A stretch of DNA of 50,199 bases from Gammaproteobacteria bacterium (GTDB lineage: Bacteria > Pseudomonadota > Gammaproteobacteria > Steroidobacterales > GCA-2729495). Under the pieces are notes generated by a model. It was not told where the DNA came from. It searched no databases and saw only the letters and a list, made by a program, of their open reading frames with translations. Position numbers and translations under genes: made by a program. Positions 1-50,199 of this stretch are shown here, piece by piece (the stretch's first letter is position 1; every line of letters starts with the position of its first letter). The stretch spans positions 15,813 to 66,011 of the forward strand of contig JACFNV010000002.1 of the NCBI GenBank assembly GCA_019454675.1. The letters run 5' to 3'.

Positions 1-393
1 CTGGTGCTGATCGACTTCGGGCTCGCCAAGCAGGCGCGCTTCAAGGCGGGCATCACCGGCACGGGTGCCATCTTCGGCACGCCCTATTACATGAGCCCGG
101 AGCAGGGCAACGGCAGCATCGTCGACCAGCGCAGCGATCTCTACAGCCTCGGCGTGGTGTTCTACGAGATGCTCACCGGCAGGCGGCCCTACGAGGGCGA
201 TGTGGCCATGGCCGTCATCATCCAGCATCGCGAGGCGCCGGTGCCGCAGCTGCCCGCCGGCCTGCAGCACTTCCAGCCCTTGGTCGACCGCCTGCTCGCC
301 AAGCGCCCGGAGGATCGCTTCCAGTCGGTGGAGGAAGTGCTGGCCTGGCAGCCGGCGGCAGTGCCGGCACGGGAATCAGCCGAAGGGCAGTGA
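1..393 (+). CDS. Serine/threonine protein kinase, C-terminal part (5' end outside window)
   Basis: This is the C-lobe of a Hanks-type Ser/Thr kinase; the reading frame is open at the window edge, so about 130 C-terminal residues are seen. The DFG magnesium-binding motif lies at visible residues 5-7, the activation segment has GTPYYMSPEQ, the subdomain IX Asp is in DQRSDLYSLGV, and the subdomain XI Arg is in RPEDRFQS. The protein ends about 25 residues after the kinase fold, without a transmembrane segment or sensor domain in the visible part. Its 3' end overlaps the convergent lpxH by 18 nt. The substrate cannot be told. The kinase call is secure from the motifs; what precedes DFG is unknown. 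Confidence 0.9.
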   Translation: MVLIDFGLAKQARFKAGITGTGAIFGTPYYMSPEQGNGSIVDQRSDLYSLGVVFYEMLTGRRPYEGDVAMAVIIQHREAPVPQLPAGLQHFQPLVDRLLAKRPEDRFQSVEEVLAWQPAAVPARESAEGQ

Positions 394-1104
394 GGCGAGC
401 GCCGGCCCGTCCGGCGTCCATGCCAGCACGCTGCCCTGCTTGTCCCAGGCGCCCAGCACCGAGCGCGTGGCGGGCCTGCCGTCCAGCATGAAGGAATGGA
501 TCGCGGGCCTGTGGGTGTGGCCGTGGATCAGCTGCAGCACGCCCGCCTGGCGCATGGCAGCGCTCACCGCGGCCTGGTTGACGTCCATGATTGCCGCGGG
601 CCGGTCCTGCGCATAGCGGTGGCTGCGGCGACGCCCCGCGGCTCCCGCCGCCCGTCGCCAGCTGCGCGGCAGCGCCAGGAACAGGCGTTGCAGGCGCGGG
701 TCGTTTACCCGCTGGCGGTAGCGCTGGTAGGCCTGGTCATCGGTGCACAGGAGATCGCCGTGCATCAGCAGGACTCGTTCATCGCCAAGGGTAATGGTGG
801 AGGGGTCTGCCAGCAGGTCCACGCCGGTCATCGCCGCAAAGCGCCGGCCGAGGAGGAAATCGCGATTGCCGCGCATGATGCTGCAGCGATGGCCGGCCCC
901 GGTGAATGCCGCCAGCGCCGCGCCGACCTCGACTGCCGGCGGTTGTTCTTCGTCATCGCCGATCCAGAACTCGAAGAGGTCGCCGAGTATGTAGAGGTGC
1001 CCGGCCTCGCGGGCGGCTCCCGCCAGGAAGCGGAGGAACGCCCCGGTGGCCATGGGCCGCGCGGGATCGAGGTGGAGGTCGGAGATGAACAGCGCGGCTG
1101 TCAC
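376..1104 (-). CDS. lpxH: UDP-2,3-diacylglucosamine diphosphatase LpxH
   Basis: LpxH hydrolyses UDP-2,3-diacylglucosamine to lipid X and UMP in lipid A synthesis at the inner face of the inner membrane. The 242-residue protein (usual length about 240) shows the metallophosphoesterase motifs in order: SDLHLD near residue 8, GDLFEFWIGDD, GNRDFLLG, HGDLLCTDD and the C-terminal HGHTHRP. The GTG start overlaps the TGA of the upstream peptidyl-prolyl isomerase gene (GTGA), which fixes the start and implies translational coupling in a folD-ppi-lpxH operon. The cap region between the HGD and HGHTH motifs is Arg-rich but keeps the RRRS and IMDVN elements expected of the family. Confidence 0.93.
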   Translation of the reverse strand: MTAALFISDLHLDPARPMATGAFLRFLAGAAREAGHLYILGDLFEFWIGDDEEQPPAVEVGAALAAFTGAGHRCSIMRGNRDFLLGRRFAAMTGVDLLADPSTITLGDERVLLMHGDLLCTDDQAYQRYRQRVNDPRLQRLFLALPRSWRRAAGAAGRRRSHRYAQDRPAAIMDVNQAAVSAAMRQAGVLQLIHGHTHRPAIHSFMLDGRPATRSVLGAWDKQGSVLAWTPDGPALASLPFG

Positions 1105-1679
1105 GGGGCGGCGAGCAGCACCACCTTGTTGATCAGCACCGGCTGGACGGGGGCATCCGGCTGGTCCTTGCGGGCGCTGGTGGCGCGATGGCCGATCTCG
1201 TCCACGACTTCCATGCCCTCGATGACCTCGCCGAACACCGCGTAGCCCCAGCGGGTGGGCTTGGGGTCGAGCGTGACGTTGTCGGCCAGGTTGATGTAGA
1301 ACTGCGCATCGGCCGAATGCGGCTCGCTGGTGCGTGCCATGGCGATGGTGCCGCGGTGGTTGGACAGGCCATTGCCCGACTCGTTGGCAATCGGCGGATG
1401 GGCGGGCTTGGCTTCCAGTTCCTGGTTGAAGCCGCCTCCCTGGATGATGAAACCGGTGACCACGCGGTGGAAGACGGTGCCCTCGTAGAAGCCTTCCTCG
1501 ACGTAGCTCAGGAAGTTCTTCACGCTGAGCGGCGCACGCTCGGCTTCCAGCCTGATGGTGATGTTGCCCGCGGAGGTTTCGATGCGCACCTGCGGCTCGG
1601 CGGCATCTGCTGGCTGTGCCAGCACCGGCAGGCAGAGGATGGCCAGCAGGCCGATCGCAATCGGTCGTGTTCCCTGCAT
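1101..1679 (-). CDS. Periplasmic cyclophilin-type peptidyl-prolyl cis-trans isomerase
   Basis: This is a 192-residue cyclophilin. It starts with a Sec signal peptide (basic MQGTRP, hydrophobic IAIGLLAILCLPVLA, likely cleavage near ADAAE), so the isomerase acts in the periplasm like PpiA. Catalytic-core motifs are visible: FHRVVTGFIIQGGGF (the catalytic Arg), a glycine-rich NHRGTIAMART segment, and DAQFYIN. The ATG start shares its A with the TGA of folD and the stop overlaps the GTG of lpxH, so the three genes are tightly coupled. Prolyl isomerisation of secreted proteins is family knowledge; specific clients are unknown. Confidence 0.9.
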   Translation of the reverse strand: MQGTRPIAIGLLAILCLPVLAQPADAAEPQVRIETSAGNITIRLEAERAPLSVKNFLSYVEEGFYEGTVFHRVVTGFIIQGGGFNQELEAKPAHPPIANESGNGLSNHRGTIAMARTSEPHSADAQFYINLADNVTLDPKPTRWGYAVFGEVIEGMEVVDEIGHRATSARKDQPDAPVQPVLINKVVLLAAP

Positions 1680-2572
1680 CAGGCGAGCCCCGCACGCTTG
1701 CCGGAGGCGACTTCCAGCAGCTGGCTGCCGGTGATGGCCGCCTCGAGCGTGTTTTTCAGCAGCATGGCGACCGTCATCGGCCCCACGCCACCCGGCACCG
1801 GCGTGATCCAGGCGGCGCGCTTGCTGGCGGCCGCGAAGTCGACATCGCCCACCAGCTTGCCATCGGGCAGCCGCGTGATGCCGATGTCGAGCACCACGGC
1901 GCCGGGCTTGACCCATTCCCCGGGGATCAGCTGTGGCTTGCCGACCGCCACCGCGAGGATGTCGGCGCTGGCCACGCAGCCGCGCAGGTCCCTGGTGAAA
2001 CGGTGGGCCACCGTGGTGGTGGCGCCGGCGAGCAGGAACTCGAGCGCCAGCGGGCGGCCGACATGGTTGGAAGCACCCACCACCACCGCATGCTGTCCCT
2101 TCGGGTCCATCCCGATCCGCTGCAGCAGCGTCATCACGCCAAAGGGCGTGCAGGGGCGCAGCATCGGGATGCGCTGCGCCAGGCGCCCGACGGTGTAGGG
2201 GTGGAAGCCGTCCACGTCCTTGACCGGGCTGATGTGCTCGATGACCCGCAGCTCGTCGATGTGGGAGGGCAGTGGCAGCTGCACCAGGATGCCATCGATG
2301 GCCGGGTCGTCGTTGAGCCGGGCGATGAGGTCGAGGAGTTCCTCCTCGCGGGTGCTGGCCGGCAGGTCGTGGTCGCGGGCGAGGATGCCGACCTCCTCGC
2401 AGGCAGTGCGCTTGTTGCGCACATAGATCCCCGAGGCGGCGTCATTGCCGACCAGGATCACCGCCAGGCCGGGAGCACGATGGCCGGCTGCGCGACGATC
2501 CTCGATCCGCTGGCGGATCTCGGCACGGATATCACGGGCGATGGCACGGCCATCGATGATCTGGGCGGACAT
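1679..2572 (-). CDS. folD: Bifunctional methylenetetrahydrofolate dehydrogenase/cyclohydrolase FolD
   Basis: FolD converts 5,10-methylene-THF to 10-formyl-THF in two steps, using NADP, in the cytosol. The 297-residue protein has the usual length. Family motifs are visible: YVRNK with the catalytic Lys near residue 54, [19 protein letters not shown], the NADP-site segment [11 protein letters not shown], and the C-terminal signature PGGVGPMT. The segment GASNHVG differs from the commoner GRSxxVG but resembles other gammaproteobacterial versions known to me. It is the first gene of the minus-strand folD-ppi-lpxH run and is divergent from the tRNA cluster; about 190 bp separate its start from tRNA-Pro. 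Confidence 0.95.
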
Positions 2573-2672
2573 GATTGCTGGCAGGTGCTTGTCTGCGGCC
2601 GGAAGGGGTTCGGCGCACACCATACCAGAGGATGCCGCCTCCATGGCATGGGCGGCACGATTGCAGTGGCAA

Positions 2673-2701
2673 TTGACGGGCAGCGGATGCGTCCTTATGA
2701 T
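2673..2701 (+). promoter_or_regulatory. Sigma-70-type promoter for the tRNA cluster (TTGACG-N17-TATGAT)
   Basis: A -35 box TTGACG (2673-2678) is followed after exactly 17 nt by a -10 box TATGAT (2696-2701), pointing at the Pro-Arg-His-Lys tRNA cluster. A perfect TATAAT lies a little further on at 2726-2731, about 32 nt before tRNA-Pro, but without a clear -35 box. The two may be tandem promoters. This is inferred from the sequence only. Confidence 0.6.
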
Positions 2702-2763
2702 CCCCCGGCCCAAGTGCGGGGCAGCTATAATGGGCTTGCACAAGATCCGGCCGACAGGCACAT

Positions 2764-2840
2764 CGGGGCATGGCGCAGTCTGGTAGCGCATCTGCTTTGG
2801 GAGCAGAGGGTCGGCGGTTCGAATCCGTCTGCCCCGACCA
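2764..2840 (+). tRNA. tRNA-Pro (UGG)
   Basis: A 77-nt cloverleaf with acceptor stem CGGGGCA/TGCCCCG, T arm ending in GGTTCGAATCC, anticodon stem-loop TCTGC-TTTGGGA-GCAGA (anticodon TGG) and an encoded CCA end. It is the first gene of a four-tRNA cluster. Confidence 0.97.
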
Positions 2841-2900
2841 GTCCCCGCCGGGCATGCGGCCGGCAGGGCAGTACGGCCGGGAGCGTGCGGTCGAGGCGGG

Positions 2901-2976
2901 GCGCCTGTAGCTCAACGGATAGAGCACCGGCCTTCTAAGCCGGGGGTTGCAGGTTCGAGCCCTGCCAGGCGCGCCA
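2901..2976 (+). tRNA. tRNA-Arg (UCU)
   Basis: A 76-nt cloverleaf with acceptor GCGCCTG/CAGGCGC, anticodon stem CCGGC/GCCGG around loop CTTCTAA (anticodon TCT), discriminator G and an encoded CCA. Second in the cluster, 60 nt after tRNA-Pro. Confidence 0.97.
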
Positions 2977-3008
2977 GTTGCCGTGCCTGGATGAGTTTAG
3001 CGTGCGAT

Positions 3009-3085
3009 GGTGGGCGTAGCTCAGTTGGTAGAGCCCCGGATTGTGATTCCGGTCGTCGTGGGTTCGAGTCCCATCGTCCACCCCA
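3009..3085 (+). tRNA. tRNA-His (GUG)
   Basis: The cloverleaf has acceptor GTGGGCG/CGTCCAC and anticodon loop TTGTGAT (anticodon GTG). The extra G(-1) typical of tRNA-His is encoded at 3009, opposite the discriminator C at 3082. CCA is encoded. Confidence 0.97.
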
Positions 3086-3130
3086 GTTTGCAGGCGTCGC
3101 TGCCATGGCGACGGATGAACAAGTAGGCGC

Positions 3131-3206
<76 letters not shown>

Positions 3207-3277
3207 CTCCCCCGTCCCCTACATCCCGATGCACGGCTGGCAGCACCGGCTGCCGTCCCGGTTGCAATGCAATGCCG

Positions 3278-3311
3278 GATGGACAGGAGACGCACTCGTC
3301 TCCTGTCCATC
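3278..3311. terminator. Perfect 15-bp hairpin between convergent tRNA-Lys and the NTF2-like gene
   Basis: GATGGACAGGAGACG (3278-3292), loop CACT, then its exact reverse complement (3297-3311). It sits between the convergent tRNA cluster and a minus-strand gene, where a bidirectional terminator is expected. Neither side is followed by a T tract, so intrinsic termination is uncertain; it could instead protect a 3' end. Confidence 0.5.
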
Positions 3312-3347
3312 GGGGCAAGCTGCAATCCCGGTTCTGCCGATGATGGA

Positions 3348-3869
3348 TCAGCGCCCGGGAGGCCCGATGTCGTTGGGCTGGCGGTTGTCGGCGACGGCGC
3401 CGATCAGCCAGTTGCCATCCTTGCGGACCATCAGGTAAACCTCGGTGAACTGGTCCTTCTTGGCTTCCGGCTGGTCGTTGCGATGGGACAGGGTGTTGAT
3501 CCTTGCCCACACGGTGGCGACATCGCCATCGATCCGGCTGTCGAGGATCTCCGCATTGCGGCTGTAGACCTTGGTGGCGGCGATGACGGTGGAGCCGATC
3601 AGCATCCAGTGCGAGCGCAGGTCGCTGCCGAGGCTCTCGTCCTGTGCACCGCCCATGCCCGGATGGGCCGCGCGCAGCGTGAATTGCACGCCGCCGGGTG
3701 CAATGTAGCTGGCGGCCTTGGGCAGGTCCTTGGCGGTCACGGCGGCATTGAATGCGGTGACCGTGCCGGCCGGTGTGCCGGCCTCGGCCGAAGGGCCGGC
3801 CCACGCCGCGGGCATGGCCAGGGCGGCGCCAAGGATGACGAGCGTGGTGGGGCGGATCAGGAAGCGCAT
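3348..3869 (-). CDS. Secreted NTF2-like (SnoaL/DUF4440-type) protein
   Basis: This 173-residue protein begins with a Sec signal peptide (MRFLIRPTTLVILGAALAMP, cleavage probably after AWA), so it is likely periplasmic. The rest reads like a small cone-shaped NTF2/SnoaL fold: an N-terminal helix (TVTAFNAAVTAKDLPKAASY), then alternating strands, ending in VYLMVRKDGNWLIGAVADNR, where the W-L-I pattern is typical of DUF4440-like proteins. It stands alone on the minus strand between the tRNA cluster and tRNA-Leu. The fold is known from enzymes as well as binding proteins, so no reaction can be assigned. The ATG start follows no strong Shine-Dalgarno sequence. Confidence 0.7.
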   Translation of the reverse strand: MRFLIRPTTLVILGAALAMPAAWAGPSAEAGTPAGTVTAFNAAVTAKDLPKAASYIAPGGVQFTLRAAHPGMGGAQDESLGSDLRSHWMLIGSTVIAATKVYSRNAEILDSRIDGDVATVWARINTLSHRNDQPEAKKDQFTEVYLMVRKDGNWLIGAVADNRQPNDIGPPGR

Positions 3870-4181
3870 AAGTTATGACTCCGGTTGATGTCGAGCGCAC
3901 CCGCACGATCCGTGAAAGTGCCGGTGACGTCAAGCCTGCAGCTGGTGCGGGAGGCTTTGCGCGTGGCCGATCCCTGGGGGGCGGCGGTCCGGGGCTGCGA
4001 GGGTCTGGGGTGACCGGGAGGGGTGGTGATAGCCAGAGGGCGCCAGCCCGGATGGGCTGTGCGGGGACTCGAGAGGATGGCGGGGCAGCCGCCGTCGCCG
4101 TCACGGCGTGCCGCCCACTTTCCCGGGTTCGGCGCAAGCTCTTGGCTATAATGGCGGCTTGCCGGACGGCAGCGACAACGC
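3870..4181. promoter_or_regulatory. Intergenic stretch with a -10 element before tRNA-Leu
   Basis: About 310 bp separate the NTF2-like gene from tRNA-Leu. I see no convincing gene in it. A perfect TATAAT at 4147-4152, 30 nt before tRNA-Leu, is the likely -10 box; no good -35 box stands at the right spacing. The minus-strand gene must also be promoted from this stretch. Confidence 0.45.
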
Positions 4182-4266
4182 GCGAAAGTGGCGGAACTGG
4201 TAGACGCGCAGGATTTAGGTTCCTGTGGGGCAACCCGTGAGAGTTCGATCCTCTCCTTTCGCACCA
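4182..4266 (+). tRNA. tRNA-Leu (UAG)
   Basis: An 85-nt type II tRNA with a long variable arm, acceptor GCGAAAG/CTTTCGC, anticodon loop TTTAGGT (anticodon TAG), discriminator A and an encoded CCA. It lies just upstream of tig, as in related gammaproteobacteria. Confidence 0.97.
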
Positions 4267-4336
4267 TCCGCGTGATTGGGTCGTCGTCCCGCATCAGATT
4301 CATGAACCAGGGCTTGAGGAACGGGGTTTGACCGAC

Positions 4337-5617
4337 ATGCAGGTTTCGTTGGAGACGGGAGCGGGGCTGGAGCGGCGTCTGCGGGTGCAGGTGCCTGCCG
4401 ACCGGGTAGAGCAGGAAATTGCCGCGAGACTCAAGTCGGCGGCCCGTACCGTGCGCCTCAAGGGCTTCCGGCCCGGCAAGGTGCCGGCCGGCGTGATCCG
4501 GCAGCGCTTCGGCTCGCAGATCCGCCAGGAAGTGATCCAGGACATGGTCCGTTCCAGTTATTCGGAGGCCATCACCCAGGAGAAGCTGCGGCCGGTGGGC
4601 AATCCGCGCATCGAGGACGAGCCGGAGAGCACGGAGCAGGGCGTGGCCTACACCGCCATCTTCGAGGTGTATCCAGAGTTCGATGTGGCTGGTCTCGATG
4701 GCCTGGCCGTCGAAAGGCCGGAGGCCGAGGTCTCCGATGCAGATATCGACCAGACGGTGGAGCGCCTGCGCAGGCAGCATGCCGAATGGCGTCCCGCCGA
4801 TCGTGCAGCCACCGATGGCGACCAGGTCACCGTGGATTTCGACGGTAGCCTCGATGGCGAGGCGCTGGAGGGCGGCAAGGCCGAGCGCTTTCCCATCGTG
4901 ATCGGCGAAGGACGCATGCTCCCCGATTTCGAGGCCAATCTCCGCGGGCTGGCGGCAGGCGCCGACAAGCGCTTCGATGTCGTCTTTCCGGATGACTACT
5001 ACGAGGAGAGGCTGCGCGGGCGCACCGTGGCCTTCGACATCCACGTGCACGAGGTGGCGGCCCTCGAGCTGCCCGTGGTCGATGCCGACTTCATCCGCGG
5101 CTTCGATGTTGTCAGTGGCGAAATGGGCGAGTTCCGGCGCCGTATCCGGGAAAGCCTCGAGCAGGAGGCGGCCGCCAAGGCGCAGGCCGAGGTGCGTCGC
5201 CAGCTCATCGAGCAACTTCTGGCCGTCAATCCTGTCGAAGTCCCCGTAGCGATGGTGTCCCGCGAGGTGGCGGCCCTGCAGGCCGAGGCCGCGCGCAGCG
5301 TCGGTGGCGCGGATCAGCAGGCGGATGGTGCCTATGATGAAGTTGCCCGTCGTCGCGTGCGCGTGGGGCTGATTCTCGGCGAAATCATCCGCAGGCAGGA
5401 TATCGAGGCCGACCAGGGGCGGATCGGCCAGAAGCTGGATGACCTGTGCCGCCCGCACGAGCATCCCGACGAGGTGCGCAGGCTCTATCTGCAGAATGCC
5501 GAATGGATGGCGCAGATCGAGAATTCCGTGCTCGAAGAGCAGGTCATGGCCTGGCTTGCCGAGCGTGCCCGCATCACGGGCAAGAGCATTTCCTTCTCCG
5601 AGCTGATGGGCGTGTAG
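4337..5617 (+). CDS. tig: Trigger factor (ribosome-associated chaperone/PPIase)
   Basis: Trigger factor binds the ribosome exit site and shields nascent chains; it also has an FKBP-type prolyl isomerase domain. The 426-residue protein carries the ribosome-docking signature GFRPGKVP at about residues 43-50, an FKBP-like middle domain ([28 protein letters not shown]) and a helical C-terminal chaperone domain. The family usually starts MQVS, which fits the ATG at 4337. A TTG at 4328 (three more codons) lies 7 nt after a GAGGA at 4316-4320, so initiation there is possible. It is followed by clpP after a short gap, as usual in this order. Confidence 0.95.
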
Positions 5618-5636
5618 TCAAAGGATCATGAACCGA

Positions 5637-6263
5637 ATGGATACCAAGGCTCTCAATCTCGTGCCGATGGTGGTCGAGCAGACCGCGCGCGGCGAGCGTT
5701 CCTACGACATCTACTCGAGGCTGCTGAAGGAGCGGGTGGTGTTCATGGTCGGGCCCGTCGAGGACTACACCGCCAACGTCGTGGTGGCGCAGCTGCTGTA
5801 CCTGGAGTCCGAAAACCCCGACAAGGACATACACCTGTACATCAACTCCCCCGGAGGGTCGGTGAGCGCGGGGCTTTCCATCTACGACACGATGCAGTTC
5901 ATCAAGCCCGATGTCAGCACCATCTGCGTTGGCCAGGCTGCCAGCATGGGCGCGGTGTTGCTGGCTGGCGGCGCCAAGGGCAAGCGTTACAGCCTGCCGC
6001 ATTCCCGGGTGATGATCCACCAGCCCCTGGGCGGCTTCCAGGGCCAGGCCGTGGACTTCGACCGCTATGCCCGCGAGATCCTCCAGACGCGCTCGCGCCT
6101 CAACGAGATCCTCGCTAGGCACACGGGGCAGGCGATGGAGCGGATCGAGGCGGATACCGACCGCGATTATTTCATGAGCGGGGCGGAGGCTGCCGAGTAC
6201 GGGCTCATCGATACCGTGCTGGCGCAGCGTGCCCCGGTTCCGTCGCCGGGCGGTGCGGCCTGA
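5637..6263 (+). CDS. clpP: ATP-dependent Clp protease proteolytic subunit
   Basis: ClpP is the serine peptidase of ClpXP/ClpAP; fourteen subunits form a barrel in the cytosol. Counting from this start, the catalytic triad is Ser103 (in QAASMGAV), His128 (VMIHQP) and Asp177 (DTDRDYF). The hallmark NSPGGSV oxyanion strand is also present. An AAAGGA (5620-5625) is 11 nt before the ATG at 5637 but only 2 nt before an ATG at 5628, so I chose 5637; the longer form adds three residues. The gene sits between tig and clpX. Confidence 0.95.
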
Positions 6264-6295
6264 GTGTTTTCTCCCGGAAACGCGACCTGGGTGCT

Positions 6296-6325
6296 TTGCC
6301 CTGGTCGTCCGGGGCGTGATATATA
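6296..6325 (+). promoter_or_regulatory. Candidate promoter for clpX (TTGCCC-N18-TATATA)
   Basis: The 128-nt clpP-clpX gap holds TTGCCC (6296-6301) and TATATA (6320-6325) with 18 nt between them, about 65 nt before the clpX start. No sigma-32-like box was recognised. clpX may therefore have its own promoter besides read-through from clpP. Confidence 0.35.
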
Positions 6326-6391
6326 CCGGCACGAAGCCGGAATGGTGGCTCCGGCTTGCTGAAAAGCCGCCGTCACTGAACCGAGGGTGAC

Positions 6392-7714
<1,323 letters not shown>

Positions 7715-7773
7715 GCCGACTGCAAGGCGGCGGCGCCCGGTGCGCGACTGTCGCGGACACGATGGAGAAGCAG

Positions 7774-10185
7774 ATGTCTGAAGCCGAGCGACAGGCCCGC
7801 AAGGGCCTTCCCGTCCTGCCGCTGCGGGATGTGGTCGTCTACCCGCACATGGTGATCCCGCTGTTTGTCGGCCGCCAGAAGTCCATCCTGGCGCTCGATG
7901 CCGCCATGGCTGCCGAGAAGCAGATCCTGCTCGTGGCGCAGAAGCAGGCCGACACCGACGACCCCGGCCTCGACGACATCCATGCAGTGGGTACGCTGGC
8001 GACCATCCTGCAGCTGCTCAAGCTGCCGGACGGCACGGTCAAGGTGCTGGTGGAGGGCGTGGCACGCGCCCACCTGCGGTCCTGCCGGCAGGATGGCCAT
8101 TTTTCCGCGGACGTGGAGCCCGTCGTCGAGGACGAGGCGGTCGATGCGCGGGAGTTCGATGTGCTCAAGCGCACCATCGTCACGCAGTTCGAAAGCTACG
8201 TGAAGCTCAACAAGAAGGTTCCGCCGGAAATCCTCACTTCCCTGATGGGCATCGAGCAGCCGGGCCGCCTGGCCGACACGGTGGTTGCGCACATGTCCCT
8301 CAAGCTCGAGGCCAAGCAGAAGGTGCTCGAGATCGGCAGTGCGCGCGCGCGCTTGGAGCACGTGCTGGGCCTGGTGGATACCGAGATCGACATGCTCGAG
8401 ATCGAGAAGCGCATCCGCGGCCGCGTCAAGCAGCAGATGGAGAAGAGCCAGCGCGAGTATTACCTCAACGAGCAGATGAAGGCGATCCAGAAAGAGCTTG
8501 GCGACATGGACGATGCGCCGAACGAGATCGCCGATCTCGAACAGAAGATCGCCCAGGTCGGCATGCCGGAGGAGGCACGCGAGAAAGCGGTCTCCGAGCT
8601 GAACAAGCTCAAGATGATGTCGCCCATGTCGGCGGAAGCCACGGTGGTGCGCAACTACATCGACTGGTTGCTGAAGATGCCGTGGCGTAGCCGCACCAAG
8701 ATCAATCGCGACCTGCGCCATGCCGAGTCGGTGCTGGAGAAGGATCACTACGGCCTGGACAGGGTCAAGGAGCGCATACTCGAGTATCTTGCCGTGCAGC
8801 AGAGGGTACGCAAGACCAAGGGCCCTATCCTCTGCCTGGTCGGCCCGCCGGGCGTCGGCAAGACCTCGCTTGGGCAGAGCATTGCGCGGGCAACCAACCG
8901 CAAGTTCATCCGCATGTCGCTGGGTGGCGTGCGCGACGAGGCGGAAATACGCGGGCATCGTCGCACCTACATCGGCTCGATGCCGGGCAAGATCGTGCAG
9001 AACCTCGCCAAGAGCGGCATGCGCAATCCGCTGTTCCTGCTCGACGAGGTCGACAAGATGTCGACCGACTTCCGCGGTGATCCGTCCTCCGCGCTGCTCG
9101 AGGTGCTGGATCCGGAGCAGAACGCGGCATTCAGCGACCACTATCTGGAGGTCGATTTCGATCTCTCCGACGTGATGTTCGTCTGCACGGCGAATACGCT
9201 GAACATCCCCGCGCCGCTGCTGGACCGCATGGAGGTCATCCGCATCCCGGGCTATACCGAGGACGAAAAGCTCAATATCGCCCGCAACTACCTCATCCCC
9301 AAGCAGATGAAGGCCAACGGGCTGCGGGAGCGGGAGCTGCTCATCGGCAGTGCCGCCGTCCGCGACATCATCCGCTACTACACCCGTGAGTCGGGGGTGC
9401 GCAACCTGGAGCGGGAGATCGCCAAGATTTGCCGCAAGATCGTCAAGAGCCTGCTTCTCAAGCCGCGCAAGAAGCAGATACAAGTCGGCGCGCGCGGTCT
9501 CGACAAGTATCTTGGTGTGCGCCGCTTCCGCTATGGTCGCGCCGAAGAAACGGACCGCGTGGGCCAGGTGACCGGTCTGGCGTGGACCGAAGTTGGTGGT
9601 GAGTTGCTGACCATCGAGGCAGTCGTCGTGCCCGGCAAGGGCAAGCTCATCAATACCGGGCAGCTTGGCGATGTCATGCAGGAGTCGATCCAGGCGGCCA
9701 CCACGGTGGTGCGCAGCCGTGCGCGCGTGCTTGGCATCGACGAGGATTTCCACCAGCGCTTCGATCTGCATGTCCATGTTCCCGAAGGCGCCACGCCAAA
9801 GGATGGGCCGAGTGCGGGCGTTGGCATGTGCACGGCACTGGTTTCGGCACTCACCGGCATTCCGGTGCGCTCGGATGTGGCCATGACGGGCGAGATCACC
9901 CTGCGCGGCGAGGTGCTGCCTATCGGCGGGCTCAAGGAAAAGCTGCTGGCGGCGCACCGCGGCGGCATCGCCACGGTGCTGATCCCGAAGGATAACGAGA
10001 AGGATCTGGCGGAGATCCCGAAGAACATCAAGGACAGGCTGCATATCGTTGCAGTGCGCTGGATGGACGAGGTCCTGCAGCTGGCTCTCCAGCGCATGCC
10101 GGTGCCCAGGCCGGGAGACGATGCGGCGATGAAGGAATCGCCGAAGAAAGCCGCAACAGGTTCGAGCGGCGTGCGGGCGCATTGA
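7774..10185 (+). CDS. lon: ATP-dependent Lon protease
   Basis: Lon is a homo-oligomeric cytosolic AAA+ protease for misfolded and regulatory proteins. Domains of the 803-residue protein are an N-terminal LON substrate domain ([16 protein letters not shown]), a central coiled-coil region, the AAA+ module with Walker A GPPGVGKT from residue 357, and the protease domain with catalytic Ser680 (GPSAG) and Lys723 (in [10 protein letters not shown]), spaced 43 residues apart as in the family. I chose the ATG at 7774 because GGAGA (7764-7768) precedes it by 5 nt; an ATG at 7762 would add four residues but overlaps that ribosome binding site. Confidence 0.97.
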
Positions 10186-10209
10186 GGCACGCTTCTTTCC
10201 GTACCTTTG

Positions 10210-10239
10210 TTGACAGTGGTTTTTGCCGCTTGGTATAAG
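10210..10239 (+). promoter_or_regulatory. Promoter of hupB (TTGACA-N18-TATAAG)
   Basis: A consensus TTGACA (10210-10215) is followed after 18 nt by TATAAG (10234-10239). This leaves a 5' leader of roughly 170 nt before the hupB start, with no gene seen in it. Confidence 0.65.
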
Positions 10240-10419
10240 GATTGGCGGCTTCGTCATTCGCATGCTGCCGGGACGCGGTGTTTCCCGTGCGAATGTCTTG
10301 CAGTGCCGGAAGACCAGCGACGGGTGCAATCGTCAGCTGGTATTTGTTTGGGTTCGGATTCCCGCTGTCCGCCAGTGATGCGGGATCGTGTGTTTTTTGT
10401 CTTGTAGGGGGCGCATGCC

Positions 10420-10692
10420 ATGAACAAGGGCGATCTGATTGATGCCGTCAGCAATGAAACAGGCCTGTCGAAGGCCGATGCATCGCGTGCGGTCGAGTCG
10501 GTGTTTTCGGTGGTTACCGATGCGTTGAAGAACGGCGAGCAGGTCTCCTTGGTCGGCTTCGGTGCGTTTACGGTCAAGACGCGGGCTGCCCGCACCGGGC
10601 GCAATCCGCGCACGGGCGATACCATGCAGATCCCGGCCAGCAAGGTACCCGGATTCCGGGCTGGCAAGGCTCTCAAAGATGCCGTAAACTAG
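10420..10692 (+). CDS. hupB: DNA-binding protein HU (beta type)
   Basis: HU is a small histone-like dimer that bends and compacts DNA. The 90-residue protein has the full family length. It shows the N-terminal [11 protein letters not shown] helix, the [22 protein letters not shown] signature divided between core and arm, and the [18 protein letters not shown] end. It follows lon, as in many proteobacteria, and has its own strong promoter with a long untranslated leader. Confidence 0.97.
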
Positions 10693-10823
10693 CGCGCCTT
10701 TATCCGGGTAGGGTCTGGTTTGTCCATCGCCTTGCGGGATGTCAGTGACGGATTTTTCCGCACCGGCATGCGAAGGCAGCTTCCAGCGGCGGCAGGCCGG
10801 CCTGGCGCACGAGCGCTGCGGAC

Positions 10824-10896
10824 GGGTGCTTAGCTCAGCTGGAAGAGCGTCGCCCTTACAAGGCGAAGGTCGGGGGTTCGAGACCCTCAGCACCCA
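10824..10896 (+). tRNA. tRNA-Val (UAC), CCA not encoded
   Basis: The cloverleaf has acceptor GGGTGCT/AGCACCC and anticodon stem TCGCC/GGCGA around loop CTTACAA (anticodon TAC). After discriminator A (10896) the DNA reads TCA rather than CCA, so the CCA end must be added enzymatically. All other tRNAs in this window encode it. Confidence 0.95.
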
Positions 10897-10906
10897 TCAG
10901 TTTTGG

Positions 10907-10983
10907 GGAGTGGTAGTTCAGCTGGTTAGAATACCGGCCTGTCACGCCGGGGGTCGCGGGTTCGAGTCCCGTCCACTCCGCCA
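10907..10983 (+). tRNA. tRNA-Asp (GUC)
   Basis: A 77-nt cloverleaf with acceptor GGAGTGG/CCACTCC, anticodon stem CCGGC/GCCGG around CTGTCAC (anticodon GTC), discriminator G and an encoded CCA. It lies 10 nt after tRNA-Val, so the two are one transcript. Confidence 0.97.
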
Positions 10984-10994
10984 GCTCAGGAAAG

Positions 10995-11026
10995 ACGGGC
11001 GCCATCAATGGCGCCCGTTCTTTTTT
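10995..11026 (+). terminator. Intrinsic terminator after tRNA-Val/tRNA-Asp
   Basis: A 9-bp GC-rich stem ACGGGCGCC/GGCGCCCGT (10995-11003 and 11010-11018), loop ATCAAT, is followed by TC and six T's. It closes the tRNA transcript before ppiD. Confidence 0.9.
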
Positions 11027-11110
11027 CTGCCTGTAGAATGCGCTGCGCGTCCGCCCGGCCTGGCCATGCCGGGGATCCGTGCCGCGGAGCCCGTCCATAT
11101 TGGAGTTGCC

Positions 11111-13042
11111 ATGCTGCAGAGTATTCGTAACCGCACAACCGGAATCGTCGCCCTCATCCTCATCGGCGGCATCGGCGTGGCGATGACCATTGGCCTGGTG
11201 GACATGAATACCGGCATCCAGGCGCGTGACGTGGCCGCCTCGGTCAATGGGGAGGACATCGCGGCCGGTGACTTCCGCCAGATTGCCCAGCGCGAACTGG
11301 TGGAGCGCGAGCAGCAGACCGGCATGGATCTCTCCGCGACGGCGCGCGAGGAAGTGGAACGCAGCGTGCTCGAAAACATGGTGCGCAATCGTGTCGTGGC
11401 CCAATATGTCAATGCGCAGGGCTTCAGGGTCGGGGATGCGCAGGTGGCGGACCTGATCCGCAGCATGGAAGTCTTCCAGGTCGGCGGGCAGTTTTCCCCC
11501 GAGGGCTACCAGGCGGCCCTGGCCAGCCAGGGTATCTCTCCGGCCGCCTTCGAGGAGGAGCGGCGGGTCGCCCTGCAGATCGGCCAGCTGCAGAACGGGC
11601 TCCTTGAAAGCGCATTCTTCACGCCCGCGGAATTCCGCCGCTTCGTGGTGCTCGATGCCGAGCGTCGCCAGGTGGCCTTTGCGGTGCTGGATATCCAGTC
11701 CGCCCTCGCCTCGGTCAGTGTCACCGACGAAGACGCCAGGGCCTATTACGATCAGCATCCCGAGCGCTTCGAGTCCGAGGAGAGCGTCGCCCTCGATTAC
11801 GTCCTCGTCAGTGCAGATGACATGCCGGCGGCCGCCGAGCCCAGCGAGGCCGAGCTGCGCGCCAGCTACGACGCCAACCCCGGGCGTTTCCGGGCGGCGG
11901 AGCAGCGTCGTGCGCGCCATATCCTGATAGCTGTCAGCAAGGATGTGGATGACCAGGCGGCCGCAAGCAAGGCGGCGGATATTCGTGCTCGCCTGGCGCA
12001 GGGCGAGGACTTTGCTGCCCTGGCCCGCGAGTTCTCCGATGATGGCGGGTCGGCTGCCAATGGCGGCGAGCTTGGGTGGGCTGCCCAGGGCACCTATGTG
12101 GAGGCTTTCGACAATGCCCTGTTTGCTGCCCGGCCCGGCGACATCAGCCAGCCGGTGAAGACCGAATTCGGCTATCACATCATCCAGCTCGAGGAGGTGC
12201 GTGCCGGTGTCGACCGTTCCTTCAGCGAGGCCCGCAACGAGTTGCTGGCCGAAGCGCGTGCCCGCAGCACCCAGGACCGTTTCTACGGCTTGCTGGAGAA
12301 GATGGATGACGCGGCCCTCGAGAACCCGGGCAGCCTCGAGGCCGTGGCCAGCGTGGCAGGGACGCCGGTGCGCCACATCGAGGAGTTCACCCGCAGCGCA
12401 GGCGCCGAGCCTTTCGGCGCCGATCGTGCGGTGGTCAACGCAGCCTTCGGTACGGCGGTAGTGGAGGGCGGTGAAAACAGCGCCCTCGTGGAGCTTGCCG
12501 ACGAGCGTGCCGTGGTGCTCCGGGTGACCCAGCACCGGCCAGCAGAGCTGCAGGCCTTCGACAAGGTACGTGCGCAGGTGGAGGCCGAGGTCCGCATGCA
12601 GAAGGCAGCCGCGCTGGCAGCCGAACGTGGCCGGCACGTCGTGGAAGAACTGCGGGCAGGGGCGGATTTTGCAGCCACGCTGGCAGCTGCTGGCGCGACG
12701 CCGGTGGTTCCCGCAGAGCCCGTGTCACGCAACAGCCCCACGGTACCGCCCGAGATCCTGGCGGCGATCTTCAAGGCTCCCCATCCCGGCGGCGGCACGG
12801 CGGCGGCTGGCGGCAGCATCGACGGCCTGAGCCTTGCGAATGGCAGCTATGCGGTGTTCCGCGTTGACGATGTGCTGCCCGGGCGCCCCGAGGATGTTGC
12901 GCGCACCGACCGCGATGCGCGCAAGGATGTCCTGGCCAGGCAGACCGGCGTGCGCGAGGGTACCGGCGTGGCCACCGACCTGCGCAAGGCCGCCAAGGTC
13001 GTGGTGGCGCCTGGCCTGTTCGACCAGCAGGACAACTTCTGA
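11111..13042 (+). CDS. ppiD: Membrane-anchored periplasmic chaperone/PPIase PpiD
   Basis: PpiD is an inner-membrane-anchored periplasmic foldase that sits near the Sec translocon. The 643-residue protein (family about 620-640) has one transmembrane segment at about residues 12-32 (GIVALILIGGIGVAMTIGL), a SurA-like N-terminal chaperone domain, one parvulin domain at roughly 265-365 (RRARHILIAV, GGELGWAAQG, FGYHIIQLEEV) and a C-terminal chaperone region. GGAG lies 5 nt before the ATG. Its place after hupB and the tRNA pair is conserved in related gammaproteobacteria. Confidence 0.93.
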   Translation: MLQSIRNRTTGIVALILIGGIGVAMTIGLVDMNTGIQARDVAASVNGEDIAAGDFRQIAQRELVEREQQTGMDLSATAREEVERSVLENMVRNRVVAQYVNAQGFRVGDAQVADLIRSMEVFQVGGQFSPEGYQAALASQGISPAAFEEERRVALQIGQLQNGLLESAFFTPAEFRRFVVLDAERRQVAFAVLDIQSALASVSVTDEDARAYYDQHPERFESEESVALDYVLVSADDMPAAAEPSEAELRASYDANPGRFRAAEQRRARHILIAVSKDVDDQAAASKAADIRARLAQGEDFAALAREFSDDGGSAANGGELGWAAQGTYVEAFDNALFAARPGDISQPVKTEFGYHIIQLEEVRAGVDRSFSEARNELLAEARARSTQDRFYGLLEKMDDAALENPGSLEAVASVAGTPVRHIEEFTRSAGAEPFGADRAVVNAAFGTAVVEGGENSALVELADERAVVLRVTQHRPAELQAFDKVRAQVEAEVRMQKAAALAAERGRHVVEELRAGADFAATLAAAGATPVVPAEPVSRNSPTVPPEILAAIFKAPHPGGGTAAAGGSIDGLSLANGSYAVFRVDDVLPGRPEDVARTDRDARKDVLARQTGVREGTGVATDLRKAAKVVVAPGLFDQQDNF

Positions 13043-13082
13043 CGGCGGTCGCTGGTCGGCAGGGCAGGGGGCCTGATGCCCC

Positions 13083-13862
13083 TTATTCGGGGCTCATGCC
13101 GATGACGTGGTAGCCCCCGTCGACATACAGCGTCTGCCCGGTGATGCCGGCAGCCAGGTCCGAGCAGAGGAAGGCGCCGGCATTGCCGACTTCCTCGATC
13201 GTGACGCAGCGCCGCAGCGGGGCCGTCTTTTCCATGTAGCGCAGCATGATGCGCATGCCGCCGATGCCGGCCGCGGCCAGGGTCTTGATGGGTCCGGCCG
13301 AGATGCAATTGACACGGATGCCCGAGGGGCCCAGGTCCGAGGCCATGAAGCGCACATTGGCCTCGAGGCTGGCCTTGGCCGGCCCCATGACGTTGTAGTT
13401 GGGGATGGTGCGCACGGCGGCAAGATAGCTCATGGTGAGCAGGGCACTGCCCGGCCTGAGCATGGGGCGTGCCGCCTTGGCGAGGGCGACGAAACTGTAG
13501 CTGCTGATGTCCTGGGCCAGGCGAAAGCCATCGCGGGTGACGGTGTCCACATAGCTGCCGGCGAGCTGCTCGCGGGGAGCAAAGGCCACCGAGTGGACGA
13601 TGATGTCGAGCTGCGACCACTCCTGGCGCAGCCTGGCAAAGGCACCGTCGATCTGCGTATCCTCGCTGACATCCAGCGGCAGCACGAGCCGGGTGCCGGT
13701 CTGCCCCGCCAGCTCTTCGACCCGCTCCTTGAGCTTGTCATTCTGGTAGGTGTAGGCGAGTTCGGCCCCTTCCCGCGCCATGGCCTCGGCAATGCCCCAG
13801 GCGATGGAGCGATCGCTGGCCACACCGACGATCAGTGCACGTTTTCCCGTCAAGAAACCCAT
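13083..13862 (-). CDS. fabI: Enoyl-[acyl-carrier-protein] reductase (NADH) FabI
   Basis: FabI performs the last reductive step of each fatty-acid elongation cycle, in the cytosol. The 259-residue protein is a short-chain dehydrogenase variant: nucleotide-binding [13 protein letters not shown] near the N-terminus, the catalytic Tyr-x6-Lys in [26 protein letters not shown], and the C-terminal [11 protein letters not shown]. The Y-x6-K spacing separates FabI from FabG. It is a single gene on the minus strand, convergent to ppiD and divergent from the methyltransferase gene. Confidence 0.96.
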
Positions 13863-14017
13863 ATGTCCGCTCTTGCCCCCTGCAAACCGACGCTGATTGT
13901 ATGCGAGCCGCTGCGCTCCGTCACAAGAGCCTGCAGCGGCGGGCTTGGGTATGATAGGCGGCGGCGCGGATTTGCGCATGGCCGGTGCCCGCTGCACCAT
14001 ACGGATGGCCGGTTTCA

Positions 14018-14785
14018 ATGCCCATGACACAGGACCCGGGGTGGCTGGGAACGCTCACCGGACGCAGGCTGCTGAGCGAGGAAGTGCGGGAGCTGCGGCG
14101 GGTGCTCGATGGCGTCTTCGGGGACCAGCTGGTGCAGATCGGCACCTGGGGCGGGGCGGGCAGGTTCCGTCGCCTGGCCCGCACCCGGCGCACGGCGGTC
14201 TTTGCGCCGCTTGCCCTGCAGGGCGTGGACGTGGTGAGCATGGCTGATTCACTGGCCATCGCCAGCGAATCGGTCGATGCCGTGCTTCTCCCCCATACCC
14301 TGGATCTCGTCGAGGACCCCCATGCGCTGCTGCGCGAGGTAGGGCGCATCCTGAGAGCGGATGGCCAGCTGGTCATCCTTGGCTTCAATCCCTGGGGCTG
14401 GTGGGGTGGCCGCCACCTGCTTTCGGGTCGTCACTTCCCGCCGGGCTCCCGGCGCATGATTTCCCGGCGCCGGCTCCACGACTGGCTGCGGTTGCTGGAC
14501 TTCCAGGTGCAGCATTCGGTCTTCTACCATTTTTTCCTGCCTGCGCTGCTGCGTCGGCGGACCCGGTCCCGGCGGCCTCCCGTGTCGATGGAGCAGACCG
14601 GCCGCCATGGTGGCCGGCGCACGCCGCGCGAGCCGCTGTTGCGCAGGGTGGCGGTATTTGCAGGCTGTTATGTCCTGGTGGCCCGCAAGCAGACTTTCCT
14701 GGTCACGCCGATCCGCATGACCTGGCGCCGGCCGGCGCCGGTGGTTGGCGGGCTGGTCAATCCGACGATGCGGAGCGATGCATGA
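14018..14785 (+). CDS. SAM-dependent methyltransferase-like protein upstream of rnhA
   Basis: This 255-residue protein resembles the class I methyltransferases often found next to rnhA in gammaproteobacteria. The SAM-binding loop region ([12 protein letters not shown]) is poorly conserved, while the post-loop [37 protein letters not shown] (described here by its two halves, residues about 90-130) is the usual methyltransferase-11 type pattern. The Arg-rich C-terminal third is variable. Its TGA overlaps the rnhA ATG (ATGA), so the two are translationally coupled. Substrate unknown; the weak SAM motif leaves room for a non-catalytic role. An in-frame ATG at 14024 is an alternative start. Confidence 0.75.
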
Positions 14786-15252
14786 CCGAAGTGGAGATCC
14801 ATATCGATGGCGCCTGTCGCGGCAACCCGGGTCCTGGGGGCTGGGGAGTGATCCTGCGCGCGGGAGAGCGTGAAAAGGAGCTGTGGGGCGGCGAGCGGCT
14901 GACGACCAACAATCGCATGGAACTGACCGCTGCCATCCGTGCGCTGGAAGCGCTGCGCACGCCCTGCCGGGTGCAGGTCTACACCGATTCACAGTATGTC
15001 CGGCGCGGCATCACCGAGTGGCTGGAGCAGTGGAAGCGCCGTGGCTGGAAGACCGCGAGCCGCAAGCCCGTCATGAACGAGGATCTCTGGCGCTGGCTGG
15101 ATGGGCTGGCCGGCCTGCACAGCGTGAGCTGGCACTGGGTGCGTGGCCACGCCGGCCACCCCGGCAACGAGCGCGCCGATGGTCTTGCCAACCGCGGTGT
15201 CGATGAGCTCCTGGGCAGCGGTGCGGATACCGGCAAGGAGAAGCTCTCGTGA
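14782..15252 (+). CDS. rnhA: Ribonuclease HI
   Basis: RNase HI degrades the RNA strand of RNA-DNA hybrids and helps remove primers and R-loops. The 156-residue protein has the usual length and all active-site residues: Asp9 (IDGAC), Glu47 (NNRMEL), Asp69 (YTDSQYV), His123 ([10 protein letters not shown]) and Asp133 (ERADGLA). The basic-protrusion helix (EQWKRRGWK) is also present. It overlaps the upstream methyltransferase gene (ATGA) and the downstream dnaQ gene (GTGA). Confidence 0.97.
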
Positions 15253-15956
15253 GACAGATCGTCCTCGACACCGAGACCACCGGCCTGGAGGTCGGCCAGG
15301 GGCATCGCGTCATCGAGATCGGCTGCGTCGAGCTCGTGAATCGTCGCCGGAGCGGCAGGCATTTCCACCAGTACCTGCAGCCCGACCGCGAGATAGACAG
15401 TGGGGCGGAGCAGGTGCACGGCATCAGCAACGAGAAGCTGGTCGGCATGCCGCGCTTTGCCGAGATTGCCGACGAGCTGCTGGACTTCATCCGTGGCGCG
15501 GAGCTGGTGATCCACAATGCCGGCTTCGATGTGGGGTTCCTTGACAACGAATTCCGCCTGGCCGGTCGGCCGGCAGGCAGCATCCAGAGCCACTGCAGCG
15601 TGCTCGATACCCTGGATCTCGCCCGGCGCCTGCACCCCGGGCAGCGCAACAACCTGGATGCGCTGTGCCGGCGCTACGATATCGACAACTCGGGGCGGGA
15701 TTACCACGGCGCCCTGCTCGATGCCCAGCTGCTGGCGGACCTGTACCTGGCCATGACCGGCGGGCAGGCAGCCCTCTCGCTGGATGTCGCCCCCCGGGAT
15801 GCCGTCGGCCGTGTGGCCGACGCGCGCCTGGACCGCAGTGGCCTCAGGCTGGTGGTCAAGCGCGCCAGCGCAGCGGAGATCGAGGCGCATGAGCGGCAGC
15901 TCGAACTGCTGCAGAAGAGCTGTCCGCAGGGCGCGCTGTGGCGTCGCGATGGCTGA
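15249..15956 (+). CDS. dnaQ: DNA polymerase III epsilon subunit (3'-5' exonuclease)
   Basis: The proofreading subunit of the replicative polymerase. The 235-residue DEDDh exonuclease keeps all five residues: Asp7 and Glu9 (LDTETTG), Asp94 ([10 protein letters not shown]), His153 and Asp158 (YHGALLDAQ). A short QAALSLDV after the nuclease domain may be the beta-clamp contact, and the C-terminal helix would bind the alpha subunit. It starts with GTG overlapping the TGA of rnhA; rnhA-dnaQ adjacency is common, though often divergent in enterobacteria rather than co-directional as here. Confidence 0.95.
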
Positions 15957-16130
15957 GGAGGGACGTGGTCTCCCCGTTGCCCGTTCCGTCGTCGAGACTG
16001 TGATCGGTATTCTGGCGGCGTGCCGGGAGGGCGGTCACAATGGCACGGTCCGCCATGGGGTATGGCGCCTTTCCCGGCGTCCCCGATGGCCGGTCGGGCA
16101 TTACCACTTCACACAGAAAAACGAAGATAT

Positions 16131-17420
16131 ATGTTGGACCTGAACAAGCTGGATCAGACCCGGGTGGCCGTCATCGGCCTCGGCTATGTCGGCCTGCCGC
16201 TGGCAGTGGAGTTCGGACGCCACTTCGACACGGTGGGCTTCGATATCAATGCCGGGCGGGTGGCCGAACTGCGCTCCGGGCGGGATGCCACCCTCGAGGC
16301 GAGCAGCGAGGAACTCGCCGCCGCCAGGCGCCTGCGCTATACGACGGATATCGAGCAGCTGCGCGACCGTGATGTCTTCATCGTCACGGTGCCGACGCCC
16401 ATCGATGCCGCCAAGCGCCCGGACCTGCGCGCCCTGCTGGGTGCCAGCCGTACGGTGGGCAAGGTGCTCAAGAAAGGTGCCATCATCGTTTTTGAGTCCA
16501 CCGTGTACCCGGGGGCGACCGAGGACGACTGCGCGCCGATCATCGAGGCGGAGTCGGGCCTCAAGCGCAACCAGGACTTCTTCCTCGGTTACAGCCCCGA
16601 GCGCATCAACCCCGGCGACAAGAAGCACCGCCTGACCACCATCCGCAAGATCACCTCGGGCTCCACGCCGGAGGCGGCGGCCTTCATCGACGCGCTCTAT
16701 GCCAGCATCATCACTGCCGGCACCTATCGTGCTTCCAGCATACGGGTGGCAGAGGCCGCCAAGGTGATCGAGAACACGCAGCGCGACGTCAACATCGCCC
16801 TGATCAACGAGCTGGCGCTGATCTTCAACCGCATGGGCCTCGACACCGTGGAAGTGCTGGAGGCCGCCGGCACCAAGTGGAACTTCCTGCCTTTCCGGCC
16901 GGGCCTGGTCGGCGGGCATTGCATCGGGGTCGACCCCTATTACCTCACGCACAAGTCGCAGCAGATCGGCTACCACCCGGAAATGATCCTCGCCGGCCGC
17001 AGGATCAACGACAACATGGGCCTGTATGTTGCCTCGGAGGTGGTCAAGCTCATGGTCCGGCGTGGCAAGAGCCTGCCGAAGTGCCGCATCCTCGTCCTTG
17101 GCTTCACCTTCAAGGAAAACTGCCCCGATGTGCGCAATACCCGGGTGATCGATGTCATCCACGAGCTGCGTAGCTATGGTGCGGCGGTCGATACCTATGA
17201 CCCGTGGGCAGATGCCGGCGCGGTGCACGAAGAGTACGGGGTGGACCTGCTGCAGGACATGCCGCGGGCGGCAAGCTACGATGCCATGGTGCTGGCGGTG
17301 GCCCACCAGCAGTTCCATGACATGGGCGCCGCCACCATCCGTACTTTCGGCACGGATGGTGCGGTCCTCTATGACATCAAGAGCATGCTGCCTGCCGACC
17401 AGGTGGACGCCCGGCTGTGA
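16131..17420 (+). CDS. UDP-N-acetyl-hexosamine 6-dehydrogenase (TviB/WbpO type)
   Basis: This enzyme oxidises a UDP-N-acetylhexosamine at C6 with NAD to the uronic acid, a precursor of acidic polysaccharides. The 429-residue protein has the N-terminal Rossmann motif [11 protein letters not shown], the substrate-site signatures [12 protein letters not shown] and [11 protein letters not shown] that mark the TviB/WbpA/WbpO group rather than UDP-glucose dehydrogenase, and catalytic Cys264 in [13 protein letters not shown]. The C-terminal domain starts near [16 protein letters not shown]. It is followed after 25 nt by the epimerase. Whether the substrate is GlcNAc or GalNAc cannot be read from the sequence. 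Confidence 0.88.
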
Positions 17421-17445
17421 TCGCGCAGAGGATGATTGAAAACCC

Positions 17446-18471
17446 ATGAAGATCCTTGTCACCGGCGCTGCCGGGTTCATCGGCATGTTCGTCTCGCGCC
17501 TGCTGCTCGAACGTGGCGAAGAGGTGGTTGGCCTTGACAATCTCAACGAGTATTACGATGTCAACCTGAAGAAGCACCGCCTGGCGCTGCTCGAGAAGAT
17601 GCCGGGTTTCCGCTTCGTCAAGCTCGACCTGGCCGATCGGTCGGGCATGGAGGCCTTGTTTCGCGAGCATCGCTTCGACCGCGTGGTCCACCTGGCGGCA
17701 CAGGCGGGGGTACGCTATTCGTTGATCAATCCCCATGCCTACATCGACAGCAACCTGGTGGGAACCTTCCACCTGATGGAGGGCTGCCGCGCCTCCGGGG
17801 TCGGGCACCTGGTGTATGCCTCCACCAGCTCGGTCTATGGCGCCAATACCCACATGCCGTTTTCCACCCACCAGGCCGCGGATCATCCGATCTCGCTGTA
17901 TGCAGCGACGAAGAAGGCCAACGAGATGATGGCGCACAGCTACTCGATGCTGCATGGCCTGCCGACCACGGGCCTGCGCTTCTTTACCGTGTACGGTCCC
18001 TATGGCCGCCCCGACATGGCGCTGTTCCAGTTCACGAAGAACATCCTCGAGGGCAGGCCGATCGATGTCTTCAACTACGGGAACCACCGCCGCGACTTCA
18101 CCTATGTCGATGACATCGCCCAGGGCGTGGTGCGCGCCATGGACCGGATTGCGACGCCGGATGCCTCCTGGGATTCCGCCAACCCCGACCCGGCACGCAG
18201 CTCGGCGCCGTTCCGCATCTACAACATCGGCAACAGCAGGCCGGTGGAGCTGATGCGCTACATCGAGGTGCTGGAGGAATACCTCGGCTGCAAGGCCGAG
18301 AAGAACCTGCTGCCCATGCAGGCCGGCGATGTGCCCGATACCTATGCCGACGTGGAAGACCTCATCACCGAGGTCGGCTACCGTCCGGGCACCTCGGTGG
18401 AAGTCGGCGTGGCGCGCTTCGTCGAATGGTATCTCGGGTATTACGGGATCGATCGCAAGAGCGGGGCGTGA
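17446..18471 (+). CDS. UDP-glucuronate 4-epimerase (NAD-dependent SDR)
   Basis: The enzyme probably interconverts UDP-glucuronate and UDP-galacturonate. The 341-residue protein is an extended SDR with TGAAGFIG at 7-14, the GAE/CapI/LpsL-type [15 protein letters not shown] segment, [21 protein letters not shown], the catalytic Tyr-x3-Lys in [11 protein letters not shown], and [15 protein letters not shown]. It is placed between the TviB-type dehydrogenase and UDP-glucose dehydrogenase; the latter would make its substrate. A UDP-GlcNAcA 4-epimerase role, paired with the TviB-type enzyme, is the alternative. Confidence 0.87.
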
Positions 18472-18562
18472 ACAGCCGGCCAGCGGCGAGCCGGCATCGC
18501 CGGCTGTCCGGGCCGGATGAACATCAACGGCCCGCTGGGCCAGTTACCATCGGGATGGAAGT

Positions 18563-19897
18563 ATGCGCGTAACAGTTCATGGGACCGGCTATGTCGGCCT
18601 GGTCACGGGCGCCTGCCTGGCGGAGGTCGGCAACCATGTGACCTGCATCGATGTCGATGCGGGGAAGATTGCCGCACTCAATCGTGGCGAGATCCCGATC
18701 TATGAACCTGGCCTGGAGGATATCGTCCGCCGGAATGCGGCTGCCGGCCGCCTGAAGTTCACGACGGACATCAGCAGCGGTGTCCATCACGGCTCGATCC
18801 AGTTCATCGCGGTGGGAACGCCGAAGGACGAGGATGGCTCGGCGGACCTGCGCCACGTGCTGACCGTTGCCCGGGCGATTGCCACCGACATGCGCGACTA
18901 CAAGGTGATCATCACCAAGTCCACGGTGCCGGTGGGTACGGCCGACAAGGTGCGCCAGGCCGTGGAGGATGTACTGGCACAGCGCGACCCGGCGCCATCC
19001 TTCGACGTGGTATCGAACCCCGAGTTCCTCAAGGAGGGTGCGGCGGTCGGCGACTTCATGAAGCCCGATCGCATCATCGTCGGTTCCGAAAGCCAGCAGG
19101 CCACCGAGCTGCTGCGCGCACTCTACGAGCCCTTCAGCCGGAATCGCGACAAGCTGCTGGTCATGGATGTCCGCTCGGCCGAGCTGACCAAGTATGCAGC
19201 CAATGCGATGCTTGCCACCAAGATCAGCTTCATGAACGAGCTGGCCAATCTTGCCGAGATTTGCGGCGCCGACATCGAGCAGGTGCGCCTGGGGATAGGC
19301 TCCGATCCGCGCATCGGCTTCGAGTTCATCTACCCGGGTTGTGGCTATGGTGGCTCATGTTTCCCCAAGGACGTGAGCGCCCTGGTCCGCTCCGCGAAGG
19401 AGCACCAGTTCGACATGCAGCTGGTGCGGGCTGTCGAGGATGTCAACGATCGCCAGAAGCGCGTGCTGTTCACCAAGATCGAGCGATTCTTCGGCGGCGA
19501 TCTGCGCGGGCGGACCGTTGCACTGTGGGGGCTGGCCTTCAAGCCCAACACCGACGACATGCGCGAGGCTTCGAGCAGCGTGCTGATGCAGCAGGTCTGG
19601 GCTGCCGGCGGGCGGGTACGCGCCTACGATCCCAAGGCGGCTGGCGAGGCGCGGCGCATCCATGGCGAACGGCCCGATCTCGACTACTGCGCCACGGCTT
19701 ACGAGGCGGTGGAAGGGGCCGATGTCCTGGCGGTCGTCACGGAGTGGCAGGAATTCCGCAGCCCGGATTTCGAGCTCCTGCGCGACAGGCTGGCGGCCCG
19801 GGCCATCTTCGATGGCCGCAACATCTATGATCCGGTGCTGGTACAGCGCATGGGCCTGCGTTATTTCGGCATCGGGCGCAATGGTCCGATACCCTGA
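18563..19897 (+). CDS. ugd: UDP-glucose 6-dehydrogenase
   Basis: Oxidises UDP-glucose to UDP-glucuronate with two NAD in the cytosol. The 444-residue protein has the N-terminal [17 protein letters not shown] motif, [24 protein letters not shown], catalytic Cys266 in [10 protein letters not shown], and the C-terminal domain [15 protein letters not shown]. All of these are typical of bacterial UDP-glucose dehydrogenase. A GGA-rich ribosome binding site precedes the ATG. It ends the nucleotide-sugar run and is followed by the leader of the polysaccharide operon. Confidence 0.94.
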
Positions 19898-20269
19898 GTT
19901 CGTGGTGATGGCCAGGACCGACGCACCATGATAGGTGTAAACTTATTAATGAGCTCCAATTTATTGATTTTCTTAATAAAAATAAAATGAAGATTGCTGT
20001 TGTCATTGGTCCCGATGCCGGCTGTGTCGGGCGCCGCAGCGCTGCCGTCGACATGCGAGCGAAATGGGATCGCAATCACTGCGAAAATACTGCAACTGTT
20101 AAATCATTCCGGATACGATCATGGATCCCGGCCAGTCAGTTGCGAGCCTGAAGGCCCGCCTGTCGTGAGGCCGCGACAGAGGCGGGGCAGGCTATGCGGA
20201 CACTGCCTGTCCCGGGCTCGGAACAGATGGAAATCGGCTGCCAGGATTGAAGAACAGGGGAGGAAGTAC
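19898..20269 (+). promoter_or_regulatory. AT-rich, structured leader before the polysaccharide export operon
   Basis: A 370-bp gap with no convincing gene. Its left part (about 19930-19990) is strikingly AT-rich for this genome and probably contains the operon promoter, though no clean -35/-10 pair was found. Further right two hairpins can form: CCGCCTGTCG (20156-20165) with CGACA and GGCGG (20174-20185, two-base bulge), and GGGGCAGGC (20184-20192) with GCCTGTCCC (20205-20213, one G-U pair). They share bases 20184-20185, so only one can form fully at a time. No ops/JUMPStart sequence was seen. Confidence 0.45.
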
Positions 20270-20881
20270 ATGAGCGTACCGTCATTGAAATACTGGTTGG
20301 CGATGGGCGTGATGGCATGGCTTGCGGGCTGCGTCAGCTATCCGGAATTGCCGACCACCGCCGCCTCGACGCAGCCGCTGGAATACCTTATCGGACCCGG
20401 TGACCAGCTGGAGATTTTCGTCTGGAACAACCCGGATCTCTCGGTCAATGTCCCGGTGCGGCCCGATGGTCGTATCTCCTCGCCGCTGGTGGAAGACATG
20501 CAGGCGGTGGGCAAGACACCAACCCAACTGGCACGCGACATCGAGCTTGCTCTTGCAAATTATGTCAAGTCGCCACAGGTCAACGTCGTGGTTCGCGAGT
20601 TCTTCGGCACCTTCGGCGAGCAGATACGTGTGGTGGGCAAGGCAGCCCAGCCACGGGCCTTGCCCTATCGGCGCAGCATGACGGTGCTCGATGTGATGAT
20701 CGAGGTGGGCGGACTGGCCCCGGGTGCCGCCGGCAACCGTGCCAAGCTGGTGCGCAAGGTGAATGGGAAGGTGACCGAATTCAGGCTGCGGCTGGATGAT
20801 CTCCTCAATGCAGGCGATCTCGCCAACAACATCGAGGTCATGCCCGGTGATGTCCTCGTCATCCCCGAGTCACGGCTCTAG
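20270..20881 (+). CDS. Polysaccharide export lipoprotein (Wza/EpsE-like, XrtA-system type)
   Basis: An outer-membrane or periplasmic export protein with a lipoprotein signal: hydrophobic AMGVMAWLAG then Cys21 in a lipobox LAGC. It then has a Poly_export domain (EYLIGPGDQLEIFVWNNPDLS, VNVPVRPDGRISSPLVEDM) and one SLBB domain (IRVVGKAAQPRALPYRR, LDVMIEVGGLAPGA). At 203 residues it is much shorter than Wza, as is usual for the export proteins of exosortase-A loci (TIGR03027 from memory, not searched). GGAGG lies shortly before the ATG. It heads the operon with the chain-length determinant and autokinase. Confidence 0.88.
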   Translation: MSVPSLKYWLAMGVMAWLAGCVSYPELPTTAASTQPLEYLIGPGDQLEIFVWNNPDLSVNVPVRPDGRISSPLVEDMQAVGKTPTQLARDIELALANYVKSPQVNVVVREFFGTFGEQIRVVGKAAQPRALPYRRSMTVLDVMIEVGGLAPGAAGNRAKLVRKVNGKVTEFRLRLDDLLNAGDLANNIEVMPGDVLVIPESRL

Positions 20882-20912
20882 GCCCGGCTGAAGTCGGTTG
20901 CAGGGAAATCCG

Positions 20913-22517
20913 ATGGTGCAGCTCCGCAAGACCGCCGCTCCCGACCTTCAGGTGATCCTTGATATTGCCCGCAGCCAGGTGCTCGGCTGCTGGCGGCATC
21001 GCTGGCTGGCCCTCGGGCTGGCCTGGGCATTGTGCTGTCTCGGCTGGATTGCGGTGTGGCTGATGCCCAATGTCTATGGGGCTTATGCGCGTGTCTATGT
21101 GGATACACAGAGCGTGCTGCGTCCCCTGCTGGAGGGCCTTGCCGTTGGTTCCGACGTGCTGAGCGAGGTGGCACTGATGGAGCGGGCAGTGATGAGTCAT
21201 CCCAATCTGGAAAAGCTGGTGCGGGATACCGGTCTTGGCATGGTGACCGGCGAGCGCAGGGAGACCGAGCTCGCCATCGTGCAGCTGCAGAAGTCCCTGA
21301 AGCTGCGTCGGGATGGTGACAATACCGTTACGGTGAGTTACGAAAACATCGACCGCGAGAAGTCCCTGCAGGTCGTGACCACCCTGCTGAACCAGCTGAT
21401 CGAAGGGGCGATGGATGAGAACCAGGCGGATCGCTCCACCGCCGAGAAGTTCCTGGCGGAAAAACTGAAGGAGTACGAGCTGCGCCTGAATGAGTCAGAG
21501 GCGGCTCTTGCGGACTTCAAGCGTAAAAACATCGGTCTGATACCGGGTGACAACAACATCGATTATTACGGGCGCCTGCAGACCGAGCTGGCGCAGCTTG
21601 GCGTGATCGAGGGTCGCCTGCGGGCGGCGAGAAACCGGCGCAGCGAGCTTCAACGTCAGATCGAGGGAGAAGACCCGGTACTCGGGCTGCTGGCGGAGGA
21701 TGAGACACCAGCGGTCATGACCTCGCCGCAGGACCGGCAGATCCTCGAGCTGGAGCAAAGGCTGGCAGACCTGCGACTGCGTTACACGGAAACCCATCCG
21801 CAGGTGGTCGCCGCCCGGGAAACCCTCGAGCAGCTGCGGGAGCGGAAAGAGGCTGCCTTCAAGGCAGGCGGCTCGCAGGTGCGCGCCTATTCATCGCTCA
21901 ACCTGAATCCGGTTTACCAGCAGATGAAGATCCAGCTCTCGCAGGTGGAGGTGGAACTCGCCCAGCTGCAGGCCGAGTATTCCGATCAGGCGGGCGTGGT
22001 GGCGGGTTTGCGCCAGAAGGTCAATATCATCCCCGAGGTGGAGGCGGAGTTGAAGCGGCTGGTCCGCGACGATGACGTCAACCGCTCGCAGTATGACGAT
22101 ATGTTGCGGCGCGTGGAGGCCGCGCGGGTGACGGAAGAGGCTGGCTCCAGCAAGGGCAAGGCCTTCAGGGTGATCGATCCGCCCAAGGTGCTGGCTGATC
22201 CGGTGGGGCCCAATCGCCCGCTGCTGTTCACCGCAGTGCTGGTTCTTGCGCTGGGGGCGGGGGCTGGCGTGGCCATCGCACTCAACCTGCTCAGGCCGGT
22301 TTTCTTTACCGGCAAGGATCTGGAGCGTCGTTTCGGCCTGGCCGTAGTCGGCACCGTCAGACAAGGCCTCAGTGCCACCGAAGCGATAGCCCAGCGCCAG
22401 GCCGTCATGGCCTTTGTCGGTGGTATCGGCCTGTTGCTGGTCAGCTATGGCCTGATGTTGTTCCTGACAAGATTTGCTGGCACGGCCAGCCTTGCGGCCG
22501 GAGGTCTGGGTGCATGA
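20913..22517 (+). CDS. Polysaccharide chain-length determinant (Wzc/GNVR family, XrtA-system type)
   Basis: An inner-membrane co-polymerase of 534 residues. The first transmembrane segment lies near residues 32-52 (LALGLAWALCCLGWIAVWL), followed by a long periplasmic coiled-coil domain (residues about 140-410), then a second segment after PVGPNRPLLFTAVLVLALGAG. An additional hydrophobic stretch is near the C-terminus (GGIGLLLVSYGLMLFL). There is no kinase domain; that function is in the next gene, which overlaps by 4 nt (ATGA). AGGGA (20902-20906) places the start at the ATG 20913. It matches the exosortase-associated chain-length family by architecture and context. Confidence 0.87.
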   Translation: MVQLRKTAAPDLQVILDIARSQVLGCWRHRWLALGLAWALCCLGWIAVWLMPNVYGAYARVYVDTQSVLRPLLEGLAVGSDVLSEVALMERAVMSHPNLEKLVRDTGLGMVTGERRETELAIVQLQKSLKLRRDGDNTVTVSYENIDREKSLQVVTTLLNQLIEGAMDENQADRSTAEKFLAEKLKEYELRLNESEAALADFKRKNIGLIPGDNNIDYYGRLQTELAQLGVIEGRLRAARNRRSELQRQIEGEDPVLGLLAEDETPAVMTSPQDRQILELEQRLADLRLRYTETHPQVVAARETLEQLRERKEAAFKAGGSQVRAYSSLNLNPVYQQMKIQLSQVEVELAQLQAEYSDQAGVVAGLRQKVNIIPEVEAELKRLVRDDDVNRSQYDDMLRRVEAARVTEEAGSSKGKAFRVIDPPKVLADPVGPNRPLLFTAVLVLALGAGAGVAIALNLLRPVFFTGKDLERRFGLAVVGTVRQGLSATEAIAQRQAVMAFVGGIGLLLVSYGLMLFLTRFAGTASLAAGGLGA

Positions 22518-23326
22518 GCATTATCGAGCGTGCATTGCAGGCGGCACAGAAACCGGCCACCCAGCAGCCACGGAGCAGCAATCGCAACACCTTGCCCCGG
22601 GTCACGGAGCTGCCGTTGCCGACCGTTGCCGACGTGCCGCCGCTGCCGCTGCGGGCAACGCTGGCAACAGGCATCTTTCCCGACCTGGACCGGGACATCC
22701 GGTTTCTCAAGCGTCCGCTGTTGGCACGGCTGTTTGCGCCACAGGAGCAGGGAGAGCAGCAGCATACGCTGATGGTGACGAGTGACCTTCCGGAGGCGGG
22801 AAAGTCCTTCATCTCCCGCAACCTTGCTGCAAGCTTCGCCCAGGAAAAGATGCTGCGGGTGCTGCTTGTCGATGCCGATCCGGTACGACGTTCGCTGAGC
22901 AACCTGCTGGGGGTGGCCGACCGTCCGGGGCTGATGGAGCTCATTGCCGGTGATGCAGTCCAGTTGTCGGATGTCACGCTTGCTACCGATGTCGAGGCGC
23001 TGTACTTCGTTCCGGCCGGCCAGAGTCGGGAGGATGCAACCGAGCTGCTTGCCAGTACGCAGATGGCTGCCTTCCTCACTGCACTGAACGATCCCAACAC
23101 GGTGGTCGTGCTGGATTCGCCCCCGCTGCTGCTGTCGAGCGAGGGTCGGGTGCTGGCCGACAATGCCAGGCAGGTGCTGGTCGTCGTCGAGGCCGGGCGT
23201 TCCACGGCGGCGGATGTCGCCCAGGTGGTGGATATCCTGCGCGGGACATCGGCCACGGTCAGCATTGCCATGAACAAGGTGCCGGTAGCCGCTTTGTCCT
23301 ACCGTCACGACATGTATTACCGCTGA
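22514..23326 (+). CDS. Tyrosine autokinase (Wzc/CpsD-type BY-kinase, XrtA-system type)
   Basis: A cytosolic P-loop tyrosine kinase of 270 residues that would control polymerisation together with the preceding membrane protein. The Walker A variant is SDLPEAGKSFISRNLA, Walker A' is RVLLVDADPVRRSL and Walker B is VVVLDSPPLLL. The C-terminus ends in a short Tyr cluster (LSYRHDMYYR), the expected autophosphorylation site. The N-terminal MSIIERALQAAQ is typical of the exosortase-associated subfamily. The ATG overlaps the stop of the chain-length gene. Confidence 0.88.
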   Translation: MSIIERALQAAQKPATQQPRSSNRNTLPRVTELPLPTVADVPPLPLRATLATGIFPDLDRDIRFLKRPLLARLFAPQEQGEQQHTLMVTSDLPEAGKSFISRNLAASFAQEKMLRVLLVDADPVRRSLSNLLGVADRPGLMELIAGDAVQLSDVTLATDVEALYFVPAGQSREDATELLASTQMAAFLTALNDPNTVVVLDSPPLLLSSEGRVLADNARQVLVVVEAGRSTAADVAQVVDILRGTSATVSIAMNKVPVAALSYRHDMYYR

Positions 23327-23343
23327 GCGGGGTGGCCATCGTG

Positions 23344-24837
23344 ATGCAAGCACTGAAAGCTCCCTTCCTGCCGGCACTGCTGGGCCTTGCAGGCATGTCC
23401 CTGCCGGCGATGGCGCTCGACATCCTGCCATCGGTGGAGTTGACGGAGATCTACACCGACAACGTTGATCTGCAGCCGGATGGGCAGAAGGAACACGAGT
23501 GGGTCACGCGGGTGGCGCCCAATCTGCGCCTGGAGCATGCGGGGCCGGGTTTGGCGGTGGATGTCGACTACACGCTGGAAAGCCTCTTCTACGCCGAGGA
23601 CTCCGATCGCAACGAGGTCTACAACCAGCTGGCCTCTTCTGCGGTGCTCGATGTCCTGGGCAGGAGCCTGCAGCTGGTGGCTGCGGCGGAAATCGAGCAG
23701 ATCAACCTCTCGCCGGAGCGGGCGGTTGCCAGTTCGAACGTCAACTCCACCGGCAATCGCGGCGATCAGCGCATGTTCTCGATCGGTCCGCAATGGCGCA
23801 GGAGCGTTTTCGGTTCATCGGTCCTGGACGGCCATGTCACCGCCGCACGCATCGATTTTTCGGCGGACGAGGCCATGGCCCAGGATGTCGATGCCGCCTA
23901 TGGCAGGGTGGCCCTGCATTCCGACCTCGACCTCTGGCGGCCGGTCATCTCCTACGAGCTGGCATATGAATACCATCGCTTCGACTACGAGATCAGTGAT
24001 GAGGTCATCGTCCAGAACTCCTACCTGGAACTGGCCTATAACCTCTCCGACGGCTTTGCGCTGCTGGGCCTTGCCGGCCTGGACAGCGATATCGAGGATC
24101 TCCGCAGCCGCTCGATGAGTGAAAGCCGCTGGGAAGCCGGTTTTCGTGCAGCGATCGGCAACAGCCGGGTTCGTGCCACGATGGGCCACAGGTACTTCGG
24201 TACCAGCTACGCATTCGAATGGGAGAACACCCAGCCTGATGCGGGCTACAGGCTGAGCTACGAGGAAACCCCGGTGACCACCGAGCTGTCCTCTCTGGAG
24301 CGGATCGGCATTCCTGCCGTGCCCGGCGAGATGCCTGCGCCCCTGCCTCCCGATGGTGCGCTCAGCCGCCCGGGTGCTGCCGTCCGCTATGTGCTGAAGC
24401 GGGGGGATGCCGCGATCGACCGCAGACTGTTCCGCACGGCAGTGCGCCTTGCCCTGTTCGTGGAAGACCGCGAAGACCAGGTGATGCAGGGTGCCGGCGG
24501 CACGCTTGGCACGGCCTTGCACAACGAGCGGGCCTATGGCGGCTTGCTGCATCTGCAGTGGGAGGCCGGGGCACGCGCGACCGTTGCATTCGACGGTAAC
24601 TGGACCCATCGCCGGGTCAATGACCTTGCAGGCTGCATGCCTGGCGGCGGTACAAGCTGCGACCTGCAACGCTACACCGACAAGCTGACCAACCTGCGCC
24701 TGGACCTGGACTACCAGCTTGGCATACGTACCACGCTCACCGCCGGCCTTGGCTGGCTGGATCGCAACGGCTCGCTGCTCGTCGACTACGACGAGTTCTA
24801 CGCGAGGATCCAGCTGGCGCATGCCTTTCGTCTGTAG
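23344..24837 (+). CDS. Outer-membrane beta-barrel protein (XrtA/PEP-CTERM-associated type)
   Basis: A 497-residue secreted protein with a clear signal peptide (MQALKAPFLPALLGLAGMSL, cleavage near AMA-LD). The mature part is a series of alternating amphipathic strands and ends in an aromatic strand (YARIQLAHAFRL), as expected for an outer-membrane barrel. The start ILPSVELTEIYTDNVDL is typical of the family found in exosortase-A loci (TIGR03016, recalled, not searched). It probably forms part of the polysaccharide secretion path. A GTG at 23332 would add four residues ahead of the signal; the ATG at 23344 gives the better signal peptide. Confidence 0.8.
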   Translation: MQALKAPFLPALLGLAGMSLPAMALDILPSVELTEIYTDNVDLQPDGQKEHEWVTRVAPNLRLEHAGPGLAVDVDYTLESLFYAEDSDRNEVYNQLASSAVLDVLGRSLQLVAAAEIEQINLSPERAVASSNVNSTGNRGDQRMFSIGPQWRRSVFGSSVLDGHVTAARIDFSADEAMAQDVDAAYGRVALHSDLDLWRPVISYELAYEYHRFDYEISDEVIVQNSYLELAYNLSDGFALLGLAGLDSDIEDLRSRSMSESRWEAGFRAAIGNSRVRATMGHRYFGTSYAFEWENTQPDAGYRLSYEETPVTTELSSLERIGIPAVPGEMPAPLPPDGALSRPGAAVRYVLKRGDAAIDRRLFRTAVRLALFVEDREDQVMQGAGGTLGTALHNERAYGGLLHLQWEAGARATVAFDGNWTHRRVNDLAGCMPGGGTSCDLQRYTDKLTNLRLDLDYQLGIRTTLTAGLGWLDRNGSLLVDYDEFYARIQLAHAFRL

Positions 24838-24873
24838 CCGGCGGCAGCCGGGCAAGTTGCTCGAGGGGGTGGC

Positions 24874-25773
24874 ATGACAGGTCCCGTGGCGCCCATCCAC
24901 GCGATGTCGGTGGACGTGGAGGACTATTTCCAGGTATCGGCCCTTGCGCCCTACATCCCGACCTCGACGTGGGATGAACATCCCCTGCGTATCGAAGCCA
25001 ATGTCCGTCGCCTGCTCGAGATATTTGCGGAAGGCGGAGCGAAGGCCACCTTCTTCTGGCTGGGTTGGGCTGCGGAACGGCTGCCCACCCTCCTCAGGGA
25101 AGTGGTTGCGGCAGGTCACGAGATCGCCAGTCATGGTTACAGCCATGTGCGCGTCCATGCGCAGACCGCCGGCCAGTTTCGCGAGGACATCAGGCGCACG
25201 AAATCCATCCTCGAGGATCTGTCCGGTTGTGCGGTAAGCGGTTATCGCGCGGCCAGCTTTTCGATCGATGAACGCAACCTGTGGGCGCTCGACGAGCTGG
25301 CCGAGGCGGGCTACCTGTACAGCTCGAGTATCAACCCGGTAAGCCACGACCACTACGGGATGCGCAGTGCGCCCCGCTTCGCCTTCCGCCTGGATGGCAA
25401 GCGCATCCCGGAAATACCGGTCAGCAGCATCGAGCTGGGCAGCTGGCGCTGGCCATGTGGTGGTGGCGGATTTTTCCGGCTATTTCCCTATTGGTGGACG
25501 CGCTACGCCCTGAACAGGGTGGCGAATGTCGATCGGCAGCCCTGTGTCTTTTACTTCCATCCATGGGAAATTGATCCTGATCAGCCGAGGGTGGCAGGAC
25601 TGGATGCGCGCACGCGGTTTCGCCACTATGTGAACCTGTCCCGCTTCGAGCCCAAGCTGCGTCAGCTGCTGCGCGACTTCCGCTGGGCGTCGATGCAGGA
25701 AGTATTCGCCGCAGTCATCGATGGCGAGAGCCTTGGCGGGGATGTCGTGCAGGTTGCGGGAATGGCGCACTGA
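24874..25773 (+). CDS. Polysaccharide deacetylase (DUF3473/XrtA-associated)
   Basis: A carbohydrate esterase 4 (NodB) domain protein of 299 residues that would remove N-acetyl groups from the exported polymer or a precursor. It has the metal-binding Asp pair in SVDVEDYF, the His motif SHGYSHVRVH, and the Arg-containing GYRAASFSI. The C-terminal VFYFHPWEID followed by a region with DFRW is the DUF3473 extension of the exosortase-associated subfamily. No signal peptide or transmembrane segment is visible, so it may act in the cytosol. GAGGGGG precedes the ATG. Confidence 0.88.
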   Translation: MTGPVAPIHAMSVDVEDYFQVSALAPYIPTSTWDEHPLRIEANVRRLLEIFAEGGAKATFFWLGWAAERLPTLLREVVAAGHEIASHGYSHVRVHAQTAGQFREDIRRTKSILEDLSGCAVSGYRAASFSIDERNLWALDELAEAGYLYSSSINPVSHDHYGMRSAPRFAFRLDGKRIPEIPVSSIELGSWRWPCGGGGFFRLFPYWWTRYALNRVANVDRQPCVFYFHPWEIDPDQPRVAGLDARTRFRHYVNLSRFEPKLRQLLRDFRWASMQEVFAAVIDGESLGGDVVQVAGMAH

Positions 25774-25954
25774 GCGAGCTGCCGGGATGCGGCATGCCCG
25801 CCGGCACTGTTCGATGTCTTGTCGCAGTTCATATTCCGGCGTGCGGATGTCGGCTAAACTGCTTGGTATCGGGAGGCGGGACCAAGGTGGCTTCCCCTGC
25901 GTTCTTCCCGGCAAGCGGGAAGCCGGAAATCATTCTGCTTCGGACCCTGTCGTC

Positions 25955-27544
25955 ATGAGCACACTGCTGCATCATTTGATCCTGTCTTCTGCCGAACGCC
26001 ATGCCGACCGGCCAGCCGTGAGCGATGGTGCCCGTACCGTGAGCTATGCGGAGCTCGCGGCGCGGGTGCAAACGATGGCCGCCGGGCTTGCTGCCCTCGG
26101 CATGCGGCGCTCGTCCCGTGTGGCGGTGTTCCTGCCCAAGAGCCTCGAAACGGTCGGCGCATTCTTTGCCACGGCGATGGGAGGCGGGATCTTCGTATCG
26201 GTCAACCCGCTGCTCAAGGCGCAGCAGGTGGCCTACATTCTCCAGGATTCGGGTGCCGAGCTGCTGGTTATCTCCGCTGATCGCCTGGCTGTGCTGGCCA
26301 ATGAGCTGGCTGCCTGTCCCGACCTGAAGACGGTGGTCACCGTGGATGCCGTGCCGTCCACTGTCCCCCCGCGGCTGCGGGTGGTATCGCTGGCGGAGCT
26401 TGAGTCCGCGGCCACCTCGCTGGTAACGCCGCGTACCGTCGATGAGGATGTGGTCTCCATCTTCTACACCTCGGGCAGCACCGGGCGCCCCAAGGGCGTG
26501 GTGCTGAGCCACCGCAACATGGTGGCTGGCGCACACAGCGTGGCAAGCTACCTTGGCAACCATCCCGATGACAGTGTCCTCGCCGTCCTGCCGCTGAGTT
26601 TCGACTATGGCTTCAGCCAGCTGAGCACCTGCTTCCACGCCGGCGCCCGCGTGGTGTTGCTCAACTATCTTCTGCCGCAGGATGTCTTGCGCGCCGTGGC
26701 ACGCGAACACATCACCGGGCTTGCAGGCGTGCCACCACTGTGGATCCAGCTTGCGGCGCTGGAGTGGCCGGAGACAGCGAAGACCTCGCTGCGCTACATC
26801 ACCAACTCTGGCGGCAAGATGCCGGTTGCCACCCTGCAGAAGCTGCGCCAGCGCCTGCCGCAGACGCGTGTTTTCCTCATGTATGGGTTGACCGAGGCCT
26901 TCCGCTCGACCTATCTGCCGCCGGAGATGGTCGATGAGCGCCCCACATCCATCGGCAAGGCCATTCCCAATGCGGAGATCCTCGTCGTACGCCCCGATGG
27001 CAGCGAGTGCGATCCGGATGAGCCTGGCGAGCTGGTGCACAGGGGTGCCCTGGTTGCCAAGGGCTATTGGCGTGATCCCGAGCGGACCGCCGAGCGCTTC
27101 CGCCCGGCACCCGGGCAGCTGCCCGAGGTGCCGTTGCAGGAGATGGCTGTCTGGTCCGGTGATACCGTGCAGCGCGATGCCGATGGTTTCCTTTACTTCG
27201 TCGGTCGCCATGACGAGATGATCAAGACCTCGGGCTATCGCGTCAGCCCGACCGAGGTGGAAGAGGCGCTGTATGCGACGCAGATGGTCTGTGGCGCGGT
27301 GGCCTTCGGCCTGGCGCATGAAACCCTGGGCCAGAGCATCGCGGTGGTGGTCGAGGCGAACGAGGGGCAGGCACCCGATACCGAGCACCTGCTCGCGGGA
27401 TGTCGCCGTTCACTGCCGCCGTTCATGGTCCCGCACGTCGTCGTGTGGGAGGCCGATCTGCCCCGCAACCCCAATGGCAAGCTGGATCGCAGCGGCATCA
27501 TTGCCCGTTTGCGCCCGGAGCTGGAAAAGCACCATGGCGCATGA
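25955..27544 (+). CDS. Acyl-CoA ligase (AMP-forming), exosortase A system-associated
   Basis: An adenylate-forming enzyme of 529 residues that activates an unknown carboxylic acid as acyl-AMP. The P-loop signature is YTSGSTGRPKG (about residue 171), the A5 motif is YGLTEAF, the A7 region is SGDTVQRDADGFLYFVGR, the hinge is DEMIKTSGYRVSP and the catalytic Lys lies in NPNGKLDR. Such ligases are found with a PLP decarboxylase in exosortase-A loci (TIGR03098, recalled). The next gene overlaps by 11 nt, indicating tight coupling. The acid and the acceptor (CoA or a carrier protein) are unknown. Confidence 0.87.
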   Translation: MSTLLHHLILSSAERHADRPAVSDGARTVSYAELAARVQTMAAGLAALGMRRSSRVAVFLPKSLETVGAFFATAMGGGIFVSVNPLLKAQQVAYILQDSGAELLVISADRLAVLANELAACPDLKTVVTVDAVPSTVPPRLRVVSLAELESAATSLVTPRTVDEDVVSIFYTSGSTGRPKGVVLSHRNMVAGAHSVASYLGNHPDDSVLAVLPLSFDYGFSQLSTCFHAGARVVLLNYLLPQDVLRAVAREHITGLAGVPPLWIQLAALEWPETAKTSLRYITNSGGKMPVATLQKLRQRLPQTRVFLMYGLTEAFRSTYLPPEMVDERPTSIGKAIPNAEILVVRPDGSECDPDEPGELVHRGALVAKGYWRDPERTAERFRPAPGQLPEVPLQEMAVWSGDTVQRDADGFLYFVGRHDEMIKTSGYRVSPTEVEEALYATQMVCGAVAFGLAHETLGQSIAVVVEANEGQAPDTEHLLAGCRRSLPPFMVPHVVVWEADLPRNPNGKLDRSGIIARLRPELEKHHGA

Positions 27545-28769
27545 TCCGGCACCGGCGCATGCGGCGCTGAAGCGGCTGCACATGCGTGGCGACCAGCTGC
27601 TGATCGGTGGGGAAACGGTCGGGGAGCTTGCCAGCCGGGTGGGGCAGACGCCGTTTTATGCCTACGATCGGCAGGCCATCAGGAGCAGGGTGGATGAATT
27701 GCGCGGCATCCTGCCCGCGGACATGCACCTGCACTATGCGCTCAAGGCCAATCCCATGCCGGCCCTCGTGGATTGGATGGCGGGCCTGGTGGATGGTTTT
27801 GACGTGGCCTCGGGGCGTGAGCTGTCCGTGGCGCTGGCAGCGGGCATGTCGCCCGCCTGCATCAGTTTTGCCGGTCCGGGCAAGTCGGTTGCCGAGCTGT
27901 CGGCAGCGGTCGAGGCGGGCATTACCGTCCATGTCGAATCCGAACGGGAAATCGCCATCCTGCATGAACTTGCCGCCGGCGGTCGCCGGCCGCGGCTGGC
28001 CATCAGGGTCAATCCCGATTTCCAGCTCAAGTCGGCCGGCATGAAGATGGGTGGCGGTGCTTCGCAGTTCGGCATCGACGCCGAGCGAGTGCCATCGGTG
28101 CTGCGCGGCCTGGACGGCTCGCGGATCGATTTCCGCGGTTTCCATATTTTTGCCGGTTCCCAGAACCTGAGCGCGGAGGCGATTGCCGAGGCCCAGTCGA
28201 GGGCGTTGGAGCTCGCCAGGCGTCTGGCTGCGGATGCTCCGGCTCCGCTTTCGGAGCTGAACATCGGCGGTGGTCTCGGCATCCCGTATTTTCCGGGGGA
28301 GCAGCCGGTGGACCTGGCTGCCATGCGGCTGAGCCTGCAGCAACTGGCGATACAGGCCCGAGAGTGGTTCCCCGGTACCCGCCTGATCATGGAGCTGGGG
28401 CGCTACCTGGTGGGGGAGGCGGGGTATTACGTCTGCCGCGTCCTTGATCGCAAGGAGTCGCGTGGCCGCATCTTCCTGGTCACCGATGGCGGCCTGCACC
28501 ACCATCTGGCAGCCAGCGGCAATTTCGGGCAGGTGATCCGCAAGAACTATCCGGTGGTGGTGGCCACGCGCATGGCGCAGAAGCCCACCGAAAAGGTCAT
28601 GGTGGTGGGGCCGCTGTGCACGCCGCTCGACCTGTTGGCCGACAACATGCTCCTGCCGCCTGCCGTGCCGGGCGATCTGGTCGTGGTGCTGCAATCGGGG
28701 GCCTACGGCTACACGGCAAGTCCGCTGGGCTTTCTCAGCCACCCGGAGCCCCTCGAGGTGCTGGTCTAG
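27534..28769 (+). CDS. PLP-dependent decarboxylase, exosortase A system-associated (LysA-like fold)
   Basis: A fold-type III PLP enzyme of 411 residues related to diaminopimelate and ornithine decarboxylases. The PLP Lys is in LHYALKANP, the His stacking on PLP is near FRGFHIFAGSQ, the glycine-rich phosphate loop is NIGGGLGIPY, the second active-site piece is MELGRYLVGEAGYY, and the C-terminal substrate segment is VVGPLCTPLD with the catalytic Cys. It starts inside the 3' end of the acyl ligase gene, so the two products probably act in one pathway. It belongs with TIGR03099 by context (recalled). The amino-acid substrate is unknown. Confidence 0.87.
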   Translation: MAHDPAPAHAALKRLHMRGDQLLIGGETVGELASRVGQTPFYAYDRQAIRSRVDELRGILPADMHLHYALKANPMPALVDWMAGLVDGFDVASGRELSVALAAGMSPACISFAGPGKSVAELSAAVEAGITVHVESEREIAILHELAAGGRRPRLAIRVNPDFQLKSAGMKMGGGASQFGIDAERVPSVLRGLDGSRIDFRGFHIFAGSQNLSAEAIAEAQSRALELARRLAADAPAPLSELNIGGGLGIPYFPGEQPVDLAAMRLSLQQLAIQAREWFPGTRLIMELGRYLVGEAGYYVCRVLDRKESRGRIFLVTDGGLHHHLAASGNFGQVIRKNYPVVVATRMAQKPTEKVMVVGPLCTPLDLLADNMLLPPAVPGDLVVVLQSGAYGYTASPLGFLSHPEPLEVLV

Positions 28770-28849
28770 GGGTATCCACCAGGCCCGACCGTGCTTCCGG
28801 AAGCGGGAATGTGAGACAGGTTTGCTGGTACGAGGATGCGGGCAGGACC

Positions 28850-28855
28850 TATAAT
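28850..28855 (+). promoter_or_regulatory. Candidate -10 box (TATAAT) before the sugar transferase gene
   Basis: A perfect TATAAT lies in the 188-bp gap after the decarboxylase gene, about 100 nt before the sugar transferase start. The nearest TTGCTG (28822-28827) is 22 nt upstream, too far for a normal -35 box, so promoter function is uncertain. Confidence 0.35.
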
Positions 28856-28957
28856 TTTTCGTACGCATCCGGTTTCTGCCGTCAGGAGCCAGCCCGATAA
28901 CAAGCCAATGACAAAGGGTAAGCCGATCGCTGCCGTTCCACTGCCTGGTTGCCTGCC

Positions 28958-30526
28958 GTGAGCCCACTTCGCCGCCTTTCACAACGCCTGTCCGCACCCT
29001 TGCTGGTTTTGCTGCTGGCCGATGCCAGCATCGCCTATGGTGCGATGTTTGCCGGGGCCTGGATGCGATTCGGCTTCAGCCTGCCGGAAGCGGTCAGCGT
29101 GCTGGGGCCCATCGGGCCACGTGCGGTGAGCTTTGCCGCCTGCATCGTCATTGGCTTGACCACCATGGGCCTGTACCGGTCGCGGCAGCGACCGACGATG
29201 ATGGAAGGAACCGCCCGGATACTGGTGGGCATCGCCCTGGGCGGCCTCGGCCATGTGCTGTTCTTCTACTTCTTTCCCGAGCACAACACGGGCCGCTTGA
29301 CGCTGGGCATTGCCCTTGCGGTTACTGTGCTGGCAATCCTCCTGGTGCGGGGCTTGCTGCTGCACTTTCTCGATCACAATCCGGTCAAGCGCCGCGTGCT
29401 GCTGATCGGCTCCGGCAGGGTGGCGGCAAAGGTCGGCCTGTTGCGTCGCCGCTCGGACCGGCGCCGCTTCGAGGTGGTCGGTTTCGTTCCCGGCAGCGCA
29501 GCCGAGCGCGAGTTTGCCAGGGAGCACGGCATGGGTCCGCTGCTCGATGCGGAAGCCGACGCGGGTGCCGATGCCGATCGGCTCCAGTATGACGAGGTCG
29601 TGGTGGCGCTCGACGATCGTCGCGGGCGTTTCCCTACCAGCCAGTTGCTTCGCTATCGTTCAGCCGGCATCCAGGTATGCGATATCGCCGATTTCCTGGA
29701 GAGGGAGACCGGCAAGATAGACCTGGATGTCCTGCATCCGGGCTGGCTGATCTTCGCTACCAGCAACCACAGCCGCTGGGGGTTTCGTCTGCTCAAGCGG
29801 GTGATCGATGTAGGCATCGGGATGCTGATGCTGCTTCTCGCCTCGCCGCTGTTCCTTCTGGCGGTGGCTGCCATCCGCATCGAGGAGGGCTGGCGTGTGC
29901 CGCTGCTCTACCGCCAGCGAAGGGTCGGCAGGGGAGGGCATGAGTTCGAGCTGCTGAAATTCCGCAGCATGCGCCTCGATGCCGAGAAGGGTGGTGCAAG
30001 ATGGGCCTCGCGGCAGGGCGACGATCGCGTGACCCGTGCCGGTGCCATGATCCGGCGCTTCCGGATAGACGAGCTGCCGCAGCTCGTCAACGTGATCCGC
30101 GGCGAGATGAGCATCGTCGGGCCGCGACCGGAACGCCCCGAGTTCGTCGGTGAGCTCGTCCAGCATCTCCCCCTCTATGACTATCGCCATTGCATGCGAC
30201 CGGGACTCACCGGCTGGGCGCAGCTGAACTTCCCCTACGGGGCGTCGATCGAAGATGCCAACGAAAAGCTGAAGTACGACCTTTTCTACATCAAGAACGC
30301 CAGCATCCTTTTTGACCTGGTCATCCTCCTGCAGACGCTGGAAGTCGTGGTCTGGGGCCGTGGTACCAGCATGGCGGGGCCGCGGATGGGCGGGTCTGCC
30401 GGGGACAGATCGCATCTGGTTCCCGAGACCGGGGTGGAGCCTGTTGCACCACCCCCGCCATCCGTGGACACGGACGGTGGGGAGGGCGAGGAGCCGGAAC
30501 CCCGTCGACGTACCGTCCGGCGGTAA
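28958..30526 (+). CDS. Initiating undecaprenyl-phosphate sugar transferase (polyprenyl-P hexose-1-P transferase, XrtA type)
   Basis: A WcaJ/EpsB-like membrane enzyme of about 522 residues that starts the repeat unit by moving a sugar phosphate to undecaprenyl phosphate. Four N-terminal transmembrane segments are followed by a CoA-binding-like domain (RRVLLIGSGRVAAKVGLL) and, after a further membrane segment, the bacterial transferase domain with KRVIDVGIGM, LLYRQRRVGRGGHEFELLKFRSM, IDELPQLVNVIRGEMSIVGPRPERPEF and LTGWAQLNFPYGAS. The last 60 residues are a Pro/Glu/Arg-rich tail absent from simple homologues. It fits the TIGR03013 type. The GTG start lacks a good ribosome binding site; a TTG at 28949 is possible. 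Confidence 0.88.
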   Translation: MSPLRRLSQRLSAPLLVLLLADASIAYGAMFAGAWMRFGFSLPEAVSVLGPIGPRAVSFAACIVIGLTTMGLYRSRQRPTMMEGTARILVGIALGGLGHVLFFYFFPEHNTGRLTLGIALAVTVLAILLVRGLLLHFLDHNPVKRRVLLIGSGRVAAKVGLLRRRSDRRRFEVVGFVPGSAAEREFAREHGMGPLLDAEADAGADADRLQYDEVVVALDDRRGRFPTSQLLRYRSAGIQVCDIADFLERETGKIDLDVLHPGWLIFATSNHSRWGFRLLKRVIDVGIGMLMLLLASPLFLLAVAAIRIEEGWRVPLLYRQRRVGRGGHEFELLKFRSMRLDAEKGGARWASRQGDDRVTRAGAMIRRFRIDELPQLVNVIRGEMSIVGPRPERPEFVGELVQHLPLYDYRHCMRPGLTGWAQLNFPYGASIEDANEKLKYDLFYIKNASILFDLVILLQTLEVVVWGRGTSMAGPRMGGSAGDRSHLVPETGVEPVAPPPPSVDTDGGEGEEPEPRRRTVRR

Positions 30527-30549
30527 CCGCCGCCGGGGGGCGCCGCCCC
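30518..30549. terminator. GC-rich inverted repeats between convergent genes
   Basis: CGGCGG-TAA-CCGCCG (30518-30532) encloses the stop codon of the sugar transferase gene, and GGGGC-GCC-GCCCC (30537-30549) follows. Neither has a T tract. They may mark 3' ends of the convergent sugar transferase and ATPase transcripts. Confidence 0.3.
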
Positions 30550-30594
30550 GTCCCGTAAACGTAAATGATCGCCCCTGTAGCGCGCCCGTTCCGC

Positions 30595-31914
30595 TCAGGA
30601 TGGCAGTTTCTTCAGGATGCCTGTTTTGTTGCGCCGACGGGCCGTATGCTCGAGGTCATCGGTGCCCTCACCGAGGGCGGGCTGTACGCTCGTATCGCCT
30701 GCCGATGATTCGGGCACGATGCTGAGCGGCGAGCCACCGCTGCCGTCGGCTGCGGCGGCCCGGTCGCTGTGGAAGACGACATCGATCTGGCCGAAGGTGA
30801 TGACATCTCCCGGGCGCAGCAGCGCGCGCGGACGCCGCTTGCGGTTGATCAGAATGCCGTTCTTGCTGTTCAGGTCCTCGGCCACGTGGATGCCGCCGAT
30901 GCAGTCGATCAGCGCGTGCCGGCGGCTGACCTCCTTGTCGATGATCACCAGGTCATTGGCATTGCTGCGGCCGATGACGAAGGGAAAGTGGTTGACGGCC
31001 ACCTGTTCCATGAACTGGCCGTCCTTGTAGATCGTCAGCATCACCCGGCTTTGGCGTTGATTTCCGATCGGCTGTTCGGGCTGGGGCGTGGCGACGCGCT
31101 CCTCGAACCACTGCCAACGCAGTTCCTGGACCACCTCGTCGATGACCTCGGTGGTGACCTTCGGCAGGTTCTCCACCATGCAGGCGGTCAGCGCCGTGTC
31201 GCACAAGGTGTTGATCAGCCTGGGAATGCCCTGGGTCAGGCGAAAAATATCCCCGATGGTTGCGGTGTCGAAGATCTGCTCCAGTTCACCGCCGGCGACG
31301 GCGAGGCGATGGCGCAGATACTCCTCGGTCTCGCCCTCGTCGAGGGCTTCCAGCCGCTGGCGCAGCCGTGCACGCTGGCGCAGCTGGGTCAGTCCGGGGG
31401 CATCGAGCAGGTCATCGAGGCTGGGTTGCCCGGTCAGCACGATGCTGACGATCTTGCGCTCGGCGGTGTCGATGCAGGAGAGCAGCCGCAGCTCTTCCAG
31501 TGCCGGGCCGCTCAGGTTCTGGGCCTCGTCGACGATGATGACGACGTGTTTCCCTTCCTCGTGCTGCTTGAGGAAGAATGCCCTCAGGGTATCCAGCAGA
31601 AGTACCTTCTTGCGTTTGTAGATCGGCATCCCGAACTCGGACAGCAGCGCCTGCAGGAGTTCGATGTGGGAGAGCGTGGTGTGGGTGAGCCGTGCGGTGA
31701 CGAAATCCGGCCCCAGCTCCTGCATGACCATGTTCAGGACGGTGGTCTTGCCGATGCCGATCTCGCCGGTGATGATCACGAAGCTGTCGCGGTTCATCAG
31801 GGCAAATTTCAGGTTGGCCACGGCCCGTGCGTGCTGGGCCGTCATGAACAGGAATTGCGGGTCGGACGTCAGGTCGAAGGGACGGCAGCTCAGTCCGAAA
31901 TGCTGTTCATACAT
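30595..31914 (-). CDS. ExeA/GspA-type AAA ATPase with C-terminal FHA domain
   Basis: A 439-residue two-domain protein. Residues 1 to about 265 are an ExeA-type AAA ATPase: MYEQHFGLSCRPFDLTSDP start, Walker A GEIGIGKT at 50-57, Walker B HVVIIVDEAQN at about 123-132, sensor VLTGQPSLDD, and RLTQGIPRLINTLCD. Residues about 285-375 form an FHA phosphothreonine-binding domain: VIGRSNANDLVI, VSRRHALID, DLNSKNGILINRK. A disordered tail follows. The ATPase part is like those of exosortase-A loci (TIGR03015, recalled), which do not usually have an FHA domain to my knowledge. It is convergent to the sugar transferase; no TM segment is seen. The kinase that would make its phospho-ligand is not identified. 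Confidence 0.85.
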   Translation of the reverse strand: MYEQHFGLSCRPFDLTSDPQFLFMTAQHARAVANLKFALMNRDSFVIITGEIGIGKTTVLNMVMQELGPDFVTARLTHTTLSHIELLQALLSEFGMPIYKRKKVLLLDTLRAFFLKQHEEGKHVVIIVDEAQNLSGPALEELRLLSCIDTAERKIVSIVLTGQPSLDDLLDAPGLTQLRQRARLRQRLEALDEGETEEYLRHRLAVAGGELEQIFDTATIGDIFRLTQGIPRLINTLCDTALTACMVENLPKVTTEVIDEVVQELRWQWFEERVATPQPEQPIGNQRQSRVMLTIYKDGQFMEQVAVNHFPFVIGRSNANDLVIIDKEVSRRHALIDCIGGIHVAEDLNSKNGILINRKRRPRALLRPGDVITFGQIDVVFHSDRAAAADGSGGSPLSIVPESSAGDTSVQPALGEGTDDLEHTARRRNKTGILKKLPS

Positions 31915-32064
31915 GGATGGAGGGCCTTGCTGGCAACGGTTGCGATCGACTTCACATGTTATTACAACGAACCGCTTCCGGCGTGCACGCAGTTCGCTTA
32001 TCATGACGCTCCGCGCTGGCCGGGCAGGTCGGCAACGGCCCACGCCACGGGGCTGGCAGGACCA

Positions 32065-32139
32065 GGGCGATTAGCTCAGCGGGAGAGCGCTCCCTTCACA
32101 CGGGAGAGGTCGAAGGTTCGATCCCTTCATCGCCCACCA
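32065..32139 (+). tRNA. tRNA-Val (CAC)
   Basis: A 75-nt cloverleaf with acceptor GGGCGAT/ATCGCCC, anticodon stem CTCCC/GGGAG around loop TTCACAC (anticodon CAC), discriminator A and an encoded CCA. It reads GTG, the frequent Val codon of GC-rich genomes, and separates the two polysaccharide gene groups. Confidence 0.96.
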
Positions 32140-32150
32140 GTTCCGCCTTG

Positions 32151-32180
32151 CCGGAGATCCACCCTGATCCGGGGTCTTTT
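32151..32180 (+). terminator. Weak terminator candidate after tRNA-Val
   Basis: CCGGA (32151-32155) can pair with TCCGG (32168-32172), or ACCC with GGGT just inside, followed by TCTTTT. The stem is short, so this is tentative. Confidence 0.3.
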
Positions 32181-32250
32181 CGCCCGGCCTGGATGCCCAA
32201 GCGCTCCTGTGCCGGCCTTGCTGTCATGCAATACGGAAGCCTGCGCGAGG

Positions 32251-33600
32251 TCAGTGACTGCCAAGGCCCCGGTAGTTCAGCGTGAGATAGAACCTGTGGT
32301 TTGAGATCGAGCGTGACAGGACATCGAAGTCACGTTCGTCGTCCGTATAGCGGTACTGTCCGGTGACGGACCAGTGGCGGCCAAGGCGCTGGGTGGCGGC
32401 GGCTTCCACCGAGTAATAATCGCGGCGGAAGCGGTTGGACAGGGCGTTGGCTTCGCGGCTGACCGCATCCTGCTTCCAGAACATCGCGGACAGCTTGAGC
32501 GACAGCAGCGGCGTCAGTTCCTTGGTGTAGTAGCCGGCGATCTGGTCCACCGTGACCTGTGATCCGTCGGAGCTGGGCTGTATGGCACGTGACAGCCGCA
32601 GTTCGGTTGTTACCGTGCGGTCGGGACGCTGCCGATAGAAAACCTCGCCGATGAAGTTGCCCGCGGTCGACTTGATCGTGCAGGCGACGAATGTCCCCGA
32701 TTCAGGATCCAGACAGGGGAGCAGCAGGCCGGAGGGGGTGAAAATCCAGGGCAGCCCCTTGATCTTCACCTCGCTGCGCGATCCGCCGGCGCTGGCGCCC
32801 ACCATGCTGACGGGACTCAGGGCGTACTGGTAGCCCGCAGTCAGGCCGTAGGTGAGCGTATCGTTCTTGATCGGGCTGTTGGGTCGCGAGGCCTCGAAGG
32901 TGCTGACGTTGCCGCTCAGGCTCAGGGTACTGCGCCGGGTCCACGAGCGGCTCCAAGCGAGCTGCCCCGACGTGGCGGTGTAGTCGGTGCGCAGGCTGAA
33001 CTCTGCCTCGGTATAGGTGATGTCGTCATGGTTGAGGCTCAGCGAGATGAGATCCCTTGGCGTGAGCTGGTAGCGCAGCGAGGGCGCGATATACCAGCGC
33101 TCCTGGTATTCGGTGCGTCTGTTGGCGGTGTCGATGCCCGGCTGCTGTGGCGTGTTGGGGTCGAAGCCGACCACGACGCTGTCACGGGTGGAAACCCTCG
33201 ATACGCCTGCCCCGAGGCTGGCCTGCAGGGTCTGCCATGACTCGCTGATGCTCATGGGCAGGTAGTAATTGACGTAGCTGTCATCCCGGCTGTCGCGTTC
33301 CATCCCGGAATAGACGGCGCTGCGGATTTCCGGGCGCAGGCTGATCCTGGTGCGCTGGGTTTCGCCGACGATGTCGATCAGGCCGCTGGCGGTGGCAACG
33401 TAGCTGTCGTCGCGCTGGCTGCTGCGCGAGGCGGAGTTCGGGTTGCTTTCGTAGCCCGCACCGGCCGAGGCGGAGGGGATGTAGTCCCAGCCAAGGGCCT
33501 GGGCCGCATTTCCAGCCAGCAGGGCAAGCGCGCCGATGATGGCGACCGGCAGCCCTGCTGCCAGTGCCCGGGCCGCCACGGGGCCGGAATGGGTCATCAT
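32251..33600 (-). CDS. Outer-membrane beta-barrel protein of a second polysaccharide group
   Basis: A 449-residue secreted protein: a long signal peptide (about 36 residues, hydrophobic GLPVAIIGALALLAG, cleavage near AQA-LG), then SAGAGYESNPNS, typical of the first strand of such barrels. Many alternating strands follow, including paired aromatic strands, and a C-terminal strand FYLTLNYRGLGSH. The pattern resembles the outer-membrane proteins encoded next to EPS export genes. It lies 52 nt downstream of a Wza-like gene on the same strand. Starts at 33612, 33600 or 33597 are all possible; a 9-bp hairpin covers the probable ribosome binding site. Confidence 0.75.
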   Translation of the reverse strand: MMTHSGPVAARALAAGLPVAIIGALALLAGNAAQALGWDYIPSASAGAGYESNPNSASRSSQRDDSYVATASGLIDIVGETQRTRISLRPEIRSAVYSGMERDSRDDSYVNYYLPMSISESWQTLQASLGAGVSRVSTRDSVVVGFDPNTPQQPGIDTANRRTEYQERWYIAPSLRYQLTPRDLISLSLNHDDITYTEAEFSLRTDYTATSGQLAWSRSWTRRSTLSLSGNVSTFEASRPNSPIKNDTLTYGLTAGYQYALSPVSMVGASAGGSRSEVKIKGLPWIFTPSGLLLPCLDPESGTFVACTIKSTAGNFIGEVFYRQRPDRTVTTELRLSRAIQPSSDGSQVTVDQIAGYYTKELTPLLSLKLSAMFWKQDAVSREANALSNRFRRDYYSVEAAATQRLGRHWSVTGQYRYTDDERDFDVLSRSISNHRFYLTLNYRGLGSH

Positions 33601-33612
33601 GCAGTCCGTCAT

Positions 33613-33634
33613 CCTGCCGGCTGCCGCCGGCAGG
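33613..33634 (-). repeat. Inverted repeat covering the ribosome binding site of the barrel gene
   Basis: A perfect 9-bp stem with a 4-nt loop (33613-33621 and 33626-33634) lies between the Wza-like gene and the barrel gene. On the minus-strand transcript its 3' arm contains GGCAGG next to the possible ATG starts, so the hairpin could hide the Shine-Dalgarno sequence. Confidence 0.45.
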
Positions 33635-33652
33635 CACGCCTTGGGGTGGACA

Positions 33653-34237
33653 TCAGGGAACGACGATGGTGTCGCCGGCACGGAGCACGATGTTCTGGTC
33701 GAGCTTGCGGCCTTGCTGGACATCGCTGTACCTGAATGGAATGGCGGTTTGTGCCCCCTGCGTACCACGGCGCAGGATCTTGACGTCATCGAGCTTGGCG
33801 AAGGGCGTGGTGCCGCCAGCCATGGCGATGGCCTGCATGACATCCACGCTGCGGGTGACGATGAATTCGCCGGGGCGGGCAACCTGGCCGAGGACATAGA
33901 CCTTGTTGCCTTCCAGCTTCAGCGTGCTGACGGTGACAACGACGTCGGGAATGAGCTTGCCGAGCCGCTCGACCAGCTCCTCGCGGACTTCCTCGAGGGT
34001 CTTGCCCTCGGCGCGTATATCGCCCGCCAGGGGAAAGGAGAAGTGCCCGTCGGGGTTGACCAGCAGCTGGGATTGCAGGTCCTGCTCCTTCCAGACCGAG
34101 ACCTGGAGGATGTCGCCGGGATTGATGCGATAGGGATCCCGGGCGGGCAGGGTGTCGGCGGCCTGGACGGCGAAGGCGGGTGCCAGCAGCAGCGCTGCGA
34201 CACGGAGCAGTCGCCCGGCATTTACCTGTTTGAGCAT
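33653..34237 (-). CDS. Polysaccharide export protein (Wza-like, Sec-secreted)
   Basis: A second, different export protein of 194 residues. It has a signal peptide (MLKQVNAGRLLRVAALLLAP, cleavage near VQA-AD) but, unlike the first export protein in the window, no lipobox Cys. The Poly_export domain (DPYRINPGDILQVSVWKEQDL, LLVNPDGHFSFPLAGDI) is followed by an SLBB domain (VYVLGQVARPGEFIV, DVMQAIAMAGGTTPFAKLDD) and the end LRAGDTIVVP. GGGAG lies 8 nt before the ATG. It is the first gene of a minus-strand pair with the barrel gene. Confidence 0.87.
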   Translation of the reverse strand: MLKQVNAGRLLRVAALLLAPAFAVQAADTLPARDPYRINPGDILQVSVWKEQDLQSQLLVNPDGHFSFPLAGDIRAEGKTLEEVREELVERLGKLIPDVVVTVSTLKLEGNKVYVLGQVARPGEFIVTRSVDVMQAIAMAGGTTPFAKLDDVKILRRGTQGAQTAIPFRYSDVQQGRKLDQNIVLRAGDTIVVP

Positions 34238-34535
34238 GCAGGAACTCCCATTGGTCTTGGCGGCGGGGCGCCCTTCACGGCAACCGGCCTTCAGGAAACC
34301 GGTGGCATGCTGGGCTGGTGATCCTTAAGCAGCGGTTAAGGCGGCCACAGAAACATCAGGTCAGCGCCCGGCGGGTGATTGGCCTGTTTTGCAGTCTATT
34401 GTGATCGTTCAACCGGTGCTGCGACCGTGCACCGTATCGCAGAAAGCAGCATATCATTAACCGGCCGTCTGGTTTATATACAGTGCCTTGTTTCAGCCCC
34501 TGAATCGGCACGATGCCCGGTAATCGAGCACCCTG
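34238..34535. promoter_or_regulatory. Divergent intergenic region with an operator-like inverted repeat
   Basis: About 300 bp separate the Wza-like gene (minus) from the WecA-like gene (plus). It contains CCTTAA (34323-34328) and TTAAGG (34336-34341) spaced by 7 nt, a perfect dyad of operator size, and an AT-rich stretch with TTATAT (34474-34479) that could be a -10 box for the plus-strand gene. No gene is seen. Confidence 0.4.
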
Positions 34536-35846
34536 ATGACCGCCCTGCTGGCAGCTTCCATGGCCTGTGGCCTGACCGCGATGCTGATTTTCGTGTTGCG
34601 GCCGGTGGCCATGAGGGTCGGTCTCGTGGATGTCCCGGACCGGCGCAAGAACCATCATGGGCCCATCCCGCTGGTGGGGGGGGTGGCCATCTTTGCCAGC
34701 GTCCTGGCGGCATGCCTGATCCCGCAGCTGACGGGGTTGTCCCTGCGGGTACCCGAGGTGCTGAGCTTTGCCGTGGCCAGCATGATCCTGGTTGGCGTGG
34801 GCCTTGCGGATGATCTCCTCGAACTGTCGCCTGCCGCACGTTTCGTGGCCGAGACACTGGCTGCACTGGTCATGGTTTTTGGTGCCGATGTCATCCTGGC
34901 GGATCTCGGCCACATGAGCCTGTCCGGTGGCAGGCTCGAACTGGGCATCGCCGCGCTGCCATTCACCATATTTGCGACCATAGGCGTCATCAACGCCTTG
35001 AACATGTGCGACGGCCTGGATGGGTTGAGCGGCAGCCAGACGCTGGTGTCGCTGACCGGTTTTGGCCTGGCGATCGCCTTGCATGGCGGGCATGCCGATA
35101 TCGGCCTGCTTCTCGTGCTGGCAGGCAGTGTCATCGGTTTTCTGCTGTTCAACATGCGATTGCCGGGGCGCCTGCGCGCATCGATCTTCCTCGGTGACGC
35201 GGGCAGCATGTTCCTCGGCTTTGCGCTGACATGGTTTGCCATTTCGCTTTCCCAGGGGTCCGATCCGGTGATCAAGCCGGCCGCTGCGCTGTGGTTCATC
35301 ACGGTGCCGATCATGGATGCCGTTGCCATGATGCTGCGGCGGATCGTTCGTGGGCGGTCGCCATTCAGCCCCGACCGGGAGCATCTCCATCACGTCTTCC
35401 TGCTGGCAGGATTCGACGTGAACCAGACGGTCGGCGCCATGGCATTGCTTGGCGCGGGCGGCGTTGCGGTGGGCCTGGCTGGCACCTGGTTCGATGTGCC
35501 CGACTTGGTCCTGGCGGGTGGTTTCCTGCTGGCAGGCATCCTGTATTTCTGGATGATCATGCGTTCCTGGCGCCGCATGCGCTTTCTGGGGCGTTCCATC
35601 TGTCGCCGCCGGAGCGCGGTTCCGGATCGTCGCTGCCGTGCGGATCGGCGCCAGGCAAGCGATGATTCCCGGCTCCCTGCAGTGGAGCGCCGCTCGGGGC
35701 ATGAGCGGCGCCGCGCCGTGCCACGGCGTGCTGGCGATGGCCAGCATGCCTACCCGGGGTCCGCAGCAGGCGACCTGCCCACCGCAGACGGGACTTCGGG
35801 AGCAACGGATGCGGTCCCGGGGGAGTCAACCGGGGAGCAGGCTTGA
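34536..35846 (+). CDS. Undecaprenyl-phosphate N-acetylhexosamine-1-phosphate transferase (WecA/MraY family)
   Basis: A polytopic membrane enzyme (436 residues, about 10-11 transmembrane segments) that transfers a HexNAc-1-phosphate to undecaprenyl phosphate, an alternative way to start a polysaccharide. Motifs are DVPDRRKNHHGPIPLVGG (N-terminal cytosolic loop), VGLADDL (the Asp pair binding Mg and lipid phosphate), NALNMCDGLDGLSG, SIFLGDAGSMFLGF and the His-rich PFSPDREHLHHVF typical of WecA-like members. After about residue 350 comes a hydrophilic Arg-rich tail with repeated DRR/ERR units, unusual for the family. It overlaps the convergent phosphopantetheinyl transferase gene by 21 nt. Confidence 0.88.
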   Translation: MTALLAASMACGLTAMLIFVLRPVAMRVGLVDVPDRRKNHHGPIPLVGGVAIFASVLAACLIPQLTGLSLRVPEVLSFAVASMILVGVGLADDLLELSPAARFVAETLAALVMVFGADVILADLGHMSLSGGRLELGIAALPFTIFATIGVINALNMCDGLDGLSGSQTLVSLTGFGLAIALHGGHADIGLLLVLAGSVIGFLLFNMRLPGRLRASIFLGDAGSMFLGFALTWFAISLSQGSDPVIKPAAALWFITVPIMDAVAMMLRRIVRGRSPFSPDREHLHHVFLLAGFDVNQTVGAMALLGAGGVAVGLAGTWFDVPDLVLAGGFLLAGILYFWMIMRSWRRMRFLGRSICRRRSAVPDRRCRADRRQASDDSRLPAVERRSGHERRRAVPRRAGDGQHAYPGSAAGDLPTADGTSGATDAVPGESTGEQA

Positions 35847-36536
35847 GCCCGGGACGGGCGCGGGAATCCATGCCGCCGCTGCCACCCCCTCTTCCAGCAG
35901 CATGGTGCGGCCATGTACGGCGGCAGCGAGTGTGGGTGGGCAGAGAGGGCTGTGTGATCTCACTCGAAACGAGCAGAGATCTGCATCCAGCATGATTTCC
36001 AGGTCCTGGAAATCGAGGAAGCAGCGCAGGATGGGCCAGAGGGCCTTGTAAACGGCTTCCTTGGCGCTGAACACCAGCAGCGCGGCAAGGCCCTCGTCAT
36101 GGCTGGCGCTGCCTGCACGCTGCAGTTCGCCGGGGCGGCACACCAGGCTTGCCAGCCCGGGATCGAGCACGCGCGCTGCCTCGACGTCGATTCCGATACC
36201 CGCAAAATCATCGGCATGGGCAACGGCGGCTACCGCGATGCCGGCGGTGTGCGAGATGCTGCCGACGATGCCCGCCGGCCACAGCGGCTCGCGGTGCTGG
36301 CCGATGCCGATGCCTGCCAGTGCTGCGCCAAGTGCCTGCAGTGCCTCCCGTGCACAGCTGCGACCGAGGGCGAACTCGGCCAACCGTGGCGCCGAAAAGC
36401 GGGCTGCTGCGGCAGATTCTTCCGCAAGGAGGGGGGCAAGCGCGGATCCTTCTTGCAGCGAACTGCAGGCGATGCCCGCCGGCAGCAGCGAGTGCAGGGC
36501 CGTAGGTGCCGGGCTGGCTGCCGATCGTGGATCCAT
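35826..36536 (-). CDS. 4'-Phosphopantetheinyl transferase (EntD/Sfp superfamily)
   Basis: This 236-residue protein activates acyl or peptidyl carrier proteins by attaching phosphopantetheine from CoA. It has the EntD-like N-terminal GRSCAREAL segment, IVGSISHTAG, the Mg-binding GIGIDVEAAR, and FSAKEAVYKAL. The call is firm at superfamily level; the carrier it serves is not visible. Candidates are fatty-acid, secondary-metabolite or exosortase-associated carrier proteins. The ATG at 36534-36536 (MDPRSAASP) is chosen; an upstream TTG is unlikely. It stands alone on the minus strand, divergent from gltX with a 100-bp gap. Confidence 0.85.
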   Translation of the reverse strand: MDPRSAASPAPTALHSLLPAGIACSSLQEGSALAPLLAEESAAAARFSAPRLAEFALGRSCAREALQALGAALAGIGIGQHREPLWPAGIVGSISHTAGIAVAAVAHADDFAGIGIDVEAARVLDPGLASLVCRPGELQRAGSASHDEGLAALLVFSAKEAVYKALWPILRCFLDFQDLEIMLDADLCSFRVRSHSPLCPPTLAAAVHGRTMLLEEGVAAAAWIPAPVPGSSLLPG

Positions 36537-36636
36537 GCCGCGAGTCTGCCGATCGCCGGCGTGCTTGCCAATGGGAAGCACCTTTTGCCGGTGGGGCAAG
36601 TAAAATCACCCCTTTCTGCAGCCCCGGTATCCGGCC

Positions 36637-38043
36637 ATGCCCGTCAAGACACGTTTTGCCCCCAGTCCCACGGGGTATCTGCACATCGGCGGCGTCCGCA
36701 CCGCATTGTTCTCGTGGCTGTATGCGCGTCGCCACGGGGGCAGCTTCGTGCTGCGCATCGAGGACACGGACAGGGAGCGTTCCACCGCGGCGTCGATCCA
36801 GGCCATCCTCGATGGCATGGCCTGGGTGGGGCTTGATTACGACGAGGGTCCCATCCTGCAGAGCGATCGTTTCCCGCGTTATGCCGCCCTGGCCGAGGAG
36901 ATGCTCGCCAGGGGCACCGCCTATCGCTGCTATTGCTCGCGCGAGGAGCTGGAGGCCATGCGCGCGCAACAGGTGGCCCGTGGCGAGAATCCGCGCTATG
37001 ACGGGCGCTGTCGCGAGCGCAAGACGGCCGTTGCCGGCGTCAGCCCCGTCATCCGCCTGCGCAGTCCGCGTGCGGGGACGGTGGTGGTCCACGATCTGGT
37101 GCGCGGTGATGTCAGCTTCAACAATGCCGACCTCGATGACGTGATCCTGATGCGCTCGGATGGCGTGCCAACCTACCACTTCGGCGTGGTGGTGGATGAC
37201 GCCGACATGGGCATCACGCATGTGATCCGTGGCGACGACCATCTCACCAACACGCCGCGCCACATCCATATCCAGCAGGCGCTGGGCGTGTCGGTGCCCA
37301 CCTATGCCCACCTGCCGATGATCCTCGGTGCGGATGGCGGGCGCCTCTCCAAGCGCCATGGCGCGGTCAACGTGCTGGAGTACCGCGACCGTGGCTATTT
37401 CCCCGATGCCCTGCTGAATTACCTCGTGCGCCTGGGCTGGGCCCACGGCGACCAGGAGCTGTTCAGCCGCGAGGAGATGATCGAGCTCTTCGACCTGGCG
37501 GCGGTGAACACGGCGGCTTCGCGCTTCGATCCGGACAAGCTGCGCTGGCTCAACCAGCAGTACATGCTGGTGCGCGATCGTCGGCAGCTGGCCGGCGAAT
37601 TTGCTGCCTACATGGCGCATCGCGGCCAGCCGCAGGAGGCGGGGTCGGCACTGGAAAAGGTGGTGGATGCCTATCGCGAGAGGGCTGCAACGCTCGAAGA
37701 GATGATGCAGGCGAGCCATTATGTATTCAATGATTTCAATGAATTCGATGAAAAATCTGCCAAACAGCATCTCAAGCAGAGCGCGCTGCCGGTGCTGACC
37801 GGTGTCTTGCAGGGGCTGCAGGCGCTGGCGACCTGGGAGCGTGAGCCGATCCACGCCGTGCTGCAGGCGGTGGCGGCCGACCTGGGGCTCGGCTTCGGCA
37901 AGGTCGGCCAGCCCTTGCGGGTGGCGGTGACCGGTGGCGCGGTCTCGCCGCCGATAGACATCACCCTCGAGGTGATTGGCCGCGAGCGCGTGCTGCGCCG
38001 CCTGCAGATGGCGCAGGCGTTCGCGCAGGCACGGGTTTCTTGA
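36637..38043 (+). CDS. gltX: Glutamyl-tRNA synthetase
   Basis: A class I aminoacyl-tRNA synthetase of 468 residues that charges tRNA-Glu. The HIGH motif is PTGYLHIGG with HIG at 16-18, and the KMSKS equivalent is GGRLSKRHG with Lys239. A zinc-binding cluster is indicated by CYC near residue 100 and a Cys in DGRCRE. The C-terminal helical anticodon-binding domain is complete. A tRNA-Glu gene follows about 140 nt downstream. A TAAAAT at 36601-36606 is a possible -10 box without a good -35. Confidence 0.96.
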   Translation: MPVKTRFAPSPTGYLHIGGVRTALFSWLYARRHGGSFVLRIEDTDRERSTAASIQAILDGMAWVGLDYDEGPILQSDRFPRYAALAEEMLARGTAYRCYCSREELEAMRAQQVARGENPRYDGRCRERKTAVAGVSPVIRLRSPRAGTVVVHDLVRGDVSFNNADLDDVILMRSDGVPTYHFGVVVDDADMGITHVIRGDDHLTNTPRHIHIQQALGVSVPTYAHLPMILGADGGRLSKRHGAVNVLEYRDRGYFPDALLNYLVRLGWAHGDQELFSREEMIELFDLAAVNTAASRFDPDKLRWLNQQYMLVRDRRQLAGEFAAYMAHRGQPQEAGSALEKVVDAYRERAATLEEMMQASHYVFNDFNEFDEKSAKQHLKQSALPVLTGVLQGLQALATWEREPIHAVLQAVAADLGLGFGKVGQPLRVAVTGGAVSPPIDITLEVIGRERVLRRLQMAQAFAQARVS

Positions 38044-38080
38044 CAGGCCAGAGGGGCTTGCGTACAGTCCGCTGCCGCGT

Positions 38081-38156
<76 letters not shown>

Positions 38157-38184
38157 GACCTCGACCCAGCACCAACCACACCAC

Positions 38185-38260
38185 GTCCCCATCGTCTAGA
38201 GGCCTAGGACATCGCCCTTTCACGGCGGTAACAGGGGTTCGAATCCCCTTGGGGACGCCA
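38185..38260 (+). tRNA. tRNA-Glu (UUC), prophage integration target
   Basis: A 76-nt cloverleaf with acceptor GTCCCCA/TGGGGAC, anticodon loop CTTTCAC (anticodon TTC), discriminator G and an encoded CCA. The phage recombinase gene begins its 3' end inside the antisense of this tRNA, so its 3' half is the probable attachment site and remains intact after integration. Confidence 0.96.
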
Positions 38261-39686
38261 TGGATAGGCCGTAGTGCAGCCTGCACGATAGGTCCGGCTC
38301 TAGGGTGATGTGACTCAGCGCCCCGACCAGCGCCTCGTGCGACTCCATGCCGAGGAAAATCTCGCGGATCCGCGTGGGCGTGAGGCTGCGAAGCTCGGCC
38401 TGCACCTGGTCCTCTGCGACAGACGCCGTCGCCTCGCGCTCGATCGCCTCGATCTGCCGGCCGAGGTCGCCCACCATGGCCGCGAAGATGTCGCCGTCGG
38501 CCTCGGAAATCGCCAGCTTGGCAGCCCTGTCGCGCTGCTTCCGCAGGCGTGCGATCTCGGCGTCCAGCCCCTGGAGCGAGCCCGGCCCGGCCGCAGCGTG
38601 GCAGCGGACGGCGGCGGCGAACTCGGCCACGAACGCCGGGCGCTGGAAGTCGTCGCGGATCTGCCGGACCACGGCATCCTCCAGTGCTGCCGCAGGCACC
38701 ATGCGGCCGCGTGCGCCGTGATCCGACCGCAGGCGGTAGCTCCGGCCGGCTGCGACCCATCGACGTCCGTCGCTCGTCTGGAGCAGCCCTGAGAGCAGGT
38801 AGCGGCTCATCCCGGCCTTGGCGCGGCTGACAGCGGCGCCGATCTCGCTGGTTTCGAGCTGGGCGAGGATGGCTTCGGCCTGCGCCTCGGTGATCAGGGC
38901 GTCGTGGGTGTCTGGCTGGATCTGCCACTCGCTGCGCGGGCGGCGCTTCGGCTTGCCTGTTCCGCGCTCGGCCTTCGGACGGTGACGACCCCACACGGTA
39001 TGCCCGGCGTAGACCAGGGCGTTCCACTCGATGTCGACCAGCGTGGCGGCGGACATCTCGATATCTCGGGCGGCGACAGCGCGGGGGACGCCACGGGCCC
39101 TGGCAGTGAGAAAGCGGCGGGCGGTGCTGGCGTCTTCCGATGGCACCAGCTTCGACTTCATGACCGGCCGGCCCTGGCGCACCGCCCCGGTGGTCTCGTG
39201 GTGCAGGCGGTAGCCCCACGGCGCACGGCCGCCGGCCCGCCATCCTCGGCGGATGTTCTCGCGCATGCCGGCGACGCCCTTCTCCCGGCTCATGATCGAG
39301 TGCACCTCGTCCATGGCCTCGAACACGGCATCGAGGATCACGGCGGACACCGGGTCGGTCTCTGGGATCTTGGCGTACAGGATGTCGACGGCCCTGCGGC
39401 GGCACTCGTGCTTGAATGCCTGCGCGATGTAGCGGCCGCGGGCGATGCGGCTGGTGTCGTAGACGAGCAGGGTGGACCAGCCGCGGCGCGGGTTCTTCAG
39501 GTCCTGGATGAGCTCTTGGAAGGCCGGGCGGTCATCGGTGGAGCCCGACTTGACGGCGTCCCTATACGTCCGCGCGATTGTCAGCCCGCGGGAGGCTGCC
39601 AGTGCGTTCAGCTCGTGCAGCTGCGCGGACAGGCTCACGTCGGACCTGTCCTTCGAGCTGCGCACGTAGGCGGCCGCCTTGCTCAT
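38220..39686 (-). CDS. Large serine recombinase (phage integrase)
   Basis: A 488-residue site-specific recombinase. Residues 1-150 are the resolvase-type catalytic domain (AAYVRSSKD with presumed nucleophile Ser11; VYDTSRIARGR), residues about 165-265 the Recombinase DNA-binding domain (GWRAGGRAPWGYRL), then a zinc-ribbon-like segment (RYLLSGLLQTSDGRRW to LEDAVVRQI) that lacks all the expected Cys, and a coiled coil (about 370-430). GGAGGGG lies just before the ATG at 39686, while an upstream start at 39740 lacks this. The last residues and the TGA are read from the antisense of tRNA-Glu. It would insert and excise the prophage. Confidence 0.9.
   Translation of the reverse strand: MSKAAAYVRSSKDRSDVSLSAQLHELNALAASRGLTIARTYRDAVKSGSTDDRPAFQELIQDLKNPRRGWSTLLVYDTSRIARGRYIAQAFKHECRRRAVDILYAKIPETDPVSAVILDAVFEAMDEVHSIMSREKGVAGMRENIRRGWRAGGRAPWGYRLHHETTGAVRQGRPVMKSKLVPSEDASTARRFLTARARGVPRAVAARDIEMSAATLVDIEWNALVYAGHTVWGRHRPKAERGTGKPKRRPRSEWQIQPDTHDALITEAQAEAILAQLETSEIGAAVSRAKAGMSRYLLSGLLQTSDGRRWVAAGRSYRLRSDHGARGRMVPAAALEDAVVRQIRDDFQRPAFVAEFAAAVRCHAAAGPGSLQGLDAEIARLRKQRDRAAKLAISEADGDIFAAMVGDLGRQIEAIEREATASVAEDQVQAELRSLTPTRIREIFLGMESHEALVGALSHITLEPDLSCRLHYGLSMASPRGFEPLLPP
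38221..38260. other. Probable left attachment site in the tRNA-Glu 3' half
   Basis: The junction of host tRNA and phage lies in or at the end of the tRNA-Glu gene. The T arm and acceptor region are the usual crossover segment and the phage restores the tRNA. The exact core cannot be defined without the other attachment site. Confidence 0.5.
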
Positions 39687-39795
39687 TTCCCCTCCGGCTT
39701 TGTAGTTCTTCTGCCAGGATGTTGGCGATGGCGCCCGCATCTGGCGTGCCGACAGATGGCAGCATGGTAATCGGACTGTCCTGTCGGCGCGACAT
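39562..39795 (-). CDS. Possible small overlapping phage ORF
   Basis: An ATG at 39795, 8 nt after the stop of the repeat protein gene, opens a 77-codon frame beginning MSRRQDSPITMLPSVGTPDA. Its first 37 codons fill the gap before the recombinase; the rest overlaps the recombinase N-terminus in another frame and turns Arg-rich, as out-of-frame GC-rich DNA does. It may be a short leader coupled to the recombinase, or chance. No family recognised. Confidence 0.25.
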   Translation of the reverse strand: MSRRQDSPITMLPSVGTPDAGAIANILAEELQSRRGNEQGGRLRAQLEGQVRREPVRAAARAERTGSLPRADNRADV

Positions 39796-39803
39796 ATCCG
39801 CTA

Positions 39804-40190
39804 CTACCGCCACCGCCGCAGCGCGGCCGAGATGGCGCTCTGCTCGCTGGCGATGGTCTTGTCGCGGTCGGCGCCCGACGGGCGGTGGCCCTTGTTGGCC
39901 TCCTGCCTGGCCTTGCGGGCGGCGATGCTGGCGGCCGCCTCCTCGGGGGTCTCGCCCCGGCCGGTGATCCGCTTGTAGATGGCCCGTTCGGCCACGCCGG
40001 CCTGCTTCGCCGCGGCGCAGATGCGGGCGCGCAGCAGCGGGTCCCGGCGCTGCATCCTGCTGGCGGCTTCCTCCGGCGCCTCGCCGCACCGCCTCATCCG
40101 CTTGCGCAGGGCGTCCACCGTCACGCCGGCGTCCCGCGCCGCCTCGCGGATGGCTTCCGCCCGGGCCGATCTTCTCTCCCCCGGCGTCAT
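39804..40190 (-). CDS. Small phage protein with two tandem HTH-like repeats
   Basis: A basic 128-residue protein built from two similar units of about 35-40 residues: IREAARDAGVTVDALRKRM-RRCGEAPEEAA and ICAAAKQAGVAERAIYKRI-TGRGETPEEAA. Each reads as a helix-turn-helix (alanine-rich helix, G-V turn, recognition-like basic helix) followed by an EEA tail. The motif resembles the R-GWSxEEAL endings of phage HNH/AP2-type DNA-binding proteins. A role as a regulator or recombination directionality factor is possible from its place next to the recombinase, but this is inference. GGTGAG precedes the ATG. Confidence 0.6.
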   Translation of the reverse strand: MTPGERRSARAEAIREAARDAGVTVDALRKRMRRCGEAPEEAASRMQRRDPLLRARICAAAKQAGVAERAIYKRITGRGETPEEAAASIAARKARQEANKGHRPSGADRDKTIASEQSAISAALRRWR

Positions 40191-40245
40191 GCCGTCTCAC
40201 CTGCCGGCGACAGGCCGGAGGGGGTGCGCAGCATGGTGACGGCGG

Positions 40246-40443
40246 TCATGCTGCGCTCCTGAAAACGGCGAGCTGGGCCAGCACGGCTTCCAGCTCCTGG
40301 TTGAACTGTTCGACCGCGACGGCGATCTCGGCGATGCGCCGCTCGTCGCGCTCCACGCGGTGGATGAAGATCGGGAGACCGGGCCAATAGCTGGCGAAGT
40401 CGCACCAGCTGCGCCCGCTGACCCACACCCGCGCTTTCAGCGG
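40246..40443 (-). pseudogene. C-terminal remnant of a YqaJ/lambda-type exonuclease
   Basis: The frame from just after an in-frame TAG (40444-40446) to the stop at 40246 encodes 65 residues: KARVWVSGRSWCDFASYWP, then LPIFIHRVERDERRIAEI and a helical end. This is the typical C-terminus of YqaJ-family phage alkaline exonucleases (about 200-330 residues when whole). The catalytic Asp, Glu and Lys of the nuclease fold would lie upstream and are absent. A GTG at 40428 could start a 60-residue product, but a functional nuclease is excluded. It marks a deletion that removed the recombination module. Confidence 0.65.
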
Positions 40444-40497
40444 CTACACCTGATCGGGCCTGCCCATACCGCGCAACCTCGCTGGTAGGGTTTTCGC

Positions 40498-40809
40498 GTG
40501 GACGATTACGACCCGACGAACATCCGCGGCCAGGAGCTCGCGCAGGCAGATGCGAAGACGCAAGCCAAGCTGGCCGACGAGACCGAGGGCACGGATCTGG
40601 TGTGGCTGATGAGCAGCAAGAGGGGGCGACGCATCGTGTGGCGGATCTTGAGCAGCGCTGGCGTGTTCAACCTCACGTTCAATTCCGACCCGCTGGTCAT
40701 GGCCTTCGGTGAGGGCGCCCGCAGCCAGGGGCTGCGCATGCTGGCGAGGCTGCACGAGCTCTGCCCGCAGCGGTACACGACGATGGTGAAGGAGCAGGCG
40801 AGTGTCTGA
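40498..40809 (+). CDS. Bbp19-like phage protein
   Basis: A 103-residue protein with the pattern RRIVWRILSSAGVFNLTFNSDPLVMAFGEG (given here by its parts at about residues 44-73) and a C-terminal LARLHELCPQRYTTMVKEQ, matching small proteins encoded between portal and scaffold in BPP-1-like podoviruses. Its function is not established. It starts with GTG and its end overlaps the scaffold gene start by 8 nt. It is the first gene of the co-directional structural block; no portal gene stands before it. Confidence 0.6.
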   Translation: MDDYDPTNIRGQELAQADAKTQAKLADETEGTDLVWLMSSKRGRRIVWRILSSAGVFNLTFNSDPLVMAFGEGARSQGLRMLARLHELCPQRYTTMVKEQASV

Positions 40810-41479
40810 CGACACGCTGATGACCGGGCAGGCGGCTGGTGCCGATGATGCGGCTGCCGCTGCCGCTGGTGCAGACGATGCCGCCAAGGCCGGCGCCGCT
40901 CCCGCAGACGACCAGCAGGCCGCCGCCGCTCCCGCCGATGACAAGGGCGCAGCCGCTGAGGCTGCCGCCAAGGGAGGCGAGGATGCAGGCAAGGACGGCA
41001 AGGCAGCCGAGAAGCCGGCCGGCGCCCCCGACAGCTACGAGTTCAAGGCGCCAGACGGCGTCACCCTCGATGACGCGGTCGTCGGGGCGTTCGCGGAAGT
41101 CGCCAAGGACCTGAACCTGCCGCAGGAACAGGCCCAGAAGGTCATCGACAAGATCGCCCCGGTGCTTGCCACGCAGGCGACCGAGCGATTGCAGGCCGCC
41201 CGCACCGAGTGGGTGGAGAACGCCAAGGCCGACAAGGAGTTCGGTGGCGACAAGCTGGAAGAAAACCTCGGCGTGGCCAAGAAGGCACTGGAAACCTTCG
41301 CCACGCCGGAGCTGCGCACGTTACTGGAAGACTCCGGCCTCGGTGACCACCCTGACGTCATCAGGCTGTTTTTCCGTGTTGGCAAGGCCATCAGCGAAGA
41401 CGGCGTTGTCAGCGGGAAGCCGGGGACATCCGCTCCCCAGTCCATCGCGCAGCGTATGTACCCCAACATGAACCCCTGA
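40802..41479 (+). CDS. Putative capsid scaffolding/assembly protein
   Basis: An acidic 225-residue protein immediately before the capsid gene. Residues about 10-75 are a low-complexity Ala/Asp/Lys-rich segment; then comes a folded, helical part (YEFKAPDGVTLDDAVVGAFAEVAKDLNLPQ at about 78-107, given for position; TPELRTLLEDSGLGDHPDVIRLFFRVGKA near the end). This composition and place are typical of podovirus scaffolds. GTG start overlapping the previous gene. No protease motif is visible. Confidence 0.7.
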   Translation: MSDDTLMTGQAAGADDAAAAAAGADDAAKAGAAPADDQQAAAAPADDKGAAAEAAAKGGEDAGKDGKAAEKPAGAPDSYEFKAPDGVTLDDAVVGAFAEVAKDLNLPQEQAQKVIDKIAPVLATQATERLQAARTEWVENAKADKEFGGDKLEENLGVAKKALETFATPELRTLLEDSGLGDHPDVIRLFFRVGKAISEDGVVSGKPGTSAPQSIAQRMYPNMNP

Positions 41480-41494
41480 CGGAGATAACAGATC

Positions 41495-42514
41495 ATGGCA
41501 GTCCTGAACGCAGGCCAGCTCACCCTGGCGGACATGAGCAAGCGGCTCGGCCCTGATGGCAAGGTCGATCCCATCGCCGAGCTTCTGAGCCAGCAGAACG
41601 AGATCCTCGAGGACATCGTCTGGAAGGAAGCCAACCAGCCGACGAGCCACGTCGTCACGATCCGCACCGGCCTGCCGGCCGTCTACTGGCGCCAGTACAA
41701 CGCTGGCGTGCCGACGAGCAAGAGCACCACGGCGCAGATCACTGAGCCGTGCGCCATGCTCGAGGCCCGCAGCCATATCGACGCAAAGCTCCTGACGCTG
41801 AACGGCAACTCGGCAGCCTTCCGGCTGAGCGAGGAGAGCCCGTTCATCGAGGCGATGAATCAGGAGATGACGGGCAAGATCTTCAACGGCAACGTCGCGG
41901 CCGACGCGAAGACATTCTCCGGCCTCGCCACCCGCTACAGCCTGGTCTCTGCCGGCAACGGCAACAACGTCATCAAGGCCGGCGGCTCCGGCTCCGACAA
42001 TGCCTCGATCTACCTCATCGTGTGGGGCGAGCAGACGGCGTTCATGACCTTCCCCAAGGGCAGCCGCGCAGGCCTCAGCTCCCGCGACCTCGGCGAGGAG
42101 TCGGTGCAGGACGGCAGTGGCAACTGGTATCAGGCGGCCCGCTCACTGTACCAGTGGGATGCCGGCTTGGTGGTGAAGGATTGGCGCTACGTCGTTCGCA
42201 TCGCGAACATCGACGTCAGCGACTGGATCGGCGTGACCGGCACGCAGGCGACTTCTGCTGTCACGAACCTCATCAAGCTGATGATGCGCGCCATCGCTCG
42301 CATCCCGAACTTCAGCATGGGCCGGGCGGCGTTCTATGCCAACCGCTCGATTCAGGAGGGCCTGATGATCCAGGCGCTGGACAAGTCGTCCAACGCGCTC
42401 GGCATCCAGCCTGCGCTGTCGCAGTTCGGCCAGAACATCAACCAGCTCACCTTCATGGGCATCCCGGTTCGCGGCGTCGACCAGCTCGGCATCGCTGAAA
42501 CCCTCGTGCCCTAA
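41495..42514 (+). CDS. Major capsid protein
   Basis: A 339-residue protein in the place of the head protein, between scaffold and cement genes. It begins AVLNAGQLTLADMSKRLGPD and contains an N-terminal helical region with ILEDIVWKEANQPTSH, a central DASIY/NASIYLIVWG strand region and RGVDQLGIAETLVP at the C-terminus, as in the HK97-fold capsids of BPP-1-like podoviruses. GGAGAT lies 8 nt before the ATG. It appears full-length and undamaged. Confidence 0.8.
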   Translation: MAVLNAGQLTLADMSKRLGPDGKVDPIAELLSQQNEILEDIVWKEANQPTSHVVTIRTGLPAVYWRQYNAGVPTSKSTTAQITEPCAMLEARSHIDAKLLTLNGNSAAFRLSEESPFIEAMNQEMTGKIFNGNVAADAKTFSGLATRYSLVSAGNGNNVIKAGGSGSDNASIYLIVWGEQTAFMTFPKGSRAGLSSRDLGEESVQDGSGNWYQAARSLYQWDAGLVVKDWRYVVRIANIDVSDWIGVTGTQATSAVTNLIKLMMRAIARIPNFSMGRAAFYANRSIQEGLMIQALDKSSNALGIQPALSQFGQNINQLTFMGIPVRGVDQLGIAETLVP

Positions 42515-42534
42515 CCCATCCGGAGTACACGAAC

Positions 42535-43008
42535 ATGATGACTGATGCACTGACCACCTTCGCGGAAGGCGTGAGCGCAGCCACGACCGGCGTCGTGGGC
42601 GATGTGATGGACCTCGGCGTCGCCCGAGACATCGGGATCGGACGCCAGCTCTACTGCGTGATCAACGTGGATGTGGCGGTTGCCGGCGCCGCCGCCGGCG
42701 CCGAGGTCCAGTTCGAGGTCGTGACGGCCGCCGATGCGCCACTGACCTCCAGTCCCCTTGTCGTCGGGGCGTCCGCTGTACTGCTCGGAGCGAACCTCAC
42801 ACCGGCGATTGGGCCGATCGTGATTCCGCTCGGGCAGGTTGCGAACAACAACGCGCAGAATCGCCGCGGCCGGATATATCTCGGCCTGCGTGCAACCATC
42901 CTTGCCAACGGTCCGGCCACCGGCCTGGTGGTGAGCGCATACCTCACCGACACCGATGTCGTGTCGCCGCAGGGTCCGTACTACCCGAGCGGCTTCACCG
43001 TCGCGTAA
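42535..43008 (+). CDS. Bbp16-like capsid cement protein
   Basis: A 157-residue, mostly beta protein directly after the capsid gene. It reads DVMDLGVARDIGIGRQLYCVI, VQFEVVTAADAPLTSS, then a jelly-roll-like strand series and PYYPSGFTVA. Bordetella phage BPP-1 has a cement protein of this type (Bbp16) that decorates the head. GGAG lies 9 nt before the first ATG; a second ATG follows directly. Confidence 0.7.
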   Translation: MMTDALTTFAEGVSAATTGVVGDVMDLGVARDIGIGRQLYCVINVDVAVAGAAAGAEVQFEVVTAADAPLTSSPLVVGASAVLLGANLTPAIGPIVIPLGQVANNNAQNRRGRIYLGLRATILANGPATGLVVSAYLTDTDVVSPQGPYYPSGFTVA

Positions 43009-43017
43009 GGGGTCGTC

Positions 43018-43203
43018 ATGGCGAAGTACATCGTGCTCCGCGACACCTGGCTGTCGCACGAGTGCCGGGTGGCGAGGGCCGGCGAGGAGATCGAGACCGA
43101 GTTCCCGAAGGGCATGCGGCTGAGCGACAACCTCCAGCTCGCATCCCAGCGGGTAGAGGCCGGCGGCAAGGAGCGCAAGCCTCCTGCCGATGACCTGGGC
43201 TGA
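43018..43203 (+). CDS. Small phage protein of unknown function
   Basis: A 61-residue protein following the cement gene by 9 nt, with AAGGGG before its ATG. It contains YIVLRDTWLSHECRVARAGE and a hydrophilic C-terminus. No family recognised. The tight spacing and good ribosome binding site make it likely to be real. A terminator follows. Confidence 0.6.
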   Translation: MAKYIVLRDTWLSHECRVARAGEEIETEFPKGMRLSDNLQLASQRVEAGGKERKPPADDLG

Positions 43204-43238
43204 TCCCTCCCCCAGCCCGGGCCTGCGACCGGTAACTA

Positions 43239-43265
43239 CGGGGGCCTCGTGCCCCCGCTTTTTTT
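43239..43265 (+). terminator. Intrinsic terminator inside the phage structural block
   Basis: CGGGGGC (43239-43245), loop CTCGT, GCCCCCG (43251-43257), then C and seven T's. It would end or attenuate the capsid transcript before the head-tail genes, reducing their expression relative to the capsid. Confidence 0.9.
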
Positions 43266-43278
43266 GGACGGATGACCG

Positions 43279-43884
43279 ATGGCGTCTGAGGTAGACATCT
43301 GCAATCTCGCACTGGCGCACCTCGGCGACGAGGCCACGGTGTCCAGCATCGACCCGCCGGAGGGTTCGGCGCAGGCCGAGCACTGCGCGCGGTTCTACCC
43401 GATCGCCCGCGACACCCTGCTGGAGTCCCACGCATGGCGATTCGCCACCCGCCGCGAGGTGCTGGCGGAGCTTGCCGACGAGGTGCCCGGCTGGCGATTC
43501 GCCTACGCGCTGCCGGTCGATACGGTGCAGATCCTTGCGGTGCTGGGGCCGGACCAGTCGAGCGAGGAGGGCACGCAGGCCTTTGACGTGGAGATGGGCG
43601 CCGACGGGGCGGGCGTCATCCTCACCAACCAGCCCGAGGCGACCGTCCGCTATGTGGCACGGGTGACGGACAGCATCCGGTTCTCGCCGATGTTCATCGA
43701 TGCGCTCGCGTGGCTGCTGGCCTCCTACCTTGCCGGGCCCGTCCTGAAGGGCGACGCTGGGGCCGCGATGGCGCGGGCCTGCCTGCAGTCGTTCATGATG
43801 GCGATCTCCGGCGCCCGTGTGTCGGACGCGAACCAGCGCCACGTCCTCACGGAGCGCACGCCAGGCTGGATCGCGGGGCGGTAG
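43279..43884 (+). CDS. Head-tail connector / tail tubular protein A-like
   Basis: A 201-residue protein that begins with ICNLALAHLGDEATVSSIDPP and contains ARFYPIARDTLLESHAWRFA, the recognisable pattern of T7 gp11/P22 gp4-like adaptors that bind below the portal. The C-terminal half is helical (FIDALAWLLASYLAGPVLKG). GGACGGA precedes the ATG by 8 nt. Confidence 0.75.
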   Translation: MASEVDICNLALAHLGDEATVSSIDPPEGSAQAEHCARFYPIARDTLLESHAWRFATRREVLAELADEVPGWRFAYALPVDTVQILAVLGPDQSSEEGTQAFDVEMGADGAGVILTNQPEATVRYVARVTDSIRFSPMFIDALAWLLASYLAGPVLKGDAGAAMARACLQSFMMAISGARVSDANQRHVLTERTPGWIAGR

Positions 43885-43887
43885 TCG

Positions 43888-45972
43888 GTGGCCAATACCC
43901 GCACGCTGCAGCGCTCATTCTCGGGCGGCGAGATCAGCCCGGAGATGTTCGGGCGCAACGACGACACCAAGTACCAGGCGGGCCTCGCGCGTTGCCGCAA
44001 CTTCATCGTCCGCCCGCAGGGCCCAGTGGACAACCGCCCGGGCTTCGAGTTCGTCAGCCGCACCCGGTGGAGCGACGCCAACCCGCTGCTGGCCGCCGAC
44101 AACCCAGAGCCGGTGCGGCTGATCCCGTTCACCTATTCGACCACGCAGACGATGGTGATCGAACTGGGGCCGGGGTATTTCCGGTTCCACAGCAACGGCC
44201 TCACCCTGCTGGATGCCGGATCGCCCTATGAAATATTCAACAGCTACGCCGCGGCCGACCTGTTCGACATCCACTACGTGCAGTCGGCAGACGTACTGAC
44301 ACTGGTCCATCCGGGCTACCCGCCGTCCGAACTGCGCCGCCTCGGCGCCACCAACTGGACGTTCACGCCAATCGACTTCACCCCGCAGATCAGCGCGCCG
44401 ACCGGGCTGACGGCGACCGCCTCGGGGCACACGACGGCCAAGTACCTCTACGAGTACGTCGTCACCGCGGTGTCTGCCGATGGGCTGCAGGAGTCGGTGC
44501 CGTCCGTGATTGCCGGCGATACAGGGAACCTGTACGAGTCGGGCGGCATCGTGACGGTCAGCTGGACGGCTGTCGGCGGGGCGTCTTCATACAACGTCTA
44601 CAAGATGCAGGGTGGTCTGTTCGGCTACGTCGGCTCGCCTACGGCCGCCACGTTCACGGACGACAACATCGCGCCGGACATGGGCAAGACCCCGCCGCGC
44701 TACGAGGGCGTGTTTGCAGGCAGCGGCGACTACCCGGGCGCGGTGTCCTACTTCGAGCAGCGGCGCGTGTTCGCCGGCACGCGCAACCAGCCGCAGAACA
44801 TCTGGATGACGCGATCGGGCACCGAGTCGAACATGAGCTACTCGATCCCGGTGCGCGACGATGACCGGATCTCGTTCCGCGTGGCGGCCCGCGAGGCCAA
44901 CACCATCCGGCATATCGTGCCGCTGAACGACCTGATGATGATGACGTCCTCGGCCGAGTGGCGGGTGACCAGCGTGAACAACGACGCGGTGACGCCGAGC
45001 AGCATCAGCGTGCGCCCACAGTCCTACATCGGCGCCAGCAACGTCCAGCCGATCATCGTCAACAACACGCTGCTCTATGGCGCGGCCCGCGGCGGGCACG
45101 TCTACGAGCTCGCCTACAGCTGGCAGGCCAGCGGCTTCGTGACAGGGGATGCCTCGATCCGGGCCGCCCACCTGTTCGACGACGACACCATCGTCGACAT
45201 GTGCTACGCCAAGGCGCCGACGCCGATCGCGTGGTTCGTGACCGCGAGCGGGCGCCTGCTGGGGCTGACCTACGTGCCCGAGCAGCAGGTCGGTGCCTGG
45301 CACTGGCACGACACGGACGGGTGGTTCGAGTCCTGCACCACGGTCGCCGAGGGCGACGAGGACGTCCTGTACTGCGTGGTCCGCCGCAAGGTGGGCGGCT
45401 ACATGCGCCGGTTCATCGAGCGGATGGCCTCGCGCCGGTTCGGCGCGCAGCAGGACGCCTTCTTCGTGGACAGCGGCGTGCGCTACTCGGGCGCTCCGAC
45501 CGCGACCGTCAGCGGCCTCAATCATCTGGCTGGGAAGACGGTCAGCATTCTGGCCGACGGGGCGGTGATGCCTCAGAAGGAGGTGCCGGTCGGCGGCACG
45601 GTCAACATCGGCGTGGAGGCGAGCGTCGTGCAGGTCGGCCTGCCGATCGAGGCCGACATGCAGACGCTGCCGCTCGCGATCCAGCTGCAGGACGGCAGTG
45701 CCGGGCAGGGGCGGGTGAAGAACGTCAACCAGGTATGGCTGCGGGTGCTGCGCTCCTCAGGGATCTTCGCCGGCCCCGATGCCGACAACCTGGTCGAGGC
45801 CAAGCAGCGCACCACCGAGAACTACGGCGAGCCGCCGGCGCTGAAAAGCGACGAGATCAACATCCGGCTTTCACCATCGTGGGCGGCCAGCGGGCAGGTG
45901 TTCGTGCGCCAGTCTGACCCGTTGCCGCTCACGGTGGTGAGCCTCACGGCCGAAGTGTCACTGGGGGGCTGA
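43888..45972 (+). CDS. Large virion structural protein (tail nozzle/stabilisation type) with FN3-like insert
   Basis: A 694-residue protein that follows the adaptor gene. It starts with RSFSGGEISPEMFGRNDDTKY and RNFIVRPQGPVDNRPGFEF, a pattern common to podovirus proteins that follow the adaptor and form the tail tube or nozzle. Residues about 165-265 look like a fibronectin-type III module (APTGLTATASG, YLYEYVVTAVSADG, SWTAVGGASSYNVYK), as in related phages. The GTG start is 3 nt after the upstream stop. Exact role is inferred from position. Confidence 0.7.
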   Translation: MANTRTLQRSFSGGEISPEMFGRNDDTKYQAGLARCRNFIVRPQGPVDNRPGFEFVSRTRWSDANPLLAADNPEPVRLIPFTYSTTQTMVIELGPGYFRFHSNGLTLLDAGSPYEIFNSYAAADLFDIHYVQSADVLTLVHPGYPPSELRRLGATNWTFTPIDFTPQISAPTGLTATASGHTTAKYLYEYVVTAVSADGLQESVPSVIAGDTGNLYESGGIVTVSWTAVGGASSYNVYKMQGGLFGYVGSPTAATFTDDNIAPDMGKTPPRYEGVFAGSGDYPGAVSYFEQRRVFAGTRNQPQNIWMTRSGTESNMSYSIPVRDDDRISFRVAAREANTIRHIVPLNDLMMMTSSAEWRVTSVNNDAVTPSSISVRPQSYIGASNVQPIIVNNTLLYGAARGGHVYELAYSWQASGFVTGDASIRAAHLFDDDTIVDMCYAKAPTPIAWFVTASGRLLGLTYVPEQQVGAWHWHDTDGWFESCTTVAEGDEDVLYCVVRRKVGGYMRRFIERMASRRFGAQQDAFFVDSGVRYSGAPTATVSGLNHLAGKTVSILADGAVMPQKEVPVGGTVNIGVEASVVQVGLPIEADMQTLPLAIQLQDGSAGQGRVKNVNQVWLRVLRSSGIFAGPDADNLVEAKQRTTENYGEPPALKSDEINIRLSPSWAASGQVFVRQSDPLPLTVVSLTAEVSLGG

Positions 45973-45973
45973 T

Positions 45974-46513
45974 ATGGGCGCGCCATCACTTGTCATGCAG
46001 ATCGGCGGGCTGGCCGCGTCCACCGCCGGCAGCTACTACGGGGCCTCGCAGCAGAAGATCGGCCTGCGCTCGGAGGCGAGCATCGCCGACATCAACGCGC
46101 GCCTCGCCGAGATGAGCGCGCAGTCGGCGCTGTTCAAGGGCGAGCGCGAGGTCGGGGCGCTGACCATGCGCGCCGGGCAGATGAAGGGCAGCCAGCGGGC
46201 GGCGATGGCCGCCAACGGCATTGACCTTGGCACCGGCAGCGCGGCCGAGGTGCAGGCCTCCACCGACGTCATGAAGGAGATGGACGCCAACACGTTGATC
46301 GCCAATGCCGTGCGCGAGGCCTGGGGCCACCGGACGCAGGCGACGAATTACCGCAACGAGGCGCTCATGAAGCGGGCCTCGGCGAAGGCCATCAAGCCGG
46401 GACTGACGGCTGCCAGCACGCTGCTCGGGGGTGCCGGCAGCGTCGCCTCGTCCTGGTACACGCTGAACAAGGAAGGGGCGCTGGACGGCACCGTCTTCGC
46501 CCTGAAGGGCTGA
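45974..46513 (+). CDS. Internal virion (core) protein, gp14-like
   Basis: A 179-residue protein, rich in Ala, Gly and polar residues, with long helices (IADINARLAEMSAQSALFKGE, RAAMAANGIDLGTGSAAEV). Its N-terminal glycine-rich GGLAASTAGSYYGASQQ and position after the nozzle gene match T7 gp14-like internal virion proteins that are ejected to form a channel. Starts just after the upstream stop. Confidence 0.6.
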   Translation: MGAPSLVMQIGGLAASTAGSYYGASQQKIGLRSEASIADINARLAEMSAQSALFKGEREVGALTMRAGQMKGSQRAAMAANGIDLGTGSAAEVQASTDVMKEMDANTLIANAVREAWGHRTQATNYRNEALMKRASAKAIKPGLTAASTLLGGAGSVASSWYTLNKEGALDGTVFALKG

Positions 46514-46516
46514 TCC

Positions 46517-48181
46517 ATGCCTCGCGTTCCCACCTACGACAGCCCGCAGGTCACGCCTACCACGCTGCCGCAGGTCCGCCTGACACCGCAGGCGATGCCC
46601 GATATTGCCGGCCAGCAGATGCGCGAGGCCGGGCAGGCGATGCAGCGCGCCGGGAGCGAGGTCAGCCGGATCGCCCTGCACCTTGCCCAGCAGGCCAACG
46701 AGACGAGGGCCGACGCGGCGCTCACCGAGTACGTGCGGGCCGACACCGACCTGCGCCTCGAGGCGCTCTCGCTCAAGGGCAACGATGCGGTCAACCGGCC
46801 GGACGGCAAGAACCTGCCCGACGAGTTCGTCGAGCGGGCCAACAAAGCGGCGAGCGAGATCGAGGGCCGGCTCGAGAACGCGGCCCAGCGCGAGGCCTTC
46901 CGTCGCCGCGTGACGCCGATGCAGGACTCGATGTACCAGCGCCTGGCCGTCCACCGGGTGGACCAGGAGCGCGCCTACGCGGGCGAGCAGCGGAAGGCCA
47001 CCATCGACACGGCCATCTACCGGGGCGGCGTTCTGTGGGGCGACAAGGAGGAGGTGCAGCGGTCTGAGGACACCATCCGGTTGATGGTCGAGCAAGGCAT
47101 CGAGGCCGACGGCGTGGCCGGCGACCCGCAGATCCGCGAGGCACGGATGCTGGCCGAGCTCTCCCCGCTGCACTCGGCCGTCATCAACGGCATGGCCGAT
47201 GCCCACCGGGTGGACCTCGCCCGCGAGTACTACCAGCGCAACAGCGCCAGCATGACGCTGCAGGCGCGGGACCGGGCCATGCAGCTGCTGGAGACCGCCG
47301 ACTTCGAGGAGCGCACGCAGGAAATCTCCGGCGGCCTGTACGCGAAGCACGGCGGCAACGCCGCAGCGGCCATCGCCGAGGCGCGCGAGAAGCTATCCGG
47401 CAAGGAGGAGGACGCAGTCATCAACCGCCTCAAGGGCCTCGACGCCGACCGCGTGGCGTTCCGTGAGCGGGCGCAGTCGGATGCGGCAGACGCGGCGTGG
47501 CGGATCTACGCGAACGACCGCGGCATGGACAACATTCCGCCGTCCCTGCTCGCTGCCATGGACGGCCGAGACATCGAGGCGATGCGGAGAACCGCGGCGG
47601 CGGAGTCTGGCGGAAACGACGTCAAGACCGACTCGGAGGCCTACTACTACCTGACCATGATGGCGGCCGACGACCCGCAGCAGTTCGCCGCCACCGACCT
47701 GCGCAGGTTCTACGACAAGCTTTCGCCAGCCGACCGCAATCACTTCGCCAACGCGCAGGCCACGCTTCTCGGCAAGACCCAGGACCATGGCGTAGCGACG
47801 GCGCAGCAGCAGATCGCCGCCACCATCAAGCTGCTTGGCCTCGTGGACAAGCGGGCCGGCCTGTTCGCGCAGGAGGCCAACAAGGCCTTGGACGCTGCGC
47901 AGCAGGACGCGGGCCGCAAGCTCACGCAGGAGGAGCGGCAGAAGACCATCGACTGGCTGGCGAGCGATGCCTCGACCCGCGCCAAGTTCTTCGGCATCGA
48001 TATGCCATTCGGTGCCAGTTCGCGCGTATTCGAGGCTGAGGCCGCGGGCCTGCCGTACACGGTGAAGTTCTCCGATGCTGACAAGCGCAAGGCTCGTTCC
48101 GCGCTGGAGCGCCGAGGCGTCGTCAACCCGACTGACGAGCAGGTGGATGCCGTCATCCGTGCCGTGCGCGGGGTGAAGTGA
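46517..48181 (+). CDS. Internal virion protein, gp15-like
   Basis: A 554-residue, mostly helical protein beginning PRVPTYDSPQVTPTTLPQVRL and QQMREAGQAMQRAGSEV, the usual start of internal virion proteins in podoviruses. No catalytic motifs are seen. It follows the gp14-like gene by 3 nt and its stop overlaps the ATG of the next gene. It appears intact. Confidence 0.65.
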   Translation: MPRVPTYDSPQVTPTTLPQVRLTPQAMPDIAGQQMREAGQAMQRAGSEVSRIALHLAQQANETRADAALTEYVRADTDLRLEALSLKGNDAVNRPDGKNLPDEFVERANKAASEIEGRLENAAQREAFRRRVTPMQDSMYQRLAVHRVDQERAYAGEQRKATIDTAIYRGGVLWGDKEEVQRSEDTIRLMVEQGIEADGVAGDPQIREARMLAELSPLHSAVINGMADAHRVDLAREYYQRNSASMTLQARDRAMQLLETADFEERTQEISGGLYAKHGGNAAAAIAEAREKLSGKEEDAVINRLKGLDADRVAFRERAQSDAADAAWRIYANDRGMDNIPPSLLAAMDGRDIEAMRRTAAAESGGNDVKTDSEAYYYLTMMAADDPQQFAATDLRRFYDKLSPADRNHFANAQATLLGKTQDHGVATAQQQIAATIKLLGLVDKRAGLFAQEANKALDAAQQDAGRKLTQEERQKTIDWLASDASTRAKFFGIDMPFGASSRVFEAEAAGLPYTVKFSDADKRKARSALERRGVVNPTDEQVDAVIRAVRGVK

Positions 48182-48597
48182 TGGACGAGTTCGACAAGGC
48201 GGCTTCCGGCCTGACCGACGACTTCGACGTCGCCGCCTCGCAGGTGGTCAACGATCAGCGCTCGGCCGTGCGCTCGAGCGTCTACGGGGCGCTTCAGGCG
48301 AACCCAGACCTTGCCGCCCGCACCATCAAGATGAGCCGGCAGACCGGCATCCCGGCCGAGATGGTCAAGAGCAACCTGCCGGAGATCGAGCGCAACGCCA
48401 AGATCGACGAGTACGACAAGCTGTTGCTCAATTCTCCGGTGACGGCAAAGTGGGTGCTCGAGGCGTTCTCCGCGTCTTGGCGCAGGCTCTGGCCGCCGCT
48501 CCCCCGAGGGGCTGGAAACATTCGATGGACGCATCTGATGCGGTCGCAATGTGGGACAGCAAGGAGGGAGCCGAGGCGGTTTTCTGGACAGACCTGA
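48181..48597 (+). pseudogene. N-terminal remnant of a large polyvalent internal virion protein
   Basis: Residues 1 to about 93 (MDEFDKAASGLTDDFDVAAS to LLLNSPVTAKWVL) read as the N-terminus of the very large (often thousands of residues) polyvalent proteins that follow gp15-like genes in this kind of phage. After about nt 48460 the frame becomes Trp/Arg/Pro-rich nonsense (ASWRRLWPPLPRG) and stops, while meaningful sequence continues in another frame. This suggests an internal deletion joining out of frame. A programmed frameshift is the less likely alternative. Confidence 0.6.
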
Positions 48598-49283
48598 GCG
48601 GCAAGCTCGCGGAGGATGCCCCATCCATTGCAAGCTTCTCGCACTCAGTCAGTCGGTCTGCCATCAATCACATCCGCGAGCGTCACGGATCAGCGGAGCG
48701 TGAAGCCAAGCGTGGGCAGCTGGCTGTGAAGGCGGCGGACGTGGCGCGCATTCCTGAGATCGTCACCGGCTACGACGCGATCCGGACCGATCTGGAGACG
48801 GACCAAGGCTCGCAGCGCATCGCCTACGCCAAGGCGGTAGACGATGGCGTGATCGTGCTCATCGAGGACGTGAGCAATAAGCGCAAGGACATGCGCGCGG
48901 TGTCCATGTGGAAGTTCCCGCCGACGGCAGACCCACGCAGGCTGCTCGATTCGTCCCTGCAGGGCGGCGTCAAAATGGAAGAAGCCCGGAAAACCGGGCT
49001 TCTAGGTGACGCACTCCGCTCACTTCCGGACGATGAATCCGGCGCGCAAGCTCCGTCGCCTCGGAAAAGTGTAGGCCCGGAGCGAGGGGAACTCAACCAA
49101 TCCGGCACCGAGTCGGACGCCGAGGCAGCCCGGCGCGAGCACGCGGAGACCGAGCGGGCCTACGGCGGGCGCGAGGCTTACGAGGCGGCCAAGGCGGCAG
49201 GGCAGACGAAGCTCAACTTCTTCCAGTGGGTGCAGGTCCGCACGCCGCGGTTCAAGCAGTGGTTGCGGACACCTACACGCTGA
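48450..49283 (+). pseudogene. Middle fragment of the polyvalent protein with a PBECR-like nuclease domain
   Basis: From about nt 48520 this frame encodes a compact domain: SMDASDAVAMWDSKEGAEAV, SVSRSAINHIRERHG, RGQLAVKAADVARIPEIV, VIVLIEDVSNKRKDM. The H-I-x-E-R-H-G pattern followed by an IPEI segment is typical of Phage-Barnase-EndoU-ColicinE5/D-RelE-like (PBECR) nuclease domains in polyvalent phage proteins. The end (NFFQWVQVRTPRFKQW) is the well-known linker before the next domain in such proteins, but the frame then stops at RTPTR. No convincing start codon of its own exists (the GTG at 48450 has no ribosome binding site). Which PBECR subfamily cannot be told. Confidence 0.6.
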
Positions 49284-49642
49284 AACTCACCTGCTCAGGC
49301 GTGGCGGACGCGAGCGCCAAGGTGATCTGGACCCTGCCGACACAGAACACGGACGGCTCGCAGCTCACCAATCTGGCGTCCACCAAGGTCTACTACGGCT
49401 CGACCACGGGCGCGCTCACCCAGTCGCGCACGGTGCCCGTGCCCGGCACCACGACGACCTTCACTGATCTGGCGCCCGGTACGTGGCGGTTCCAAGCATC
49501 TGCGGTCAATGCCTCTGGCGTGGAGTCCGAGCGCACGGCGGTAGTGCAGAAGGTCATCGGCACTACGCCGACCGACGCCGAGACGGTGACGCTGGTCGTT
49601 AACCCGATCCCGCGCCCGCCGACGGCTGTGGCGGTGGAATGA
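49226..49642 (+). pseudogene. 5'-truncated FN3-domain phage protein
   Basis: The useful sequence starts near nt 49264 (ADTYTLKLTCSGVADASAK). It reads as one fibronectin-type III-like domain (KVYYGSTTGALTQSRTV, FTDLAPGTWRFQASAVNASG) and a C-terminal tail with Pro-rich end. The 13 residues before it are the out-of-frame copy of the preceding gene's linker, so the true N-terminus seems deleted. A 138-residue product from the GTG at 49226 is possible. Its TGA overlaps the ATG of the next gene. Confidence 0.5.
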
Positions 49643-50103
49643 TCGATCCCGGCCAGCTCCGCATGTACATCGTGCGGCCCACGCTGGTCGCCATCGGCGC
49701 GTGGTCCAAGGCGGCCGAGGATCTCGTGATGGGGACGGCGGCGCAGGAAAGCCGCCTGACCTATCTCCGCCAGCTGGGCGGTGGGCCTGCGCTCGGCTTC
49801 TGGCAGATGGAGCCGGCGACCCATGACGACATCTGGAACAACTACCTCTCCCGCAAGCACGACCTCGCGACCAAGGTGCTGGGCGCCGCCGGCTTCGCGT
49901 CGCGCCCGTGGAGCGAGGCGCTGGTCTACAACCTGCGGTATGCCGCCGGCATGTGCCGCGTGCACTACCTGCGCAAGCCCGGCGCGATCCCGGACACGCT
50001 GGAGGGCCAGGCCGATTACTGGAAGGCCCACTACAACACCTACCTCGGCGCGGGGCACCCTGCGCAGTACGTCCGCAGTTATCACGCAGTCATAGGAGTC
50101 TGA
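49639..50103 (+). CDS. Phage lysozyme/transglycosylase-like protein
   Basis: A 154-residue protein with the N-terminal pattern LVMGTAAQESRLTYLRQLGG then ALGFWQMEPATHDDIWNNYL. A Glu followed by Ser in an A-Q-E-S context, then a G-x-W/Q-M-E segment, is what transglycosylase/lysozyme-like phage enzymes show. The remainder is helical (SEALVYNLRYAAGMCRVHY). It overlaps the upstream gene (ATGA) and is followed by a membrane protein gene, a normal order of lysis genes. Catalysis is inferred, and no signal peptide is present. Confidence 0.6.
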   Translation: MIDPGQLRMYIVRPTLVAIGAWSKAAEDLVMGTAAQESRLTYLRQLGGGPALGFWQMEPATHDDIWNNYLSRKHDLATKVLGAAGFASRPWSEALVYNLRYAAGMCRVHYLRKPGAIPDTLEGQADYWKAHYNTYLGAGHPAQYVRSYHAVIGV

Positions 50104-50105
50104 GC

Positions 50106-50199
50106 ATGAGCATCAAGACCTGGTGGGCAGAACGTCAGCAGAGCCACAAGCCGATCATCATCGCCATCCTCGTCGCGGTGGTGGTCGTTGCCGTCTGGA
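50106..50199 (+). CDS. Small membrane protein, holin-like (3' end outside window)
   Basis: An ATG 3 nt after the lysozyme-like gene opens a frame cut by the window edge. The 31 visible residues are a polar N-terminus (MSIKTWWAERQQSHK) followed by a hydrophobic stretch (IIIAILVAVVVVAV), so one transmembrane segment near residue 18-30. The place after a lysis enzyme gene suggests a holin or spanin, but the rest is not visible. Confidence 0.45.
   Translation, partial: MSIKTWWAERQQSHKPIIIAILVAVVVVAVW

Follow-up and report, generated by a model that had tools for sequence, protein, structure and literature searches.

Remnants of a large polyvalent protein gene in a defective BPP-1-like prophage

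Near the end of the 50,199-nucleotide stretch of Gammaproteobacteria DNA analyzed here (the window), three consecutive forward ORFs lie in three different frames, and the question they raise is whether they represent three small genes, a single gene interrupted by frameshifts, or the remains of something larger. The initial annotation had read them as one giant polyvalent phage gene, collapsed by two deletions of several kilobases in a decaying prophage. We compared the locus with related phages in order to define which parts are missing and from which genes the remaining pieces were derived.

Three open frames and their domains

The ORF list placed the three frames at 48181-48597, 48450-49283, and 49226-49642. 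Among the Pfam matches, the first frame was found to contain LPD22 (PF18834; E = 1.2e-13), covering profile positions 9-64 of 97 and truncated at its 3' end, and the second PBECR3 (PF18812; E = 8.4e-18), while the third possessed a weak fn3 match (E = 0.005) under the Pfam cut-off. The three recognizable pieces previously described, an N-terminal domain, a nuclease, and an FN3-like tail, are therefore all present, as is the NFFQWVQVRTPRFKQW linker noted with the nuclease domain, which terminates at the second junction. The segments retained in and beside the locus, and the breaks between them, are as follows.

48181 to 48456, plus strand: 5' end of the giant gene, N-terminal region and truncated LPD22 (PF18834, E = 1.2e-13; N-termini of relatives)
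48457 to 48479, no strand: deletion junction 1, placed by the spacing in relatives L003, L119, and L033
48480 to 49115, plus strand: internal piece of the giant gene, PBECR3 and linker (PF18812, E = 8.4e-18; 65% identity to L003 residues 582-783)
49116 to 49264, plus strand: NFFQWVQVRTPRFKQW linker segment of the giant gene (92% DNA identity over 149 bp to the same-genus contig G004:C54, L010/L022)
49265 to 49270, no strand: deletion junction 2, between the end of the left homology (L022) at 49264 and the start of the right homology (L009) at 49271
49271 to 49642, plus strand: 3' part of an FN3 gene, about 124 of 199 codons (79% amino acid and 76% DNA identity to L009 10010-10382)
49639 to 50103, plus strand: intact downstream neighbor, phrog_3108 (E = 1.7e-42; 71% identity to the L009 neighbor)

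Both LPD22 and PBECR3 exceed the Pfam cut-offs and together form the combination of an LPD domain and a conflict-type effector domain that characterizes large polyvalent genes. LPD and PBECR domains are similarly joined, in a context of virion genes, in the large polyvalent proteins that phages and conjugative elements encode; unlike those proteins, the multidomain polypeptide of the window is broken, with its pieces occupying different frames and not one continuous chain (Iyer et al. 2017, PMC5512222). A chance origin of the pieces was excluded because of the E-values and the collinear order shared with intact phages. Despite its weak fn3 score, the third piece is real coding sequence: 126 of its residues align at 79% amino acid identity with a gene of phage contig L009. 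The three-frame locus is the relic of a large polyvalent protein gene, and it has the features of a deletion-derived pseudogene, with intact homologues collinear to the pieces and DNA absent at the breaks.

The first ORF starts at ATG 48181 (alternative GTG 48178), and this start codon overlaps the stop codon of the preceding gene (TGATG). Its giant-gene portion was 35-52% identical to the N-termini of the intact giant genes of L003, L005, L073, L088, and L119, after which the frame runs on out of register to 48597. The predicted RNase domain of PBECR3 was located at approximately 48633-48920, and alignment showed that the conserved His and Ser are retained: the HI..(R/K)HG motif and the Ser/Thr position of AVSMWKFP are common to L003, L119, L033, and L009. 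PBECR domains are predicted RNases with an active-site His and Ser/Thr (PMC5512222). Judged by its sequence, the phrog_3108 neighbor would encode an endolysin-like protein.

Intact relatives and the two junctions

Relatives were gathered through homologues of the tail protein, resulting in 93 loci. In L003 and L004 (IMGVR 3300012860_000001 and 2765235871_000001), the homologue of window positions 46517-48181 is followed by a single 2,052-aa ORF with LPD22 first and PBECR3 at residues 629-728, and L119 likewise contains LPD22 and then PBECR3. The domain order is that of the window, with the PBECR3 segment 65% identical; unlike the window, these relatives possess one unbroken frame of more than 2,000 codons, in which 1,458 bp separate the two domains. 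The first two pieces stem from one gene, and for them the proposal of a collapsed giant gene held. Neither the NFFQ linker nor the FN3 gene was found in the stretches examined of L003/L004 and L119. Among named phages, Bordetella phage BPP-1 (Rauchvirus) is the closest (tail protein 67% identical); its bbp10 is intact at 2,052 aa with LPD22 first and a PBECR-type nuclease at residues 643-729, although this domain is PBECR1 and that of the window PBECR3.

Intact forms were counted among the 49 relatives whose sequence extends 6 kb or more beyond the homologue of the 554-aa gene; in 43 of these, the next ORF is a giant frame that runs unbroken for 1,923-3,133 codons. A shorter next ORF was recorded in the remaining six (L046, L060, L066, L070, L074, and L107), all with the FN3 gene absent from the available stretch; L046, L060, L066, and L074 keep another frame of more than 1,100 codons in the region. 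It was noted that the giant-gene region of L060, L066, L074, L070, and L107 is divided into shorter frames, for which a frameshift, a split, or decay are possible.

At junction 1, homology to the intact relatives stops after the codon at 48454-48456 and picks up at 48480 or up to 6 bases earlier. Past 48456 the aligned relatives read ...QW(V/L)(A/T)D.NNA..(G/S)HDD while the window diverges, and the second piece rejoins them at ...AQALAAAPPRGWKHS, with 48480 as the anchor. Between the same anchors, the spacing was 1,458 bp in both L003 and L119 and 1,536 bp in L033, compared to 23 bp in the window. The loss of approximately 1,435 bp relative to L003 and L119 is not divisible by three, in keeping with the shift between frames. 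The longest exact match of the junction 1 region elsewhere in the window was 11 bp.

Junction 2 was delimited using two different elements. On its left side, window positions 49116-49264 match a giant-gene fragment from a same-genus genome (G004:C54) at 92% over 149 bp, with the match ending exactly at 49264; past the linker, the frame of that fragment continues as ...RFKQWFGDWE... into LPD3, followed by ART-PolyVal and MuF_C. On its right side, L009 (IMGVR 3300028826_000012) possesses an intact 199-aa FN3 gene at 9782-10381, 79% identical, of which the window retains the 3' part from 49271. The L009 gene begins with MAMKKTILLIGALLTAGVAQA, an N-terminus that looks like a signal peptide, and the gene after it is again phrog_3108, 71% identical to the one that follows in the window. 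In the window, the first approximately 75 codons are gone, so that the FN3 piece is left without its own start and without the signal-peptide-like segment. Unlike the window, L009 also has its own giant gene, with PBECR3 and LPD38, and its FN3 gene lies 4.7 kb beyond the end of that gene, with two tail-type and two small genes between them.

From these comparisons, the third piece belongs to a separate FN3 gene and not to the giant gene, and deletion 2 therefore crosses gene borders. This is the point at which the proposed collapse of a single giant gene did not stand. In L003, 3.8 kb of the giant gene remains after PBECR3, and deletion 2 is estimated at about 8.5 kb, a size pieced together from two phages; it would comprise the giant-gene remainder, the tail-fiber and lysis genes, and the first part of the FN3 gene. 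The two homology breaks agree with the junctions proposed near 48460 and 49264, and the reading of two deletions was upheld, except that deletion 1 measures about 1.4 kb and not several kilobases. Both breakpoints are bracketed and not exact, as the closest relatives share 50-80% protein identity and no single intact relative contains all of the parts.

The giant-gene fragment of G004:C54 (L022) comes from a second giant polyvalent gene (LPD3, ART-PolyVal, MuF_C); it is located at the contig start (1-3369) and ends approximately 0.5 kb from a long minus-strand ORF resembling mutS (3906-6497). It is probably another prophage remnant. L022 and the window are alike only in the NFFQ linker segment (92% DNA identity), which suggests possible domain shuffling at the linker.

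A homologous phage with the same three short genes was looked for. The three-piece arrangement was found in none of the 49 relatives with enough sequence, and a phage sharing it was encountered neither in 60 related genomes (DNA), nor in 40 family genomes (protein), nor at the 93 tail-protein loci. The exact sequences of junctions 1 and 2 were absent from 2.9 million viral contigs, and BLASTN against phages returned two short matches only.

A third gap and a defective prophage

The locus lies at the right of a BPP-1-like (Rauchvirus-type) prophage, for which three further features were recorded.

38220 to 39740, minus strand: serine-type integrase ORF at the left end of the prophage (phrog_95, E = 2e-46), ending inside tRNA-Glu (38185-38260)
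40420 to 40498, no strand: third gap, with terminase, portal, and early genes missing before phrog_528 (from the BPP-1 order and the terminase/portal of L025; exact join undefined)
40498 to 48181, plus strand: BPP-1-like structural block (profile and protein matches)

The structural block comprises phrog_528, a protease, the major head protein, phrog_427, two tail proteins, an internal virion protein, and a 554-aa internal protein. Together with the giant gene, it is collinear with BPP-1, which shares the order protease, head, tail, tail, internal virion protein, endolysin/internal protein, and giant gene; in BPP-1 itself, the order runs from terminase and portal through bbp20 and bbp19 to the protease, MCP, tail proteins, internal virion protein, endolysin, bbp10, tail fiber, Mtd, and further genes. 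The integrase at the tRNA end also accords with a prophage of this type. Unlike BPP-1, the window possesses neither terminase nor portal: after the integrase and tRNA-Glu, approximately 0.7 kb without recognized phage genes leads directly to phrog_528 and the protease. This third gap was overlooked in the initial annotation. No match to terminase or portal was found in the window and no portal remnant in 39700-40520, and elsewhere in the genome there was no credible portal (best E = 0.007 at 26% identity). The assembly contains a single copy of the tRNA-Glu end, with no attR copy, and the right attachment site is absent from the contig.

With terminase and portal lost, the prophage cannot package DNA. 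It is defective for several independent reasons and should be scored as such, and the prophage decay originally proposed is borne out by both the shortened giant gene and the loss of terminase and portal.

It was noted that the window homologue of BPP-1 bbp11 (46517-48181) has 554 aa compared to about 720-735. It aligns over its full length with the 562-aa form of Limnohabitans phage DC33 (L005) and appears to be without the transglycosylase segment of L003; the 554-aa form seems to be a natural short form and not a product of decay. The record of phage DC33 (PQ492659.1) names Inoviridae, yet the phage is 39 kb long and has a giant gene of 3,126 codons as well as BPP-1-like tail proteins, so that this taxonomic entry looks wrong. 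A tail protein 60% identical to that of the window is carried by L037 (JAIXXG010000130.1), a contig of 4.2 kb that was binned as Microbacteriaceae. The tail-protein phage group was otherwise found almost only in Proteobacteria in these searches, and the assignment is likely a binning error.

Probable decay by deletion and its alternatives

Very probably, the pieces are relics of two deletions in a degenerate BPP-1-related prophage. Deletion 1 would have removed the part of the giant gene between LPD22 and PBECR3, and deletion 2 would have started just past the NFFQWVQVRTPRFKQW linker, taken out what remained of the giant gene together with the tail-fiber and lysis genes, and ended within the FN3 gene, with a further gap taking the terminase and portal. 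These deletions would have occurred in this lineage, probably through recombination that required little or no sequence similarity. The frame is lost at each junction, so that the giant protein can no longer be synthesized as a single chain. In intact relatives, the gene is located in the block of virion genes, and its protein is probably packaged in the virion and injected, as has been argued for polyvalent proteins acting as counter-defense cocktails (Iyer et al., PMC5512222). The loss appears to be recent because the pieces hold no further stop codons.

An artefact of assembly or library preparation, in which two or more chimeric joins conceal a prophage that is truly intact, is unlikely, though it retains more weight than the other alternatives. 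The 2.38-Mb genome assembly is fragmented into 191 contigs, this contig (G000:C136:15813-66011) ends with the window only 557 bp after the third piece, and the absence of both junction sequences from the viral contigs also counts in favor of an artefact. However, an assembler chimera needs approximately 20 or more shared bases, whereas the junctions share at most 11-12 bp with the rest of the window, and the proxies for the two parental sequences at junction 2 (L022 and L009) share no overlap. Neither the portal nor the absent giant-gene parts were found elsewhere in the assembly, and decay accounts better than three chimeras for three separate losses in a single prophage.

It is also conceivable that the short genes are now in use, with the PBECR3 piece freed to act as a solo RNase and the FN3 piece serving as a small gene. 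Phages do carry solo PBECR genes (PMC5512222), and the frame of the PBECR3 piece is open, with the His and Ser of the family's predicted active site retained. Such a functional rearrangement is nevertheless highly improbable: LPD22 is cut within the domain, the startless FN3 piece is preceded only by out-of-frame giant-gene sequence, no homologous phage found has the arrangement, and the missing terminase and portal leave no working phage. Equally slight is the chance that the PBECR3 nuclease was freed as a small stand-alone RNase gene kept and used by the host or a satellite. Two base-level frameshifts in an otherwise full gene, real or from sequencing error, are what three adjacent frames resemble at first glance, but approximately 1.4 kb is absent at junction 1 and the sequence becomes a different gene at junction 2. 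A plain pair of frameshifts was rejected on the spacing in relatives and the missing lengths, and we give it almost no credence.

Overall, this is ordinary prophage decay, and the locus offers a clear case of decay through large deletions that cross gene borders. For annotation, it carries the warning that the LPD22, PBECR3, and FN3 ORFs are pseudogene remnants of two genes, neither three genes nor one.

Within the retained linker, right after PBECR3, a 10-bp perfect hairpin was noted at 48980-49003 (AGAAGCCCGG-AAAA-CCGGGCTTCT; fold z = -2.7), and on the minus strand it has a T-rich tail. An attenuator or terminator inside the giant gene are candidate roles for this hairpin. A DNA-conserved stretch at 49023-49060 (GAYNATGAATCCGRCGCGCAARCTCCGTC) was encountered in six viral contigs, after PBECR3 in each.
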